A program made the translations under genes and the position numbers. Positions 1 to 64,000 of a stretch of DNA of 64,000 bases are shown here, piece after piece; position 1 is the stretch's first letter; every line of letters starts with the position of its first letter. This DNA is from Rikenellaceae bacterium. GTDB lineage: Bacteria; Bacteroidota; Bacteroidia; Bacteroidales; Rikenellaceae. The stretch spans positions 1-64,000 of the forward strand of contig SUZJ01000003.1 of the NCBI GenBank assembly GCA_015059945.1, in the 5' to 3' direction. The notes under the pieces are model-generated. The model was not told where the DNA came from. It ran no database searches and was given only the letters and a program-made list of their open reading frames with translations.

Positions 1-123
1 TGTACGGACAATCAGTCCTCAATCTAAACAATTTAACACTTTGTCAATCAATAAGTTTTGCAGAATGCTTCACTGTCCACATTCTACAGAGGGTCTAACA
101 TAGCGGAGTGTCGGGCTTTTCTT
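1..123. other. Intergenic, no gene seen
   Basis: AT-rich stretch at the window edge. I see no convincing reading frame, RNA or promoter. It ends in a T-rich run that leads into the dispersed repeat. Confidence 0.5.
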
Positions 124-304
124 TTTTTGTCTAACGTCTAACGTCGCAAATGCGAGTAAGCGAGGGCAGAGGCTGCTTGCAGACTATGCCGAGCGTGAGC
201 ATTTTAGAGCAAGCAAAGCTTGGTCAAACGTCAAGCGTCTAACGACCTAAGTCAGACACACGCCCCCGCCCCGTTGGGGCGCCCCCTCTAACTTAGAGGG
301 GGAG
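124..304 (+). repeat. Dispersed intergenic repeat, copy 1
   Basis: One of three related copies in the window (the others are at about 44095-44287 and, inverted, 60479-60641). The shared core starts with the motif GTCGCAAATGCGAG and runs through GCAGAGGCTGCTTGCAG and GAGCATTTTAGAGCAAGC. It ends in two hairpins: GCCCC-GTT-GGGGC, then CCCCCTCTAA-C-TTAGAGGGGG. The core is nearly identical to copy 3. This copy has extra TAACGTC-type units at its left end and between core and hairpins. It lies downstream of the Fur-family gene. It encodes no protein. It could be a MITE-like or REP-like element. Confidence 0.85.
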
Positions 305-344
305 TGGTTGTGGGTGGATGCAAAAAAGTTGGAAGAACCACAAC

Positions 345-369
345 AAATGTTAAAGTGGCGTTACGCCAC
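345..369 (-). terminator. Probable terminator of the Fur-family operon
   Basis: Six-base-pair stem GTGGCG/CGCCAC with a three-base loop at 355-369. On the minus strand it is followed by TTTAACATTTG. It lies about 45 bases past the stop codon of the Fur-family gene. The stem is short and the U-tract imperfect. Confidence 0.5.
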
Positions 370-411
370 CCAAAAAGCGACAAAAAACCGAGCGGCGAAG
401 CCAAAAGCAAG

Positions 412-837
412 TTATCGGCAGTCGGGGCAGAGGCCTTTGGCGTGGCAGCTTATCTCCTCGACCTCAAAGGCATCGGGCAGGTCGATATGGGGTATGGGCA
501 CCTCTTTGATGCAGAGTGTGCGACCGCAGCGGGTGCAGGTAAAGTGTATGTGCGAAGTGTGGGTGTGGTGGTGCTCGGAGTGGTCCAAGTTGCACTCGCA
601 GAGGCAGTAGCGTCGGGTGCCGCTGCCATTATCTACTTCGTGCAGCAGGTGGTGTTCTACCAGCAGGGTGAGGGTGCGGAAGATGGTAGACTTATCGACG
701 CTCACGAGCATCTCTTCCATCTCGGCAAGCGAGAAGGTGCCTTCGTGGGCGAGTATGGCTCGCAAGACAAGCAGGCGGTTGGCCGTGGGGCGCAGGCCTG
801 CTGCGAGGAGCATCTGTTCGGCATTGTGGTTATCCAT
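412..837 (-). CDS. Fur-family metal-responsive transcriptional repressor
   Basis: A 141-residue protein with the Fur fold: an N-terminal winged helix (about 1-75, with the recognition-helix region DKSTIFRTLTLL) followed by a metal-binding dimerisation domain. Two CxxC pairs (C101/C104 and C137/C140) match the structural zinc site of Fur/Zur/PerR proteins. A histidine-rich stretch (HSEHHHTHTSHIH, 86-98) supplies regulatory metal ligands. The His-rich loop and the two zinc pairs favour a Zur- or Fur-like role, but the metal cannot be read from sequence. It is the last gene of a three-gene operon, starting only 5 bases after the stop of the threonine-aldolase-like gene. This is an unusual partner set for Fur, so it may simply share the transcript. 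Confidence 0.88.
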   Translation of the reverse strand: MDNHNAEQMLLAAGLRPTANRLLVLRAILAHEGTFSLAEMEEMLVSVDKSTIFRTLTLLVEHHLLHEVDNGSGTRRYCLCECNLDHSEHHHTHTSHIHFTCTRCGRTLCIKEVPIPHIDLPDAFEVEEISCHAKGLCPDCR

Positions 838-842
838 ACCTA

Positions 843-1892
843 TTATTTATTTTGTGGCACGCTATCGAGAAGTGCCACGAGTTGGTCTATATCGCTATCG
901 GTTGTGGCCCAGCTGGTTACAAAGCGCACGTCGCTATGAGTAAGGCCGCGTGGGCCCCAGAACTCGAAGCTCGCACCTGTGAGCAGATGGTCTACCACGT
1001 TGTTGGGCAGGCGGAAGAACTGCTGGTTGGTGGGCGAGTTGACAAAGGGGGTGTAGCCGCGCTCAACGAAGGCCTTTTTGAGCCTTTGGGCGAGCCGCAC
1101 GGCCTGACAGCCAATCTGAAAGTAGAGCCCGTCGGCAAAGAGGGCCTCGAACTGCACACCGAGCAGGCGGCCCTTGGCGAGCAGGGCTCCGTGTTGCTTG
1201 ATGAGGGGGAAGAAGTTGCGGAGCAGGGCGGGGTTGGTGACCACCACAGCCTCGCCAAAGAGTGCTCCCACCTTGGTGCCGCCAATGTAGAACACATCGG
1301 CCAGGCGAGCAATGTCGGCCAGTGCGAGGTCGCCCTCGGTGGCTGCCAAGCCATAGCCCATACGCGCTCCGTCGATGTAGAGGGGTATGTGGGCTGCGTG
1401 GCACACCTCACTGATGGCCTCCAACTCGGCACGGGTGTAGACCGTACCCAGCTCGGTAGGTTGCGAGATGTAGAGCATACCCGGGGCAACCATATGTTGG
1501 TAGGTGTCGTCGGCGTAGAAGTTGCGGATGTACTCCTCGACCTCGGTGGCGAGCACCTTGCCATCGTGGCTGGGCAGGGTGAGCACCTTGTGGCCCGTAG
1601 CCTCGATAGCCCCTGCCTCGTGTACGTTTATGTGGCCGCTCTCGGCTGCCAACACTCCCTGGTGACGTGCCAGTAGTCCGTCTATGACGGTGGCGTTGGT
1701 CTGGGTACCTCCCACAAGCAGATGCACCTCGGCAGTGGGGCAGCCACACGCCTGGCGTATGAGCTCTTTGGCTCGGTCGGTAAAGCTGTCGCAGCCGTAG
1801 CCTACGGTGTGGAGCAGGTTGGTTTCGGCCAGTCGTGCCAACACCTGGGGGTGGGCACCTGCGGTATAGTCGGAATCGAAATATATCTTCAT
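843..1892 (-). CDS. Threonine aldolase family PLP enzyme
   Basis: A 349-residue fold-type I PLP enzyme of the beta-eliminating lyase/threonine aldolase family. That family typically cleaves L-threonine or allo-threonine to glycine and acetaldehyde in the cytoplasm. Visible features: the N-terminal FDSDYTAGAHPQVL, the cofactor aspartate in YIDGARMGYG (D174), and the Schiff-base lysine in YIGGTKVGALFGE (K207). Length matches the family. It sits 13 bases downstream of an aldehyde dehydrogenase gene on the same transcript. Such an enzyme could remove the acetaldehyde released by threonine cleavage; that pairing is inference. Substrate preference (threonine or another beta-hydroxy amino acid) cannot be decided. 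Confidence 0.88.
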   Translation of the reverse strand: MKIYFDSDYTAGAHPQVLARLAETNLLHTVGYGCDSFTDRAKELIRQACGCPTAEVHLLVGGTQTNATVIDGLLARHQGVLAAESGHINVHEAGAIEATGHKVLTLPSHDGKVLATEVEEYIRNFYADDTYQHMVAPGMLYISQPTELGTVYTRAELEAISEVCHAAHIPLYIDGARMGYGLAATEGDLALADIARLADVFYIGGTKVGALFGEAVVVTNPALLRNFFPLIKQHGALLAKGRLLGVQFEALFADGLYFQIGCQAVRLAQRLKKAFVERGYTPFVNSPTNQQFFRLPNNVVDHLLTGASFEFWGPRGLTHSDVRFVTSWATTDSDIDQLVALLDSVPQNK

Positions 1893-1905
1893 AATGGGTT
1901 GAATA

Positions 1906-3282
1906 TCAAAGCAGTTTCTTCACAAGTCCAAACAATTTGTAGGGCATATAGCGGAACGGAACGTCGATGGCCGTAGTGGTCGCCACCACCGAGCGGCGGT
2001 GCGAAAAGGCCAGGTAGCTCTCTCGGCCGTGGTAGCGCCCCATACCCGAGGCCCCCACCCCACCAAAGGGCATACGCTCGTTGGCAATGTGCATAATTGT
2101 GTCATTCAGGCAGGCTCCGCCCGAAATGGCGCGTTTCATAAATGCCTTACCCGCCTTCGTGGGGCCAAAGTAGTAGAGCGCCAGGGGGTGTGGGCGGTCG
2201 CATACGAACTCGCTCACCTGGTCAATATCGTCGAAGGTCATAAGGGGCAGCACAGGGCCAAAAATCTCGTGCTGCATAACCTCCACCTCGCCATTGGGCA
2301 CTTCGAGCAACGTGGGCTCGATATACCTCTCGGCCGCATCGGTGGCACCACCGACCAGCACACGTCCATCGGCCAAGTAGTTACTCACACGCTCAAAAGC
2401 CCTCTGCGACACCATACGCCCAAAGTGGCGGCTACCCTTGATGTCGCCCCCGTAGAGCTTGTGTAGCGCAGCCTCGAAGGCCTCGACAAACTCATCCCTG
2501 AGCGAGCTGTGCACAAAGACATAGTCGGGCGCAATGCAGGTCTGGCCCGCATTGAGGCACTTGCCCCAGGCAATGCGTCGCGCTGCCACTGCCACATTGG
2601 CCCCTCGGTCTACAATCGTGGGGCTCTTGCCACCCAGTTCGAGCACTACGGGCGTGAGGTTACGGGCAGCAGCCTGCATAACCACCCTGCCCAGGTCGGG
2701 CGAGCCGGTGAAGAACACAAGGTCGAAGCGCTGTTCGAGCAGGGCCTGATTGACCTCGCGATGGCCGTCGATGGCGGTAACGTAATTCTCTGGAAATGTG
2801 GCACCAATCATCTGCACCAACACCTGCGACACGTTGGGCACCGCAGGCGAAGTTTTGAGCACCGCCGTACACCCTGCCGAGATGGCACCCACCAGAGGGT
2901 TGAGCAGCAACTGTACGGGGTAGTTCCAGGGGGCAATTATGAGAGCCGTGCCGAGGGGCTGAGTGACCACCCTACCGCGCGAGGGGAACATCTTCAGGGG
3001 CATAGACACCCTTTTGGGGCGCATCCAGCCTCGCAGGTGGGCCAGGTGATTGCGAATCTCGCCCTTGACAATGCTCAACTCGGTCAGCACCGCCTCTTCG
3101 GTAGACTTGTGCAGGTCCTTCCACAGCGCCTCGCACAAAGGAGCCTCCCACTCATCGAGGGCCTCGGCCAGTTTTTTGAGCTGACGGCGGCGAAAACCAT
3201 ACGAGAGTGTTGCACCCGAGGCAAAGAGGGCACGTTGGGCCTCGACCTTTGCGCCCAGAAATTCGGATAGTTGGCTATTCAT
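1906..3282 (-). CDS. Aldehyde dehydrogenase (class 3-like)
   Basis: NAD(P)-dependent aldehyde dehydrogenase of about 458 residues, the compact class 3-like length. From the start chosen here the catalytic set is complete: oxyanion asparagine in APWNYP (N119), general base in LELGGKSP (E215), and nucleophile in NAGQTCIAPDY (C249). The start is the internal ATG at 3282 (MNSQLSEFLG). The longer frame adds 20 residues unlike the family and would begin upstream of the predicted promoter. It is first in the operon with the threonine-aldolase-like and Fur-family genes. It probably oxidises short or medium aliphatic aldehydes; the substrate is unknown. Confidence 0.9.
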   Translation of the reverse strand: MNSQLSEFLGAKVEAQRALFASGATLSYGFRRRQLKKLAEALDEWEAPLCEALWKDLHKSTEEAVLTELSIVKGEIRNHLAHLRGWMRPKRVSMPLKMFPSRGRVVTQPLGTALIIAPWNYPVQLLLNPLVGAISAGCTAVLKTSPAVPNVSQVLVQMIGATFPENYVTAIDGHREVNQALLEQRFDLVFFTGSPDLGRVVMQAAARNLTPVVLELGGKSPTIVDRGANVAVAARRIAWGKCLNAGQTCIAPDYVFVHSSLRDEFVEAFEAALHKLYGGDIKGSRHFGRMVSQRAFERVSNYLADGRVLVGGATDAAERYIEPTLLEVPNGEVEVMQHEIFGPVLPLMTFDDIDQVSEFVCDRPHPLALYYFGPTKAGKAFMKRAISGGACLNDTIMHIANERMPFGGVGASGMGRYHGRESYLAFSHRRSVVATTTAIDVPFRYMPYKLFGLVKKLL

Positions 3283-3311
3283 AACTGCAAAAAATATTGG
3301 TTGCCTATGCC

Positions 3312-3342
3312 CAAAAGTACAACCAAAAAACGAGCCTAACAA
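3312..3342 (-). promoter_or_regulatory. Bacteroidota promoter for the aldehyde dehydrogenase operon
   Basis: On the minus strand a -33 TTG (3340-3342) is followed after 20 bases by the -7 element TACTTTTG (3312-3319). This matches the Bacteroidota consensus TTG-N19/20-TAnnTTTG, and transcription would start about 25 bases upstream of the chosen ATG. Confidence 0.75.
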
Positions 3343-3351
3343 GAAAAGTGT

Positions 3352-3390
3352 AAAAAAAGTGTGCGGCTATCCTCTCGGGACAACCGCACA
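3352..3390 (-). terminator. Intrinsic terminator of the distal fimbrillin-like gene
   Basis: Minus-strand hairpin with GTGCGG/CCGCAC outer arms and TCC/GGA inner pairs, followed by ACTTTTTTT. It resembles the terminator at 5498-5541 behind the paralogous gene. Confidence 0.85.
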
Positions 3391-3411
3391 ACATATCAAG
3401 CATTATTCAGA

Positions 3412-5181
3412 TTACTCTGCAGGAGTGAGCAATGCACAGAAGGCATAGCCTGCAACGGTGTATTCGGTCTCCTCCAATGCAGTACCATTACTGCAACCAG
3501 GAGCGCTGTTGGCCTCGATGACAAAGTCGATATAAACCTCGCCGGTTGTAGGATTGTAGTACGATGCGTTCTGGCTAATCTTGTCATATCCCGACTCTCG
3601 GTCGATGAGGTTAATAATGTCGTAGTTGCCCTCGCTATTCTTTCGGAGCGACAAGTCGAAGTAGATGTCCATACCATAGAGGTAGTCCATCTTGAACTCC
3701 TGACTATCCTTTGGCGAGCCAAACTCGGCATCGGTATTGACATCGTAGATAATCTTACCAATGTGGCCCGACGAGTAGCGGTTGTAGGCGTTGAACTTCG
3801 AGGTGGGGAAGGTAATGTTGTAAGTAGTCGTTACAATCTTGTGCGAAGGCAGGGTGCCAGTGTAGAACACCCAGCTGTAGCCATAGCCAGCCTCGTCGCC
3901 CTCGTTCTCCAGAGCGGTACCACCGCCACCACCAGGAGCCCAGTAGCCTTTACGAATAAAGTCAAAGTAGATATTGCCAGTGTTGGGATCGTAGTACGAA
4001 GTATTGTGGGTAATCTGGTCGTAGCCAGCGCCACCAGTAGAACTACTTGCCCTATCCTGCAAGTTAATCAGGTCGTACATACCATTGGCATTGGGCTCGG
4101 TTGCTACATCGAAGTAGAGCACCATATTGTTCCAACCATTATCCTCATAAACAACTGCATATTTCTGGCCCAGTTTGGGAGCAGCCTCGGGCTGGAAGCC
4201 GCTATCTTCGGCAGTCATAATGGTCTTACCCATAACTACGGTTGCATCGGCGCGGGGCCACTGCGAGGCGATTTTCTTGGTTTTGTAAGTACCGCGCAGA
4301 TTGATTATAGTACCTGCGTAGTCGGTCGGATTGAGGGTAACAGGAGCCAGGTCGAGAATACGAGCACGGCCAAGCGAGCCACCGTCGAGGTTGTACTGAA
4401 CGGTCTTGTTGGTGTCGCTGGTGATGGCCAAACTGAAGCCACCCGAGAAGTCGTTGGCGCAAGCCACAAACATCAGTTCTACACCCTCGGCACAGTTGAG
4501 TGGAGTAGCAGCATTAAGGGTAATAGCAGTAGGGTTGCTACTATTATAATGACCATCCCAACTACAACCGCTCTCGCTGATGTTATAAGCAGTACCACTA
4601 CCTGCCATAACTTTGCCATCGGCCGAGGTGAGGACTGCTTTGGTGATATTTACATCGCCGGTAACCTTCACAGCAATAATACCGCCCACATTGACCATAC
4701 GGCCAGTGTACTCGGTGCCGGTCCAGTTGAGTTTACAAACCGAGGTATTCACATTGTCGGCAAAACCGCCATTAACCATAGGTTGGGTAGCTGCAATGGG
4801 CACTCCATAGAGTTGGCCATTATAACCAGTATAACCGCCTGCCCAATAAGGATATGCAACATAAAGAGCCTTATCCTCCGAGCCTACGGGCAAGGTAAAC
4901 TTGAAGGTAGCATCGGTACCATTGTTCTCGGTAATGGTTGCGGGGTCGGCAATAGTATAACTATCGCCATAGTAAACGCGCAGTTGGTCGCTGTCGCTCC
5001 AGAGTACGTTCAGATTTTTGTCGAGAGTAGTACGGGTGGCGTCTTTGCCCGTAGTGAAGTAGACGGTGGTCATCTCCTGCTCGGGAGTCTCGGGAGTGAC
5101 GGTCTGGTCAAAATCGTTGGTACAGCTCACTGCTGCCGCACCAAAAAGGGCCAACAAGGCCACTTTGAAGATATTTTTCAT
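3412..5181 (-). CDS. Fimbrillin-like lipoprotein with two C-terminal repeat modules (paralogue A)
   Basis: A 589-residue secreted lipoprotein with signal peptide and lipobox (AAAVSC, C20). Residues about 35-290 resemble the fimbrillin/Mfa-like family (TRTTLDKNLNVLWSDSDQLRV, then YPYWAGG). Two copies of a roughly 115-residue module follow. Each carries YFDL..LINLxDR, then YDQITHNTSYYDPNTGNIYFDF and a GGGGGTAL-like loop; the second copy is more diverged. The same module ends the glycan-binding protein at 18919-20637 and occurs twice in the neighbour at 5573-7315. It is probably a surface adhesin or glycan-binding accessory of the locus. It is read with the 44-residue gene upstream from the promoter near 5447, separately from the main operon. 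Function is unproven. Confidence 0.75.
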   Translation of the reverse strand: MKNIFKVALLALFGAAAVSCTNDFDQTVTPETPEQEMTTVYFTTGKDATRTTLDKNLNVLWSDSDQLRVYYGDSYTIADPATITENNGTDATFKFTLPVGSEDKALYVAYPYWAGGYTGYNGQLYGVPIAATQPMVNGGFADNVNTSVCKLNWTGTEYTGRMVNVGGIIAVKVTGDVNITKAVLTSADGKVMAGSGTAYNISESGCSWDGHYNSSNPTAITLNAATPLNCAEGVELMFVACANDFSGGFSLAITSDTNKTVQYNLDGGSLGRARILDLAPVTLNPTDYAGTIINLRGTYKTKKIASQWPRADATVVMGKTIMTAEDSGFQPEAAPKLGQKYAVVYEDNGWNNMVLYFDVATEPNANGMYDLINLQDRASSSTGGAGYDQITHNTSYYDPNTGNIYFDFIRKGYWAPGGGGGTALENEGDEAGYGYSWVFYTGTLPSHKIVTTTYNITFPTSKFNAYNRYSSGHIGKIIYDVNTDAEFGSPKDSQEFKMDYLYGMDIYFDLSLRKNSEGNYDIINLIDRESGYDKISQNASYYNPTTGEVYIDFVIEANSAPGCSNGTALEETEYTVAGYAFCALLTPAE

Positions 5182-5233
5182 AGTGCTATGTATCTGATTT
5201 AATAAGGGTTAAACATCAATCTGGGCGAACGAA

Positions 5234-5368
5234 TTACTCCTCGTCGTCGAGATACAAATCATACATAGCAGCCTGGCGAGCAAAGCCCTCGTTAGAAATT
5301 GCAATGCCCTGCTCGGTTTCTACTTCCAAAATGTCAACTTGGGGGGGGTAATAGTTAATTTTTGTCAT
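5234..5368 (-). CDS. Small 44-residue protein
   Basis: Short frame from the ATG at 5368: MTKINYYPPQVDILEVETEQ, continuing to an acidic end DLYLDDEE. It has no signal peptide or membrane segment. It resembles the short leader-like proteins often encoded just before lipoprotein or fimbrillin genes in Bacteroidales; that likeness is from memory and the family is not named. It lies 52 bases upstream of the fimbrillin-like paralogue A and downstream of a terminator and a promoter, so it is first in that transcript. Codons 7-10 contain a run of eight C (5341-5348), a possible slippage site. Confidence 0.65.
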   Translation of the reverse strand: MTKINYYPPQVDILEVETEQGIAISNEGFARQAAMYDLYLDDEE

Positions 5369-5446
5369 AAAATAAATAGGTTTGGTTTAAGATTATTATT
5401 AGTGTTTGTTTTGGTTTTCGGCTCTACTTCAAGAAAAGCAATTGCA

Positions 5447-5480
5447 CAAATATAAAGAATAATTTTTAACGACCACGCAA
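5447..5480 (-). promoter_or_regulatory. Probable promoter for the 44-residue gene and paralogue A
   Basis: Minus-strand -7 element TATATTTG (5447-5454) lies between the terminator at 5498-5541 and the small gene. The nearest TTG (5478-5480) is 23 bases away, longer than ideal, so the -7 is the main evidence. Confidence 0.55.
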
Positions 5481-5497
5481 TCAATCAACTATTTAGC

Positions 5498-5541
5498 AAA
5501 AAAATGTGCGGTTGCTCCACCTTTCTGGAACAACCGCACAT
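5498..5541 (-). terminator. Strong intrinsic terminator of the main PUL transcript
   Basis: Perfect 11-base-pair inverted repeat ATGTGCGGTTG/CAACCGCACAT followed by seven T on the minus strand. It ends the transcript carrying the fimbrillin-like gene at 5573-7315. Confidence 0.92.
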
Positions 5542-5572
5542 CCTATTGTGCATTATTGCATATAAACCTCGC

Positions 5573-7315
5573 CTACTCTGCAGCAGGGGTAAAGTCGTAG
5601 CAGTAGAGATAACCAGCCTCGTTGCCCTCCTCAACAGCAGCACCACCGCCACCACCAGGAGCCGACCAACCCAAAATGATGAAGTCGAAGTGAACAACAC
5701 CAGTTGTGGGGTTGTACCACGAGCCATTCTGGGTAATCTGGTCGTAACCAGCTGCGCGGTCAAGCAGGTTGATGAGGTTGATGGTACCATCGGCATTGGC
5801 ACTCTCGGCCAAGTCGAAGTAAACCAAACCATCGGCCCAACCACTATTGTAATTTACGCAGAACTGCTGACCATCTTTGGGAGCACCAAATTTCTCATAG
5901 GTGCTGTCGTAGATAGTGGTATTCATCTGGTGGCCAGGACGTGCAGCTTTGAAAGCCGAAGTACCCTCGGCAATGGTGTACTCGCCTACGATGGGGTGCG
6001 AAGCAGCCTCTTTGAGCAGGTTGAAGCAGTATACCTCACCAGCAGTGTCGTGGCCCTCGCCCAGAGCAGTACCACCGCCACCACCTGGCGACCAGTAGCC
6101 CAAGATAATGAACTCGAAGTGAACATTGCCGGTTGCGGGGTCGTAGTACGAAGCGTTGTGAGTAATCTGGTCACCACCGCTGGCACGGTCCTGCAAGTTA
6201 ATCAGGTTGATAGTACCATCGGCATTGGCCTCGGTTGCAAGGTCAAAGTAGAGGATACCGTCGGCCCAAGTCTGGCTATAACCAATGGCATACTTCTGGC
6301 CACCCGAGGGAGCACCAAAGGTTGCCGAATTCTTGTCCATAATAGTCTTGGTCATCGAGTGGCTCGAAGCCTTTGCTTTCCACTGCGAAGCTACGCGCTC
6401 GGCAGCAGCATACTCGCCTACCAGAGGATCGGCCGAAGCAGCGCCAAAGTCGGCAGCGCTCAGAGTGAGGGGCTCGATGTCAATCAAACCGGCACGTTTG
6501 AGCTCTTTGCTCTCGGCTACGGTATAGGTGTAAACATCGCCTGCCTCGTTGGTGAAGGTGAACGACAAACCACTTGCATAGGTCTGAGCAGGAGCAACTA
6601 CAACAAAGGTCTTCTCGGTAGCCAGGTCGATAGCCTCGTCAGAAACCACATTGATAAAGTCGCTATTCTCGGCCTTACCAGTACCGTCCCAAGTGCAACC
6701 ATCCTCGCTAACATTGTAGATAGTACCGCTACCCGACATCTTCTCGCCGCCAAGTGCCTTGACGGTCATACTCTTAACCTTAACGTCACCGCTAACGGGA
6801 ACGCGAATCAGACCACCTACGTTTACGAATTTTGCTTTATAACCAGTGCCGGTCCAGTTCATAACAGCTACCGACAGGTTGCTACCATTAGCAAAGCTGC
6901 CATCGACAAAAGGCTGCTCAGATTTGATGTAAGCCGAATAGATTTGGTCGTTCCAGCCACCCCAGCCACCAGCCCAGTAGGGGTAAACGGCATAGAGAGC
7001 TTTGTCCTCGAAGCCAGCAGGCAAAGTGATAGCGAAGGTAGCTTTGTTGCCCTCGCACGAAACGATAGTGGCGGGCTCGGCAATGCCGTAGTTGCCATCA
7101 GCATCGTCATACTCTACGCGAATCTGGTCGTTCTCGTTCCAGTTTACGCTCAAATCCTCAGCCAGGGTAGTACGGGTGTCGCCACCAACCTCCAGCAATA
7201 CAGTTACCATCTCGCCCTTCTGCTCGGGTGCGATGTTCTCGGCTACGTCGTTGGTACAGCCAACGGCGGCAACGCCTGCCAGCACTAAAAGTGCATTACG
7301 GAAAAGTTTTTTCAT
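5573..7315 (-). CDS. Fimbrillin-like lipoprotein with two C-terminal repeat modules (paralogue B)
   Basis: A 580-residue paralogue of the lipoprotein at 3412-5181 with the same architecture: lipobox VAAVGC (C20), a fimbrillin/Mfa-like domain (about 35-290: TRTTLAEDLSVNWNENDQIRV, YPYWAGGWGG), then two copies of the C-terminal module (each with LVGEY or IVGEY, YFDLAxxANADGTINLINL, YDQIT or GDQIT, and a GGGGG loop). Here both module copies are well conserved. It is the last gene before the strong terminator at 5498-5541. A role as a surface-exposed binding protein of the mucin-type locus is inference from neighbours and the shared module. Confidence 0.75.
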   Translation of the reverse strand: MKKLFRNALLVLAGVAAVGCTNDVAENIAPEQKGEMVTVLLEVGGDTRTTLAEDLSVNWNENDQIRVEYDDADGNYGIAEPATIVSCEGNKATFAITLPAGFEDKALYAVYPYWAGGWGGWNDQIYSAYIKSEQPFVDGSFANGSNLSVAVMNWTGTGYKAKFVNVGGLIRVPVSGDVKVKSMTVKALGGEKMSGSGTIYNVSEDGCTWDGTGKAENSDFINVVSDEAIDLATEKTFVVVAPAQTYASGLSFTFTNEAGDVYTYTVAESKELKRAGLIDIEPLTLSAADFGAASADPLVGEYAAAERVASQWKAKASSHSMTKTIMDKNSATFGAPSGGQKYAIGYSQTWADGILYFDLATEANADGTINLINLQDRASGGDQITHNASYYDPATGNVHFEFIILGYWSPGGGGGTALGEGHDTAGEVYCFNLLKEAASHPIVGEYTIAEGTSAFKAARPGHQMNTTIYDSTYEKFGAPKDGQQFCVNYNSGWADGLVYFDLAESANADGTINLINLLDRAAGYDQITQNGSWYNPTTGVVHFDFIILGWSAPGGGGGAAVEEGNEAGYLYCYDFTPAAE

Positions 7316-7390
7316 AGTGTTTTGTTTATATAGTTAGTAAATTAAAAAGGTTTGTCTAAAAAGAGTGTTCTGTTTCCTCTACCCCCACTA

Positions 7391-8863
7391 TTACCTAATC
7401 TCGCCAATCTCCTCGGCAGGAATCTCCCAATTGTCGGTGCGGAAGGGCACGAAGGGCAGGTTGTAGGTAGTCTCGAGGTTAGCCTCGCGGGGAAAGTTCA
7501 CAAAGGCGTAGCGCACTGCCACGGGGTTGGGCACTTCGTCGCACCAAACCTCAACCTTGTTCTGCCACCAGATGACATTTGCCCTTGCGGGGTGGTAAAC
7601 CTTATCCTCGCCAGCAATCTCAAAGCCTTTGGGCTGGATGTAGCTGTGCTCGTAGTAGCCGCGAATACTATTAGGCTCGTTGGCGCTACCGTTAGACAGG
7701 TTGTTGAAGCTCAACACAAGTTTGTTGTCCTTGCGCTCCATCGACTTATAGGTAGGAGCCGATGCGGGCAGGCCCTCGATGCCATAGTCGTTGGCCAGAG
7801 CCAACCAAGCCAGGCGGTCGCCCACCTCTTTCTTCTTCTCGGGGTGGATGCAGGTGCGGTTGCCAATGTCGGTAGTGGCTGCAATGCCTGTGTAGGGCAG
7901 TTCGGCCATAGCCTGGTACTGTGCCTCGATTACCAGAGGCAGCGAGCGCAGATTGTCGCCCTCGTAGGTGTAGGGGGCCAGCTGTACTGCATAGAAGGGC
8001 ATCTTATCGTCGCCCCACATCTGGCGCAGCATCTTCACAAAGCCCACCTGCAACTCTTTGTAGTCATACCAGTTGTGGCGGTTGCTGCAACCCTGGTACC
8101 AAATGAAGCCTTTGGCAGTGTAGTTCTGCAAGGGCACAACCATACCGTTGTAGAGGCGTTCGGCCTTGGTGTGGTCCCACTGGCCCTGGTGTGCAACCTC
8201 CTGGTTCACTGGCAGCGACTTGATTACCTCGTCGTCCATCCAAGCCTCAATGGCCGAGCCACCCCAGTTTGAGGTAATCAGGCCAATGGGGATATTGAGC
8301 ACCTGGTTGAGCATACGGCCAAAGAAGTAGCCCGTTGCGCTAAACTCGGCAACCGATGCAGGCGAGGAGGTTTTCCACTCGCCCTTGGTGTCATACAGAG
8401 GCTCGCTCGAGGGAGCACGGGGTACGGTGAACAGGCGGATGTCGGGCCACTGGTTGGCCTCCGATACATACTGTGCCGAATTCTCTACGGGCTGATACAC
8501 AAAGCCGCCCACAGGCATCTCCATATTACTCTGGCCCATACAGATCCAAACCTCGCCCAACAAGATGTTGTTCAACACAACCTTCTCGCCATCGCTAATA
8601 GTGATGGTATAGGGGCCACCAGCCTCGGTAGTCGCCACCTTAACGGCCCACTTGCCATCCTTGTCGGTAGTGGTGCGGTAGGTCTGGTCGTTCCACGAGG
8701 TGGTGATGGTCACCTTCTTCGAGGGAGCGGCCTCGCCCCAGAGGTTAACCTCGGTATTGCGCTGCAACACCATATTGTCACCCACCAGTCGGGGCAATGT
8801 AATTTTAGCCTCGGCACCAAAGGTCATCAGTGCCGCAACCAAGCAAATGATTACTCTTTTCAT
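7391..8863 (-). CDS. Sialate O-acetylesterase family carbohydrate esterase
   Basis: A 490-residue SGNH-type esterase of the sialate 9-O-acetylesterase family with an N-terminal signal peptide (about 1-19). The nucleophile motif is EVWICMGQSNMEMP (S112). The block WYQGCSNRHNWYDYKELQ holds conserved asparagine and histidine, and the C-terminal part has TDIGNRTCIHPEKKKEVGDRLA. The family removes O-acetyl groups from sialic acid or other sugars, clearing the way for glycosidases. In this locus that fits deprotection of mucin glycans in the periplasm. The start is the first ATG, which gives a clean signal peptide; the gene lies 42 bases after the GH110-like gene. The substrate could also be another acetylated sugar. 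Confidence 0.88.
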   Translation of the reverse strand: MKRVIICLVAALMTFGAEAKITLPRLVGDNMVLQRNTEVNLWGEAAPSKKVTITTSWNDQTYRTTTDKDGKWAVKVATTEAGGPYTITISDGEKVVLNNILLGEVWICMGQSNMEMPVGGFVYQPVENSAQYVSEANQWPDIRLFTVPRAPSSEPLYDTKGEWKTSSPASVAEFSATGYFFGRMLNQVLNIPIGLITSNWGGSAIEAWMDDEVIKSLPVNQEVAHQGQWDHTKAERLYNGMVVPLQNYTAKGFIWYQGCSNRHNWYDYKELQVGFVKMLRQMWGDDKMPFYAVQLAPYTYEGDNLRSLPLVIEAQYQAMAELPYTGIAATTDIGNRTCIHPEKKKEVGDRLAWLALANDYGIEGLPASAPTYKSMERKDNKLVLSFNNLSNGSANEPNSIRGYYEHSYIQPKGFEIAGEDKVYHPARANVIWWQNKVEVWCDEVPNPVAVRYAFVNFPREANLETTYNLPFVPFRTDNWEIPAEEIGEIR

Positions 8864-8905
8864 ACTGTTTTTATGGTTAATGTTTGTTAGTTATTCTCGC
8901 CTAAA

Positions 8906-10651
8906 CTACTTCTCCCAACGGGCCTCGGCCAGGGGGTGGTCAACGGTTACGTTGTCGCAGTGGTCGAATACAAAGTAGCGATACTCGTTATCGAGATACT
9001 TGTACTCGGCAGGCTGGGTGAGCTCAATCACGTTGTCGTTGGTGAAGCTAACGCCGTCAACGCAGTAGAAATTGACAATACGGGGGTCAAATACGCGGAA
9101 AGTGTTGCCCTCGATGCGCACATTCTGGTGGTAACGACTCTGCTCCCTCTCGGGGATACCGCTACCCACCGAGATACAGGCCGAGCCCCAAGTGCGGCTA
9201 CCAAAGTTGCCATTCTCAAAGACGTTGCCCTTGATGAGCAGGTCGCGGGTACCCGACTGCTCGTACCAGTAGTTGCCGTCGCCTTCGAGCAGAATGGCAG
9301 CACCGGCAATGTGGAAGTAGTTGTCCTCGATACGCATCGAGCCACGCGAGCCGAGCAGGATACCCCTTGCGCGGTTACCCCTCATACGGCAACCCTTCAT
9401 CAGCACCTCGGGATAGTAGTCATCGGTAGCAACCACATTCTTCTCGGCAGTACCCTCGGGCAGAGGCTCGGTGAAGGTAACCTCGTTGTAGAGTTTATTC
9501 AGCCTCTTGATGCTCTTGACGGTGCGAGTATCGATAGTCATCATAGTCTTGTTGTCGACAATCTCTACAGTGGCACCCTCCTCGATGAAGTCTACGCCAA
9601 ACTGGCCGCTATTGTGCCATCCGAGCAGCACCTTGTCGGGGGCCAATATCTTGTCAATCGACATATAGAGACCGTGGATGTTGGTAGCGTCGTCTTTCTG
9701 GTTCTCGAACAGGCAGTCTATCATCTGCAAGTAGCCACCGCAGTTTACAAAGTGGGTTGCGTCGGCCGTAGCACTAATCATCCTGCCCTCGGGAGGAGTC
9801 ACCTTAACCCTCTCGAGCAGAATATCGTGGCTCAACTGGCCAATAACGCCCATACCACCAGTGTGGTAGATGGTTACATCTTGCAGTGTAAAGCCGTCGA
9901 CCTTATAGAGCGTAAAGGCTGGGTTGTAGCGAGCCCTTGCGCCAAATACCATCACGTTGCCAATCGTAGCGGTCAGGTCTTTGTGGTGGATACGCACCAG
10001 TCCGTTGGGCAGCTTCTCGGCAGGAACGCCATAGTTCCACAGCCAGTAGTCATAGGCCCTAAAGGCAGGCTCGCGCAGCTTGGAGTCGAACTCCAACATA
10101 CTCGAGTACTGATAGGTGGTCCACTCCGAGTCGCGGAAGCGCAGCACGCCATTGGGGAAGTCGATGTTGTAGTCGGCAGGGAACTCCATATCGAGGTAGT
10201 CTTTGCCCTTGCCCCTGACGATACCCTCCGAGTGGAAGGTGCGGGTAAAGTCAATCGAGAGGTTCTTGATAGTAATGTTGGCGCAATTCTCGACATTAAA
10301 AGGCGAGATGAAGCCTGTGAAGATAAGTGCTGTGCCATTACCGTCAATCTCCAAGCCCTCTACGCCCACCAGGTCAAAGGCGATGCGTTTGAGGCTCTCG
10401 TTGTTGTTGCTGATAAATTGGTATTTCTCGGTTGCCATCTCGGGGCGCAGGCGCAGCTCGCCACCAGGCAGTACCAAGCGGTCGGCATCGATGCGTGCGC
10501 ACTCCTCGAGAGCGGCCCTTACGGCAGGCACAGCATCGCGTGCGCTATCCTCGGTCATAAAGTCGGCCAAGTAGACCACCTTGTCGGCAGTCGAGCAACC
10601 AACAGCCAGAGCGGCTGCCAGGGTTGCTACAAAGAGAAAAAATCGTTTCAT
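8906..10651 (-). CDS. GH110-like alpha-1,3-galactosidase
   Basis: A 581-residue lipoprotein (LAVGCS, C19) with repeated right-handed beta-helix strands (for example FNVENCANITIKNLSIDF and RGILLGSRGSMRIEDNYFHI). The sequence matches my memory of GH110 exo-alpha-1,3-galactosidases of gut Bacteroides, which release terminal alpha-1,3-galactose such as the blood group B determinant or linear alpha-gal. QKDDATNIHG (318-327) carries the paired aspartates expected in the family's active-site region. About 600 residues is the usual length. It follows the GH97 gene by 71 bases on the same strand. Subfamily (branched or linear substrate) is not decided. Another beta-helix glycosidase family is the alternative. 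Confidence 0.78.
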   Translation of the reverse strand: MKRFFLFVATLAAALAVGCSTADKVVYLADFMTEDSARDAVPAVRAALEECARIDADRLVLPGGELRLRPEMATEKYQFISNNNESLKRIAFDLVGVEGLEIDGNGTALIFTGFISPFNVENCANITIKNLSIDFTRTFHSEGIVRGKGKDYLDMEFPADYNIDFPNGVLRFRDSEWTTYQYSSMLEFDSKLREPAFRAYDYWLWNYGVPAEKLPNGLVRIHHKDLTATIGNVMVFGARARYNPAFTLYKVDGFTLQDVTIYHTGGMGVIGQLSHDILLERVKVTPPEGRMISATADATHFVNCGGYLQMIDCLFENQKDDATNIHGLYMSIDKILAPDKVLLGWHNSGQFGVDFIEEGATVEIVDNKTMMTIDTRTVKSIKRLNKLYNEVTFTEPLPEGTAEKNVVATDDYYPEVLMKGCRMRGNRARGILLGSRGSMRIEDNYFHIAGAAILLEGDGNYWYEQSGTRDLLIKGNVFENGNFGSRTWGSACISVGSGIPEREQSRYHQNVRIEGNTFRVFDPRIVNFYCVDGVSFTNDNVIELTQPAEYKYLDNEYRYFVFDHCDNVTVDHPLAEARWEK

Positions 10652-10722
10652 CGTGTAATCTCTGTTTATTTATGCGGTTAGTATAATTATTAGTTCCGTT
10701 CCTGGGGTATTGGGGCTTGCGA

Positions 10723-12678
10723 CTATTTGATAATCATCACAAAGCCGCCACCTGCGTTGAGTTCTACGCTCATCTTCGAGTCGGCCCTAACCTCTACGTT
10801 CTTAATCTCATAGTCGGTAGCCTTGCCACCCACCACGTCGGTCATCACCTGGGCAGTGTAGGTGCCCTCGCCGAGGAAGCCAAAATCTACCTCGATAGTG
10901 CGGGGCGACCAGTCGGTCATACCACCAACGTACCACACGCCATTGGCCTCGCGAGCCGTAACAATGCTCTCGCCAACCTTGCCCGACAGCACCTTGGTCT
11001 GCTCAAACTCGGTGGGGATAGATGCTATATAGCGAGTGCACTCCTGGTCAGCCTCATAGAGCGAGGGTGAGTCACAGAGCATCGACACAGGTGCGTCACA
11101 AACAACATAGAGTGCTGCCTGGTGAGCCCTGGTACCCTGGCTCATAGGGTTGTAGTAGTCAATCTTGAATTCGTCCTTGTAGGCATTGCGATAGGCACCC
11201 TGGGTATAGTCGCAGAAGCCCTGAACCATACGGATATAGGGGAAGGTTACGTCGTACTCGGGGTGGTCGGGGTTGCTCCACTTAACCTCCTCAAGACCAA
11301 ACACGCCCTCGAAATTGACAATGTTGGGGAAGGTGCGGTTGATGCCCGTAGGCTTGTAGATGCCGTGGATATCGAGTACCAAGTGGTGCCTTGCAGCAGC
11401 CTCGCAGATGCGATAGATGCGCTCTACGGCATACTGGTCGTCGCGGTCGATAAAGTCAATCTTGAAGCCCTTAACACCCATTGCTGCGTAGTGTGCGCAA
11501 GCCTCCTCGAGCTTGTTCTCCAACACGTTAGCAACAGCCCAGATGAGAATATTAACATTGCGCTCGGCAGCATAGTCGACCAGCATTGGCAGGTCAATCT
11601 CGTCGATAGTGCTCATCACATCGCCCTCTTTTGGAGCCGACCAGCCCTCGTCGAGAATCACATACTCCAAGCCATACTTGGCCGCAAAGTCGATGTAGTG
11701 TTTGTAGGTCTGGTTGTTGATGCCTGGGGTAAAGTCCACATCGGTCAGCCCCCAGTCGTTCCACCACTCCCAGGCCGACTTGCCGGGCACTACCCACGAG
11801 TAGTCGCCAATGCGGTTGGGCGAGCCGAGTGCATAGACCAGGTTGTTCACTGGCAGCTCGGTATCCTCGTCGGCCAACACCACCAGTCGCCAGGGGAAGG
11901 TACGTTTGCCCTCTACACTGGCAATATAGTCGTGGCGTGTAGCTACCCTCTCCATACAGCGAACGTGGTGTATGTAGGTGCTATCTGGCAGGGGGGCAAA
12001 CTCGCCCTTGAGTTGGCCGTCGTAGCGCAAGAACATACCCGGGTAGGCCTCCAGGTCGGCCTCGCACACCAGTGCCTTACCTGCCTGGCCCATATCAACA
12101 TAGAGTGGCAGCACCACAGGTTTCTCGCCATTCATCTCTTCCAGCGCACTGGGGGTATAGGTAAACTGGAAGGCGTTGCTCAAACCGTCCGAGTAGGCAG
12201 CCAACACCTCGGCCTTGGGCGAGAAGTTGAACTCGGCCACCTCGTTTTTCACCACGATGGGGTTGCCAAACTTGGTCTCGAAGCGGTAGGCCACGCCACT
12301 ATTGTAAGCCCTCAGGCGCACTGCATAGCCACCCTCGAACTTAACCAGTGCCTCGTTATAAACCTCGCTAAACTCGGCCTGGCGATAGAAGGGTGCCTCA
12401 ATTTTCTCGGTCACATTCTTCTTGTTCTTCACGCATTTGGCCTTTGGCGCAGCGCCCAGAATGGTGCCGTCCTCCAACTCCATAGCCATCTTCGATGGGG
12501 CTACGGCCAGCGCACCATTGCGTTCAACAGCCCAAGTGAGGTTGTCGCCCTCAAGCTGTACGATCATTTTGGTCACTCCGTCGGGCGAGGTGAGCACAAC
12601 GCTCTCGGGCGCCTGGCAGCAAGCCACAGCCACCACAGCCACCAGCCCTACACACAGGGTTTTAAGAATAGATTTCAT
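10723..12678 (-). CDS. GH97 glycoside hydrolase, probable retaining alpha-galactosidase
   Basis: A 651-residue protein with a lipoprotein-type signal (VAVACC). It has the three-part GH97 layout: N-terminal beta-sandwich (about 25-290), TIM barrel (about 300-560: SAWEWWNDWG, YVILDEGWS, GFKIDFIDRDDQ) and C-terminal beta-domain. Retaining GH97 alpha-galactosidases use an aspartate at the position of D408 in KIDF, whereas the inverting SusB-type glucosidases use a glutamate base elsewhere, so the alpha-galactosidase branch is more likely. It would act with the GH110-like enzyme on alpha-galactose ends. It lies 33 bases after the six-hairpin glycosidase gene. GH97 membership is firm; linkage specificity is inference. 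Confidence 0.87.
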   Translation of the reverse strand: MKSILKTLCVGLVAVVAVACCQAPESVVLTSPDGVTKMIVQLEGDNLTWAVERNGALAVAPSKMAMELEDGTILGAAPKAKCVKNKKNVTEKIEAPFYRQAEFSEVYNEALVKFEGGYAVRLRAYNSGVAYRFETKFGNPIVVKNEVAEFNFSPKAEVLAAYSDGLSNAFQFTYTPSALEEMNGEKPVVLPLYVDMGQAGKALVCEADLEAYPGMFLRYDGQLKGEFAPLPDSTYIHHVRCMERVATRHDYIASVEGKRTFPWRLVVLADEDTELPVNNLVYALGSPNRIGDYSWVVPGKSAWEWWNDWGLTDVDFTPGINNQTYKHYIDFAAKYGLEYVILDEGWSAPKEGDVMSTIDEIDLPMLVDYAAERNVNILIWAVANVLENKLEEACAHYAAMGVKGFKIDFIDRDDQYAVERIYRICEAAARHHLVLDIHGIYKPTGINRTFPNIVNFEGVFGLEEVKWSNPDHPEYDVTFPYIRMVQGFCDYTQGAYRNAYKDEFKIDYYNPMSQGTRAHQAALYVVCDAPVSMLCDSPSLYEADQECTRYIASIPTEFEQTKVLSGKVGESIVTAREANGVWYVGGMTDWSPRTIEVDFGFLGEGTYTAQVMTDVVGGKATDYEIKNVEVRADSKMSVELNAGGGFVMIIK

Positions 12679-12711
12679 AGTAGTTTTGTGTTACTTATAT
12701 TTATTATTCGA

Positions 12712-14766
12712 TTATTTCAGCACAAATTTGGCGCTCTTGCCCTCGGCTACGGTCTTGCTCTGCTTGGTGCCGTCGGCCTTGGTCAGCACAATCTCCACCT
12801 TGCCGCCCTCGATGCGGCTGACGGTAACGTCAAACTCGCCACCAAAAGCCCTCACCTTATTGAGGCTCATAGTGTTCCACTCGGTGGGCAGCGAAGGCTT
12901 AACCTCCAACGAGCGCAGGCCCGTTGGGCGCAGGCCAAACAAGCCCTCGGTAATAATACGGCAATACAGACCACTCTCGGCCGACAGGTGACGCTGCGAG
13001 CCCTCGGGCCAAGCCTCAATTGGGTAGGGAACGTGGTCGCCCAGCAGTCGGGTGCGCGAGTAGCTGGCCAAAAAGTCGGTAGCCTTGTCGGCATAGCCTG
13101 CCGCATAGATACCCCTCATTGCATATAGGGTTGAGCGATCCCAGAAGGTGGTACTACCCTCTTCGGTCAGCACACCATTGTCGCTGAGCAGTTTGTCGCT
13201 CAGCAGAGCGGCAATAGTACCATCGGCGCGGTCATAAATACCCACCGTCAAGGGCATACAAATCCACGAGCGCAGCAGGGTGTTGCCCTCGTAGTAGCGG
13301 TAGGTCTTATAGCCACCCACCTCGGCACCAAAGTGTTTCTCGATATTCGAGCGCAGCACCTTGGCCTGTTTGTTATAGCCACGAGCCACGCTTGCGGGTT
13401 TGCCAATCTCTTTCGAGAGCATAGCGGCCGACAGCAACGCATCGTAGTAGAGCGACGAGGTGCACAAGTTGGCATCGCCGGCAGGGAAGCGTCCCTCCAA
13501 CTCGTCGGTGTCTGACATAACCACACCTGCGGGCGAAAGTTTGCGCTGGCAGTACTCCAAGCACCACTCAATCAGGGGCCACAACTCCTGGGCCACAGCC
13601 TTATCGCCCAGAGCCAGGGCATAGCGCGAGGCACCATAGGCAATCATTGCTGCATCGCCCCTATCGCCTGCACCATTCCAGATGTCGATACCCTCGGCAA
13701 TAATACTGCTGGGAATGGGCTCCCACTTGTCGTTCATAAAGCGTGCAAAGTGGCGGAACGAGTTGAGTGCCGACTCGTTGCCCTTATCATAGCCCAGCCA
13801 GGGGAAGAATGGGTTTACATACTCGGCCTGGTCGTTGGCCCACAGAGCGGCATAGTAGCTCTCGCCACCAGGGGCGTGCATATAGCCACCTGCGGTCTTG
13901 CAGATACTCTCCGAAGCGCGCAACTTGGCCATACGGAAGGCCCTGTCGATAACATCGTCGGGGGTGTCGAGCACCAATGCGCCGTCGATATCGCCCTCAA
14001 CAAAGGCCATCCTGGCCTTATACTCGGCCTCGGCATTAACCACTACGGGCTGCTCGCCCTGGCGGTAGGCCTGCAAGGTTGCCACAACGGTCAGCTCCTG
14101 CTCGGGAGCCAGGGTATAGGTACCCGCTCCGCTGAGCGACAGTTCAACGATGTAGCTACCCGTAACACCCTTTTCGGGCAGAGTGGTATAGCGCTGCGTA
14201 AACTCGGGCACATAGACAATCCTCTGGCGGTCGCTGATGTTGCGCAGGGTATAAATCTCGCACATTGCAGCCTTATCGACCGTAGGGAAGATGGTGCGCT
14301 CCATCTCGATTGCGGGCGTGGGCGTGGTGCCCCTACCCGAGCCAATATTACTCTTGCCCACCGACAAGATGCTCTTGACCTTAACTGCACCATTTATCTC
14401 CACCTGGCTCACATGTTCGTTCTTCATAGCCAGTCCGCCAACGCTAATGAGCGAGGGGACATCGGTAGCCACCCTGTGCATAAGGCTTGCGTGGGTGTTA
14501 TTGGGCACGGTGCGCAGCATTGGGAAGACCAGCGAGCGCTCCGAGTTGAAGGCTCCGCTCCGGTCTACACCCCAGCGCAGTACCACAGCCATCTGCTCGC
14601 CACTCATCTCGATATGGTCGGCGTGGGGCAGGGTTTGCTCGGAGGGGGTCCACACGATACCTCCATTGTCTGACAACATTTGCCAGCGCTCACTCTGGGC
14701 GGTGGCTGTGGTGGCCACAAACAGAGCGGCCACGGTTGCCATAATAAGTGCAGTTCGTTTCATCAT
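12712..14766 (-). CDS. Six-hairpin (alpha/alpha)6 glycosidase-like protein
   Basis: A 684-residue secreted protein (signal peptide to about TATAQ, residue 24). An N-terminal beta-rich domain (about 25-250) is followed by an alpha/alpha barrel typical of six-hairpin glycosidases (about 270-600) and a small C-terminal beta-domain. A conserved-looking block HAPGGESYYAALWANDQ (297-313) and AWPEGSQRHLSAESGLYCR suggest an active-site cleft. I cannot assign a CAZy family. GH95-, GH63- or GH78-type clans share this fold but not clearly these motifs. The position between protease and galactosidase genes suggests it removes a sugar from the same glycoprotein. Confidence 0.65.
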   Translation of the reverse strand: MMKRTALIMATVAALFVATTATAQSERWQMLSDNGGIVWTPSEQTLPHADHIEMSGEQMAVVLRWGVDRSGAFNSERSLVFPMLRTVPNNTHASLMHRVATDVPSLISVGGLAMKNEHVSQVEINGAVKVKSILSVGKSNIGSGRGTTPTPAIEMERTIFPTVDKAAMCEIYTLRNISDRQRIVYVPEFTQRYTTLPEKGVTGSYIVELSLSGAGTYTLAPEQELTVVATLQAYRQGEQPVVVNAEAEYKARMAFVEGDIDGALVLDTPDDVIDRAFRMAKLRASESICKTAGGYMHAPGGESYYAALWANDQAEYVNPFFPWLGYDKGNESALNSFRHFARFMNDKWEPIPSSIIAEGIDIWNGAGDRGDAAMIAYGASRYALALGDKAVAQELWPLIEWCLEYCQRKLSPAGVVMSDTDELEGRFPAGDANLCTSSLYYDALLSAAMLSKEIGKPASVARGYNKQAKVLRSNIEKHFGAEVGGYKTYRYYEGNTLLRSWICMPLTVGIYDRADGTIAALLSDKLLSDNGVLTEEGSTTFWDRSTLYAMRGIYAAGYADKATDFLASYSRTRLLGDHVPYPIEAWPEGSQRHLSAESGLYCRIITEGLFGLRPTGLRSLEVKPSLPTEWNTMSLNKVRAFGGEFDVTVSRIEGGKVEIVLTKADGTKQSKTVAEGKSAKFVLK

Positions 14767-14799
14767 CTATCAAGCGTAGTTTTTCGGTTATTTTCAATC

Positions 14800-15864
14800 T
14801 TATCTCTTTGCCTCGAGCAGGTTAGCCAGGGCCTCCTCGGGGTTGAAGTCCTCAATCTTGGTAGGCTCATCGCCCTTGATGTGCAGATTGAGCACATAGC
14901 ACTCGCTACCATCGAAGCGAGCCAGCTGCACCTCATACAGGGGCAACCATCCGTAGCTCTTCTGGCCATTCCACTCGGCCTCGACCAGCAGGTTGGGATA
15001 GCGCAGGCCAAACTCGTCCCAGTGGCCATAGATATCGCCAGGCATCTCTACCCTACCGCCCTTGTCGGCCACAAAGTCGGCCAGCACCTCGGGCGACACC
15101 GAGTAGGAGTACCAACCCACGGGATAGAGCCTTACGGCAGCACCCTCGGCAGCTTTGCCCTCGGGGGTGGTAACATTTACCACAATCTTCTCGGGGCACA
15201 TTGCAGCCACCAGGTCGTCAATCTCAACCCTGCGGTCGGCCGCCAGGTTAATCATATTGACGGCATAGGTGCTCCAGTGCCTCTCGCCATAGGGATAGTT
15301 CATAATGCAGCGCACACCCCTGTGTTCGGTGTGGCTTATGGGGTTGCGGTCGGCATTGACAACCATAGCGTAGATGTCGGGCATACCGCGTGCGTGTCCA
15401 AATTCGTGAATGATGCCATCGATAGCACCCGGCTCGAAGGGGTTGTTGAAGCGGTCGTTGTGTATGCGCGAGTGGTAGACACACTGCCACTGCGAGCCAT
15501 ACCAACCGCCACCCTGCTCTTCAGGCGACGACTTATAGCCGTCGATAATGACCAGATAGTCGTGGTCGGGGTGAGGCTTGTAGACCTCTTTGGTCGACAC
15601 GCCATCGTAGACATAGAAGGCGTCCCAGTCGACCTCAAAACTATACTCGCCCACAAAGCGTTCGTCAGATGCGAAGGCCTCGTTGATGCGGTTAAACATT
15701 CGTGCCGTCTCTCTCTTGACCCAGTCGAGGCCACCGAGCGAGTCGATTGTGTGGGTATCGACACCCACCTTTACCGTAAAGCGGTACTGGGGACGGGCTG
15801 CGGCGGTGAGCACCGAGCTCACCGCTGCAACTATCGTCAAAAGTGTTAGAAAAAGTTTGCGCAT
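14800..15864 (-). CDS. Metzincin-like secreted zinc metalloprotease
   Basis: A 354-residue protein with a signal peptide (to about AAAARP). The zinc site IIHEFGHARGMPD gives H153, E154, H157 and a third ligand D163 (HExxHxxGxxD, the Asp-type metzincin pattern). A methionine in RCIMNYPYG (M189) fits the Met-turn. A C-terminal beta-domain (about 215-330) could be an Ig-like or carbohydrate-binding extension. I do not recognise the exact MEROPS family. It is the third protease gene in a row of this locus, 56 bases after an M60-like gene. It probably cuts the protein backbone of the target glycoprotein. Confidence 0.75.
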   Translation of the reverse strand: MRKLFLTLLTIVAAVSSVLTAAARPQYRFTVKVGVDTHTIDSLGGLDWVKRETARMFNRINEAFASDERFVGEYSFEVDWDAFYVYDGVSTKEVYKPHPDHDYLVIIDGYKSSPEEQGGGWYGSQWQCVYHSRIHNDRFNNPFEPGAIDGIIHEFGHARGMPDIYAMVVNADRNPISHTEHRGVRCIMNYPYGERHWSTYAVNMINLAADRRVEIDDLVAAMCPEKIVVNVTTPEGKAAEGAAVRLYPVGWYSYSVSPEVLADFVADKGGRVEMPGDIYGHWDEFGLRYPNLLVEAEWNGQKSYGWLPLYEVQLARFDGSECYVLNLHIKGDEPTKIEDFNPEEALANLLEAKR

Positions 15865-15920
15865 TTATTAACTGTTTTAGCTCTTTTTTCTCTTCTTTTT
15901 GTGGTTAATCGTTGGTCGCC

Positions 15921-17237
15921 CTATTTACCACCGAGCGACTTGCGTATAATCTCCAACTCCTGGGGAGTATAGCAGGTGGTCGTAACATCTTCGCCCGCAG
16001 CCTCCGACACCACCGACAAGAAGAACATCACCGCCTCGGCCTTGTTGGCAAAGTTGGGAATCTGGTCGTTCTCCATAGCATACAGCGCGCGGAAGGCCTT
16101 CTTGTAGACATCCCAGCCGTAGCGCTCCTTGATGCGCAGGAAGGTGTAGTGCAGAGCGTCGCCATTGTCGCGAACAACGCCTGCGCCAATGGTCTCGTCG
16201 AAGAAAATCTTGTAGTAGTTGTCGGCCTCGGCACCAGTGTAGAGCACATCGCGCTGCGACATTGTGCCACCCACAGCCTCCAGGCCATAAGACATACGGA
16301 AGTTGGCAAAAATCTCGTCGTTCCAATTCCACTTGGCCCTGCCACATATCTGGCCCGACGAGAAGGTGTGACCAATCTCGTGCATAATGCCAAAGTTCCA
16401 GTCGCCCTGCTCGGCTGTGCGAGTGAGCAGTTTATCGATGCCAACGTGGTTGTTCCACAAGATTGGGTTGCCAGCCAGCGCCCAGTAGCCAGGCTCAATG
16501 CCAGGGGTGGTGAGGATGCGAATCTTATTGCCCTCAAAAGGCACTGCACCCACCAACTCCTCATAGGCCTCGTACATCTTGTCCAGATTGGCCAGCCACT
16601 CCTCTACAGCCTCGGGGCTGATGACCATCTTATCCTTGTCGACCGACAGGATAAGGTGCTCGCTCTCGCAGGTGAAAATCTGCTCGTCGGTAACCTCCTC
16701 AACGGTCAGCTCGTCCCACCAAGCCTTGCCCAGTGCGGTGCCGCCATTGTAGGTGCCAGGGAACGAGCCCAGGCTCATTCTCACCTCGGCAGTACCATCG
16801 GCCCCGGGTACAAAGTCGATATAGACCTGTTTCCAGTCGGTGGTGCCATAGGTAAACTCCGAAGCGTTCCACACCTGTTTGCTCTCGGGAATCTCTACAC
16901 GCAATATAGCTCCCCTACCCTCGGCAACATCCTCGGTACGCAGCCAAGCGCTTGCACGATAGAGCTTTGCAGGGTCGAGCCCCTCCAGAGTGCGAGCTAC
17001 ATAGAGTGTGCCCCTACTCTCGGCGCTCAGAGCAATACAGCCGCTGCCATCAATGCCCTCATCTGCACTCCAACGAGCCACAGCATCGTCGGCCTTCTGC
17101 TCCATAACGCTCCAGCCCGACTCGGCCTCTGCCAGCACATCACCGTCGAACGACTCGCTATAACCGTATGGTTGCGAGCACGAAATAGTGGCAAGGAGGG
17201 TGGCTACCGCAGCAGCCACCTTTATAATCCTATTCAT
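15921..17237 (-). CDS. M60-like (gluzincin) lipoprotein peptidase, paralogue 1
   Basis: A 438-residue lipoprotein (LATISC, C20). Residues about 25-185 form a jelly-roll CBM-like domain (CIALSAESRGTLYVARTLEGLDPAKLYRASAWLR). The peptidase domain follows, with GIMHEIGHTF (H286, E287, H290) and a downstream glutamate in WNWNDEIFANFRM (E308). This fits HExxHx(8-28)E, the signature of M60/enhancin-type enzymes, which in gut bacteria cut mucin and other O-glycoproteins. It is paralogous to the next upstream gene, 17285-18805, 47 bases away. Being a lipoprotein beside SusCD suggests it acts at the cell surface. Activity on mucin is inference. Confidence 0.82.
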   Translation of the reverse strand: MNRIIKVAAAVATLLATISCSQPYGYSESFDGDVLAEAESGWSVMEQKADDAVARWSADEGIDGSGCIALSAESRGTLYVARTLEGLDPAKLYRASAWLRTEDVAEGRGAILRVEIPESKQVWNASEFTYGTTDWKQVYIDFVPGADGTAEVRMSLGSFPGTYNGGTALGKAWWDELTVEEVTDEQIFTCESEHLILSVDKDKMVISPEAVEEWLANLDKMYEAYEELVGAVPFEGNKIRILTTPGIEPGYWALAGNPILWNNHVGIDKLLTRTAEQGDWNFGIMHEIGHTFSSGQICGRAKWNWNDEIFANFRMSYGLEAVGGTMSQRDVLYTGAEADNYYKIFFDETIGAGVVRDNGDALHYTFLRIKERYGWDVYKKAFRALYAMENDQIPNFANKAEAVMFFLSVVSEAAGEDVTTTCYTPQELEIIRKSLGGK

Positions 17238-17284
17238 AAAGTCCTAATTTGTTTTAGACGTTTTATCTCAACTCACTATCCTCA

Positions 17285-18805
17285 CTATCGGGGCGAAACA
17301 TACGAGTCGAATTTGCTCAAATCGTTGTCCAGGCCATCCTTTGCATAGCCGTGGTTGAGCTTCGACAAGTAACCCTCGATAGTCCTCAAGGCAGCCGCTC
17401 CACCCGAGAAGGCGCTACGAACATCCTCACCATTGGGGGTGAACTTGTTCAGAGCCTCCAACAGGTAGTTGAAGCGCTTCCAGTCGCTCCAGGTCTGCTC
17501 CTGGCTCTGGTCGCGAGGAATCTTATAGAGGAAGTCGTAGGTCTTTTTCCACAAATCCCAGCCATACTTCTCTACGGTCTCGGTGAGCATATAGCACAGT
17601 GCGTTACCCATCTCTTCGGTCTTGCCTGCAGCAATAATGCGGTCGTAGCAGTTGCTGGTATCGGTCTTATAGAGGGCGCGAATCTCTTTGCCCACATAGG
17701 TCTTCTCCTGGCTCTTGTAGCCGCCGCTACCATCGGGCACCGAAGCGTCGGTCACCACGGTAGCATTGAGTTGCTCGAGTGCGTAGTACATACGGAAGTT
17801 GGCAAACAACTCCTCGTTCCAGTCGAAGGTGTAGGTACCACCCGACATAAATGGAGCAAAGTTGTGGCCCATCTCGTGCATAATACCAAAGCACCAGTCG
17901 CCCTTGGTCAGCTGGCTCAAGGCGTGGCTGATGTAGTTTTGGTGCCACTGGATAGGCTCGCCAGCGTAGGCCCAAGCGTCAATCATAGCCGAGCGGAAAA
18001 CCATCTTACGGCCACTGAAAGGCTTGCGACCACTGAACAGCTCGACATAGCACTCATAAACCTTATCCAGATTGGACAACCACTCGTCGATAACCACATC
18101 CGAAACCGAAACCAAATCCTTGTGAACCATCATCTTGCAGTGCTCGCTCTCGCGTATATAGAGGTCGGTATTCTCGGTCAGGGTTACGTTGTCGAAGTAG
18201 ACCTCGCCCTTACTGTCGGCCGAGGTGCTACCCAAGCGCAAGCAGATAGTAACCTCGCCATTCGAGGGGGGCGAGTCAATCTCCAGAGTCTCGGTGTGCC
18301 ACTGGTTGTCGGGGGTGAGCATACCTGCACTCGATGGAGCCCACAAGAACTCCTGGCAGATGTTTGCACCCTTGCCACCACTAATGGTAGGCGACTTAAC
18401 CCTCACAGTAGCCTTATAAGGCTTGCTGGGATCGAGGCCCTTAACTACCTGGCCAAACATAACGTCTACACCCTTGGTGGAAGTAATGACCAAGCAGCGC
18501 GAGCCGTTCACACCTCGGTTATCCGACTGCGAAACATTTGCACTCTCGGCATTCCAACCGCCCAGGTAGTGCCATTGGCCGGGTATCATATCCTCTTTAG
18601 CTACCAATGTCAGATCTACATCTTCGTCGAAATTGGGGTTGGCAATAAGGTTTACCACCTCAATGGGCTCGTCGGTAGTTGTAGAGTCCGAAGGATTCAC
18701 CGGTGCAGGAGGTGCTGGGGGGTCGATAGTGGGCAGTTCGGGAGTACCACAAGCTACTGCCAAAGCACCCATTGCCACCAAGCTAAAATTGATAAACTTT
18801 TTCAT
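17285..18805 (-). CDS. M60-like (gluzincin) lipoprotein peptidase, paralogue 2
   Basis: A 506-residue paralogue of the neighbouring gene. The lipobox LAVAC is followed by a proline-rich linker (PTIDPPAPPAPVNPSDSTTTD, in part) and a CBM-like beta-sandwich (about 50-215: NLIANPNFDED, GSRCLVITSTKGVDVMFGQVVKGLDPSKPY). The catalytic motif is GIMHEMGHNF (H310, E311, H314) with glutamates in FDWNEELFANFRM (331-332). Compared with paralogue 1 it carries an insertion near 345-380. Two M60-like enzymes side by side suggest cleavage at different glycosylated sites. It follows the glycan-binding protein gene after a 113-base gap holding a hairpin and a possible internal promoter. Confidence 0.82.
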   Translation of the reverse strand: MKKFINFSLVAMGALAVACGTPELPTIDPPAPPAPVNPSDSTTTDEPIEVVNLIANPNFDEDVDLTLVAKEDMIPGQWHYLGGWNAESANVSQSDNRGVNGSRCLVITSTKGVDVMFGQVVKGLDPSKPYKATVRVKSPTISGGKGANICQEFLWAPSSAGMLTPDNQWHTETLEIDSPPSNGEVTICLRLGSTSADSKGEVYFDNVTLTENTDLYIRESEHCKMMVHKDLVSVSDVVIDEWLSNLDKVYECYVELFSGRKPFSGRKMVFRSAMIDAWAYAGEPIQWHQNYISHALSQLTKGDWCFGIMHEMGHNFAPFMSGGTYTFDWNEELFANFRMYYALEQLNATVVTDASVPDGSGGYKSQEKTYVGKEIRALYKTDTSNCYDRIIAAGKTEEMGNALCYMLTETVEKYGWDLWKKTYDFLYKIPRDQSQEQTWSDWKRFNYLLEALNKFTPNGEDVRSAFSGGAAALRTIEGYLSKLNHGYAKDGLDNDLSKFDSYVSPR

Positions 18806-18836
18806 AATAAAACAGTTAACATTTCTTTATGTTGCA

Positions 18837-18889
18837 CAAATCTACAAATGCACCCAAACGAACCGTCGTGGAGCCCACGCTCCACAACG
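18837..18889 (-). promoter_or_regulatory. Intercistronic hairpin and possible internal promoter
   Basis: An 11-base-pair stem with one wobble pair (18864-18889, core GTGGAGC/GCTCCAC) lies just downstream of the glycan-binding protein gene. It has no U-tract, so it looks more like an RNA-processing or stabilising hairpin than a terminator. A minus-strand TAGATTTG (18837-18844) fits the -7 consensus and could start a transcript for the protease and glycosidase genes; no good -33 is seen. Confidence 0.45.
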
Positions 18890-18918
18890 ATTCGCTTGTG
18901 CGTTCTGTTTTAGGTCAA

Positions 18919-20637
18919 TTAGATCTTGTCGTACAGACGTACCGAGTAGATCGAAATATCCCAATAGCCAAACTTGGCAATATCGATAAATACCTCGCCA
19001 GTAACGGTGTTTACATACGAACCACCCGAATCAACCAATGGGTCATAACCACCAGAGTTCTGGTGAGGACGGTCGCAGAAATCACCCAACCTTACGCAGT
19101 TCTCCTTGCCAGGAACGGGCTGATCCATCAAAATATTGAAGTAAACCAAGTTCTCATAGGTGTTGTGCCACGAGATGGCATATTTCCACCTACCCTTGTC
19201 CTCGGCCTTCATAGGATCGGTAGCCGTACCGGTACCAACCAACATAATGCGGTTGCCGAAAATCTCGCCCTGATTCTCCTTAATCTCGGGAGCGTTCGAG
19301 CCATAATTCTCGTTGGCCTTGATGCTGTCGATGGTGTGGGCCGAAGCCAACATCTCGCGCTGGTAGGTACCAACCAGAGTCTTCTGCACCTTCATATACT
19401 GAATCAAGGTCTGCTCGCCCTCGGTAACAGTACCGCTAACGAGTTTGTCTTTATCCAGAACGAAGGGTACCAGATATGCATCGGGCGAGTCGAACTCCAT
19501 ACCCGAAATGTCGATATTAAACTCGGCCTCAACGCTCAGTGCGCCTGCGGGAATCTCGGTCTCGGCAACGGTAACGGTCTTAGCCTCTACGCCCAGGTAG
19601 GCGGTACCATTGGCGGCATTGTAGGCTGCAACCTTATCGCCAGCAAACTTGATAACGATGGGCTGGGGTTTGTCCATAGGTGCGTTGGTCATAACCTTGA
19701 TAGTACCCTTACCCGAGGTGTTATCAACAACAGTGTTGGCCTGATCAACCCACACCTTCAGCTCGGTCAGGCTTACGATAACGTAGTAGATCTCCGACTG
19801 GTTTACAACATAGTCGTCGTGGCTCTCGGTCAGCTGCAAGGGCAACAGATAGGTAGCGCTACCCGAAATCTTGTAGCAATCCATCTTAACCTGGGTAGTA
19901 ACGGTCAGGTTGTCCTTGTCAAACACGGGGGTACCAATCTCGTACTCCTTGGTCAGCAGCGAGTAGTTGGTGCCGTTGGCATCGTTGTAGCTCTTAACTG
20001 CGTCGGCCACAACAACCCACTTCAGTTTGCTAACATCTACATTGTTGAAGTTTGCATCAACCACCAGGTCAACGGTCTGAGTCAGCTTACTAACAGGTAC
20101 AAACGACAGCTGTTTGGGCTGCTCGGGCAACTGAACGGTCAGTTGGGGAGTATCAATCGAGGGGCTGAGCATCAGCTCCGACAAGTAGGCCTTATCCTCG
20201 ATGCCCTCGGCCTCGATGCGGATAGGAAGCACTGCATTGTTGGCAGCCTCCAGGCCCATATCTTTGGCCATAGCATAGGGTTTGAAGGTAACCTGCAGCT
20301 TGGTGCTCTTGGTATTAGGCTCGAAGGTTACGGTCTGGGGAATCTCGTAGTACTTGCTATCCAAAACGGTGTAAGTAGTACCATTGATAGTGTTCTGCTC
20401 CTCTACCAGAGCCTCGTCAATCACAATGTTGAGTTCCAACTCTTTCGAGAGGCCATAGGTACGCTCAATGCTGATAGTCTCTACATAGCTCTCGTAGGCC
20501 AGGTTGGTCTCAACCACCTGTACACCATTCTCGGGGAAGATGGGGTCAGGCAGTACCGTCGGATAGGGGTGCTCAAACTCACACGAAGTAAGCAGCAGTG
20601 CGACGGCGCTCAAAGCATATATAAATTTGTTTTTCAT
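18919..20637 (-). CDS. DUF1735-type surface glycan-binding lipoprotein (SusE-position)
   Basis: A 572-residue lipoprotein (LLTSCEF) with several beta-sandwich repeats of the DUF1735/BT_3987-like type (about 30-420; each repeat carries a form of YNAANGTNY or INGTTYTVL). A C-terminal module (about 440-572: LVGTYQREM, YENLVYFNIL, GEVFIDIAKFGYWD) is also present twice in each fimbrillin-like protein of the locus. The start is the ATG at 20637; the longer frame has no signal peptide. Third behind susC and susD, it is in the usual position for a surface glycan-binding protein that captures the substrate. Confidence 0.85.
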   Translation of the reverse strand: MKNKFIYALSAVALLLTSCEFEHPYPTVLPDPIFPENGVQVVETNLAYESYVETISIERTYGLSKELELNIVIDEALVEEQNTINGTTYTVLDSKYYEIPQTVTFEPNTKSTKLQVTFKPYAMAKDMGLEAANNAVLPIRIEAEGIEDKAYLSELMLSPSIDTPQLTVQLPEQPKQLSFVPVSKLTQTVDLVVDANFNNVDVSKLKWVVVADAVKSYNDANGTNYSLLTKEYEIGTPVFDKDNLTVTTQVKMDCYKISGSATYLLPLQLTESHDDYVVNQSEIYYVIVSLTELKVWVDQANTVVDNTSGKGTIKVMTNAPMDKPQPIVIKFAGDKVAAYNAANGTAYLGVEAKTVTVAETEIPAGALSVEAEFNIDISGMEFDSPDAYLVPFVLDKDKLVSGTVTEGEQTLIQYMKVQKTLVGTYQREMLASAHTIDSIKANENYGSNAPEIKENQGEIFGNRIMLVGTGTATDPMKAEDKGRWKYAISWHNTYENLVYFNILMDQPVPGKENCVRLGDFCDRPHQNSGGYDPLVDSGGSYVNTVTGEVFIDIAKFGYWDISIYSVRLYDKI

Positions 20638-20733
20638 ATTCTCTATTGATTTGTCAGTTATTCTCTCTGTATTAAACAACACGTTCAATCATCTGTCTAT
20701 TCTTGTCGTGTGCCTTACCTATTATTATATATA

Positions 20734-22602
20734 CTAATAGAAGGGGGCCTGAACAAGTTTAGTGTTGAACGCACACTCGCTTGCGCTCACAGGAGCGAAG
20801 TAGTGCTCGATACGGAAAATACGAGGAATACCCTCTTTCATAGTGAAGAATGCGGGATCGGTAGCGTGTTTGCCCTGCGATACGTCAAAGCCATATACGG
20901 GGGTGTTCAGCACACCATCAACGCCGTGAGCAATGAACCACCTACGAACATCGAAGTAGCGCGATACCTCCCACGCCAACTCTACCCTACGCTCGTCGCG
21001 GATAATCTGGCGCATCTCCTCTTTGGTAAATGAGCCTTTTGCCAGCAGCTGGTCTACATTCTTGTTCTCGCCCTCGATAACGCCTACACCAATACCTGCC
21101 CTCTCGCGGATAGCACGCAGGTAGGGCAAAATCTCGCCGTGGCACTTCTCGCCATAGTACTCGTTCATAGCCTCGCAATAGTTCAGGTAAATCTCACCCA
21201 AACGGATGGTTGGGAAGGGGATGTAACGAGTAGAGTGTTTACCCTCGCTCTTGTCGGTAGTTGCATCCATAGGGATGTTCTTCCTGGGCGACAGACCGGT
21301 GGTATTGTGGTCACCCGACGATTTCGACAAACCGCTATTACCCTCGTACCAGAACTCGATAGTCTGCCATACATCGGGGTTGGTGTTGGTAGCATACGAG
21401 ATGTACTGGTTGGGGAAGTGGTTCGATGCGTAGAAACGGGGCTCGCGGCCAACGAACATCATAAAGGTGTTCTTCTGGGTACCGTGCTCCAGGTCATCCT
21501 CGGTCGACCACTCTTTGTTCTCAAACCAGCTCTCCAACTCGGGAGCCTTCGAGCCATCGGCCATATAGTAGGCGTTGGCTAAGTTGAGGGTGACAGCGTC
21601 GCGAGCGTTCCAGCTCTTGAACACTGCGGGCCAGCACTGCTGGCACCACCAGTCGGTCGACTGGGGGCAAGCCCAAATCAACTCGTCGTTGTAGGTGGTG
21701 GTGATAGCGCGATAGTTGTCTACATAGTCCTGGAAGGTGAGCTCCTCGCCATCCTCTGCCTGGGGAGTGAGCAGTTTGTACTGGGGCATATCAATAATCA
21801 CCTTTGCAGCCTCGGCAGCCAGTCTCCACTTCTCTGCATCGTACTCCATAGGCATCAGCACAGTACCATCGTCGTTACGCCAGTTGGCATAGGTCTTATT
21901 ACCATTGTAGAGGGGGCTTGCTACGGTCAGCAGCACGCGGGCCTTCATAGCCAATGCAGCACCTTTGGTGGGGAAGCCAAAGTCCTCCTCGGTACGGGTC
22001 TCGTACATACCGGGAATAGCTTCATCAATCTCAGAGATAATGAACTCTACGCACTCCTCCAAGGTGTTACGCTGAATTTTCAGACCTGCATCCTCGCTCT
22101 GTACCGACTCCCTCATAATAGGAATAGGGCCGTACTCACGCAGAATCCAGAAGTGGTACATTGCACGCATAAACCTTGCCTCGGCAATCATCCTATCGCT
22201 GTCGATTTGGCCCAGCTCGGTACATTTGTGAACATTCTCCAAGAAGATGTTACAGTGGCGGATTGCCTTATAGAAGTTCTCGAAGTAGTATACATCGGTC
22301 CAAGCACCAGTGGTCTGCTCGGGCGAAATCATACCCTGCAATACTACGGGAATATGCCAGTCGAGCGCGTTGTTTGCGTCGTCGTGGCCAAACATATAGT
22401 GGTTATAGTATGCCGAACCTGCCAACTCCTTGGGGAAGTAGTCGTCAGAGTAGATACGGGCAAACCACTTACGAGTGTCGGTCTTGTTCGAGAACACCTT
22501 GTCAATCGAGTTCAAATCCTCGGGGTCCTGATCAAGGAAGTTGCAACCGGTGGTTGCCAAAACCGAACAGAAAATCAGAATATATTTTACAAATTTTTTC
22601 AT
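20734..22602 (-). CDS. susD: SusD/RagB-family outer-membrane nutrient-binding lipoprotein
   Basis: A 622-residue SusD homologue: lipobox ATTGC followed by NFLDQDPEDLN, the typical RagB/SusD opening, then helical TPR-like segments (NFYKAIRHCNIFLENV, RFMRAMYHFWILREYGPIPI) and the C-terminal block ERRVELAWEVSRYFDVRRWF. It forms the lid of the SusC transporter and hands oligosaccharides or glycopeptides to it. It starts 12 bases after the susC stop, as expected for a coupled pair. The ligand cannot be read from sequence; the neighbours point to host glycoprotein glycans. Confidence 0.95.
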   Translation of the reverse strand: MKKFVKYILIFCSVLATTGCNFLDQDPEDLNSIDKVFSNKTDTRKWFARIYSDDYFPKELAGSAYYNHYMFGHDDANNALDWHIPVVLQGMISPEQTTGAWTDVYYFENFYKAIRHCNIFLENVHKCTELGQIDSDRMIAEARFMRAMYHFWILREYGPIPIMRESVQSEDAGLKIQRNTLEECVEFIISEIDEAIPGMYETRTEEDFGFPTKGAALAMKARVLLTVASPLYNGNKTYANWRNDDGTVLMPMEYDAEKWRLAAEAAKVIIDMPQYKLLTPQAEDGEELTFQDYVDNYRAITTTYNDELIWACPQSTDWWCQQCWPAVFKSWNARDAVTLNLANAYYMADGSKAPELESWFENKEWSTEDDLEHGTQKNTFMMFVGREPRFYASNHFPNQYISYATNTNPDVWQTIEFWYEGNSGLSKSSGDHNTTGLSPRKNIPMDATTDKSEGKHSTRYIPFPTIRLGEIYLNYCEAMNEYYGEKCHGEILPYLRAIRERAGIGVGVIEGENKNVDQLLAKGSFTKEEMRQIIRDERRVELAWEVSRYFDVRRWFIAHGVDGVLNTPVYGFDVSQGKHATDPAFFTMKEGIPRIFRIEHYFAPVSASECAFNTKLVQAPFY

Positions 22603-22614
22603 CGTCAGTAATTT

Positions 22615-25600
22615 TTAGAAGGTTACGTTAAGACCCAAGAAGATGGTAGCCTGGATAGGATACGAGTCAGCACCTACCTCGGGATCCCAGAACTCGTTGG
22701 CAAATTTACTGATGGTAAAGAGGTTCTGTGCCGAAACATATACACGAGCATTGTCGATGCCCATATCTTTGGCAAGACCCTGTGGCAGAGTATAACCAAC
22801 CTCGACGTTCTTCAGACGCAGGTAGTCTGCATTGCGTACCCACCAGGTCGAAGTCTTATAGTTGTTCACGTTCTGGCCCATATAGAGGCGGGGCGAGAAT
22901 GCATTTGGATCGGGATTCTCGGGAGTCCAACGATCGAGGAAGTTTACGATAAGGTTACCCATATACTTGGGCTCACGCTCGGCCTGGAAGGGCTGGAAGT
23001 ACCAACCTGCGCTCAGGTACGAAGTTGCACCTGCAGCACCCTGCATTAGGAACGAGAAGTCGAAGCCCTTATATGCCAACGATGCACCAAAACCGAACAT
23101 ATGCTCGGGAGTCGAAGGCGACGAAGTCCAAATCTGGTCGTTCTCGTCAATCTTACCATCGTCGTTCACGTCGCGGTAGCGGATATCACCAGGGCGCAAC
23201 TGCTCTTTGGTCAGAGCGAACTGGCGGTAGTAGTCGGGCAGAGCAGCAATCTCCTCCTCCGAGAAGAGGTGCATTGCATCGTACATCAGACGCTCGCCAT
23301 AGCGAACACCCTTAGTATCCTGCCAGGGGTTCTTGTAGTACTGACCATCCTCGATATAGCGGTTACGAGCAAAGGTGTAGTTACCACGAGCGGTGAATAC
23401 CAAGCCGCTGTCGAATGCCTTGTTGTACTCCAACGAAGCCTCAAAACCGCGGTTGTCCATCTTACCAAGGTTGGCAAACATAGGTTTCTGCAGACCTGCA
23501 ACCTCACTAACCTGGGGCTGCAAGAAGATGTTCTCACGCAGGTCGTAGAATACCTCGAAGGTACCACGGAAGGCGTTCCACAAACCAACCTCCAAACCTA
23601 CGTTATACTTGGTTGCAACCTCCCAGGTAATGTTGCTTGCGGCCAGCTGATCCTCGGCCAAACCACCCATCGACTGGTTGTAGTTCACACCAAAGTTGGT
23701 ATAACCACCAGCACTTACCAAAGTCGACAGATATGCAAAGCGAGTCGATGAAATCTGGTCCGAACCTACCTGACCAGCCGAAGCACGCAACTTCAACCAA
23801 GTCAGAGTGTCGTTACCCTTCAAGAAGTCCTCGTTGCTCAATACCCAACCAGCAGCAACTGCGGGGAAGAAGCCCATACGCTGATCTTTGGGGAAGTTCT
23901 CCGAACCGTTGTAACCAATGTTAACCTCCAACAGATACTTCGAGTCGTAGCCATAGGTTGCACGAGCAGCCAGACCGAGGCTTCGGTTGGGCAGCGACGA
24001 AATGTAGGTACCTGCGGTATTGTTGCGATAGTCTTTCATAAAGTAGAGCAGCAGACCACCCAACTCGTGTTTGTCGAACTTGCGGTCATAGTTGAGCGAA
24101 GCCTCAAAGTAGTTGGTCTTGTTACCCCAAGCGCTCGACGAGTAGTTCAGGTAGTCCTGGTGTTTGTCGGCGTCGATAACTTTATAAACAATCAAGCCAT
24201 CAGCATCGCGGCTCTCGGCCTGGTAGCGAGTGATGGTACGCTGACGTACTGCGTCGTTGTAGTTCACAGCATCGTATGCATAGCGCACGATTGCCTTCAA
24301 GCCCTTGGTCAAGAACGACAGATCCTGGTTAATCGACAGGTTCATACGCAGGTCGTTCGAGGTAGTGGTCTTGTGACCAAGCTGGGTCAGCTGAACATAG
24401 GGGTTATAGAGCGAGTCGCGCGAGGGGAATTTGCCATCTTTGTAGAGAACGGGGAATGCGTTGGGCGCACAGTTGTTAATCCACATATAGATGTTGCTCG
24501 AACCCTCAACAGGCTCTACGTTGGTTGCCACGTTACCCTGCATACCGAGCGATACGGTGGTGTACTTGCCCAAGTCCATATCTACGTTGGTACGGAAGTT
24601 ATAACGGGTATAGTTTACGTTGCTACCATACTGGCCAATCTCTTTGGGTACCCAATCGTATGGACCGGGGTCGATAGCGTACTGACCCTGCTGGTTGTAG
24701 ACCGACACTGCCGAGAAGTAGCGCACGTTCTTACCACCACCCGAGATGTTAACACTCAACTTCTCGTTCAGAGTAACATCCCTCATCAGTACATCCTGCC
24801 AATCCACATCGGGATAGAGCTCGGGGTCGTCACCGTAGTACATTGCCGACAACTCAGCATCGGTGTACTTGCTGGCCTGCGAAGCTGCAGGGTTGGCATC
24901 AACCGCCTCGTTGTAGAGCACCGAACGCTGGTAGGCATTCAGATACTTAGGACGCCTGGTTGCATACGAGAAGCCCTGCTCATAACGAGCGTCAACCTTT
25001 GCAGGACCATCAAAACCACGTTTGGTAGTAATCAGAACAACACCGTTAGCACCGCGAACACCATAAACAGCAGTTGCCGAAGCGTCTTTCAGAATACTGA
25101 AGCTCTCAATCTCCAAGGGGTCTACGTTGCTCATAGGACGCTCGATACCGTCAACGAGCACCAGAGGATCGCGGTTACCGGTAAAGGTACTGATACCACG
25201 AATCCAGAACTGGGCATCGTCCTTACCGGGCTCACCCGAACGCTGAACCGAAATAATACCTGCCACACGACCACCAATCGAGTTGGTAAGCGAACGTACA
25301 GGTACTACAAGCTCGTCGGCCTTAATGGAGCCTACTGCACCAACGACCGACTCTTTTCTCTGCTGGCCAAAACCTACGATAACCACATCCTCCATTGTAG
25401 TAGCATCGCTCTCCAGAACAATGCGAGGAGTAGTTCCGGCCTTTTTGACCGATACGGTTACTGTCTTGTAGCCCAAATAGCTGACCTCCAAAACAGCATC
25501 TGCGGGGACGTTCATCACAAAACGACCGTCCAAATCTGCCGAAGCGCCAAGGGTATTATCGCCAACAACAGTGATGGCCGCACCAATCAGTGGGTCACCA

Positions 25601-25710
25601 TCGTTATTAACAATAACACCGCGTACGGTAACGTCTTGTGCAAACAACGACGAAACCGACATTAGCATTGCAGCTGCGAGCAGATAAATGCATCTCGTAA
25701 AAAATTTCAT
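22615..25710 (-). CDS. susC: SusC/RagA-family TonB-dependent transporter
   Basis: A 1031-residue outer-membrane transporter. It has a signal peptide (to SSLFAQ), a carboxypeptidase-like regulatory domain (about 26-105), a TonB-box-like segment (MEDVVIVGFGQQ), a plug domain (about 118-235, including the SusC-type LVLVDGIERPMSNVDPLEIESFSILKD block in part) and a 22-strand barrel ending in an aromatic residue (FLGLNVTF). No N-terminal anti-sigma-interacting STN domain is seen. It is the first gene of the locus, with a consensus promoter about 160 bases upstream and a structured leader. It imports the locus's substrate with SusD. Confidence 0.96.
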   Translation of the reverse strand: MKFFTRCIYLLAAAMLMSVSSLFAQDVTVRGVIVNNDGDPLIGAAITVVGDNTLGASADLDGRFVMNVPADAVLEVSYLGYKTVTVSVKKAGTTPRIVLESDATTMEDVVIVGFGQQRKESVVGAVGSIKADELVVPVRSLTNSIGGRVAGIISVQRSGEPGKDDAQFWIRGISTFTGNRDPLVLVDGIERPMSNVDPLEIESFSILKDASATAVYGVRGANGVVLITTKRGFDGPAKVDARYEQGFSYATRRPKYLNAYQRSVLYNEAVDANPAASQASKYTDAELSAMYYGDDPELYPDVDWQDVLMRDVTLNEKLSVNISGGGKNVRYFSAVSVYNQQGQYAIDPGPYDWVPKEIGQYGSNVNYTRYNFRTNVDMDLGKYTTVSLGMQGNVATNVEPVEGSSNIYMWINNCAPNAFPVLYKDGKFPSRDSLYNPYVQLTQLGHKTTTSNDLRMNLSINQDLSFLTKGLKAIVRYAYDAVNYNDAVRQRTITRYQAESRDADGLIVYKVIDADKHQDYLNYSSSAWGNKTNYFEASLNYDRKFDKHELGGLLLYFMKDYRNNTAGTYISSLPNRSLGLAARATYGYDSKYLLEVNIGYNGSENFPKDQRMGFFPAVAAGWVLSNEDFLKGNDTLTWLKLRASAGQVGSDQISSTRFAYLSTLVSAGGYTNFGVNYNQSMGGLAEDQLAASNITWEVATKYNVGLEVGLWNAFRGTFEVFYDLRENIFLQPQVSEVAGLQKPMFANLGKMDNRGFEASLEYNKAFDSGLVFTARGNYTFARNRYIEDGQYYKNPWQDTKGVRYGERLMYDAMHLFSEEEIAALPDYYRQFALTKEQLRPGDIRYRDVNDDGKIDENDQIWTSSPSTPEHMFGFGASLAYKGFDFSFLMQGAAGATSYLSAGWYFQPFQAEREPKYMGNLIVNFLDRWTPENPDPNAFSPRLYMGQNVNNYKTSTWWVRNADYLRLKNVEVGYTLPQGLAKDMGIDNARVYVSAQNLFTISKFANEFWDPEVGADSYPIQATIFLGLNVTF

Positions 25711-25814
25711 AAGCTGAAATGTTTAGGTTAGAAATTAAATAAAAAAATGTTGTTGTTATTGTTTGGTGTTTAGTAAGTAGCAGTAGTTCATTAGGTACGA
25801 AAGGGGTGTTTGTA

Positions 25815-25857
25815 CTGCTTGCGTGTGGTCTACACGCAAGCAGGTGCGCACCTGCTT
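25815..25857. other. Overlapping hairpin and 20-bp palindrome in the susC leader
   Basis: A perfect 12-base-pair inverted repeat CTGCTTGCGTGT/ACACGCAAGCAG (25815-25843, 5-base loop) overlaps by six bases a perfect 20-base palindrome AAGCAGGTGCGCACCTGCTT (25838-25857). Both lie within about 30 bases downstream of the predicted susC start site. They cannot form together in RNA. The element could be a repressor operator or a leader switch. On the plus strand the palindrome is followed by TTTTA. Confidence 0.75.
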
Positions 25858-25869
25858 TTATCCATTTTA

Positions 25870-25899
25870 CAAAGGTAAATTTTTTGCCCAAATTTACAA
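25870..25899 (-). promoter_or_regulatory. Promoter of the susC operon
   Basis: Minus-strand TTG (25897-25899), 19 bases, then TACCTTTG (25870-25877), an excellent match to the Bacteroidota consensus. The leader before the susC ATG would be about 150 nt. Confidence 0.8.
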
Positions 25900-26078
25900 A
25901 ACTTTTACTACCTAATTTTTAGCCACTTTGCCACATTTCACACACAGGGTTTGTTTATGTACACATTTTCCTTAACGCCCCCCCCTTGTGCGGTTGCTGC
26001 TGCGTGCTGTATTTCGCCCACAATGGGCTGGCAGCCTCATAAGCGAGCAACTGACTACCAGATAGTTTTTGTGATAAT
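25900..26078. other. Intergenic, no gene seen
   Basis: Spacer between the susC promoter and the tRNA promoter. It includes a C-rich run near 25979-25985. I see no coding frame with plausible composition and no regulator gene here, which is where many such loci carry one. Confidence 0.5.
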
Positions 26079-26109
26079 TTGGATAAAAAAAAGAATATCG
26101 CTACATTTG
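26079..26109 (+). promoter_or_regulatory. Promoter of tRNA-Arg
   Basis: TTG (26079-26081), 20 bases, TACATTTG (26102-26109). It would give a precursor with a 5' extension of about 100 nt before the tRNA. Confidence 0.7.
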
Positions 26110-26214
26110 CGGTGCCGAAAGATGGGTGCGTGGTGCATAGTCGCCTGCTATTACTCACTTGGCGGTGTGTGGTATAGGTGCTGAATGAGGCATTTTGTAC
26201 CGAGCGAAAAGATT

Positions 26215-26288
26215 GGTTCCGTAGCTCAGTTGGATAGAGCAACAGCCTTCTAAGCTGTAGGTCTTGGGTTCGAGCCCCAACGGGATCA
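26215..26288 (+). tRNA. tRNA-Arg (anticodon UCU)
   Basis: A 74-nt cloverleaf. The acceptor GGTTCCG pairs with CGGGATC (two G-U pairs). The D arm is GCTC...GAGC and the anticodon stem ACAGC/GCTGT has loop CTTCTAA, giving anticodon TCT. The T arm is TTGGG-TTCGAGC-CCCAA. The CCA end is not encoded. It reads the AGA codon for arginine. It is a single gene with its own promoter and terminator, between the PUL and the CRISPR locus. Confidence 0.96.
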
Positions 26289-26297
26289 CAGATTCGA

Positions 26298-26322
26298 GGA
26301 GCAGAGACTTCTGCTCCTTTTT
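26298..26322 (+). terminator. Terminator of tRNA-Arg
   Basis: GGAGCAGA-GACT-TCTGCTCC followed by five T, starting ten bases past the tRNA 3' end. Confidence 0.92.
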
Positions 26323-26499
26323 CTGTGTCAAGATGTTAGCCGATGTCGGGGGTTTGGGCACAGATCCAGCCAAATTCTGCGGGTTACGCCTTTTGCAATC
26401 CGATAAAATCGGGTGAAATCCGATGCAATTCTCCTCGCCAGACAATTCAAATCCCAAACGAAGAGAGCCAAGTGTGACCAACTTTTCAAATTGTACAAA

Positions 26500-26581
26500 T
26501 AAAATGCCCTCACCGAAGCGAGGGCGTAGGTACTATGACCTTCGGCATATAGCCTTATTGTGGTAAGATGTAGAAATTCTT
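26500..26581 (-). ncRNA. tracrRNA of the type II-C system
   Basis: On the minus strand, just upstream of and divergent from cas9. An anti-repeat (26557-26576) pairs with the first 20 bases of the CRISPR repeat: ten pairs with GATGTAGAAA, a 2x2 internal loop, then eight pairs with GTTGTGGT (one G-U). It is followed by AATAAGGCTATATGCCG, whose GGC-TATAT-GCC hairpin (26544-26554) matches the nexus hairpin of type II-C tracrRNAs. Next come a small AGGT/ACCT hairpin (26528-26541) and a terminator hairpin GCCCTC/GAGGGC (26506-26525) ending in ATTTTATTT. About 80 nt; ends are estimated from promoter and terminator. RNase III processing of the duplex is expected from the family. Confidence 0.9.
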
Positions 26582-26587
26582 ACAATG

Positions 26588-26617
26588 CAAATATAACTAT
26601 TAAATTGCACAACACAA
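26588..26617 (-). promoter_or_regulatory. tracrRNA promoter
   Basis: Minus-strand TTG (26615-26617), 19 bases, TATATTTG (26588-26595). Start is expected at about 26581, a few bases before the anti-repeat. It interlocks with the likely cas9 promoter on the other strand. Confidence 0.8.
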
Positions 26618-26635
26618 AATTATTGCTTAATTTTA
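26605..26635 (+). promoter_or_regulatory. Possible cas9 promoter
   Basis: TTG (26605-26607), 20 bases, TAATTTTA (26628-26635), one base off the -7 consensus. It would start about 20 bases before the cas9 ATG. It overlaps the tracrRNA promoter head to head, so the two could compete or be co-regulated. Confidence 0.45.
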
Positions 26636-26663
26636 CGGAAGAAATTGCAATTCAGACTTATAT

Positions 26664-29600
26664 ATGACAAAGATTTTAGGATTAGACCTCGGCACCAACT
26701 CTATCGGTTGGGCTATTACTGAACAGCAGGAGGACCATTTTACCCTATTGGATCGTGGCGTAGACATATTTCAAGAGGGTGTTGCTCGCGAAAAAGGCGA
26801 GGAGAAGCCTATGGTTCAGACTAGAACCGATGCCCGCGCACTTCGCCGACACTACTATCGTCGCAGGCTACGCAAGATAGAGCTCTTAAAGGTGTTGGTT
26901 GAGAACGACATGTGCCCCTACCTTTCCCCTGATGAGTTGAATGGGTGGCGGTATGAGAAACACTATCCCACAAGCGAGGAGTTTTTGGCTTGGCAGCGCA
27001 CGGATGACAACACCAACAAAAACCCATACTACGACCGCCACATCGCTCTTACAGAGGAACTCGACTTGACCATTAGGGCAAATCGCCATCTGCTCGGTCG
27101 TGCGCTCTACCATTTGGCACAGCGCCGCGGTTTTTTGTCCAACCGCAAAGACCAATCTTCAGACAATGATGGCAAGGTTAATGGAGGCATTAGTGAACTT
27201 ACAAAAAATATGGAGAAGGCGGGATGTGAATACCTTGGCAATTACTTCTACCATCTTTACCATAGTGGGGACAATATTCGTGCTCGCTATACTGGGCGCA
27301 AAGAGCACTATTTGGTAGAGTTTGATGCAATATGTCAGAAGCAGCGACTTTCCGAAGAGTTGAAGAAAACTCTGTATCGTGCCATATTCTTCCAGCGCCC
27401 ACTCAAGTCGCAGAAGGGTTTGGTCGGTGGTTGTACTTTTGAGAAAGGCAAGGCCCGTTGTCCCATTTCGCATCCTCGCTTTGAGGAGTATAGAATGTGG
27501 TCATTCATCAATAACATCAAGGTAAAAACACCTTATGGCGAAGAACTGAGGGATCTTTTGCCAGAAGAAGTGCAACTGATTGAGCCACTTTTCTACCGCA
27601 AAACCAAGGAGCATTTCGATTTTGAGGATATTGCCAAGAAGATTTCTGGTGGCAAGAAGGGAAGTTACGCACACATATCAGACAAGGTAGATGCGGCGTA
27701 TAAGTTCAATATCAAGATGTCTCACACCGTATCGGGCAGTCCTGTTACGGCCTCTTTGCGCAGCATTTTTGGAGAGGATTGGCTTGCGACAATGTGCAGT
27801 CTCTACCTCAAAGGCGAGGGTAAAACCCCCGACCAGATACTTGGCGATGTATGGCACGTTTTGTTTTCGTTTGATGACGAAGACAAGTTGAGCGAGTGGG
27901 CGAAAACCAATCTACAATTGACCGAGGAGCAGGCCAAAGAGTTTGTAAAAATTCCCATCAAACAAGGCTATGCTTCGTTGAGCCTTTGTGCTATAAATAG
28001 AATATTGCCTTGGTTGCGTAATGGGTACCGCTACGATGAGGCGGTATTTCTTGCCAATCTGGACAAAGTCGTTCCTCTGGAAGTGTGGAGTAATACCACC
28101 AAACGCAGTCATATTGTGGAATGTGTGTCAAACACAATTGCCAACTTTGCTCCCACAAAGGCGGGTAAAACCAAAGAAGATGCCATCTACTCTACCCTGC
28201 TGGATTGTGGTCTCTATGGAGATGAGCTTAAGATGGATAGGCTCTATCACCCCTCGAAGGTAGAGTCGTATAAAGATGCTCAACCCAATGCCAAAGGACT
28301 CATTTTGTTGGGCTCGCCACGTACCTCATCGGTGCGTAATCCTATGGCTATGCGTGCTCTGTTTCGCTTGCGTGCATTGGTCAATCAGCTACTCAAAGAT
28401 GGAAAGATAGATTCCAAGACCAAGATAAACATCGAGTTTGCCCGTGGGTTGAACGATGCTAATATGCGAGCTGCTATTGAACGCTATCAGCGCGAGAATG
28501 AGAAGCGACATAGGGAGTACGCTGACGAGATAGCCAAGTTGTTTAAGGAGGAGTGCGGTGTTGATATCACCCCTACCGAGGATGATATTTTGAAATACCA
28601 GTTGTGGATAGAACAGAACAAACTATGCCTATACACTGGTGAGCAGATAAGTATAACAGACTTTATTGGTGCCAACCCTAAATACGATATCGAACATACC
28701 ATTCCCCGCTCCCGAGGCGGCGACAACTCGCAGATGAACAAGACTCTATGCCAGAGCGACTTTAATCGTCACATCAAGTGCGAGAAACTTCCAGCACAAC
28801 TCGCCAACCACACCGAGATTATGGCTCGCATCGAGCAACTCGGTTGGGATAAGGAGGTTGAGGCTCTCGAAAAACGAATTTTCGGCCAAGATCGTGCAGC
28901 CAAAAGTGCCGCAACAAAGGAGGCAAAGGATAGAGCTATACGCGAACGCCACTTTCTACGAATGAAGTTGAATTACCTGCGTGGCAAGTTATCCCGCTTC
29001 GAGACGACCGAGGTTCCAGAGGGTTTCAGCAATCGTCAAGGTGTAGATATTGGCATTATTGGTAAGTACGCCAAAATGTATCTCGAAACGGTATTCGACA
29101 GAGTGTTTACTGTTAAGGGTGCAACCACTGCTGACTTCCGCAAGATGTGGGGATTGCAGGAGGAATACACCAAGAAGGAGCGCACAAATCACGTTCACCA
29201 CTGTATCGATGCCATAACTATTGCTTGTATTGATGCTGGTACCTACGCCAAGTGGGCGCAATTTCTGCGCGATACTGAGCGCTACTATTGGCACCGCGAC
29301 CTGCGCCCCGTTGTGGAGAAGCCGTGGCCTACTTTCACCGAGGATGTGAAGGCTGTGGCAGAAGAGTTGCTCATCTCGCACCACACAGCCAACAATCTTC
29401 CCAAGCACAGCAAAAAGGCTATGCGTGTAAGAGGTCGCATACAACGCAACGAGGCAGGCCAAATTAAATATATGCAGGGCGACACCGCTCGCGGAGTGTT
29501 GCATCAGCAGACCTTCTATGGTGCGATTAAGCGAGATGACGAGATTAAATATGTTGTTCGCAAAAAGCTCGACGAACTAAAAACAATGGCCGATGTAGAT

Positions 29601-30317
29601 AAAATTGTCGATGATGCAGTGCGCGAATGTGTTAAGGCGGCCATTGACCGCGAGGGCTTCAAGGAGGCAATGAGCAAACCCATCTTGTTCAATGCCTCGA
29701 AGGGTGTATATATAAAGAAGGTGAGGATTTATGCTTCGAGCGTCACCTCGCCCATACACCTCAAGCCCCACCGCGACCTCTCGCGCCACGAACATAAACA
29801 ACATTATCACGTTGCCAACGATAGCAACTATTGTATGGCAATCTACGAGGGTGAGGTGAGGGGCAAAACCAAACGCACCTTCGAGTTGGTAAACAATCTC
29901 GAGGCAGCCTTATTCTATAATAGCAAGAGCGATAACGAAACCATTGTTCCCCAAGTTAAGGATGGCTTGCCACTGAAATACCTTCTCCGCACAGGTACTA
30001 TGGTACTCTTCTACGAAACCTCTCCCGAGGAGTTCTATGAGTGCACCAAAGCCGACCTTGTGAAGAGGTTATATAAGGTAACGGGGATGAGCGAGCAGGT
30101 GGTTTCTGGCATATATCACTATGGCACATTTACATTGAAACATCACCAAGAGGCGCGACCCGCGGGAGATTTGAAAGCCAAGGGAGGTGAGTACAAAATG
30201 GGTGAACCATACCGTCCAGTTATAGGCATAAAACACACCCAATTCAACGCAATTGTCGAGGGATACGACTTTGAATTAACAGTTACGGGAGAAATAAGGT
30301 TCAAACATAAATTCTAA
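26664..30317 (+). CDS. cas9: Cas9, type II-C RNA-guided endonuclease
   Basis: A 1217-residue Cas9 with all nuclease motifs. RuvC-I is ILGLDLGTNSIGWA (D8). The arginine-rich bridge helix is near 53-77 (ARALRRHYYRRRLRKIE). RuvC-II is INIEFARGLND (E591), HNH is YDIEHTIPRSRGGDN (H678), and RuvC-III is HHCIDAITIA (H846, D849). HNH and RuvC each cut one strand of DNA matching a crRNA spacer. With only cas1 and cas2 following and no csn2 or cas4, this is subtype II-C. The size is larger than the roughly 1000-1100 residues of well-studied II-C enzymes but fits Bacteroidota members. The first ATG places the RuvC-I strand correctly. The PAM cannot be deduced here. Confidence 0.97.
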   Translation: MTKILGLDLGTNSIGWAITEQQEDHFTLLDRGVDIFQEGVAREKGEEKPMVQTRTDARALRRHYYRRRLRKIELLKVLVENDMCPYLSPDELNGWRYEKHYPTSEEFLAWQRTDDNTNKNPYYDRHIALTEELDLTIRANRHLLGRALYHLAQRRGFLSNRKDQSSDNDGKVNGGISELTKNMEKAGCEYLGNYFYHLYHSGDNIRARYTGRKEHYLVEFDAICQKQRLSEELKKTLYRAIFFQRPLKSQKGLVGGCTFEKGKARCPISHPRFEEYRMWSFINNIKVKTPYGEELRDLLPEEVQLIEPLFYRKTKEHFDFEDIAKKISGGKKGSYAHISDKVDAAYKFNIKMSHTVSGSPVTASLRSIFGEDWLATMCSLYLKGEGKTPDQILGDVWHVLFSFDDEDKLSEWAKTNLQLTEEQAKEFVKIPIKQGYASLSLCAINRILPWLRNGYRYDEAVFLANLDKVVPLEVWSNTTKRSHIVECVSNTIANFAPTKAGKTKEDAIYSTLLDCGLYGDELKMDRLYHPSKVESYKDAQPNAKGLILLGSPRTSSVRNPMAMRALFRLRALVNQLLKDGKIDSKTKINIEFARGLNDANMRAAIERYQRENEKRHREYADEIAKLFKEECGVDITPTEDDILKYQLWIEQNKLCLYTGEQISITDFIGANPKYDIEHTIPRSRGGDNSQMNKTLCQSDFNRHIKCEKLPAQLANHTEIMARIEQLGWDKEVEALEKRIFGQDRAAKSAATKEAKDRAIRERHFLRMKLNYLRGKLSRFETTEVPEGFSNRQGVDIGIIGKYAKMYLETVFDRVFTVKGATTADFRKMWGLQEEYTKKERTNHVHHCIDAITIACIDAGTYAKWAQFLRDTERYYWHRDLRPVVEKPWPTFTEDVKAVAEELLISHHTANNLPKHSKKAMRVRGRIQRNEAGQIKYMQGDTARGVLHQQTFYGAIKRDDEIKYVVRKKLDELKTMADVDKIVDDAVRECVKAAIDREGFKEAMSKPILFNASKGVYIKKVRIYASSVTSPIHLKPHRDLSRHEHKQHYHVANDSNYCMAIYEGEVRGKTKRTFELVNNLEAALFYNSKSDNETIVPQVKDGLPLKYLLRTGTMVLFYETSPEEFYECTKADLVKRLYKVTGMSEQVVSGIYHYGTFTLKHHQEARPAGDLKAKGGEYKMGEPYRPVIGIKHTQFNAIVEGYDFELTVTGEIRFKHKF

Positions 30318-30322
30318 TCGCT

Positions 30323-31210
30323 ATGCTCAAAAGGACTCTTTTCTTCTCCACGCCACTCGATTTGAGCCTGAAGAACAACCAACTCGTTGTCTCTACACGC
30401 CAAATGCCCGAGGTGAAAAATAGTGTCCCCATTGAGGACATTGGCTTCGTGGTGCTCGAGAATCAGCAGATTAACATCACGCTACCTTTGCTCAATGCCC
30501 TCTCGGACAATAATGCAGCAGTGATTATCTGTGGCGACAATTTTATGCCCAATGCAATGCTGCTCAATCTCGATAGCAACACCACGCAGGGCGAGGTATA
30601 TAGGGCACAAATCGAAGCGAGCGAGCCACTCAAAAAAGGGCTATGGAAACAGGTCGTGGAGGCAAAAATACGCAACCAGGCGGCTCTGCTCAACAAGTTG
30701 GGCAAAGATGGTGACAGACTAAAACCCTACTACTCAAATGTAAAGAGTGGCGATAGCGATAATCGCGAGGGCATAGCTGCCAAAATATATTGGAACGAAC
30801 TCTTTGGCGAAGATTTCATCCGCTCGCGCGAAGGCTCTTCGCCCAACAACTTGCTCAACTATGGCTACACCTTGTTGCGCGCAGCTGTTGCCCGTGCGCT
30901 GATGGGCTCGGGACTATTCCCTGCTTTCGGAATCTTCCATCGGAATCGCTATAATGCCTTTCCTTTAGCAGATGACATTATGGAGCCCTACCGACCATTT
31001 GTAGACGAGATTGTATTTGACCTTTGGGCCAATGGCGAACAAGAACTTACCAAGCAGATTAAGGCCGACCTAATACACATTCTCTATGTCGACACTCGCT
31101 TTGGTAAACTTTTGCGACCATTGGAAGTGGGGTTGACATTTACGACCGCTTCGCTTGCAAAGTGCTTTGCTGGCGAGGCAAAAAGATTGTCCTACCCATT
31201 ATTAGAGTAG
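30323..31210 (+). CDS. cas1: Cas1, CRISPR spacer integrase
   Basis: A 295-residue type II Cas1. An N-terminal beta-domain (about 1-75) is followed by the helical catalytic domain with E149 (DNREGIAAKIYW), H206 (FGIFHRNRYN) and D217/E221 (PLADDIMEPYRP), the expected metal-binding residues. It forms the (Cas1)4-(Cas2)2 integrase that inserts new spacers at the leader end. It starts 5 bases after cas9 and ends 3 bases before cas2, so all three share a transcript. An intact active site and uniform repeats suggest adaptation is or was recently working. Confidence 0.97.
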   Translation: MLKRTLFFSTPLDLSLKNNQLVVSTRQMPEVKNSVPIEDIGFVVLENQQINITLPLLNALSDNNAAVIICGDNFMPNAMLLNLDSNTTQGEVYRAQIEASEPLKKGLWKQVVEAKIRNQAALLNKLGKDGDRLKPYYSNVKSGDSDNREGIAAKIYWNELFGEDFIRSREGSSPNNLLNYGYTLLRAAVARALMGSGLFPAFGIFHRNRYNAFPLADDIMEPYRPFVDEIVFDLWANGEQELTKQIKADLIHILYVDTRFGKLLRPLEVGLTFTTASLAKCFAGEAKRLSYPLLE

Positions 31211-31213
31211 ATT

Positions 31214-31552
31214 ATGTCAGACATTCGCCTAAATGCTTATCATATTATGTGGCTATTTGTGTTTTTCGACCTACCAACCAACACGAAGAAGGAGCGTCGT
31301 GATGCAGCCCAATTTCGTAAGGCATTGGAGAAAGATGGTTTTTCGATGATGCAATACTCGGTTTATGTGCGCCACTGCCCATCCAAAGAAAATATGAATG
31401 TACACATAAATCGTGTGAGAAAGTCTATGCCCCCAAGTGGTCTGACGAGCATACTTTCAATTACCGACAAGCAGTATGGCGAGATACAAAACTTTTGGGG
31501 AAAGGTCGAGCGAGCAAAACTCACCACTCCCCAACAATTGGAATTTTTTTAG
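31214..31552 (+). CDS. cas2: Cas2, structural partner of Cas1
   Basis: A 112-residue Cas2 with the ferredoxin-like fold opening MWLFVFFDLPTNTKKERRDAAQFRKALEKDGF and SVYVRHC. Length and motifs are usual for type II. It bridges two Cas1 dimers in the adaptation complex. Its stop codon (31550-31552) directly abuts a TACATTTG promoter element that probably drives the CRISPR array. Confidence 0.95.
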   Translation: MSDIRLNAYHIMWLFVFFDLPTNTKKERRDAAQFRKALEKDGFSMMQYSVYVRHCPSKENMNVHINRVRKSMPPSGLTSILSITDKQYGEIQNFWGKVERAKLTTPQQLEFF

Positions 31553-31675
31553 TACATTTGCATTGGTAAGATTAAAAAAATAGCATCAAACACACTTCGC
31601 AGGCAACTCGGAACCCATTTTGTGCGCCTCTGTACAGCCGTAACTTCTTGGGAATTATCGAGTAAACTCACCGGC
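31553..31675 (+). promoter_or_regulatory. CRISPR leader with -7 element
   Basis: A 123-base leader between cas2 and the first repeat. It begins with TACATTTG (31553-31560), a consensus -7 element; no ideal TTG is seen 19-20 bases upstream. The crRNA sense is fixed by the tracrRNA anti-repeat, so the array is read on the plus strand and this side is the leader where new spacers enter. Pre-crRNA would start about 110 bases before repeat 1. Confidence 0.65.
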
Positions 31676-34539
31676 GTTGTGGTTTGATGTAGAAACAAAA
31701 TAAGGAACAACCCACCATCGGGGCTATATAACACGAAAGAGGTTGTGGTTTGATGTAGAAACAAAATAAGGAACAACGTGTAGAGTTTAAGCCTGCACTA
31801 CTGCAAGTTGTGGTTTGATGTAGAAACAAAATAAGGAACAACGTCCAGCGTTGTATATTTACTGCTGTCGTAGTTGTGGTTTGATGTAGAAACAAAATAA
31901 GGAACAACAGAGTTATTAACCAAAAGCCCCCGATTAGTGTTGTGGTTTGATGTAGAAACAAAATAAGGAACAACTTAGCACTTGGTGGGACACGCCAATC
32001 TTCGGTTGTGGTTTGATGTAGAAACAAAATAAGGAACAACCGAACATTGGAACTCTCGCCATTGCTCACGGTTGTGGTTTGATGTAGAAACAAAATAAGG
32101 AACAACCAATGCGAACGCTAATAGCGGCATCAAGCAGTTGTGGTTTGATGTAGAAACAAAATAAGGAACAACTATTGGTAAAGTCTGCCTGCACATCGGG
32201 TTGTTGTGGTTTGATGTAGAAACAAAATAAGGAACAACACGGTAGCACAAGCCCGATTAAACACCAGGTTGTGGTTTGATGTAGAAACAAAATAAGGAAC
32301 AACTCCTGCGCTGCTGGGGCGAAGTGTACCACCGTTGTGGTTTGATGTAGAAACAAAATAAGGAACAACACTCATATCGTTTATATAATTTGTTAAATTG
32401 TTGTGGTTTGATGTAGAAACAAAATAAGGAACAACAATAGCAGTAAAAGATATGGCACGTTACAGTTGTGGTTTGATGTAGAAACAAAATAAGGAACAAC
32501 AGATGGCTATTGAGGTGGAATTTGATCACTGTTGTGGTTTGATGTAGAAACAAAATAAGGAACAACACAATCTTCAACTATATATTTAGGCAGCAGTTGT
32601 GGTTTGATGTAGAAACAAAATAAGGAACAACCTTGCCGATTTATTCCACAACCCGATGTGGGTTGTGGTTTGATGTAGAAACAAAATAAGGAACAACCCT
32701 TGCATCAAGAACCGGGGCGCAAATATAGTTGTGGTTTGATGTAGAAACAAAATAAGGAACAACTGCAAAATTAAAGCAAAGACAAACATTTGCGTTGTGG
32801 TTTGATGTAGAAACAAAATAAGGAACAACAAAACGAGCCTCAAGGTTACGGGCGTGAGCGTTGTGGTTTGATGTAGAAACAAAATAAGGAACAACCAATA
32901 GGATATGATACCTCTGAACCATTTAGTTGTGGTTTGATGTAGAAACAAAATAAGGAACAACCTACAGCCTGGGGGTCATCATAGGCACGCTGTTGTGGTT
33001 TGATGTAGAAACAAAATAAGGAACAACACTAACTCCAACAGCCTGTATAGCGCAAAAGTTGTGGTTTGATGTAGAAACAAAATAAGGAACAACTGAAGCA
33101 GCAAACGAAACAATCTACTGCCGGTTGTGGTTTGATGTAGAAACAAAATAAGGAACAACTTCTCCTACGGCTACACTGACAGAACAATGTTGTGGTTTGA
33201 TGTAGAAACAAAATAAGGAACAACTTTACCAGTATAAGCACGATATACCCAGGAGTTGTGGTTTGATGTAGAAACAAAATAAGGAACAACTATAGGGTGG
33301 TAGCTGTGGCGCGTCAGTACGTTGTGGTTTGATGTAGAAACAAAATAAGGAACAACTAACCCACTGATAATCTACAAAGCCATACGTTGTGGTTTGATGT
33401 AGAAACAAAATAAGGAACAACAATGTGTGGGGGTGCTTTCAAACTCTTTGTGTTGTGGTTTGATGTAGAAACAAAATAAGGAACAACTACATTTAGTTAA
33501 ACTTTGTTCGGCAAAGCGTTGTGGTTTGATGTAGAAACAAAATAAGGAACAACCGCCATCGGAACAGCAAGCATCTATTGGCTGTTGTGGTTTGATGTAG
33601 AAACAAAATAAGGAACAACCGAGCTGTATTTTATCCTGCTGCATATCCGGTTGTGGTTTGATGTAGAAACAAAATAAGGAACAACATATCAGAGATAAAT
33701 CCACCTGCAATCTGGTTGTGGTTTGATGTAGAAACAAAATAAGGAACAACATCGAAAGGCTTAACAAGCTTAGCAATACTGTTGTGGTTTGATGTAGAAA
33801 CAAAATAAGGAACAACCTGAAACACCAATATCCCAACGAGTAACAGGTTGTGGTTTGATGTAGAAACAAAATAAGGAACAACAAGGAGAAAACAAAATTA
33901 AATGCAAATGAAGTTGTGGTTTGATGTAGAAACAAAATAAGGAACAACTCTCTTGCAAGGCATCATAACTCGACCAAAGTTGTGGTTTGATGTAGAAACA
34001 AAATAAGGAACAACCGTAATAATCATTTACAGGTGCAGATACTAGTTGTGGTTTGATGTAGAAACAAAATAAGGAACAACACCCTCAATATTAGCAATTT
34101 TATTGGTCAGTTGTGGTTTGATGTAGAAACAAAATAAGGAACAACAGCACTCGACACAACCTGGTCAGCAATAGAGTTGTGGTTTGATGTAGAAACAAAA
34201 TAAGGAACAACGTATAATCCATTTAGTATTAAAGTCACCATGTTGTGGTTTGATGTAGAAACAAAATAAGGAACAACCTACAACAGTTGATACCAAAGCA
34301 TCTTCTAGTTGTGGTTTGATGTAGAAACAAAATAAGGAACAACTGCATCTTTATCAAGATTGGACATCGTGAGTTGTGGTTTGATGTAGAAACAAAATAA
34401 GGAACAACCTGCGCCATAGAGGTCTGCGCCATAGAGGTGTTGTGGTTTGATGTAGAAACAAAATAAGGAACAACGCCACCTCCTGCTCCCAATTCTCGGG
34501 CAGGTTGTGGTTTGATGTAGAAACAAAATAAGGAACAAC
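31676..34539 (+). CRISPR. CRISPR array: 44 repeats, 43 spacers
   Basis: A 36-base repeat starting GTTGTGGTTTGATG and ending AAGGAACAAC occurs 44 times. By eye all copies are identical, including the last. From the repeat starts, spacer lengths are 30 nt (33 spacers) and 29 nt (10 spacers). Repeat ends are inverted (GTTGT/ACAAC). The first 20 bases pair with the tracrRNA anti-repeat, giving crRNAs with the spacer 5' and repeat 3'. I noticed no two identical spacers. Spacer 42 (34409-34438) is two perfect 15-base copies in tandem. Targets are unknown. Confidence 0.98.
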
Positions 34540-34642
34540 TTATAGTTATCAGCAAGTGTGGTGTGAGTGCAAATTCATAAACGCACACAACACTTTGAGC
34601 CATTGAAACAAACAATATCCTCGCCACCACCAACGGAATCAT

Positions 34643-34680
34643 AAAACGAGAGAGGTAGGAAAATTGTCCTACCTCTCTCG
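34643..34680 (-). terminator. Terminator of the NACHT gene, between it and the array
   Basis: Perfect 14-base-pair stem CGAGAGAGGTAGGA/TCCTACCTCTCTCG with a six-base loop, followed on the minus strand by TTTTATG. It may also stop read-through from the CRISPR array on the other strand. The 100 bases between the last repeat and this hairpin show nothing else. Confidence 0.85.
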
Positions 34681-34759
34681 TGATTATAGTATTCACATTC
34701 CTACAACCCCACGTCATCGGTAATATATATCCAAAACTCCATTCCTCAGGCTCGTTGAG

Positions 34760-37700
34760 TTAGTATCGTAGATATGCGTTGTAGGCATCTTCAATCCCGA
34801 ATGAGGGGGTGTGGAGGGCGTAGAAGTTGCGAGCTATGTTTTTGGCCTCTTTATTTAGGAATGAGAGGCTGTCGTCGCGCTCGGCCAGCGAGGATAGTGT
34901 CGCCATAACCACCTGGAGGTTATCCTCCGAAGTCATTGCCAACTCCTTGAAATAGCTCGTCACACTATTGATAAGGGTGTGGGGTTGGCGCCCATTTTCG
35001 TACTCCTTGCCCAACAATGGCAACTGCGCAATGTCGTCTATTGCGCTTAGGTCGTAATTGTCTATGACAACACCATCGTTGAATGACCAAGGGTGACGTT
35101 GCAGCAGTTCTATGGCCCTTTGGAGTCCCTTCTTACTGCCTGTGGCCAGTAGAATGTACAGCACCTCGGAGTGGCGGTCGGCAGCCACCAACTCGTATTG
35201 TTCCTCGGCATACTCACACACCTCTTGCAGGTCGAAACAGGAGTGATACCTCGGAGCTCCAATCCTATAAAAGTAGAATTTAAGGCGCGTATGGGCGGTA
35301 AGCTGGGCCTTGTATTCATCAAATAGTGCAACGGCCTGTGCGGGATAATCTCTCAAATGGAGCAAAATTGCAAGTATGTCATCTTCAAACAGTTCTGCCT
35401 GCTCGATCAGTCTGTCAAGCATCTTTTTGATAACGGCAAGCGAAGAGTCGCACAACCTCTGGCCAACCAGAGTGTTGCCCCAATCATCAAAGATATAGGC
35501 TATATTTTTGTCGGCCCTGCCTGTATTGTCAATAAATCGCTCCATCAGACCGATGATTTTCTCAAACGGGTAGACCTCCAATAGATAGTCCAAAAAGGTA
35601 GGAAAGTGGCGCTCCGAGTTATAGTAATGTATCTGGGTGTTGGACACAGGTAGTAACTGCTCTATCACTTCATCGGTGGGCTGAAGGCGGCAGGCTGCGA
35701 TAAGTTCGAGGTCGCTGGGGCTCATATTGCCGCTACGGATATGAGTGTACACCATCGTTGTCAGCGACAACAAGTGCTCGGGGCTTACTGTTACAACTCT
35801 ATCTGCGGTGAGCAACTTTTGGCACATCTGCCCAAACAGAAAGTTCTCTACCTTGCCTTTGTCGATTAGCTTGTCGTAGATTGCGCTCTTGTCGATAATA
35901 TCATCAACATCTCTTCCGAAACAGACCAAAAAACAGTATACAGCATCGTTCAGTGGCTTGCCCTCAAACGTGTGGTTGTTTACAATGTTAAGTCTGAGTT
36001 CTTCTTGCGATGCCACCACACGTTTTACCTCCTCTACAAAGTTGTCGGTGTCGAAGAGTATGTCGAAGGCTGCCTGCTCTTGCTGTATTCGGGTGTCATC
36101 CGTATCGCAGGGAAATAGCTTCTCTATGCACTCTCGGAGTTCGGGGTGGTGCTTTTGTAGGGTTTCGATACGCCCAAGAGCTTTCACGACACAGTGTCTA
36201 TCTCTGCGTTCGATGTTGTCGTTGTCGTAGAAGTCGCATATTCGCTCTGGTGTGGCACACGCAAAGAGCAATGCCTCAAAGGCGTCGGAATGGAACAGCA
36301 GGGTGGTTAGCCTATCCTCGCGCTTGTTTTGTCGCCAGTTGGCATAGAAGTCGACAATGTGGTTGTAGAGGAGAGTGTCCAGCTGACTGTCTAATAGAAA
36401 TTTTCTGTATTCTGCCACAATTTTACCACATCTCCTTTCAGCCTCGTTTGCAAGGGCGTCGAATAGGATGGCAATGTGGTCTGCTTGCAGCTCCGAGGAG
36501 CGTAACTTGCTGAGTATAGCCTTGATAGGCATATATGCGCTATCTCTGTCCGAGTCTACTATACGATGACGTTGAGATATGTACAACAAACCTCTGAGCA
36601 GGTGATTTGGATTGTTGAAGTGTTCAAATATCCCATAGCTGCCAAGGCGATGGTTGCCAAAACAATACTTGGCGTGACGGTCAAATATCCAATCGGCATA
36701 GTTGTCGCACATATTGGCCGCTTCCAACACCTCCATCATCTCTTCCACCAGTCCTACCGACTCTTTTGCTTGGACAACGTCAAATAGCTCGGCTATGTAC
36801 TGCTCGGTGTGGAACACTCTGTGCTCGTAGGGCTCGAAGTAGAAAAATGCCAAACTCCTCTCGCCGTCAAACTGCCTTAGCGCATCCAAGAGAAGCTGGT
36901 GTACCTGTGCTACTTCGATGTCGCCGAGCAGTCCAAAGTCGGCGTGGTGCAACAGGCGGAGGTTGTTACGCAGCACTGCATTGCACTTTGAACCACAATC
37001 TTTTAGCTGCCCTGCTATGAACATAATGTTCTCCTTGCTTTGGCATAGGTCCATAAGCAGCCTATCCTCCTTGGGGCTAATATCCAAGTCTATTCTTTGG
37101 GTTTGGTATTGAGTGTAAATGGCCTCGAATAGTTGTCGGCGGAAGGCGAGCGAGAGGTTGTGGCAATCCGATTTTATGACCACCAGAGGCTCCTTCTCGA
37201 CCAACCACTCCAAGATGGTTTTGCGACATCCGTCGTCGGTTTGCATATCTACATACAGGACCAAAGTGTTGTACCAGTGTGGGCGTATAATCTCGCACTG
37301 GCTGTAACAAACCAACTCTTTAACCCGCTCAAAGGGGAGTTTGGACAGCATCTTAGCCACCAGATACTCCTTGAAGGCATTGTGTACAAAGCCTATGGAG
37401 TGTTCGCTCTTGTGGAAAATCGAAGAGTGCTGACACTCTGTGATGTCGCTCTCCGAGAGTCCCAATTTTTCGCACTCGGTCAAGGGTATCTCTTGCAGCT
37501 CGGCCGACTGCATCACAAAGGCCACACGCTCCAATAAGGGCACAACTCGCTGCTCGAAGGTGTAGACTCCGCCCTTTGTGGCATTGCGGGCTTTGTCCCT
37601 TTTAAGGCCACATTTTATCACATAGTCGTATATGTCGCTCTTGCGATGCAGAATTCGTCTTTGGCTGTTGTAATACTCCACAATGGCGGTCAGAAAGAAA

Positions 37701-38701
37701 GGGGTGAAGCAGAGGTGGTGCAATTCGTTCTTCTCTACACTTGCAAGAAACTCGTCGGCCTGCTTGCACTCGCACTCGGCATACTCTTTCACATCGCTCC
37801 ACCTGATTTGGTCGAGATACAGGGCGTCGAAATTGTCGATGTGGTTGGTAGCCTTGTAATTGCCCCTACACGAAACAACTATTGCCACCTGAGGATGCTC
37901 ACTCGTTAGGTATTCAATCTCGGCAATAGCTTTGGCCCGCTCCTCATCCCTTATCTCGTCGAGACCGTCTAAGAGCAGGACAGGGCGAGAGGTTGCAGAG
38001 GGCTCAAAGATGCCATTTTTGTTGCATTGCCGCTCCAACTGCCCATAGAGGTAGTAGCGGAGTTCAAAGAGCGACACGCGGAAACCTCCGGCCATTTGTA
38101 ACAGGTGGGCCAGATGCTTCATCTCGGTTGTTTTGCCACATTGGGCCTCGCTATATAGGACACAGCGGCATTGTGGTTGCGAAATCAAATACTCATAGAG
38201 AGAGCAGTTGAGGTACCTCTCGGGGTGATGATAGTAGTCGGCAAACGACTCTACCTTGGCGTAAGTTCTGACCGTGCGTGGAATGTAGTTGATTATGCTT
38301 GCGGGTGAATAGAACTCGGTTTTGCTGCCAAACTGTTGCGTCAGTATGGAGTGGAGCTGCTCTTGTTTGTAATCAACCCGCTGGATATACATATCCACAA
38401 GTGCCAGATGGGTGACTGGGTCTTTGCGCAACTCCTCTTCCCACAATGCCACCAATTGTTGCACCTCGGTCGATTGTGCATCTATGCTGTTGTGGGTAAT
38501 GGCGTCGGTCAGTTTGTCGATAGAGAGGCACCTGCCAATGGCTGATGAACCGGCGATGGTGTCATTTTTGCACCATTTGTCGAGGGCTCGCTCATAGGCT
38601 TTGGCTACGGCATCGCGCCTCTGGAACTTTTCAAACAAAAGCCCCATACCACCACTCGCAATCTCCTGCAAGATGAAATATATAAACCCCTCTCCCGACA
38701 T
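34760..38701 (-). CDS. NACHT-type STAND NTPase, candidate antiphage defence protein
   Basis: A 1313-residue protein. Numbering is from the ATG at 38701; the longer frame starts with TTG almost on the predicted start site. Residues 1-160 are helical with no recognised effector domain. The NTPase core has a P-loop SEAQCGKTT (K190; first glycine replaced by serine), a Walker B VLLLDGLDEIRDE (D245, with D248/E249 as in NACHT proteins) and a sensor VVSCRGNY (R279). Then comes a winged-helix-like region (about 370-470, FVHNAFKEYLVAKML). About 800 residues of helical, repeat-like sequence follow, a likely ligand sensor. NACHT/STAND proteins (Avs, bNACHT) detect phage proteins and trigger cell death. 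It lies next to a CRISPR array in its own transcription unit. Defence function is inference. Confidence 0.78.
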   Translation of the reverse strand: MSGEGFIYFILQEIASGGMGLLFEKFQRRDAVAKAYERALDKWCKNDTIAGSSAIGRCLSIDKLTDAITHNSIDAQSTEVQQLVALWEEELRKDPVTHLALVDMYIQRVDYKQEQLHSILTQQFGSKTEFYSPASIINYIPRTVRTYAKVESFADYYHHPERYLNCSLYEYLISQPQCRCVLYSEAQCGKTTEMKHLAHLLQMAGGFRVSLFELRYYLYGQLERQCNKNGIFEPSATSRPVLLLDGLDEIRDEERAKAIAEIEYLTSEHPQVAIVVSCRGNYKATNHIDNFDALYLDQIRWSDVKEYAECECKQADEFLASVEKNELHHLCFTPFFLTAIVEYYNSQRRILHRKSDIYDYVIKCGLKRDKARNATKGGVYTFEQRVVPLLERVAFVMQSAELQEIPLTECEKLGLSESDITECQHSSIFHKSEHSIGFVHNAFKEYLVAKMLSKLPFERVKELVCYSQCEIIRPHWYNTLVLYVDMQTDDGCRKTILEWLVEKEPLVVIKSDCHNLSLAFRRQLFEAIYTQYQTQRIDLDISPKEDRLLMDLCQSKENIMFIAGQLKDCGSKCNAVLRNNLRLLHHADFGLLGDIEVAQVHQLLLDALRQFDGERSLAFFYFEPYEHRVFHTEQYIAELFDVVQAKESVGLVEEMMEVLEAANMCDNYADWIFDRHAKYCFGNHRLGSYGIFEHFNNPNHLLRGLLYISQRHRIVDSDRDSAYMPIKAILSKLRSSELQADHIAILFDALANEAERRCGKIVAEYRKFLLDSQLDTLLYNHIVDFYANWRQNKREDRLTTLLFHSDAFEALLFACATPERICDFYDNDNIERRDRHCVVKALGRIETLQKHHPELRECIEKLFPCDTDDTRIQQEQAAFDILFDTDNFVEEVKRVVASQEELRLNIVNNHTFEGKPLNDAVYCFLVCFGRDVDDIIDKSAIYDKLIDKGKVENFLFGQMCQKLLTADRVVTVSPEHLLSLTTMVYTHIRSGNMSPSDLELIAACRLQPTDEVIEQLLPVSNTQIHYYNSERHFPTFLDYLLEVYPFEKIIGLMERFIDNTGRADKNIAYIFDDWGNTLVGQRLCDSSLAVIKKMLDRLIEQAELFEDDILAILLHLRDYPAQAVALFDEYKAQLTAHTRLKFYFYRIGAPRYHSCFDLQEVCEYAEEQYELVAADRHSEVLYILLATGSKKGLQRAIELLQRHPWSFNDGVVIDNYDLSAIDDIAQLPLLGKEYENGRQPHTLINSVTSYFKELAMTSEDNLQVVMATLSSLAERDDSLSFLNKEAKNIARNFYALHTPSFGIEDAYNAYLRY

Positions 38702-38738
38702 TGATTTACTGATACTTAATACCAAATGTGTTGGTAGA

Positions 38739-38768
38739 CAAAAATACTAAAAAAAGCCCAACAAACAA
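38739..38768 (-). promoter_or_regulatory. Promoter of the NACHT gene
   Basis: Minus-strand TTG (38766-38768), 19 bases, TATTTTTG (38739-38746). The start would be near 38732, about 30 bases before the ATG at 38701, which argues against the earlier TTG start codon at 38725. Confidence 0.75.
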
Positions 38769-38788
38769 TAATGTATTCCATAAAACTA

Positions 38789-38836
38789 ATTACACAAAAA
38801 GGAGCCGACACGCGTATCGGCTCCTTTTTGTGTAAT
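38789..38836. terminator. Bidirectional terminator after the amylase operon
   Basis: Perfect 20-base-pair stem (38789-38808 with 38817-38836) containing AAAAAGGAGCCGA/TCGGCTCCTTTTT, with an eight-base loop. It ends the minus-strand amylase operon; with poly-T on either strand it can work both ways. Confidence 0.92.
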
Positions 38837-38854
38837 ATCCAATGGATGATGTAA

Positions 38855-40252
38855 CTATTTTGCCAACAGCATAAAGCCCCACGCTGCAAGCTCTACTGTG
38901 TCGCCAGCCTTGAAGCTCTTGGCCTCGCCACAAGCACACTTGTAGTCGCCAGCCTCGGCCTCGGTGAGGGTAACGGTGGTGGGCTCGGCCGAGAAGTTGA
39001 ACAAGCACAGAACGGTGTTATCCTCCTTCTGGCGGGTGAATGCCAACACGTTCTCGCCCACGCCCTCGACAAACTCTGCGGGGGCCACCTCAGCACCTGC
39101 TGCCAGAGCCTTGTTGGCGTGGCGGAACGAGCAGAGGGTGCGGTAGAAGTTGCGATACTCCTTGCCGTACTCGAGGTCTACAAGCTCCTTCACCGAGTCT
39201 TTCTCGAAGAACTGCAAGCGGCGGCTCAGAGCAATCTCCTGGCCGGTGTAGATAAGGGGCTGCGACTTGGGCATAACAAAGGTAAGGGCTGCCAGAGCCT
39301 TGTGAGCATCGCCCATACGCTCAAACTCGGTACCTGCCCACGAGTTCTCGTCGTGGTTGGAGGTGAACATCAGGCGCATTGCGGGTGCGGGATACTTCTG
39401 GTCGTCGCGCTCCATATACTCTTTGAGGTCTTTGACGGTCTTGGCATTGGTCTTGATGGTGCCATCGCCAGCCACGTTTTTGGTCTCGCTACCACCTTTG
39501 GCCATAGCGTTGAAGATGTGGTGCAGCTCCCAAGCGTAGGTGGCATCGAAACCGCTCTCGTGCAGCCAGGTCTCCTCGCCCTCGGCCAGCAGATATACGT
39601 CGGGGTTAATCTTGCGAACCTCCTCCCAAGCCTTCTTCCAGAAGTCGGCAGGCACGTTCATAGCAACGTCGCAACGGTAGCCATCAACGCCCTTCTCGAT
39701 CCAGAATTTGATGGCGTCGAGCATTGCAGCACGCATATCCTCATTCTTGTAGTTGAGCTTGGCAATATCGGTCCAGTCGTACTCGACAATGGGCACACCG
39801 GTCTTTTCATCCATAACATACCAATCTTTCTTACCCTCTTTCCACCAGTTGGCATCGCGCGAGGTGTGGTTGGCAACCCAGTCGATGATGACTTTCAAGC
39901 CCAGCTCGTGAGCAGTGGCCAGGAAGTGGTCAAAGTCCTCCATAGTACCAAACTCGGGGTTGATAGCCTTGTAGTCGATAATCGAGTAGTACGAGCCAAG
40001 AGTGCCCTTGCGACCATCAACACCAATGGGGCTGATAGGCATAAGCCACACGATATCCACACCCATAGCTTTGAGCTCGGGCAGATACTCCTCGGCAGCT
40101 GCAAAGGTACCCTCCTCAGTTGCCTGACGAACATTCAGCTCATAGACAACAGAGTTATACTTGTCAAAGGTCGATGTGTTTTCGGTTTGGGCACCACCGC
40201 AGCCCATCAGTGTCGCAACAAGGGCGACCAGCGCAAATAATTTCTTCATCAT
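38855..40252 (-). CDS. GH13 alpha-amylase family lipoprotein
   Basis: A 465-residue lipoprotein (LMGCGG, C18) with a complete GH13 catalytic barrel. VIIDWVANHT marks conserved region I, GYRCDVA gives the nucleophile D195, LLAEGEE the acid/base E224, and FTSNHDEN the third carboxylate D301. A short C-terminal beta-domain follows (about 385-465). It cleaves alpha-1,4 glucosidic bonds in starch, glycogen or maltodextrins, probably in the periplasm or at the outer membrane. It is 21 bases downstream of a second GH13 gene and shares its transcript, ending at the 20-base-pair terminator. No SusCD pair is adjacent, so it may serve a distant starch system. Confidence 0.92.
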   Translation of the reverse strand: MMKKLFALVALVATLMGCGGAQTENTSTFDKYNSVVYELNVRQATEEGTFAAAEEYLPELKAMGVDIVWLMPISPIGVDGRKGTLGSYYSIIDYKAINPEFGTMEDFDHFLATAHELGLKVIIDWVANHTSRDANWWKEGKKDWYVMDEKTGVPIVEYDWTDIAKLNYKNEDMRAAMLDAIKFWIEKGVDGYRCDVAMNVPADFWKKAWEEVRKINPDVYLLAEGEETWLHESGFDATYAWELHHIFNAMAKGGSETKNVAGDGTIKTNAKTVKDLKEYMERDDQKYPAPAMRLMFTSNHDENSWAGTEFERMGDAHKALAALTFVMPKSQPLIYTGQEIALSRRLQFFEKDSVKELVDLEYGKEYRNFYRTLCSFRHANKALAAGAEVAPAEFVEGVGENVLAFTRQKEDNTVLCLFNFSAEPTTVTLTEAEAGDYKCACGEAKSFKAGDTVELAAWGFMLLAK

Positions 40253-40273
40253 AATTTGTTGGTATTTAGATTA

Positions 40274-42403
40274 TTACTCGTTCACAATTACATATCCGTA
40301 TGCGGGGATGTTGAGGGCCACCTTACCACCCTCAATCGTAGCCTTGCCACCCTCGGTCGACAGAGCCACCTGGGCACTCTCGGCCCCAACAAACTCGGGC
40401 ATAGCGACCTCCACCTGGCGAGCCTCGGGGCGTACATTCAGGGCAACCACTGCCCACTCGCCCATATAGTGGCGCAGGAATACCATCACGTCATCATCGA
40501 CATACAAGGTAAGATAGTCGCCATACATCAGGGGCATCGAGCCGCGGCGATACTTAAACAAGGCTTTGGTTGCGGCAAGTTCGGCTTGCTGGAACTCGTT
40601 GTAGCCGTCGAACTCCATCATATAGCGGTTGTCGGGGTCGTTGCCACCAGGGATGCCATACTCATCGCCCTGGTATACACAGGGTACGCCCGGAACGGTA
40701 GAGATAATGGCCTTCAACAACGACAGGCGGGCATAACCCTTCACATTGTCGCCCACAACCACCTTGCGATTCCAACCAATGGACTTGTCGTCGCCATTTT
40801 GGAGTGTCAAGTCGCCACCAGCCAGCGACAAGAAGCGAGCCTTGTCGTGGTTGCCGGTGATGTTACCCATAGTGTGGTGCGAGCCATAGGCTGCCTCCGA
40901 CTCCTCGATAGTTCGGGCAACGTCGCGCATCGAGCGACTCTCGTCAATAATCACATCTCGCGAGGTGTGATAGAGGTTGAAGTCAAACTGCGAGTCAATC
41001 ATACCACTCTTGATATACGAGCCAATGAGCTCAACGTCGCCATAGGTCTCGCCAATCTGCCAGAGCTGGCGGTCGGGCATCGACGACTTCATCTTGTGGG
41101 TGAGCATACGCCAGTAGTTCAGCGGAATGTGCTTGCAAGCATCGTGGCGGAAGCCGTCGAAGTCGAACTTACGCACCCAAACGAGAGCCGAGTCGGTCAT
41201 AGGCTCACACACCTCATTGCGACGAGTGTCGAGGGTGGGAATGTGCTCGTCAAACCAAGTGGTAAGGCGAGTCTCGCCATCCCACAGACCGATGTTCTTG
41301 CGGCCGTCGGGCAGCATTAGGTCGGTTGTCCAGTCGGGATGCTCTTTCAGCACGGGCGAGTCGATATGCAGGTGGTTGGCCACATAATCCAAAATCACGT
41401 TCAGCTCGCTCTCGTGGGCCTCGGCCAGCATTGTGCGGAGCTCCTCATCGGTGCCGAAACGCTTGTCTACAACGGTGCTAAAGATGGGCCAATAGCCGTG
41501 ATAGCCCGAGAATTTGGTGTCGGGGTTGCGGTTCTGGCCCCACGCATCGTAGGGGTTCTGGGTGATGGGCGAAATCCAGATGGTCGTAATGCCAAGGTCG
41601 GTGAAGAAACCGTCCTCAATCTTCTGGGTGATACCCACAATGTCGCCACCCTGATAGTCAACCTTGTCCAACACTTCGGGCGAGTTGATTTTCCAGTCGT
41701 TGGCGGTGGTGCCGTTGTTGAAACGGTCAATCATCAGCGAGTAGAGAATTTGCGACTGGAAGTCCTGGCGGCGAATATCCTCAGCATCAACCACTACCTT
41801 GCCATACTCCAAGGGCAGAAGCACGTCGTTGAAACGGCCACTCTCCGAGGCGGCAAAGATGCGGATAGCCGAGCGTTGATGCCCTTTGGCCACACGGGGA
41901 ATGGCAACCTTGATGGTGTTGCCCTCGATTTTGACATCCTCAATCACCTCGTTCTGCCACATAGCTACAGCCTCTACAACTGGTTTGGAGGCAACAATGG
42001 TGATATTGCCACCTTTGGCACAGGTGGATGACATATAGCTGCCCTGGGTGTCGCGCTGGCCACCCAGCACAACGATAGAGAGCTTTTCGGCATCGTGCCA
42101 TACGTCAATGGTTGATACCAGAGCGTCGTTGCTCTGGGTAGTGATGTCGAACTGAGCCCAGTTGTCGGCAGTGGGAGTTAGTTGCAGGCGTTCATCGTTG
42201 GCCACCAGATTGGTGGCGCCATCCCACTGTGGGTAGTAGTCGGTAAGGAAATGGGCTGTGGTGCCCTGCTTGATGTTAAGGGGGATTACCGTGGCGCTGT
42301 TGCCGAGCTGGAAATCTTGTGCGGGGGTGCATTGTACAAATAGGAGTGCTGTGAGCGACATTGCCGCTGCTGCCATAAGGCTGAATAGTGGTTTGAGCTT
42401 CAT
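40274..42403 (-). CDS. GH13 alpha-amylase/neopullulanase-like lipoprotein
   Basis: A 709-residue lipoprotein (LLFVQC) with an N-terminal beta-sandwich (about 40-235; starch-binding or CBM-like) and a GH13 barrel. Conserved regions: VILDYVANHLH, GFRHDACKHIP (nucleophile), LWQIGETYGD (acid/base) and NITGNHDKARF. A C-terminal beta-domain ends the protein. The layout resembles neopullulanase or cyclomaltodextrinase-type enzymes more than simple alpha-amylases. First gene of the two-gene operon with 38855-40252. Exact product specificity is not visible. Confidence 0.9.
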   Translation of the reverse strand: MKLKPLFSLMAAAAMSLTALLFVQCTPAQDFQLGNSATVIPLNIKQGTTAHFLTDYYPQWDGATNLVANDERLQLTPTADNWAQFDITTQSNDALVSTIDVWHDAEKLSIVVLGGQRDTQGSYMSSTCAKGGNITIVASKPVVEAVAMWQNEVIEDVKIEGNTIKVAIPRVAKGHQRSAIRIFAASESGRFNDVLLPLEYGKVVVDAEDIRRQDFQSQILYSLMIDRFNNGTTANDWKINSPEVLDKVDYQGGDIVGITQKIEDGFFTDLGITTIWISPITQNPYDAWGQNRNPDTKFSGYHGYWPIFSTVVDKRFGTDEELRTMLAEAHESELNVILDYVANHLHIDSPVLKEHPDWTTDLMLPDGRKNIGLWDGETRLTTWFDEHIPTLDTRRNEVCEPMTDSALVWVRKFDFDGFRHDACKHIPLNYWRMLTHKMKSSMPDRQLWQIGETYGDVELIGSYIKSGMIDSQFDFNLYHTSRDVIIDESRSMRDVARTIEESEAAYGSHHTMGNITGNHDKARFLSLAGGDLTLQNGDDKSIGWNRKVVVGDNVKGYARLSLLKAIISTVPGVPCVYQGDEYGIPGGNDPDNRYMMEFDGYNEFQQAELAATKALFKYRRGSMPLMYGDYLTLYVDDDVMVFLRHYMGEWAVVALNVRPEARQVEVAMPEFVGAESAQVALSTEGGKATIEGGKVALNIPAYGYVIVNE

Positions 42404-42434
42404 ATTGTTAGTTTTTTACGCTATATTTTATGCA

Positions 42435-42442
42435 CAAAGATA
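42435..42442 (-). promoter_or_regulatory. -7 element of the amylase operon
   Basis: Minus-strand TATCTTTG about 32 bases upstream of the ATG at 42403. No TTG at ideal spacing is seen, so the call rests on the -7. Confidence 0.55.
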
Positions 42443-42527
42443 CGAATTAAAGACAAATTAAATACACATTACGCCAAATTTGCCAAGCTCTCGCCAACTA
42501 CCCACCTCCAGATTGACTATATACAAC

Positions 42528-42556
42528 AAGGGCCGGCTCGGTATGAGTCGGCCCTT
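42528..42556 (-). terminator. Probable terminator of gap
   Basis: Near-perfect 12-base-pair stem AAGGGCCGACTC/GAGCCGGCCCTT (one mismatch), 30 bases past the gap stop codon. The following sequence is only weakly T-rich. Confidence 0.6.
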
Positions 42557-42586
42557 GTCTATTGGGTTTGTTGCTATCTGCTAAGA

Positions 42587-43621
<1,035 letters not shown>

Positions 43622-43653
43622 TTAATATACTTATCGTTAATTTTTTCACACCG

Positions 43654-43683
43654 CAAAAGTAGAAATTTTGCTCCATTTACCAA
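43654..43683 (-). promoter_or_regulatory. Promoter of gap
   Basis: Minus-strand TTG (43681-43683), 19 bases, TACTTTTG (43654-43661). A second TACTTTTG at 43715-43722 lies further upstream and could be an extra start. Confidence 0.75.
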
Positions 43684-43736
43684 AGCATTTATTTAATTTT
43701 TTTAGTAAATCGGGCAAAAGTAACAATTACTTAACA

Positions 43737-44087
43737 TTATTCTTCCTTAAAGTCAACGTATTCGCCCACGTTTTCGTTTACACGTTTTTTGGGCTTGGGG
43801 GCGCTTTTAACCCTCACTTTGCCCTCGTCGGGGTTGCTGGGGCGCGAGGTATTTTGCGAGCCGCCAAAGTGCCACTGGTAGCCCTTAAACTCCTCGCCCC
43901 TCTCGGCTGCTTGTCGCTGAGCCTTAGCCACGCGGTAGCGCAGCACCAGCGATGCAATCAGGAAGGCCAAGATTATAAAGCCAATAATGTGGAACACAAA
44001 GCTAAAAATATCGCCCAGCGATATGGTGCCCGTCAGCAGCAGGAAGAGCACAATAATCCAAATCCAAAGTCTTGTTTCACTTCTCAT
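43737..44087 (-). CDS. Small membrane protein, possibly DUF4834-like
   Basis: A 116-residue protein from the ATG at 44087 (MRSETRLWIW); the longer frame runs into the dispersed repeat. It has two hydrophobic segments (about 7-22 and 26-51: IIVLFLLLTG and FHIIGFIILAFLIASLVL), then a basic stretch and a hydrophilic tail with KPKKRVNEN. This matches my memory of DUF4834 proteins of Bacteroidales, small membrane proteins of unknown role. It lies between gap and rel on the minus strand. Its promoter region is occupied by repeat copy 2. Confidence 0.65.
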   Translation of the reverse strand: MRSETRLWIWIIVLFLLLTGTISLGDIFSFVFHIIGFIILAFLIASLVLRYRVAKAQRQAAERGEEFKGYQWHFGGSQNTSRPSNPDEGKVRVKSAPKPKKRVNENVGEYVDFKEE

Positions 44088-44094
44088 ATCTTTG

Positions 44095-44287
44095 TTTTTT
44101 TGTCTAACGTCGCAAATGCGATTAAGCGAGAGCAGAGGCTGCTTGCAGGCTATGCCGAGCACGAGCATTTTAGAGCAAGCGCAGCTTGGTCAAACGTCTT
44201 ACCGACCTAAGTCTTATAGGGGCTTTAATATATTCCTTTTACACACGCCCCCGCCCTTCGGGCACCCCTTCTAACTTAGAGGGGGAG
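44095..44287 (+). repeat. Dispersed intergenic repeat, copy 2
   Basis: Same orientation as copy 1. The core from GTCGCAAATGCGA through GAGCATTTTAGAGCAAGC is present with several base changes, then a divergent 30-base stretch, then the hairpins GCCC-TTC-GGGC and CCCTTCTAA-C-TTAGAGGGGG. The first hairpin keeps its pairing although its arm length and loop differ from copies 1 and 3. It sits between the small membrane protein gene and the rel 3' end. Confidence 0.85.
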
Positions 44288-44290
44288 TTT

Positions 44291-44325
44291 CTCAATTCTC
44301 AATTCTCAATTCTCAATTCTCAATT
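44291..44325. repeat. Five tandem copies of CTCAATT
   Basis: A perfect heptanucleotide repeat (5 x 7 bp) directly after dispersed repeat copy 2. Its last bases form part of the rel stop codon. Copy number may vary between strains. Confidence 0.95.
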
Positions 44326-46495
44326 ATTTGTTCACTCGATAGGCTTTTCTTACGCCGTCGAGCTTTTGTATGGCATAGGTAACCATATCGGCCACCGATG
44401 AGCTGGGCACCTCGACATTTACACTTCCGCTGAGGGTGTTGTCCCTTGCGGGGGCAAGGCTCAGCGAGCGTATGTTGATGTGCAGGCCGCCAATGGTGTC
44501 GGTCAGGCGGTTGAGCATACCGGTCGAGTCGTCGGCCACAATGCGTATGGTGGCAATGAAGCTACCCTTGCTGGTTTCGCCCTTCCAACGTGCGGCAATC
44601 ACTCGATAGGGGTACATCTCTTTGAGCCTCTTGGCATTGGGGCAGTCGTGGCGGTGGATGGTTATACCCTCGCGGATGGTGGTAAAGCCAAACACCTCAT
44701 CGCCAAAAATGGGGTTGCAACAGCGTGCTGCCTTGTATTTCAGGCCGTGAACATCATCGCCCAGCACCAACTCTTCTTCGCTCTCTTGGGGCTTGGTGCC
44801 GACGGGCTCGTTGCGAGGCTTGGGAGGTTGTGGAGCATCGCCCCCTTCGAGGTGGCGACCAATGACCTCTTTGACCTGCATCATATCTACCTTCTCATCT
44901 ACTATGCGGCCATAGAGTTCCAACCCAGTGCGCAGCTTGTAGTGCTTACACAGCACATTCACCGCATCATCAATAGCGATGGTCATCTTCCAGTTTTTGA
45001 GCTTACGCTCCAGCTCCTCGCGCCCCAAGTTGGCCAACTTGGCCTCCTCCTCGCGCAGGTAGGCCTTGATGCGGCTTTTGGCCTTGTTGGTCACCACAAT
45101 CGAGAGCCAATCGCTCTTGGGCTTTTGGCTCTTTGAGGTGAGGATAGTCACAATGTCGCCATTGTGCAGTTTCTCTTTTATGGGCACGTTGCGGTCGCCA
45201 ATCTTGGCACCCACGCACTGGCTACCCACGCCCGAGTGGATGTCAAAAGCGAAGTCCAACACCGTAGCTCCTTCGGGCAGCTTGCGCAGGTCACCCTTGG
45301 GGGTAAAGACAAAGACCTCGCGCGAGGTGAGCGACGTATCTAACTTCTTGGCGATGCCCGACTTGTCGCTGCTCTCCTCAATAATCTCGCGCAGTCGTGC
45401 GAGCCACTGCTCGTGGCTGATGGTGCCGCCACCAACGCCCTTGTAGCGCCAGTGGGCTGCGATGCCTCGCTCGGCCACCTCGTCCATACGCTCGGTGCGG
45501 ATTTGTATCTCTACCCACTCGCCAAAGGCCGACACCGTAGCGTGTAGCGACTCGTAGCCGTTGCTCTTTGGAATCGAAATCCAATCCCTCATTCGCTCGG
45601 GGTTGGGGGTGTAGAAGTCGGTCACTATCGAAAAGACGTTCCAACAGAGCATCTTCTCCTGCGCGGGCGGGCAGTCTATAATTATGCGTATGGCAAAGAT
45701 GTCGAACACCTCATCAAACGACACCTTCTGTCGCTCCATCTTGCGCCAAATAGAGTAGACACTCTTGGTGCGGCTCTTGACGTGGTAGCGGATGCCGTTC
45801 TCGCGCATCTTCTGCTCTATGGGTGCGAGCACATTGGCAATCAGCTCGGCACGTCTGTCGGCCCCCTCTTCGAGTCGCTTGGTAATCTCGGCATAGGCCT
45901 TGGGCTCGATGTGTGCAAAGGCAATCTCTTCGAGCTCGCTCTTGATGTTGTAGAGGCCCAGTTTGTGTGCAATCTGGGCATAGAGGTTCATACTCTCCCA
46001 GCTCTTGCGCAGCTGCTTGTCGGCGGGGAAGATGTCAATCTTGCGCATCACCTCCAATCGGTCGGCCAGTTTAAGCAGAATCACTCGGGGGTCGGTCGAG
46101 TAGGAGATTATCAGGTCGCGGAAGTTGTCGATCTGCTCCTTGTCGGCCTTGGTGCGGATAGACGATATGTCGTTCATCCCGAGGATGATACCCACAGGGG
46201 CCTCGCCAAAGAGTCGGTTCACCTCGGCAAGCCCTATGAGCCCCATACGGGCGGCATCGTGCAGAATTGCGGCCACAGCCGAGTTGCGCCCCAAGCCGAC
46301 CTCGCCCACCACAATTGCAGCGGTAGCGACCGAGTGGTCGAGCAGGGGCGAGCCGTCGTAGCGAGTGAGTCCCTCGAGCGCCCTATTGGCCATCTCTACG
46401 GCCTGATGTATGAGCGTACAACTGTGTTCGCTATACTGGCCACAGCAGAGGTCGAAAAAGGCTCCGTATCTCTCTTGTAATTCTGTTTTTGTCAT
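44324..46495 (-). CDS. RelA/SpoT homologue with degenerate hydrolase site
   Basis: A 723-residue protein with the long Rel layout: HD-type domain (about 25-180), synthetase (about 220-360), TGS (about 385-450: VFTPKGDLRKLPEGATVLDFAF), a zinc-finger-like segment (about 600-640) and a C-terminal ACT domain. The synthetase motifs are present (KSRTKSVYSIWRKM, NGYESLHATV, EIQIRT, RGIAAHW). In the HD domain H54, H79, D80 and D145 remain, but the catalytic ED of the usual HDxxEDT is R83-M84, and the N of ADRLHN is V149. So ppGpp synthesis is likely and hydrolysis unlikely. A second, hydrolase-competent Rel/SpoT should then exist elsewhere in the genome. It lies downstream of the M13 peptidase gene, 115 bases away. 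Confidence 0.9.
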   Translation of the reverse strand: MTKTELQERYGAFFDLCCGQYSEHSCTLIHQAVEMANRALEGLTRYDGSPLLDHSVATAAIVVGEVGLGRNSAVAAILHDAARMGLIGLAEVNRLFGEAPVGIILGMNDISSIRTKADKEQIDNFRDLIISYSTDPRVILLKLADRLEVMRKIDIFPADKQLRKSWESMNLYAQIAHKLGLYNIKSELEEIAFAHIEPKAYAEITKRLEEGADRRAELIANVLAPIEQKMRENGIRYHVKSRTKSVYSIWRKMERQKVSFDEVFDIFAIRIIIDCPPAQEKMLCWNVFSIVTDFYTPNPERMRDWISIPKSNGYESLHATVSAFGEWVEIQIRTERMDEVAERGIAAHWRYKGVGGGTISHEQWLARLREIIEESSDKSGIAKKLDTSLTSREVFVFTPKGDLRKLPEGATVLDFAFDIHSGVGSQCVGAKIGDRNVPIKEKLHNGDIVTILTSKSQKPKSDWLSIVVTNKAKSRIKAYLREEEAKLANLGREELERKLKNWKMTIAIDDAVNVLCKHYKLRTGLELYGRIVDEKVDMMQVKEVIGRHLEGGDAPQPPKPRNEPVGTKPQESEEELVLGDDVHGLKYKAARCCNPIFGDEVFGFTTIREGITIHRHDCPNAKRLKEMYPYRVIAARWKGETSKGSFIATIRIVADDSTGMLNRLTDTIGGLHINIRSLSLAPARDNTLSGSVNVEVPSSSVADMVTYAIQKLDGVRKAYRVNK

Positions 46496-46548
46496 CTTCT
46501 AATCTTACTCTAACTAACCTTTTTATTATTAGTAAGGTCATTAAGGGC

Positions 46549-46575
46549 CTTAAACTCCTTAAACTCCTTAAACTC
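46549..46575. repeat. Three tandem copies of CTTAAACTC
   Basis: A 3 x 9-bp perfect tandem repeat between the M13 peptidase and rel genes, bracketed by GGGCC and GGCCC, which could form a weak hairpin at the end of the peptidase transcript. Confidence 0.85.
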
Positions 46576-46610
46576 TTCAAGGCCCCCAATGCCTAAATCT
46601 TTGCCCCTTG

Positions 46611-48632
46611 CTACCAAATGATAACCCTATCCTCGGGGGCGCGGAACATCTTGCCCTCGGTGATGCCGAATGCCTCGTACCACTCGGCAATGTTGGGCAG
46701 GGTACCATTTACGCGCCACTTGCCCAGAGAGTGGGGGTCAATCTTGGTGAGGCGAACAATCTCCTGCTCGCGGATATTCTGTGCCCACAGGGTTGCATAG
46801 GCAATATAGAACCTCTGCTCGGCAGTGTAGCCGTCGATAGGCTCGGGAGCCACACCACCCTGAGCGTTCTTCATAGCGGTATAGGCAACCCTCAGACCAC
46901 CTTGGTCGGCAATGTTCTCGCCCAGAGTGAAGCGGCCGTTGGCGTGCAGACCCTCGTCATTAACCTCGATGGCATCGAACTGGTCTACAAGTACCTGAGC
47001 CCTCTGGTCAAAGGCCTCGGCATCCTCTTTGGTCCACCAGTCGTTCAAGTTGCCGTCTTTGTCATACTGGCGGCCCTGGTCGTCAAAGCCGTGAGTCATC
47101 TCGTGACCAATAACCACACCAATTGCACCATAGTTTACAGCATCATCAGCATCGGGATTGAAGAATGGGGGCTGAAGAATTGCTGCGGGGAAGCAAATCT
47201 CGTTGGTAGTGGGGTTGTAGTAAGCATTTACGGTCTGGGGGCTCATCAGCCACTGCTCCTTATCGACGGGCTTTTTCAGGTCGGCCAGATTGTCGTCGGT
47301 GTACCAAGCGCTGATAGCCTTACGGTTGGCGTAGTAGCTCTGCTTGGGGTCGATGGTCAGCGACGAGTAGTCTTTCCACTTGTCGGGGTAGCCAATCTTG
47401 ACGGTGAACGAAGCCAACTTTTCGTGAGCCTTGGCCTTGGTCTGGTCGCTCATCCATTCAAGAGCGTCGATGTGCTGGCCCAGAGCAACTTGCAAGTTCT
47501 TAACGATGTCTACCATCTTGGCCTTATACTCAGCGGGGAAGTACTTTTTGACATACATCTGACCTACCGCCTCGGAGAGTGAGCCGTCGGCCACACCGAG
47601 CGAGCGCTTCCAACGGGGGTGCATAGCCTCCTGGCCCGACATTGTGCGGCCAAACAGGTCGAAATTGGCCTCAACAAAGGCATCGCTCAACGACGATGCT
47701 GCGCTACGAATCTGGTGGAAGATGAGATAGTCCTTGATGGTGCGCAACGACTCGCTACCAATCAGTTTGTTGGCACGAGCAATGGCGGGTTTCTGGCTTA
47801 CGACCATCTCGGCAGGCAGCTCAAAGCCCATAGCCTCGGCATAAGCATCCCAATCGACGTTGCGGTATGTACGTCGCAACTCGTTGGCGGTAAACCTATT
47901 GTAGTTTTTGTGAGGATTGCGACGCTCTACGTTGGTAAAGTGAGCCTCGGCAAGTTTCTGCTCAATGGCCAACACCGACTCGGCAATGCGGTCGGCCTCC
48001 TCGGCCGAGTAGCCTGCCAGAGTAGTAACGGTCTTGATAAACTCGACATACTTGGTCCTGATGCCCTCGCTCTGCTGGTCGAAGTAGTAGTCGCGGTCGC
48101 CCAAGCCCAAGCCCGACTGACCAATGTAGAGTATGTTTGCATTTGTATTCTTTTGGTCGGCACCCACGCCAGTGCTGAAAAATACATTGGCACTGGTGCG
48201 GTGAATCTGGCCCAACAGCGAGCTCAAATCTTTGCGATTGGCAACTGCCTCGATTGCGGCCAAGTCGGCCTTGATGGGCTCGGCACCCTCGGCATTGAGT
48301 CGGGCGCTATCCAAGCCCAAGCGATAGAGGTCGCTCAGCTTCTGCTCGACCGAGCCTGCAGGGGCCTGGCTCTGCTCCAACTCGGCAAACAACTCCTTAA
48401 CCCTCAGCTCGTTGCTCTGGCGAAGCATATCAAAGGCACCAAAACGCGAGTACTCGGCAGGCATAGGGTTATTCCTCTGCCAGCCGGCAGTAAAGTGCTC
48501 ATAAAAATCATCGTTCAGCGCATAGCTATCATCGAAGTTTGCAGGGTTGAGTGCGGGAGTTTTCTCCTTCTGGCCACCGCCACACGAGGTGAGCAGCGCT
48601 GCCGTAAAAATCATAATCATTGTGCGTTTCAT
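46611..48632 (-). CDS. M13 family (neprilysin-like) zinc metallopeptidase
   Basis: A 673-residue lipoprotein (LLTSCGGG, C17). The M13 signature is complete: substrate-binding NAYY (469-472), zinc motif VIGHEMTHGFDD (H510, E511, H514) and third ligand in GENIADQGG (E572), with a C-terminal tryptophan. M13 enzymes cut oligopeptides below about 40 residues, probably here in the periplasm for peptide nutrition. Length is typical of bacterial PepO-like members. It diverges from the gene at 48781, with overlapping promoters between them. Confidence 0.94.
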   Translation of the reverse strand: MKRTMIMIFTAALLTSCGGGQKEKTPALNPANFDDSYALNDDFYEHFTAGWQRNNPMPAEYSRFGAFDMLRQSNELRVKELFAELEQSQAPAGSVEQKLSDLYRLGLDSARLNAEGAEPIKADLAAIEAVANRKDLSSLLGQIHRTSANVFFSTGVGADQKNTNANILYIGQSGLGLGDRDYYFDQQSEGIRTKYVEFIKTVTTLAGYSAEEADRIAESVLAIEQKLAEAHFTNVERRNPHKNYNRFTANELRRTYRNVDWDAYAEAMGFELPAEMVVSQKPAIARANKLIGSESLRTIKDYLIFHQIRSAASSLSDAFVEANFDLFGRTMSGQEAMHPRWKRSLGVADGSLSEAVGQMYVKKYFPAEYKAKMVDIVKNLQVALGQHIDALEWMSDQTKAKAHEKLASFTVKIGYPDKWKDYSSLTIDPKQSYYANRKAISAWYTDDNLADLKKPVDKEQWLMSPQTVNAYYNPTTNEICFPAAILQPPFFNPDADDAVNYGAIGVVIGHEMTHGFDDQGRQYDKDGNLNDWWTKEDAEAFDQRAQVLVDQFDAIEVNDEGLHANGRFTLGENIADQGGLRVAYTAMKNAQGGVAPEPIDGYTAEQRFYIAYATLWAQNIREQEIVRLTKIDPHSLGKWRVNGTLPNIAEWYEAFGITEGKMFRAPEDRVIIW

Positions 48633-48710
48633 AAGTCTTATAAAGGGTAATTGTTAAACGTCAAAGGGCATCTTTTAAGTATCCGCGCCATACAAAATGG
48701 TGGTTACTAA

Positions 48711-48747
48711 TTGCAAAGTTAAACTTTTTTTGTATATTTGTAAACAA
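48711..48747. promoter_or_regulatory. Overlapping divergent promoters
   Basis: Plus strand: TTG (48711-48713), 19 bases, TATATTTG (48733-48740) for the gene at 48781. Minus strand: TAACTTTG (48714-48721) for the M13 peptidase, with the nearest TTG (48745-48747) at 23 bases. The minus -7 sits directly beside the plus -33, so the two cannot be bound independently. Confidence 0.65.
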
Positions 48748-48780
48748 ACGAAGTTTCTAACCCGATAAATTAAATGAGAT

Positions 48781-49386
48781 ATGAAACGAATTTTTACCCT
48801 TTTGGCGGCCATTTTATTGGCAGTGGCAACCATTACCCCCGCCTCGGCACAGGCCAAGGGCGAGTGGAATATCAAAGGTGGCATTGGCTGGGTATCAACC
48901 CCCGACTTTGTTGGCGCGCTGATTGCCGGACTCGGCTCGATTGACACAACCGAGGGTACCTCGCACAAAGAGCTTACCACTCTGCTAAACCCCAATGTAG
49001 AAATACTTTACGGTGTTAATGACAAGTGGGCTTGGGGCTGCTCATTGAGTGCCGGATACATCTTATCGCAGTCTGTTTTCGACGACACAGGTGTTGTAAA
49101 CAAGAGCGCCAGCGCCTTCTACCCCACCCTCTGCTTGGCGGCCCAAACCACATACTTCCGCAGGGGCCAATTTGCGATGTACGGTTCGTGGGGCTTTGGT
49201 GTGATGGCAATGGTTATTGAGCAGAAGGGTACTGACGTGACGGCCGACGGCCCCAATATTGCCTTCGCACCTATGGGCAACGTCTACCCTCTCAGTTTCT
49301 CATATGGCGGTCGCACAGGCGGCTTTGCCGAGATTGGCTGGGGCGCAAAGGGTATCGTAAATCTGGGCATTTATCACAATTTCTAA
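48781..49386 (+). CDS. Secreted protein, probable outer-membrane beta-barrel
   Basis: A 201-residue protein with a clear signal peptide (cut near ASAQA, residue 24). Alternating hydrophobic/aromatic strands follow (EWNIKGGIGWV, WAWGCSLSAGYIL, FAMYGSWGFGVMAM) and it ends in IYHNF with a terminal phenylalanine, as expected for small outer-membrane barrels. No catalytic motif. I do not recognise a named family. It is the first gene after a good promoter and is followed 22 bases later by the TSCPD gene. Confidence 0.7.
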   Translation: MKRIFTLLAAILLAVATITPASAQAKGEWNIKGGIGWVSTPDFVGALIAGLGSIDTTEGTSHKELTTLLNPNVEILYGVNDKWAWGCSLSAGYILSQSVFDDTGVVNKSASAFYPTLCLAAQTTYFRRGQFAMYGSWGFGVMAMVIEQKGTDVTADGPNIAFAPMGNVYPLSFSYGGRTGGFAEIGWGAKGIVNLGIYHNF

Positions 49387-49408
49387 CTCCAAATCTCAAC
49401 AAGAGAGT

Positions 49409-49663
49409 ATGCACAAAACCTATCTGCCCCAAGGGGTATGTTCGAGGCAAATCGATATAGAATACAACAGCGACGGCATCATTACTGAGGTACGCTTTAC
49501 GGGTGGTTGCAACGGCAACACCCAGGGCATAGAGCGACTGCTCAAAGGGATGGAGTTGCGCACCGCAGCAGCCACTCTGAGAGGCATTGACTGCAAGGGC
49601 AAAGGGACCTCGTGCCCCGACCAATTGGCCCGAGCACTCGAAGAAATTACCGACACTCTGTAA
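49409..49663 (+). CDS. TSCPD domain protein (TIGR03905-like)
   Basis: An 84-residue cytoplasmic protein consisting of the TSCPD domain named after its C-terminal motif, seen here as GTSCPDQLARALEEI. Other conserved features are VCSRQIDIE, VRFTGGCNGNTQGI and IDCKGKGTSC. Four cysteines (11, 34, 62, 69) could bind metal. This domain also occurs at the C-terminus of vitamin B12-dependent ribonucleotide reductases. The stand-alone form has no established function. It shares a transcript with the upstream outer-membrane protein gene and is followed by a terminator. Confidence 0.88.
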   Translation: MHKTYLPQGVCSRQIDIEYNSDGIITEVRFTGGCNGNTQGIERLLKGMELRTAAATLRGIDCKGKGTSCPDQLARALEEITDTL

Positions 49664-49693
49664 GAAAATTACACACATATTGGGAAAAATTGC

Positions 49694-49740
49694 ACATAAT
49701 CGACTCTTCTGGGGCCGATTATGTTGCTTTTTGTGCTTTT
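49694..49740 (+). terminator. Terminator of the TSCPD gene
   Basis: Nine-base-pair stem ACATAATCG/CGATTATGT (49694-49724) followed by TGCTTTTTGTGCTTTT. Confidence 0.75.
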
Positions 49741-49756
49741 ATCAGAAAAAATATAG

Positions 49757-49764
49757 TATATTTG
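49757..49764 (+). promoter_or_regulatory. -7 element of the Wza/Wzc-like operon
   Basis: TATATTTG about 47 bases before the ATG at 49811. The closest TTG (49731-49733) is at a longer spacing of 23. Confidence 0.55.
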
Positions 49765-49810
49765 TGTGCTTAATGTGCAACAAACGACAAAACAAAAAAA
49801 CACAATAGAT

Positions 49811-50632
49811 ATGCTTAAAAAAATCACACTCATCGCTCTTTTGACTATCGCCCTTAGTTCGTGCGGTAGCAGAGAAGACTTGGTCTATTTTCAGGATGCC
49901 CAAAGTGGCGCATTGGAGAGTATCTACGGCCAGTTGAACACCATTCAGCCCGGCGATATGCTCACAGTGTCGGTTTCGTCGTCCAACCCCGCACTGGCAG
50001 TTCCCTACAACCTTTTCTCGGCTCGCAGCCAGATCTCCAACGCAACCTCGTTGGCCAACTCGTCGAGCAAGGTTATCTCTAACGTAAACTACGAGGGTTA
50101 TACCGTAGACAGCGAGGGTTATATCAACTTTGCCGTGCTGGGCAAGATTGAGGTTGCAGGCCTCACTCGCGAGCAGGTAGCCGCCAAGATTCAGGCACTG
50201 CTGGTTGACAAGATGCCCGACCCCGTTGTAACTGTCACCATTGTCAACTTCTACGTCACCGTCATTGGCGAGGTAAACCGCCCCGGTACCTACAACTTCC
50301 CCGGCGACAGGCTCACTCTGCTCGAAGCCATTGGCTTTGCAGGCGACCTGACCGTATATGGCGAGAGGAGCAAAGTGATGGTCATCCGCGAGGAGGCCGA
50401 GGGTAGGCACGTGGAGATTCTCGACCTCAAATCGAAGAATATCTTCTCGTCGCCCTACTTCTACCTCAAACAGAATGATGTGGTATACGTCGAGCCCGTA
50501 GGCGCAAAAGCCAAGAGCGTTTCAACCTTTACCACCTATTTCCCCATCATCACCTCGTTGGCATCGCTCGGTTCAAGTCTTGCACTGATGATATATTACA
50601 TTACCAACGCTTCGGCAATCATGAATCGATAA
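49811..50632 (+). CDS. Polysaccharide export lipoprotein (Wza-like)
   Basis: A 273-residue outer-membrane lipoprotein (IALSSC, C18) of the polysaccharide export family. It has the Poly_export domain (about 40-150: IQPGDMLTVSV, VDSEGYINFAVLGKIEVAGLTREQVAAKI) and an SLBB domain (about 155-240: FYVTVIGEVNRPGTYNFPGDRLTLLEAIGFAGDL). A hydrophobic C-terminal helix (TSLASLGSSLALMIYYI) fits the Wza pore-forming helix. It exports capsule or exopolysaccharide. The start is the ATG at 49811, which gives the signal peptide directly. It pairs with the Wzc-like gene 13 bases downstream; no glycosyltransferases are adjacent. Confidence 0.92.
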   Translation: MLKKITLIALLTIALSSCGSREDLVYFQDAQSGALESIYGQLNTIQPGDMLTVSVSSSNPALAVPYNLFSARSQISNATSLANSSSKVISNVNYEGYTVDSEGYINFAVLGKIEVAGLTREQVAAKIQALLVDKMPDPVVTVTIVNFYVTVIGEVNRPGTYNFPGDRLTLLEAIGFAGDLTVYGERSKVMVIREEAEGRHVEILDLKSKNIFSSPYFYLKQNDVVYVEPVGAKAKSVSTFTTYFPIITSLASLGSSLALMIYYITNASAIMNR

Positions 50633-50645
50633 AAAAACAATAATA

Positions 50646-53129
50646 ATGGAAAACATTAACTATCAACAAAATCCACAAGGCCCACAGGGTGGTCAGGAGG
50701 AGCAGGCTACCGAGATTTCGCTCAGGTCTATTTGGTCGTTCTTTATCAACAACTGGCTCTGGTTTGGTCTTTCGGTATTCGGCTGCCTCTGCTTGGGTTT
50801 CCTTTACTGCAAAGTCTCGCCCAAGATTTACTCTTCATCGGCAGTAATTTATGTTGACGAGAACGCTTCGCGTAGCGTTAAGTCTGACGTAACCTCGATG
50901 ACCAACCTGCGTATGATGCGCCAGACATCGGTGGTAGACAACGAGTCTGCAATTCTGCGTTCATATACCTTGATGAACAAGGTTGTCGAGAACCTCAATG
51001 CCAACATCTGTTACTCGGTACAGGCAAAACTGCGTAAAGTAGAGATTTACGGCCCTTCGGCACCCGTAGAGGTGGCGGTTGACTCGCTCAAATACCCCTT
51101 CTCGCTCGAATTGCAACTTAATAGTAACGACCTTACCGGTAAGATTAAGTGGCGCTTCCCTGGCAGTCGCAAAGATAGTGAGCAGAAGTTTGCGGTAGCC
51201 TATGGCTCGCCCGTTGTAAGCGAGGTGGGTATCTTCCGAGTTGTTGCAAACGACAACTTGGCCGAGGCCACCAAGAAAGACAATCGCCTCTATGTAAGTG
51301 TGGCTAATCCAAGTCGTTATACAAGAGCTATGCTCACCAATCTTTCGGTAGCACCTACTAGCAAAACCACCAGCCTTATCAATGTGAGTATGAAGAGCCC
51401 TGTGGCTCAGAAGGCTGCCGACTTGGTAAACGAGTTGATTTATGTCTATAACGAGGATGCCAAAGAGGGCGAGCGTGCTGTTGCTCGTGCCACTATGGAG
51501 TTCGTAGATGAGCGTTTGGGCGTTGTAGGTGCCGACCTTGAGAGTGTTGATAGCGAGGTAGAGTCGTATCGCAAAAAAAGCCGCTCTGTCAACTCAATGG
51601 CCGAGGGTAATATCTATCTCCAAACTGCCAACAAACTCGAAGAAGAGGCTGTTAAAATTGAGACTCAGCGAGTGCTGCTCAACGACATTTTGACCTCGGT
51701 TAACAAGACTATGGGCAAGGTTGAGTTGGTTGCCAACCTCGGTTTGGAGGATCAGTCACTCAATGGCATTATCACCGACTACAACAATGCCGTATTGGAG
51801 TACAAGATGATGGGTGGCGATGAGAAATTGAGCAACCCATCGGTAGCAAACATTCGTGAGAAGGTATTGGCATTGCAGGCCCTGCTGCCTCAGTCGATTG
51901 CCAACCTGCGCACCTCGCTCGACCTGCAACTCCGCTCGGTAGAGAAACAGATTGCCGAGAATAGGGCCAAAGTAAACGACCTGCCTACTATCGAGAAAGA
52001 GGCTCAGTCGATTATGAGGGATCAGGAGATTAAGGTTGAGATCTATTCGTTCCTGCTCAACAAGCGCGAGGAGACCAGTCTTAAATTGGCTACTACTGCC
52101 TCTATTTCGCGAGTTATCGACCCCGCAATGGCTGCTTCAGCTCCCATTTCTCCCCGTACTATGATGATTATGTTGCTGGCCTTGATTGTCGGCTTTGTAA
52201 TTCCCGTAGTGGTGATTTTGGTTGCCGAGGCCCTGCGCAACAAGATCTACTCGGTAGAGGAGGTTGAGAGCGAGATTGGCTCGGCAGTATCGATTGTGGG
52301 TGCTATTCCCTCGAAGGAGGACAAGAAGAGCAACGACATTCTGGTTACCCCCAATAGCCGCGATGCTATTGCCGAGGCATTCCGTATGGTGCGTACCAAT
52401 ATCGACTTTATGATGCCCGAGGGTGGCAAGGTGCTGATGGTTACTTCGACCATTCCTCACGAGGGCAAGACCACCGTGGCTCTGAACGTGGCTCTGTCGT
52501 TTGCCATCACCGACAAGAAGGTTATCGTAGTGGATATGGACTTGCGCAAGGGCTCAATGGAGCAGCGCATTGGCGACGAGCACCACACCTTTGGCGTTGT
52601 AAACTATCTGGTAGGCAAAGAGAGCAATATCGACAACCTTATTATTAGGGATTGCTTGCACGATGTTGATGCTCTGTTTGTGGGTACAATTCCTCCCAAC
52701 CCTGCCGAGTTGATTATGCGTCCCCAGCTTGACGAGCTGTTTGCTGAGTTGCGCAAGAGGTACGACTATGTGATTGTAGATACCGCACCTATTGCACTGG
52801 TTACCGATACTATGGTTGCCAACCGCGTAGCCGATATGACACTCTACTGTATGCGTATGGGCCACACCGAGAAGATGGCCTTCGAGACCATCAAGGCTAT
52901 TGCCGGTCGCAAGAGCTTGAAGAATATGGGTGTGGTAATGTCGGATGTAGGCGTTGAGACCATCTACTATGGTGGCGAGAAACGCAAACAGACCTACGGC
53001 TATGGTTATGGCTACGGATACGGATATGGTTATGGCTACGGATATGGTTACGGCTACGGCCACGGTAAGGACGGCAAGAAGAACAGGTACAAAGGCCTGC
53101 TTGGCAAGTTGTTCAAAAAGAAAAAATAG
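50646..53129 (+). CDS. Wzc-like polysaccharide co-polymerase with BY-kinase domain
   Basis: An 827-residue inner-membrane protein. It has a cytoplasmic N-terminus, TM1 (about 36-56), a periplasmic Wzz region with coiled coils (about 57-500), TM2 (about 507-530), and a cytoplasmic tyrosine kinase. Kinase motifs: Walker A TIPHEGKTT (K608), Walker A' VVDMDLRKG (D630, D632) and Walker B VIVDTAP (D712). The glycine before the P-loop GK is in PHEGKT rather than PGEGKS. The C-terminus is a Gly-Tyr repeat with 11 tyrosines, the expected autophosphorylation cluster but unusually regular, then a lysine-rich end. It controls export and chain length with the Wza-like partner. Confidence 0.93.
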   Translation: MENINYQQNPQGPQGGQEEQATEISLRSIWSFFINNWLWFGLSVFGCLCLGFLYCKVSPKIYSSSAVIYVDENASRSVKSDVTSMTNLRMMRQTSVVDNESAILRSYTLMNKVVENLNANICYSVQAKLRKVEIYGPSAPVEVAVDSLKYPFSLELQLNSNDLTGKIKWRFPGSRKDSEQKFAVAYGSPVVSEVGIFRVVANDNLAEATKKDNRLYVSVANPSRYTRAMLTNLSVAPTSKTTSLINVSMKSPVAQKAADLVNELIYVYNEDAKEGERAVARATMEFVDERLGVVGADLESVDSEVESYRKKSRSVNSMAEGNIYLQTANKLEEEAVKIETQRVLLNDILTSVNKTMGKVELVANLGLEDQSLNGIITDYNNAVLEYKMMGGDEKLSNPSVANIREKVLALQALLPQSIANLRTSLDLQLRSVEKQIAENRAKVNDLPTIEKEAQSIMRDQEIKVEIYSFLLNKREETSLKLATTASISRVIDPAMAASAPISPRTMMIMLLALIVGFVIPVVVILVAEALRNKIYSVEEVESEIGSAVSIVGAIPSKEDKKSNDILVTPNSRDAIAEAFRMVRTNIDFMMPEGGKVLMVTSTIPHEGKTTVALNVALSFAITDKKVIVVDMDLRKGSMEQRIGDEHHTFGVVNYLVGKESNIDNLIIRDCLHDVDALFVGTIPPNPAELIMRPQLDELFAELRKRYDYVIVDTAPIALVTDTMVANRVADMTLYCMRMGHTEKMAFETIKAIAGRKSLKNMGVVMSDVGVETIYYGGEKRKQTYGYGYGYGYGYGYGYGYGYGYGHGKDGKKNRYKGLLGKLFKKKK
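52995..53066 (+). repeat. Gly-Tyr codon repeat at the Wzc-like C-terminus
   Basis: Twelve dipeptide units (11 Tyr-Gly, one His-Gly) coded by mixed TAC/TAT and GGC/GGT/GGA codons. Variable codons suggest selection on the protein and old expansion, not recent slippage. Confidence 0.95.
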
Positions 53130-53158
53130 GTGTAGGCCAAAAAAAGTCTGCAAAATTG

Positions 53159-53188
53159 TTGCAATAAAAAAATAATGCTATAACTTTG
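53159..53188 (+). promoter_or_regulatory. Promoter of the Hc1-like gene
   Basis: TTG (53159-53161), 19 bases, TAACTTTG (53181-53188); the ATG is 47 bases further on. Confidence 0.75.
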
Positions 53189-53235
53189 CAAATGACCTAA
53201 ACATCATAAACACACATCATTAAACTTCAATTACT

Positions 53236-53409
53236 ATGCAGAATTTGGTAGAGAAAATCAACGCTCAGATTGAGCTGTTCCAGGTAAATGCAAAACTCCA
53301 GGTTGAGAAAGGCAACAAAGCTGCCGGCACCCGTGCTCGTAAAGCTGCTTTGGAGGTATCGAAACTGATGAAGGAGTTCCGCAAAGCATCGGTAGAGGCT
53401 GCTAAATAA
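53236..53409 (+). CDS. Histone H1-like protein (Hc1-like)
   Basis: A 57-residue, basic, all-helical protein: MQNLVEKINAQIELFQ and onward, with AAGTRARKAALEVSKLMKEFRK near the C-terminus. This matches the short histone H1/Hc1-like family found widely in Bacteroidota, thought to bind DNA as a nucleoid protein. It has a strong promoter and its own terminator, so it is probably a highly expressed single gene. It lies between the Wzc-like and DoxX genes. Confidence 0.88.
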   Translation: MQNLVEKINAQIELFQVNAKLQVEKGNKAAGTRARKAALEVSKLMKEFRKASVEAAK

Positions 53410-53442
53410 TTAGCCCCCCACCGACTCTAAGGAATAAGAGAG

Positions 53443-53476
53443 AAGGCCGCCCTATCTGATAGGGTGGCCTTTTTTT
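53443..53476 (+). terminator. Terminator of the Hc1-like gene
   Basis: AAGGCC-CCCTA type stem with GGCCTT partner (one internal mismatch), then seven T. Confidence 0.88.
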
Positions 53477-53510
53477 AGGGGGGGGGTGTAGGGGGCGGGG
53501 CAACAGATGA

Positions 53511-54005
53511 TTACTTTTCTCCCAACCGCAACAAACTATCGAGCGAAAACCTACCCGCCCCAACAATGAGCAGGAAGATGTATATGCCTGCATAGACAAC
53601 GTGCAACTCGGCCTGGGCGAAGGTCTGCCCCGGAAAGAATAGAAAGGCTGCGCCAAACATCACTACCACCATTACGGCGGCAGCTATGCGCGTAAAGAGC
53701 CCTATTGCAAGGAGTACCCCTGCGCCAAGTTCGAGTAGCCCCACTATGGTAACCACTTGGTCGGAGGTTATGCCCCAAATCGAGGGGTACTCATTCTCAA
53801 TCATCAGGTAGTCTTGCGACTTGGTTATGGCCTGCGTAAAGAGCAGTGTAGCCACAAATAGCCGCAAAAAGAGCACACCTCGGTCGGCCGTAAGGAGCCG
53901 TGGCGAGGGGGTGCCAACGGGGGCTGTGGCAGGAGTAGATGCGGATGCAGGGGTGGATGCAGGGGCTACGGAGCCCCTCTTCTTGTTTTTAGTGTTGGCG
54001 GTCAT
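53511..54005 (-). CDS. DoxX-family membrane protein
   Basis: A 164-residue protein starting at the ATG at 54005 (the longer frame begins with TTG inside a hairpin). The N-terminal 40 residues are Ala/Pro/Thr-rich low complexity (APASTPASASTPATAPVGTP). Four hydrophobic helices of the DoxX type follow (GVLFLRLFVATLLFTQAI, VVTIVGLLELGAGVLLAIGLFTRIAAAVMVVVMFGAAFLFF, LHVVYAGIYIFLLIVGAG). DoxX proteins are small integral membrane proteins linked to quinone or redox metabolism; a precise role is not known. The disordered N-terminal extension is not usual for the family. Last gene of a minus-strand run starting with the aminotransferases. Confidence 0.82.
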   Translation of the reverse strand: MTANTKNKKRGSVAPASTPASASTPATAPVGTPSPRLLTADRGVLFLRLFVATLLFTQAITKSQDYLMIENEYPSIWGITSDQVVTIVGLLELGAGVLLAIGLFTRIAAAVMVVVMFGAAFLFFPGQTFAQAELHVVYAGIYIFLLIVGAGRFSLDSLLRLGEK

Positions 54006-54011
54006 AATAGT

Positions 54012-54047
54012 AGAGGTTGCTTTTTGACTCTGCAAAAAGCAACCTCT
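54012..54047. other. 15-bp perfect hairpin before the DoxX start
   Basis: AGAGGTTGCTTTTTG/CAAAAAGCAACCTCT with a six-base loop, ending six bases before the DoxX ATG on the minus strand. In RNA it would cover the ribosome binding region. It could also act as a terminator for the phosphatase gene (T5 inside the stem). Confidence 0.8.
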
Positions 54048-54087
54048 GTGCCATAACTATTATATAAATAATAATAGGTATAAACTC

Positions 54088-54555
54088 CTATCGGCTTAAT
54101 TTGTCGAGCAACACCTCACACCCCTCTTCGAGCATATCGAGCACCAGTTCAAAACCATCGGCCCCTTCGTAGTAGGGGTCGGGCACATAGTCGTAGCCAA
54201 AATGCGAGGGAATGTAGTCGGCCATACGTTCGAGCTTCTGCAACCCCTCTACGGTGGGCGACAAACGGCTGAGGCTTTCGTATACCGAGTCATCCATAGC
54301 CAGTAGCAGGTCGAAACGGTCAAAGTCGTCAGAGCGCACCTTGCGACTGCGATGGGTGAAGTTGTAGCCGCGACGCTTGCCTGCTGCCCTCATTCGTGGG
54401 TCGGGTAGGTCGCCTGCGTGCCCTCCGTAGGTGCCTGCCGAGTCTATCTCAAATTGGTCGGCAAGCCCTTTGCGGATGGTCAGTTGGCGAAAAATCTCAT
54501 CGGCAGCCGACGAGCGGCAAATGTTGCCAAGGCACACGAAAAGTACTTTTTTCAT
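54088..54555 (-). CDS. Low molecular weight protein tyrosine phosphatase
   Basis: A 155-residue cytoplasmic phosphatase. The active-site loop is FVCLGNICRSSAADE (C8, R14) and the general acid is in VPDPYYEG. It dephosphorylates phosphotyrosine; in bacteria it often opposes BY-kinases such as the Wzc-like protein encoded about 1 kb away. That functional link is inference, since the genes are on opposite strands and separated by two genes. It is 38 bases downstream of an aminotransferase gene. Confidence 0.94.
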   Translation of the reverse strand: MKKVLFVCLGNICRSSAADEIFRQLTIRKGLADQFEIDSAGTYGGHAGDLPDPRMRAAGKRRGYNFTHRSRKVRSDDFDRFDLLLAMDDSVYESLSRLSPTVEGLQKLERMADYIPSHFGYDYVPDPYYEGADGFELVLDMLEEGCEVLLDKLSR

Positions 54556-54593
54556 TATCTCAAATAATAGGTATTCCGAAGTTTAATAGCTTT

Positions 54594-55793
54594 CTACCTT
54601 ATTGTTCCTGGGTAGACCTTTAGCGCCTCACGCAGTATCTCGCACGAAGCCATCAGATCCTCCTTGCAGAGCACATAGGCCAATCGAGCCTCCTGCTTGC
54701 CCTTGCCCGCAGTGGCATAGAAACCCTGCGCAGGGGCTATCTGCACTGTGGCGCCCTTGTACGAGAACTCTTCGAGCAGCCAGCAGGCAAACTTGTGGCA
54801 GTCATCTACGGGGAAGCGTGCAATGGTGTAGAAAGCACCCTGAGGCAGGGGCGAGTAGACACCCTCTATCTTATTCAGCTCGCTCACCAGACAGTTGCGG
54901 CGCGAGGTGTACTCGGCCACCACAGCATCAAAGTAGCTCTGCGGAGCATCATAAGCTGCCGAGGCGGCAATCTGGGCCAAGAATGGGGGCGACAGACGTG
55001 CCTGGGCCAAGCGCAGGGCAGCGGCTATAACATCTTTGTTGCGGCTTACGATGTTGCCCAACCTCACGCCACACATACTAAAACGCTTCGACACCGAGTC
55101 GATGACCACCACATTCTCGTCAATACCCTTGAGCGAGAGGGCCGACACCTGCTTGGTGCCGTCGTAGCAAAACTCGCGGTAGACCTCGTCGCTGATTAGG
55201 AACAGGTGGTAGTGGCTCACCAGCTCGGCCAACATCTTCATCTCCTTCTCGGTGTAGAGGTGGCCCGTAGGGTTGTTGGGGTTGCAGATAAGTATGGCTT
55301 TGGTGCGGGGCGTGATGCGCTTTACGAACTCCTCTACGGGGGGCAGCGCAAAGTCGTTGTCGATGGTGCTGGGCACAGGCACCAGTATATTATCGTAACT
55401 GGCGGCAAAGGTGTTGTAGTTGGCATAAAAAGGCTCGGGCACCAGTATCTCCTCACCCGGGTTGGCACACACCAGCATAGCCATCTGGGCTGCCTCGGTG
55501 CCGCCGAGCGTAACTATCAGGTCGTCGATATCGATTTTTATATCGTTCTTGCGATAGTACTCCACGAGCTTTTGGCGATAGGGCAACAGACCTGCCGAGT
55601 GCGAGTAAGGGAAGATTTTATCCTCCACCCCCTGCACAGCCTTGACAGCCTCGATGGGGGTTTCGATGTCGGGTTGGCCAATGTTAAGCTTGTAGATTTT
55701 TGTGCCACGTGCGGCTGCGGCCTCGGCCAGCGGAACGAGCTGGCGGATGGGCGAAATGGGCAACGTGTGGCTCTTGGCGGAGATTTTCAACAT
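54594..55793 (-). CDS. Class I/II PLP aminotransferase, tandem paralogue 2
   Basis: A 399-residue fold-type I aminotransferase of the aspartate aminotransferase superfamily. Cofactor residues: NPNNPTG (N174), SDEVYREF (D202, Y205), Schiff-base lysine in SVSKRFSMCGVRLG (K236), and a C-terminal arginine region (ARLAYVLCKEDL). It is collinear and very similar to the gene just upstream at 55962-57158. The substrate may be aspartate, an aromatic or a branched-chain amino acid; the sequence does not decide. 168 bases separate the two paralogues. Confidence 0.9.
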   Translation of the reverse strand: MLKISAKSHTLPISPIRQLVPLAEAAAARGTKIYKLNIGQPDIETPIEAVKAVQGVEDKIFPYSHSAGLLPYRQKLVEYYRKNDIKIDIDDLIVTLGGTEAAQMAMLVCANPGEEILVPEPFYANYNTFAASYDNILVPVPSTIDNDFALPPVEEFVKRITPRTKAILICNPNNPTGHLYTEKEMKMLAELVSHYHLFLISDEVYREFCYDGTKQVSALSLKGIDENVVVIDSVSKRFSMCGVRLGNIVSRNKDVIAAALRLAQARLSPPFLAQIAASAAYDAPQSYFDAVVAEYTSRRNCLVSELNKIEGVYSPLPQGAFYTIARFPVDDCHKFACWLLEEFSYKGATVQIAPAQGFYATAGKGKQEARLAYVLCKEDLMASCEILREALKVYPGTIR

Positions 55794-55961
55794 AGCCGTA
55801 GAGTTTTAAGGTTGGTGTATATTTTTGTGCAAAATTGCCAAAACTTGTTGCTTGCCTTGTAAAAGTATCACATTTCCTGCAAAAAAGCAAGAAATAGGGG
55901 ATGAATTTCTCTTCACCCCCTATTCAGCGCCAACCGCAGCGGTTGACTCGATAGCAATGAT

Positions 55962-57158
55962 TTACAATCTGCCTGGATAGACCTTCAGCGCCTCGCGCAG
56001 AATCTCGCAGGCGGCCTTCAATTCCTCTTCACCCACCACATAGGCCAAGCGAGCCTCTTGAGCACCCATTCCGTCGGTGGCATAGAAGCCTCGTGCAGGG
56101 GCAAGCTGAACGGTTGCGCCCTTGTACGAAAACTCCTCGAGCAGCCAGCAGGCAAACTTGTGGCAGTCGTCTACGGGGAAGCGGGCAACGGTATAGAAAG
56201 CTCCCTGGGGCATAGGCGAGTAGACACCCTCAATCTTGTTCAGCTCGCCGACCAGGCAGTTGCGTCGCGAGGTGTACTCGGCCACTACATTGTCATAGTA
56301 CTCCTGAGGGGCATCAAAGGCGGCAATGGCCACCCTCTGGGCCAAGTAGGGCACCGACAATCGCGACTGGGCAATCTTCATAGCACCCTTCATAACCTCT
56401 TTGTTGCGACTTACGATGTTGCCCAGCCTTACGCCACACATACTAAAACGCTTCGACACCGAGTCTACAACAATCACATTCTCCTCAACCCCCTTGAGCG
56501 ACAAGGCCGAGATATGCTTGCGCCCATCGTAGCAAAACTCGCGATACACCTCGTCACTAATCAAGTACAAGTTGTACTGCTTGGCCAGTTCGCCCAACCT
56601 CTGCATCTCCTCCTCGGTGTAGAGGTAACCAGTGGGGTTGTTGGGGTTGCAGATTAGAATAGCTTTGGTGCGGGGCGTAATGCGCCTTACAAACTCCTCG
56701 ATTGGTGGCAACCCAAAGTTGTGCTCTATGTCGCTCGGTACGGGCACAATCACCTGGTCGTAGTTGGCCGCAAAGGTGGCATAGTTGGCATAGAAGGGCT
56801 CGGGAATCAATATCTCGTCGCCCTGATTGGCACAGATGAGCATTGCCATCTGCACAGCCTCGGTGCCGCCAAGTGTGGCTATGACGCTCTCGACTCCGAC
56901 CTCTATGTCGTGTTTTTTGTAATACTCGACAAGTTTCTTCCTGAACTCCATCAGGCCGGCCGAGTTGGTATAGGGGAATAGTTTGTCTTCGATTGTTCGG
57001 AGGGCATTGAGAGCCTCTTCGGGGCTATCGATATCGGGCTGTCCGATGTTTAGTTTGTAGACCTTGGTGCCGCGGGCGATGGCCGCATCGGCCAGTGGTA
57101 CCAGCTGTCGTGTGGGCGATACCGGTAGTTTGTGTAGTTTGTCAGAAATATTCAACAT
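55962..57158 (-). CDS. Class I/II PLP aminotransferase, tandem paralogue 1
   Basis: A 398-residue paralogue of 54594-55793 with the same motifs at the same positions (NPNNPTG N174, D202, Y205, K236). Most of the length aligns without gaps, and the blocks CNPNNPTG, SDEVYREFCYDG and SVSKRFSMCGVRLGNIVSRNK are identical. Differences cluster at the N-terminus and around 50-95, which may shift substrate preference. It probably arose by tandem duplication. First gene of the minus-strand run leading to the phosphatase and DoxX genes. Confidence 0.9.
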   Translation of the reverse strand: MLNISDKLHKLPVSPTRQLVPLADAAIARGTKVYKLNIGQPDIDSPEEALNALRTIEDKLFPYTNSAGLMEFRKKLVEYYKKHDIEVGVESVIATLGGTEAVQMAMLICANQGDEILIPEPFYANYATFAANYDQVIVPVPSDIEHNFGLPPIEEFVRRITPRTKAILICNPNNPTGYLYTEEEMQRLGELAKQYNLYLISDEVYREFCYDGRKHISALSLKGVEENVIVVDSVSKRFSMCGVRLGNIVSRNKEVMKGAMKIAQSRLSVPYLAQRVAIAAFDAPQEYYDNVVAEYTSRRNCLVGELNKIEGVYSPMPQGAFYTVARFPVDDCHKFACWLLEEFSYKGATVQLAPARGFYATDGMGAQEARLAYVVGEEELKAACEILREALKVYPGRL

Positions 57159-57279
57159 AAAGTTCTCTATCGTATTGATTATCTAATAAAACAGGCTGTC
57201 ATTCCCTCTGCCAAGCGGAAAAATTCACCTTTAGATGATGTAAAATTATATTTTTTGGGGTAATAATACAAAAAAAGAT

Positions 57280-57287
57280 TACATTTG
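57280..57287 (+). promoter_or_regulatory. -7 element of mscL
   Basis: TACATTTG about 48 bases before the ATG; the nearest TTG (57255-57257) is 22 bases upstream of it. Confidence 0.6.
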
Positions 57288-57334
57288 TGGTAAGAAAACT
57301 TTTTTACACACTAATCCACTAAAACTTTTTAACT

Positions 57335-57775
57335 ATGTCATTTTTGTCCGAATTCAAGAAATTTGCGCTCAAAGGTAACGTCGTAGATATGGCAGTCGGT
57401 GTTATCATTGGTGGTGCATTTGGTAAGATTGTAACCTCGTTGGTTAACGATGTTATTATGCCCCCTCTGGGTATGCTTATTGGCAAGGTAAACTTTACCG
57501 ACCTGGCCCTTAACTTGGGTAGTGCCGAAGCTCCCGTAATGTGGAAATATGGTGCATTCTTGCAGCAGGTATTCGACTTCCTGATTGTTGCAATGTGTAT
57601 TTTCTTGCTCATTAAGGGTATCAACCGCCTTTCGGAGCTGACCAAGAAGAAAGAGGAAGAGGAGGCTGCTGCTGCTCCTGCTCCTGCTCCCGCACCCGAA
57701 CCAGAGCCCGAACCACAGCCTACTAAGGAGGAGATTCTGCTGACCGAGATTCGCGACTTGCTCAAAAACAAATAG
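57335..57775 (+). CDS. mscL: Large-conductance mechanosensitive channel MscL
   Basis: A 146-residue inner-membrane channel that opens under membrane tension to release solutes during osmotic downshock. The signature is [40 protein letters not shown] (TM1, about 8-45). TM2 is near 75-97 ([20 protein letters not shown]), followed by a charged segment and a C-terminal helix ([15 protein letters not shown]). Between them lies an Ala-Pro/Glu-Pro linker ([16 protein letters not shown]) that lengthens the usual cytoplasmic part. It converges on mutS2 with a shared terminator. Confidence 0.96.
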
Positions 57776-57822
57776 TCGTCGGCAGTAGCGAAAGAGAGCT
57801 ACAACTCTTTCAACACACAAAA

Positions 57823-57857
57823 ACGACCTCGCCCACTCTTGCTTGGGGCGAGGTCGT
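57823..57857. terminator. Bidirectional terminator between mscL and mutS2
   Basis: Perfect 12-base-pair stem ACGACCTCGCCC/GGGCGAGGTCGT. It is followed by TTTTTG on the minus strand and CTGTTTT on the plus strand. Confidence 0.9.
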
Positions 57858-57889
57858 CTGTTTTGGTTATGACCACGAGCGATGGCGCG

Positions 57890-60367
57890 CTACTTAAACT
57901 TCACTACGGTAACTCCTGCACCACCTCGGTCGGGGTGGTCGTCGGTAGCTGAAGCCACCTGAGGAATATAGCGCAAGTAGCGACGTATCTCCTCTTTCAG
58001 AGCCCCCGTACCCTTGCCGTGCAGAATCGTAACCGACCCTATGCCAACCATTATGGCATCGTCGATAAAGTCCTGCACAATTTCCAGTGCATCGGCAGCG
58101 CGCTGGCCCCTGACGTCGATATTGTCTCGGAAGTTGAGCTTGCGGCTCGATATATCTACACTCACTACCGTACGGGCCGTAGTGGGCCTTGTCTGCTTCT
58201 TATACTCGCTATTCGATATGGCCTCCAAGCGGTCAATGGCAATGGTGGTCATAATCTGGCCGATGGCTACCGTGGCCTTCTTGCCCTTCATCGACACAAC
58301 CTCGCCCACACCGTCTTGGCCCACGATGCGCACCTTGGCCCCCACCTCTATCGGCAGCACTTTGGGCTCCTCGGGCTTCTGCTCCACCTCCGTAGCCTCG
58401 CCCCTTTGGGCCTTGCGCTCGGCACGTTTTTGGCGGCGGCGCTCAATCTTCTCCATCTCTCGCTCTACCCTCTCGCTCTCGGCCGAAACGTAGTCTACCT
58501 CCTCAATCACGCGCTCTTTGAGCGACTCAATCTCGCGACGGGCCAGTCGAGTGGTCTCCTTGTCGGCTTGCGACTCGCGAATAACCCTCACCGTATTCTC
58601 AATCGTGCGGTTGGTCTGGTCCAAGATACTCTTTGCATCCTCTTTGGCCTGACGGATGATAGCTGCGCGCTCCTCTTTAAGCTTGGAGAGTCGGTCGGCA
58701 TACTCGCTCTCCATCTCCTCCACGCGCTTGTCGGCAATGCGTATGCGCTCGCGCTTCTGCTCCCAGTAGTTGCGGTTGCGAGCCACCTCGCGCAGCTGCC
58801 TTTCGAGGCTTATGACCTCCGAGCCGGCCTTGTCCGAAGCGTTGCGGATGATGCTCTCGGGCAGACCAATCTTGCGAGCAATCTCTATGGCAAACGAGCT
58901 GCCCGGCTCGCCCATTTCGAGGCGGAACAGGGGTCTAATGTTCTGCACATCGAACATCATAGCACCATTTACCACCCCTCGATGGTTAGAAGCAAAGTAC
59001 TTGATATTGGTATAGTGAGTGGTAATAACACCGTATGCTCCTGCCTCGACAAATCTTTCGAGAATGGCCTCAGAGATTGCACCGCCAATCACGGGCTCGG
59101 TACCGCTACCAAACTCGTCAATCAGCAGCAGCGCCTTCTCCGATGCCCCCGCCAACATCTGCTTCATATTGAGCAGGTGCGACGAGTAGGTACTCAGGTC
59201 GTTGTCGATACTCTGCTGGTCGCCTATGTCGATATATATGTGGTCAAAAATGGGGAGTTCGCTCACAGCGCTGGCCGTAATGGCAATACCGCACTGGAAC
59301 ATATACTGCAACAGACCCACAGTCTTGAGGCAGACCGACTTACCACCTGCATTGGGGCCCGAGATGACCAAAATCCTGCGCCCCTGGTTTAGCACCAAGT
59401 CGAGGGGCACAACCTCTTTGTGCTCTCTGGCCAACGTTTGCTGCAAGAGTGGGTGGCGGGCATCGCTCAGGCGCAGCACCCCATCCTCCGACACAATAGC
59501 CTTATATGCACCATTATCGATAGCCCAGCGAGCCTTGGCGCGCAGCATATCGAATTGGGCCAGGTAGTGGCTACTGGCTTTAAGGTCGGGGCAGTGTGGG
59601 CGCAACGTGGCTGCAAACTCGGTCAAGATGCGTATAACCTCGCGTCGCTCGGCATACTCGAGCTCTTTCAGAGCGTTGTTAATCTCTACCACCTCCACGG
59701 GCTCGATGTAGACGGTCTTACCCGTTGCCGACTCGTCGTGAACAAAGCCTTTCAACTTGCGCTTGTTGGCCGCAGCTACGGGAATAACCGTGCGCCCCTC
59801 GCGCACCGACAGCGATGCATCGCTCTCCACAATGCCGTTTCTGATAGCCTCGGCCAGTACAGCGTGGAGCCTCTTGGCCGCCTGTCCTTCGTGCGAGCGT
59901 ATAGAGCGACGTATGTCGTACAACTCTGGGCTGGCGCTATCGCGCACCTCGCCCGTACGGTCGATGATGGTGTCGATATGGCCCACAATATCGGGGAAGT
60001 AGCCCACCCCACAGCCCATCTGGGCCGCAAGCGGAAAGCGTTCCTTGCGGGCCTCGAAAAACCTCACACCCTCGCCTACCGACTTGAGTCCTGCCCTCAG
60101 CTGCACAAGCTCCTCGCCCTCGAGAAATGATCCCTCGACAGCCAGCTTGCTCACATCGGCACCAAACTCGGTCAGCTCGCCCTTGGGAAAGTCGTGCTCC
60201 ATCATCAGCGCCTCGCGGAACTCCTCGGCCAGAGCCTGACGTGCAGCCACCTCGGCCGCGTCGGTCGAGAAGGTCTGCTCGGCCATAAGCGAGGCTCCCA
60301 CCGAGGTCGAACACCTCTCGAGCAACTGTGTGCGTATGCGGTCAAAACCGAGTTTCTGTTCTATCAT
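57890..60367 (-). CDS. mutS2: MutS2 (Smr-domain MutS family ATPase)
   Basis: An 825-residue MutS2 from the ATG at 60367 (MIEQKLGFDRIRTQLLERC); the longer frame adds a lysine-rich stretch not seen in the family. It has a MutS core and clamp (about 1-320), an ABC-type ATPase with Walker A ISGPNAGGKSVC (336-347) and LLIDEFGSGTEP as Walker B, a long coiled coil (about 500-640, KRERIRIADKRVEEMESEY) and a C-terminal Smr nuclease domain (about 750-825: IDVRGQRAADALEIV, ILHGKGTGAL). MutS2 lacks the mismatch-recognition domain. It is linked to suppression of recombination and to splitting collided ribosomes. Confidence 0.96.
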   Translation of the reverse strand: MIEQKLGFDRIRTQLLERCSTSVGASLMAEQTFSTDAAEVAARQALAEEFREALMMEHDFPKGELTEFGADVSKLAVEGSFLEGEELVQLRAGLKSVGEGVRFFEARKERFPLAAQMGCGVGYFPDIVGHIDTIIDRTGEVRDSASPELYDIRRSIRSHEGQAAKRLHAVLAEAIRNGIVESDASLSVREGRTVIPVAAANKRKLKGFVHDESATGKTVYIEPVEVVEINNALKELEYAERREVIRILTEFAATLRPHCPDLKASSHYLAQFDMLRAKARWAIDNGAYKAIVSEDGVLRLSDARHPLLQQTLAREHKEVVPLDLVLNQGRRILVISGPNAGGKSVCLKTVGLLQYMFQCGIAITASAVSELPIFDHIYIDIGDQQSIDNDLSTYSSHLLNMKQMLAGASEKALLLIDEFGSGTEPVIGGAISEAILERFVEAGAYGVITTHYTNIKYFASNHRGVVNGAMMFDVQNIRPLFRLEMGEPGSSFAIEIARKIGLPESIIRNASDKAGSEVISLERQLREVARNRNYWEQKRERIRIADKRVEEMESEYADRLSKLKEERAAIIRQAKEDAKSILDQTNRTIENTVRVIRESQADKETTRLARREIESLKERVIEEVDYVSAESERVEREMEKIERRRQKRAERKAQRGEATEVEQKPEEPKVLPIEVGAKVRIVGQDGVGEVVSMKGKKATVAIGQIMTTIAIDRLEAISNSEYKKQTRPTTARTVVSVDISSRKLNFRDNIDVRGQRAADALEIVQDFIDDAIMVGIGSVTILHGKGTGALKEEIRRYLRYIPQVASATDDHPDRGGAGVTVVKFK

Positions 60368-60389
60368 TTTTTTCTTTTCCTTTTTCTTT

Positions 60390-60411
60390 GCGACTTTTTG
60401 TAAAAAGTCGC
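60390..60411. other. Inverted repeat upstream of mutS2
   Basis: GCGACTTTTT-GT-AAAAAGTCGC, a perfect 10-base-pair stem 23 bases upstream of the mutS2 start. It could be a leader hairpin or operator. Confidence 0.7.
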
Positions 60412-60478
60412 CCAAAAACTTTTAGGCGATACTCACTACGTTCATATCGCTATACTAAGTCTGCTCAGCCTATATATT

Positions 60479-60641
60479 CCCCCTCTAAGTTAGAGGGGGT
60501 GCCCGTTAGGGCGGGGGCGTGTGTCTGACTTAGGTCGGTTTGACCAAGCTTCGCTTGCTCTAAAATGCTCACGCTCGGCATAGTCTGCAAGCAGCCTCTG
60601 CCCTCGCTTACTCGCATTTGCGACGTTGGACATTAGACGTT
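60479..60641 (-). repeat. Dispersed intergenic repeat, copy 3 (inverted)
   Basis: Reverse orientation to copies 1 and 2. Its core is nearly identical to copy 1 over about 85 bases, with one clear change in the AAGCTTGGTCAAA region. The hairpins are CCCCCTCTAA-G-TTAGAGGGGG and GCCC-GTTA-GGGC. It lacks the extra insert found in copy 1. It fills the gap between the mutS2 promoter region and the lptD 3' end. Confidence 0.87.
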
Positions 60642-60648
60642 ATACCCC

Positions 60649-63390
60649 CTACTCGTACAGCTGGTCGTAGTGCGACGAACTCTTCTCATACTTCAAGTCT
60701 TGCAGCAGCGACGACTTGACATTGATACGGAAGCTCCAACTCTTGCGGTAACCAAACGGCACACACGAGAAGTTCATCTGCCAACAGTGCAGGTCGCGCA
60801 CTATATTCACAACGCCAGGCGTAAGCTCCTTATTCTCAAAGTCGTAACCACCCGTATAGGATATTGCCCAGTTGTTCTGCTTATCGAGCGTAACCGAGGC
60901 GTTAAATCCGAGCGTATTAACCACTCGGGCCTTCACACCGTTGTTGGTGTAGTTTATCGAGTAGTTGAACGACACGTTCCACGGCATCGAAAAGTCGTAG
61001 TACTGCGAGGTCATAAGTTGTCGCCTCAGGGCCGGATCGAGCGGGTCGTTGGGGTCGTAGAAGTAGGGGTTCGAGTACTCGGGATAGTCCTTCGAGATAT
61101 CGTTGATGGTGGCCTCGGTGTAGAGGTTCGACGAGTTGAACGTATAGCCGCACGACCAACCCGTAGATGCAATACGGCCTGGGATACCGCGTGTGAGCAA
61201 CAGCAGCTTGTTGTAGCGCTTGCCCGTAGTCTTATCTACCTCATAGGGGTCGAGTGTCATAGAGATGTTGATACCAAACTTGGGTATGATGCTCGATCGT
61301 ATTCGCACAGGTATCGACTGCGACAGTTTCATCGAGTCGGCCAAGAAGTTGTAGCCCAGCGAGAACGAGAAGTCGTCGATAATCTTCACTTTCTTCACAC
61401 CCGTAGTATCCTCGTCGCTCTTGACCTTTGCTTCGAGGGTTTGGGCCATCGAGAACGAAATGCTGGCGTTGCGACCGCTGCTGGGCACACCATAGAGGTC
61501 GCCTGCATAGGGCGAGTACTTGACGGTCTTTTCGGGATCGGGGCCTGCCTGAACGGTCTTCCAGTAGCCATACTTCTCTTTACTAAAATCGGGGGCAATC
61601 GAGCCGCTCAAACTCATATTTATAGTATGGCGAATGGCCTTGACGTAGGCTTTGGGGTTTTTGAACTGGTATAGACCATACAGGGTGGTGTTGGCCGATA
61701 CCGAGGCGTTGTAGTCGTAGACACGGTAGAAGCCATTGACGGTATCCTTGTCGATAATCTGGGTTTCGGGGTTCCAGGTCTGCTCGACCTTGCGGAAGTA
61801 CCAGCGCTCGGTGTAGTTTACCGAGGGCGAGAGGTTGATGTAGCCCAACACGTTGAACGATGCGCTGATGGGCAGCGAGTGGCGCACACCATTGCGGAAT
61901 TGGCCCAGCGCCTGCTTGGTAAAGAGCACATCGTCGGTGGTCTTAATCGAGTTCTCCATCTGCGCCTTGTAGGTCATAGCAATCTTCTCGTACCAGCGCT
62001 CCTTGCCCACAACAACCTTGCGCTTAAAGGGGTAGAAGCGGTTTACATTGACGTTAATCGAGGGCAGACCGAGCGACACATCACCCGTATTGAGGTTTTG
62101 TGAGTACTGAATGTTGGCCGACATAGAGATTGGGGTACCCTTCCACGAGTGCGAGTAGGCAATCGACGAGTTGGTCTGGGCGTTCAAATACTCGCTCAAC
62201 GAGGTCGAGGCCAGTTTGTTATAGCCGCTTGTAGAGAAGTTTACGTTGGCCGAGAAGGTCGAGTTGGGGTTGTACTTGGCATCCTGACTGTGGGTCCAAG
62301 TGACCTTAAAGTTGTTGGAGTTTTGGTAGTCGGCCGACCCCTTCTCGCCAATGATTGTCTTGGCATAGTTCACACCCACCGAGCCGTTGAACTTATAGCG
62401 CACTCGGTAGTTCGACGCTGCTGCCACCTCCCACGAACCGAGGGTGTAGATACCGCCCGTCAGTTTGAGGTCTACATAGTCGTTGAAGGCAAAGTAGTAG
62501 CCACCATTGCGCAGATAGAAACCTCGGGTTGCATCCTCACCATACGAGGGCATAATGAAGCCCGTCTTGCGCTTCATATTCATCGGGAAGAATATCTCGG
62601 GGATGACCAGTGGCAGGGGCACATCGGCCACAACCAAGTAAAGCGGGCCCGAGACAATCTTCTCGCCCGGGATGAACTTGGCCTTGGTCATACTGATGTA
62701 GTAGTGAGGGTGGTCGGTATGTTCGCAGGTGGTGTAGACACCGCCGCGAATATTGAACGACTTGTCGGGCATCATCTTCACCTCTTTACCGGTCAGATAG
62801 CCCTCGCCATCTTTGGTCACTACGCCCTTAATCTTGGCTCGTTTGGTGTCGATGTTGTAGGTTACGGTGTCCATCGTGTAGGTGGCGCCGGCCTCGGTAA
62901 ACTCGGGACGGGTGTGGCCATAGGCCGAGGTGTCGGCCTTGCCGTATGCCAAAATCTCTTTCGACTCCATTGACACTCGCATATAGTCGGCCTTGATGTT
63001 CATATTGCCGTAGGTAACATCGCCCTGCTCGTAGATGTGTACCATCTTGCCCCTGACGTCGTAGTAGAGCGAGTCTTTGTTCTTGCCGTTGATAATCTCT
63101 TCGAGGAAATTCTTTTGCTTGCGCCCTGCGGTGTCGGCAGGAACAGAGTCTACACCTATGGTGAGCAGACTATCGATAGCGCTCTGCTGGGCTCTCACAT
63201 CGAGCGAGTCGGGGCCCATAAAGGCTCTGCGTTCGAGCTGCTGGACACGCTCGGACGCAGTGGTCTGCAAAGAATCTTTGGCGGAGAGTAATTTTTTTTC
63301 GCTCGCGGGCAAATTTTGTGCCCCGAGTGAGCCTACTCCAGCCAAAAATAAGGCAGACAGAAGTGTGTATTTTATCGTCTTAAAATCCAA
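60649..63390 (-). CDS. lptD: LptD-like LPS transport outer-membrane protein
   Basis: About 913 residues. Signal peptide (DFKTIKYTLLSALFLAGVGSLGAQ region), a coiled N-terminal segment, an OstA/LptA-like beta-jellyroll (about 120-260: YYDVRGKMVHIYEQGDVTYGN, ILAYGKADTSA) and a large beta-barrel with the LptD-type VADVPLPLVIPEIFFPMN and KTGFIMPSYGE. It places lipopolysaccharide in the outer leaflet. There is no ATG near the N-terminus. I chose the TTG at 63390 because it opens directly on the signal peptide; a TTG at 63432 is the alternative. It diverges from the amidase gene. Confidence 0.85.
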   Translation of the reverse strand: MDFKTIKYTLLSALFLAGVGSLGAQNLPASEKKLLSAKDSLQTTASERVQQLERRAFMGPDSLDVRAQQSAIDSLLTIGVDSVPADTAGRKQKNFLEEIINGKNKDSLYYDVRGKMVHIYEQGDVTYGNMNIKADYMRVSMESKEILAYGKADTSAYGHTRPEFTEAGATYTMDTVTYNIDTKRAKIKGVVTKDGEGYLTGKEVKMMPDKSFNIRGGVYTTCEHTDHPHYYISMTKAKFIPGEKIVSGPLYLVVADVPLPLVIPEIFFPMNMKRKTGFIMPSYGEDATRGFYLRNGGYYFAFNDYVDLKLTGGIYTLGSWEVAAASNYRVRYKFNGSVGVNYAKTIIGEKGSADYQNSNNFKVTWTHSQDAKYNPNSTFSANVNFSTSGYNKLASTSLSEYLNAQTNSSIAYSHSWKGTPISMSANIQYSQNLNTGDVSLGLPSINVNVNRFYPFKRKVVVGKERWYEKIAMTYKAQMENSIKTTDDVLFTKQALGQFRNGVRHSLPISASFNVLGYINLSPSVNYTERWYFRKVEQTWNPETQIIDKDTVNGFYRVYDYNASVSANTTLYGLYQFKNPKAYVKAIRHTINMSLSGSIAPDFSKEKYGYWKTVQAGPDPEKTVKYSPYAGDLYGVPSSGRNASISFSMAQTLEAKVKSDEDTTGVKKVKIIDDFSFSLGYNFLADSMKLSQSIPVRIRSSIIPKFGINISMTLDPYEVDKTTGKRYNKLLLLTRGIPGRIASTGWSCGYTFNSSNLYTEATINDISKDYPEYSNPYFYDPNDPLDPALRRQLMTSQYYDFSMPWNVSFNYSINYTNNGVKARVVNTLGFNASVTLDKQNNWAISYTGGYDFENKELTPGVVNIVRDLHCWQMNFSCVPFGYRKSWSFRINVKSSLLQDLKYEKSSSHYDQLYE

Positions 63391-63408
63391 AATATCGCAA
63401 AAAAGTAT

Positions 63409-63416
63409 TACCTTTG
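63409..63416 (+). promoter_or_regulatory. -7 element of the amidase gene
   Basis: TACCTTTG, 84 bases before the ATG at 63500; no good TTG is seen upstream. If the lptD start were 63432 it would overlap that coding region. Confidence 0.45.
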
Positions 63417-63499
63417 CCGACAAGGTCGGCAAAACCCCACGAAATTAGGCCCTCCGACCCGATTAACGTAGTTAATTATTCAGCAAAAATAACAAAAAA

Positions 63500-64000
63500 A
63501 TGAAAGCTACAACTCGCTTTTTGATGATATTAACGCTTTGTTTGCCTTTTGTCGTATCGGCACAGACCAAAAACGAGCTGCCCGATGTGGCAATCGACTG
63601 CGTGGTTATTGATGCCGGACACGGTGGCAAAGACCCCGGATGCTCGTGGGGAGGCAACCTCGAGAAGGACCTCAACCTGCGTGTGGCACTCCGCTTTGGC
63701 GCTATGATTGAAGAGGCTTATCCCGACGTGAAGGTCATCTACACCCGTAAAGATGACCGCTTCATCGAACTGCACGAGAGGGGCGACATTGCCAACCGCG
63801 CAGGGGCCGACCTGTTCATCTCTATCCACACCGACGCTGTGGGCAACAACACCGCCCACGGCAACTCGACCTACATTATGGGTAACGACAAGAGCGAAAA
63901 GAACCTTGCCGTAGCGCAGAGGGAGAACTCGGTAATCGTTATGGAGGGCGACTATGAGGCCAAGTACGAGGGCTACGACCCCAATAGTGCCGAGAGTTTT
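63500..64000 (+). CDS. N-acetylmuramoyl-L-alanine amidase (Amidase_3), 5' part
   Basis: The first 167 residues of a secreted amidase, cut by the window end. The signal peptide ends near VVSAQ (residue 22). The catalytic domain starts with the zinc-binding VVIDAGHGGKDPG, continues with the second ligand region (glutamate in LEKDLNLRVAL), and has LFISIHTDA, where most members read SIHANA. It cleaves the bond between N-acetylmuramic acid and L-alanine in peptidoglycan during cell separation or recycling. The position opposite lptD, both envelope genes, is notable but not evidence of coupling. Confidence 0.93.
   Translation, partial: MKATTRFLMILTLCLPFVVSAQTKNELPDVAIDCVVIDAGHGGKDPGCSWGGNLEKDLNLRVALRFGAMIEEAYPDVKVIYTRKDDRFIELHERGDIANRAGADLFISIHTDAVGNNTAHGNSTYIMGNDKSEKNLAVAQRENSVIVMEGDYEAKYEGYDPNSAESF

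Follow-up and report, generated by a model that had tools for sequence, protein, structure and literature searches.

The window analysed here, a stretch of 64,000 nucleotides from a Rikenellaceae bacterium, contains a gene for a large NACHT STAND protein. The gene is flanked by an amylase gene (38855-40252) on one side and, at a distance of 220 nt on the other, by a CRISPR array of 44 repeats (Table 1). Its reading frame can be extended to 34760-38725 on the minus strand, giving 1321 aa from a TTG start; the ATG at 38701 gives the 1313-residue form, to which the K190 numbering of the first-pass annotation belongs. That annotation described a 1313-residue NACHT protein beside a CRISPR array, and its coordinates and motifs, K190 and a serine in the P-loop included, agree with those found here.

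Table 1. Features of the locus, with positions in the window.
Feature	Position	Strand	Basis or remark
NACHT STAND (NLR-like) protein, 1313 aa, single gene	34760..38701	-	Open reading frame, motif, profile and fold comparison
All-helical module, residues 1-124, with hydrophobic first helix and no Pfam family; common to the L007, L004/L010 and L113/L143 proteins	38330..38701	-	Sequence and predicted structure
NACHT-HD1-WHD-HD2-like core, about residues 116-587, with K190, D245/D248/E249, R279 and WHD-type F438-x-H440	36941..38356	-	Alignment, profile and fold
C-terminal region, 724 aa past the NACHT profile match, putative sensor	34763..36934	-	Profile-level similarity to family C-termini
Candidate Bacteroidetes-type promoter: TTTG, 15 nt, TATTTTTG	38739..38765	-	Read by eye; missed by the sigma-70 scan
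Intrinsic-terminator-like hairpin, 15 pairs then TTT	34646..34681	-	3' of the NACHT gene
Type II CRISPR array, 44 identical (perfect) 36-nt repeats	31676..34539	+	Neighbour, outside the proposed system
cas9 (1217 aa), cas1, cas2	26664..31552	+	Neighbours, with the array downstream of them

The gene had been credited with its own promoter and a strong terminator. For the terminator there is the terminator-like 15-pair hairpin with its T tail. The promoter is more doubtful: a sigma-70 scan upstream of the start found none, and the candidate -7 box, TATTTTTG at 38746-38739, is a by-eye reading based on the Bacteroidetes promoter consensus, with a spacing from TTTG to the box that falls below that consensus. 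Another hairpin, of 20 pairs (38836-38789, minus strand), lies directly upstream of the NACHT gene and would serve the amylase gene.

Three motifs identify the nucleotide-binding core. Walker A reads SEAQCGKTT, with G189 and K190; Walker B reads LLLDGLDEIRDE; and sensor 1 reads VVSCRGNY, with R279. The P-loop lysine, the Walker B DxxDE and the sensor-1 arginine of NLR-type NACHT STAND proteins are thus all present, and G189, K190, D245, D248, E249 and R279 are invariant in all 25 aligned sequences, the window protein included. F438 and H440 are also invariant (alignment A8). The corresponding winged-helix histidine of NLRC4 contacts ADP, a role that H440 may share.

The Pfam NACHT profile (PF05729) scores the window protein below threshold (12.1 bits, cut-off 26.7), and matches 23 of the 25 family members at E<=0.01. 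The cut-off is a detection threshold, not a defining feature of the family. Searching PDB sequences with the window protein gave nothing useful. In a fold search, the predicted core, about residues 116-586, matches NLRP3, NLRC4 and NOD2, and by computation it has the NBD-HD1-WHD-HD2 fold of NLR-type proteins. From profile and fold comparison of the predicted structure the NACHT identity is clear, as the first reading had proposed.

One position departs from the usual pattern. The first glycine of the P-loop (GxxxxGKS/T) is replaced by S184, as the first-pass annotation had noticed, and all three members of the window protein's subclade have serine here. Elsewhere in the family the position is mostly glycine, with serine or alanine in a few members by reading. 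The substitution bears on nucleotide binding but is not taken as excluding membership of the NLR-type NACHT STAND proteins. A dead gene with a defective P-loop was considered and rejected, because the serine is common to the subclade and the frame is intact.

Relatives were collected with a profile of three sequences, run on genomes of the phylum, on genome contigs and on IMG/VR. The search gave 90 open reading frames at E<=1e-4; the 24 best (E<=1.6e-24) were taken further and make a family of 25 with the window protein (P0001). Single-sequence searches of genome contigs and viral contigs with P0001 or with its Bacteroides ovatus homologue (P0002) gave nothing useful. The homologues studied have 1164-1599 aa, except P0004 (647 aa), which is truncated where its contig ends; L028 and L008 are likewise truncated.

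Past the NACHT match, the C-terminus measures 724-772 aa in 19 of 24 members, counting P0001 and P0002 and leaving aside P0004. HEAT_2 is matched in four of the 25. When a C-terminal profile of the 22 others was searched against the two remaining sequences, P0002 scored 1.7e-34, with a large bias correction, and P0001 1.4e-11; a single-sequence search with the P0001 C-terminus recovered itself only. Because the profile scores differ and the single-sequence search stayed with its query, the C-terminus is assigned to the family more weakly for P0001, while the core is assigned firmly. The family is a dispersed one with a common NACHT core and a mostly common C-terminus of about 730 aa.

What differs among the members is the N-terminal head. 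In a Pfam search of the 25 whole proteins at E<=0.01, Peptidase_C14 is found in three, DUF4062 in two, Mrr_cat in two, and Metallophos and DUF676 in one each. By reading, L020, L022 and L024 carry a caspase head (L022 confirmed separately), L008 Metallophos and L026 DUF676. When ten N-termini were scanned alone, Mrr_cat was above the cut-off in L108, L109 and L031 and below it in L084, L029 and L038; in L023 and L025 Pfam gave no nuclease match, and they were judged nuclease-like by eye. DUF4062 is above the cut-off in L021, below it in L106 and recognised by eye in L107. Altogether 16 of the 24 homologues have an enzyme-like head; in three (L107, L023 and L025) it was recognised solely by eye. 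In five (L027, L030, L032, L033 and L009) the N-terminus is short and reading it revealed no enzyme domain; L028 is truncated, and the remaining two have the helical module.

On a tree of 23 NACHT cores, which leaves out L109, L009 and L113, the head changes nine times (least possible 7; shuffled mean 14.8). For instance, L023 and L021 are sisters (95/88) and adjoin the esterase and phosphatase members. Long branches lead to P0001, L004, L008, L108 and L025, so the pairing of P0001 with L004 is unsure. From these changes and from the differing heads, the N-terminus is computed to be an exchangeable slot, occupied by a caspase, a TIR-like DUF4062 domain, an Mrr-type nuclease, a metallophosphatase or an esterase.

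In the window protein and two relatives, a module of about 120 residues stands in place of the enzyme head. The same module is found in a fourth genome at the N-terminus of a different P-loop NTPase, L113 (E 1.7e-6). This was the only match kept from searches at lenient thresholds, whose matches lay, apart from the window's own genome, in 18 genomes, then in 3 and again in 3. Of the others, eight loci were read as unrelated proteins, two as FeoB-like and one as short and lipoprotein-like, and all were dropped; the one-by-one reading left out L116, L119, L121, L122, L124, L125, L127-L129 and L132-L139. By computation, then, the module is conserved and occurs on another type of NTPase.

The first-pass annotation saw no recognisable effector in the N-terminus, and this holds: the module matches no Pfam family, and the N-terminus has no significant match to a housekeeping domain; the refuting conditions set in that annotation did not apply. 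The best hit of a module profile among PDB sequences has E 0.073. A search of viral contigs with the module found nothing, one of phages and plasmids returned only the B. ovatus record itself, and literature searches, made by means other than sequence, turned up no account of the module. A hydrophobic N-terminal helix followed by a helical bundle is the pattern of HeLo, CC and BELL domains, though a weak mark of kinship. Chains of the HeLo, MLKL, CC and Death folds are absent from the fold-search list for the module, an absence that excludes nothing.

The module might also be a structural cap or linker, with the effector residing in the C-terminal region or in the NTPase itself. The five homologues with short N-termini would fit this, as would the clade 14 bNACHT proteins, which according to PMC12169576 protect without a discernible effector. 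We consider it unlikely, given that 16 of the 24 homologues have an enzyme-like domain in the same slot and that the module is conserved across two types of NTPase. This conserved, transferable N-terminal module is the new element here.

In searches with P0001, and with many of the genomes incomplete, a match was found in one of 23 genomes of the genus (its own), three of 268 in the taxonomic family (its own, G227 and, weakly, G089) and two of 393 in the order; the profile of three sequences matched six of 395 genomes of the phylum, the window's included. The flanking amylase gene is present in 10 of the 23 genus genomes, again counting the window's, and the NACHT gene is absent from the nine adjoining regions in the relatives. 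There, homology ends at window positions 38842-38874, at the end of the amylase gene, after which the sequence differs and some contigs soon end. In G013, a Cas9 with 75% identity over the 995 aa compared lies beyond the amylase; the contig stops within it. The site beside the amylase gene is variable. Third-position GC content is 0.611 in the NACHT gene, 0.706 in the amylase gene, 0.538 in cas9 and 0.571-0.607 in other ordinary genes of the window. An integrative element at tRNA-Arg (26215-26289) was considered and dropped, as no common exact repeat of length 12 or more was found at its far end.

The CRISPR array had been offered as a meaningful context for the gene. The distribution does not support this: none of the 22 other genus genomes has the NACHT gene, and no cas genes are annotated near the B. 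ovatus homologue. A role as a CRISPR accessory is therefore unsupported, and the adjacency looks local.

STAND NTPases also regulate transcription, and the protein might be a regulator outside phage defence, acting in signalling or in plasmid or prophage control. Of the homologues whose source is named, the closest, P0002, lies on a mobilizable plasmid, near integrases and a transposase, and PADLOC names no system for the window protein (only a weak 'Effector, 2TM' row, E 0.017). Such a role is nevertheless rather improbable, because heads of kinds that are typical of defence (caspase, nuclease, TIR-like, phosphatase) occur in the family. Some loci also lie by restriction-modification or DarG genes. 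PADLOC, run on 109 neighbouring open reading frames from 19 homologue loci, gave matches to type I and IIG restriction-modification, DarG and mad2-like members, with one or two frames for each of the families listed (25 of 186); these are raw counts without a baseline.

Several known systems resemble the protein in part. Avs (AVAST) proteins are large STAND proteins with an N-terminal effector and a C-terminal sensor, a layout like the one presumed here. No Avs model of PADLOC matches the window protein, and in the fold search with the core Avs4 is ranked 49th, behind better matches to animal NLRs. HyoA and EruA (NF058534 and NF058535), distant relatives that NCBIfam names as antiphage proteins, give the window protein 30.9 and 15.5 bits, where the cut-offs are 1200 and 1000. 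The match is partial and confined to the NACHT core, with no alignment of the C-terminus, and the module is absent from both. Of the 25 family members, 21 are matched by EruA and 11 by HyoA at E<=0.01. A literature search on them returned nothing relevant, only an unrelated E. coli EruA.

DS-8, a metallophosphatase with NACHT from DefensePredictor, is reported as antiphage (PMC13092281). By its description, DS-8 is built of two parts in the same way as L008, whose NACHT core is homologous; the window protein differs in having the helical module and no phosphatase. Among bNACHT proteins, PMC12169576 describes clade 6 as having a nuclease. Again by description, the window protein, with no visible enzyme, resembles clade 14, and its relatives with nuclease-type heads resemble clade 6. 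DUF4062 (Swarozyc) domains are presented in PMC13174449 as TIR-like NADases beside NACHT in human TEP1, NWD1, NWD2 and NPHP3; the window protein, in contrast to some relatives, has none.

The window protein is probably a defence protein, because defence-type heads occur on the same core and because L008 is like the antiphage DS-8 as reported in PMC13092281. The first-pass annotation had proposed it as a candidate undescribed defence protein that may use a new effector. The unexplained N-terminus is real and the module is new, but the protein is only partly undescribed, since clade 14, in the account of PMC12169576, already includes NACHT defence proteins with no discernible effector, and NCBIfam has named HyoA and EruA.

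We favour, with some confidence, a phage-responsive NLR-like receptor with a non-enzymatic output. As the NLR fold and the conserved histidine suggest, the NACHT/winged-helix core would hold ADP in a closed resting state, with the C-terminal region as the presumed sensor. Upon activation, the NACHT cores would oligomerise and bring many helical modules together. With the relatives, it would be a caspase, a TIR-like NADase, a nuclease or a phosphatase that is clustered in this way; here the clustered module would act non-enzymatically, by membrane attack or by recruiting a partner.

Membrane attack by the hydrophobic first helices, as in plant CC or fungal HeLo domains, is our tentative first choice. 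It is favoured because of the hydrophobic first helix and because of precedent: PMC7889193 places helical HeLo and BELL domains at the output end of NLR-type systems, with BELL proposed in bacteria as a separate protein. The module shares with HeLo, HELL, BELL and plant CC domains the helical bundle and hydrophobic helix, but the searches gave no sequence or fold match to them, and unlike BELL as described there it is part of the receptor. A bolder form of this idea, which seems to us a long shot, is that the receptor oligomer itself is the pore, making the module a membrane-perforating head on a lone-gene bacterial NLR, shuffled between NTPases, and the whole a counterpart of the plant CC-NLR resistosome. 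In the literature searched, no bacterial case of a receptor-oligomer pore with a helical head was found.

Nearly as likely as membrane attack, and our second choice, is the possible use of the module as an adaptor comparable to Death/CARD or bacterial EAD domains: upon oligomerisation it would bring in an effector encoded by another gene. The module is all-helical and is reused on another NTPase, and EADs are characterised in PMC8195603 as mostly helical adaptors. Against this, the NACHT gene stands alone, and searches for a further copy of the module came back empty. A search of the window's own genome gave only the gene itself at E<=0.05 and E<=0.02, where a more divergent copy could escape, and there was none among open reading frames of at least 250 aa in the examined loci, the B. 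ovatus plasmid stretch included.

If the preferred reading of a receptor with a non-enzymatic helical output is true, no fewer than six kinds of head would be used with one receptor core, a non-enzymatic, undescribed one among them. The protein would then allow a direct test of what an enzyme-less bacterial NLR does on activation, which is relevant to the effector-less bNACHT proteins. Its module may also be the bacterial equivalent of those helical heads that act on membranes in plant and fungal NLRs, in a gene that resembles a relative of the human NLR immune sensors.

Some proteins in the NACHT family of the window's 1313-residue protein carry a recognizable N-terminal domain. A DUF4062 TIR-like domain precedes the same NACHT core in L106, L021 and, as judged by eye, L107. 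These three come from genomes of the phylum and from one MAG labelled Deltaproteobacteria. Their pairing resembles that of human TEP1, NWD1 and NPHP3, as described in PMC13174449.

Another member, L008, is a metallophosphatase-NACHT protein on scaffold MT838439, deposited as 'Bacteriophage sp.'; its coding frame is open at the 5' end. Its architecture is that of the antiphage system DS-8, as described in PMC13092281.

The helical module heading the window's protein also heads a different P-loop NTPase (L143), with genes beside it that look like those for CTP synthase and YidC. The window's own genome holds another two weak matches to NACHT.

Coordinates of features
Feature	Location	Note
Metallophosphatase-NACHT protein	L008:1-4191	
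P-loop NTPase with helical module	L143:5434-8514	1026 aa
Weak NACHT match (L001)	C5:80574-80705	
Weak NACHT match (L002)	C5:199282-199563	
tRNA-Arg(TCT)	window 26215-26289	directly upstream of cas9

No att-like repeat was found at the opposite end of the window's variable region from this tRNA. In the same-genus genome G013 (L157), cas9 lies immediately downstream of the shared amylase gene, on the same strand. The window has the opposite strand arrangement, so this amylase-flanking site may have seen either an inversion of the CRISPR locus or two separate gains of it.
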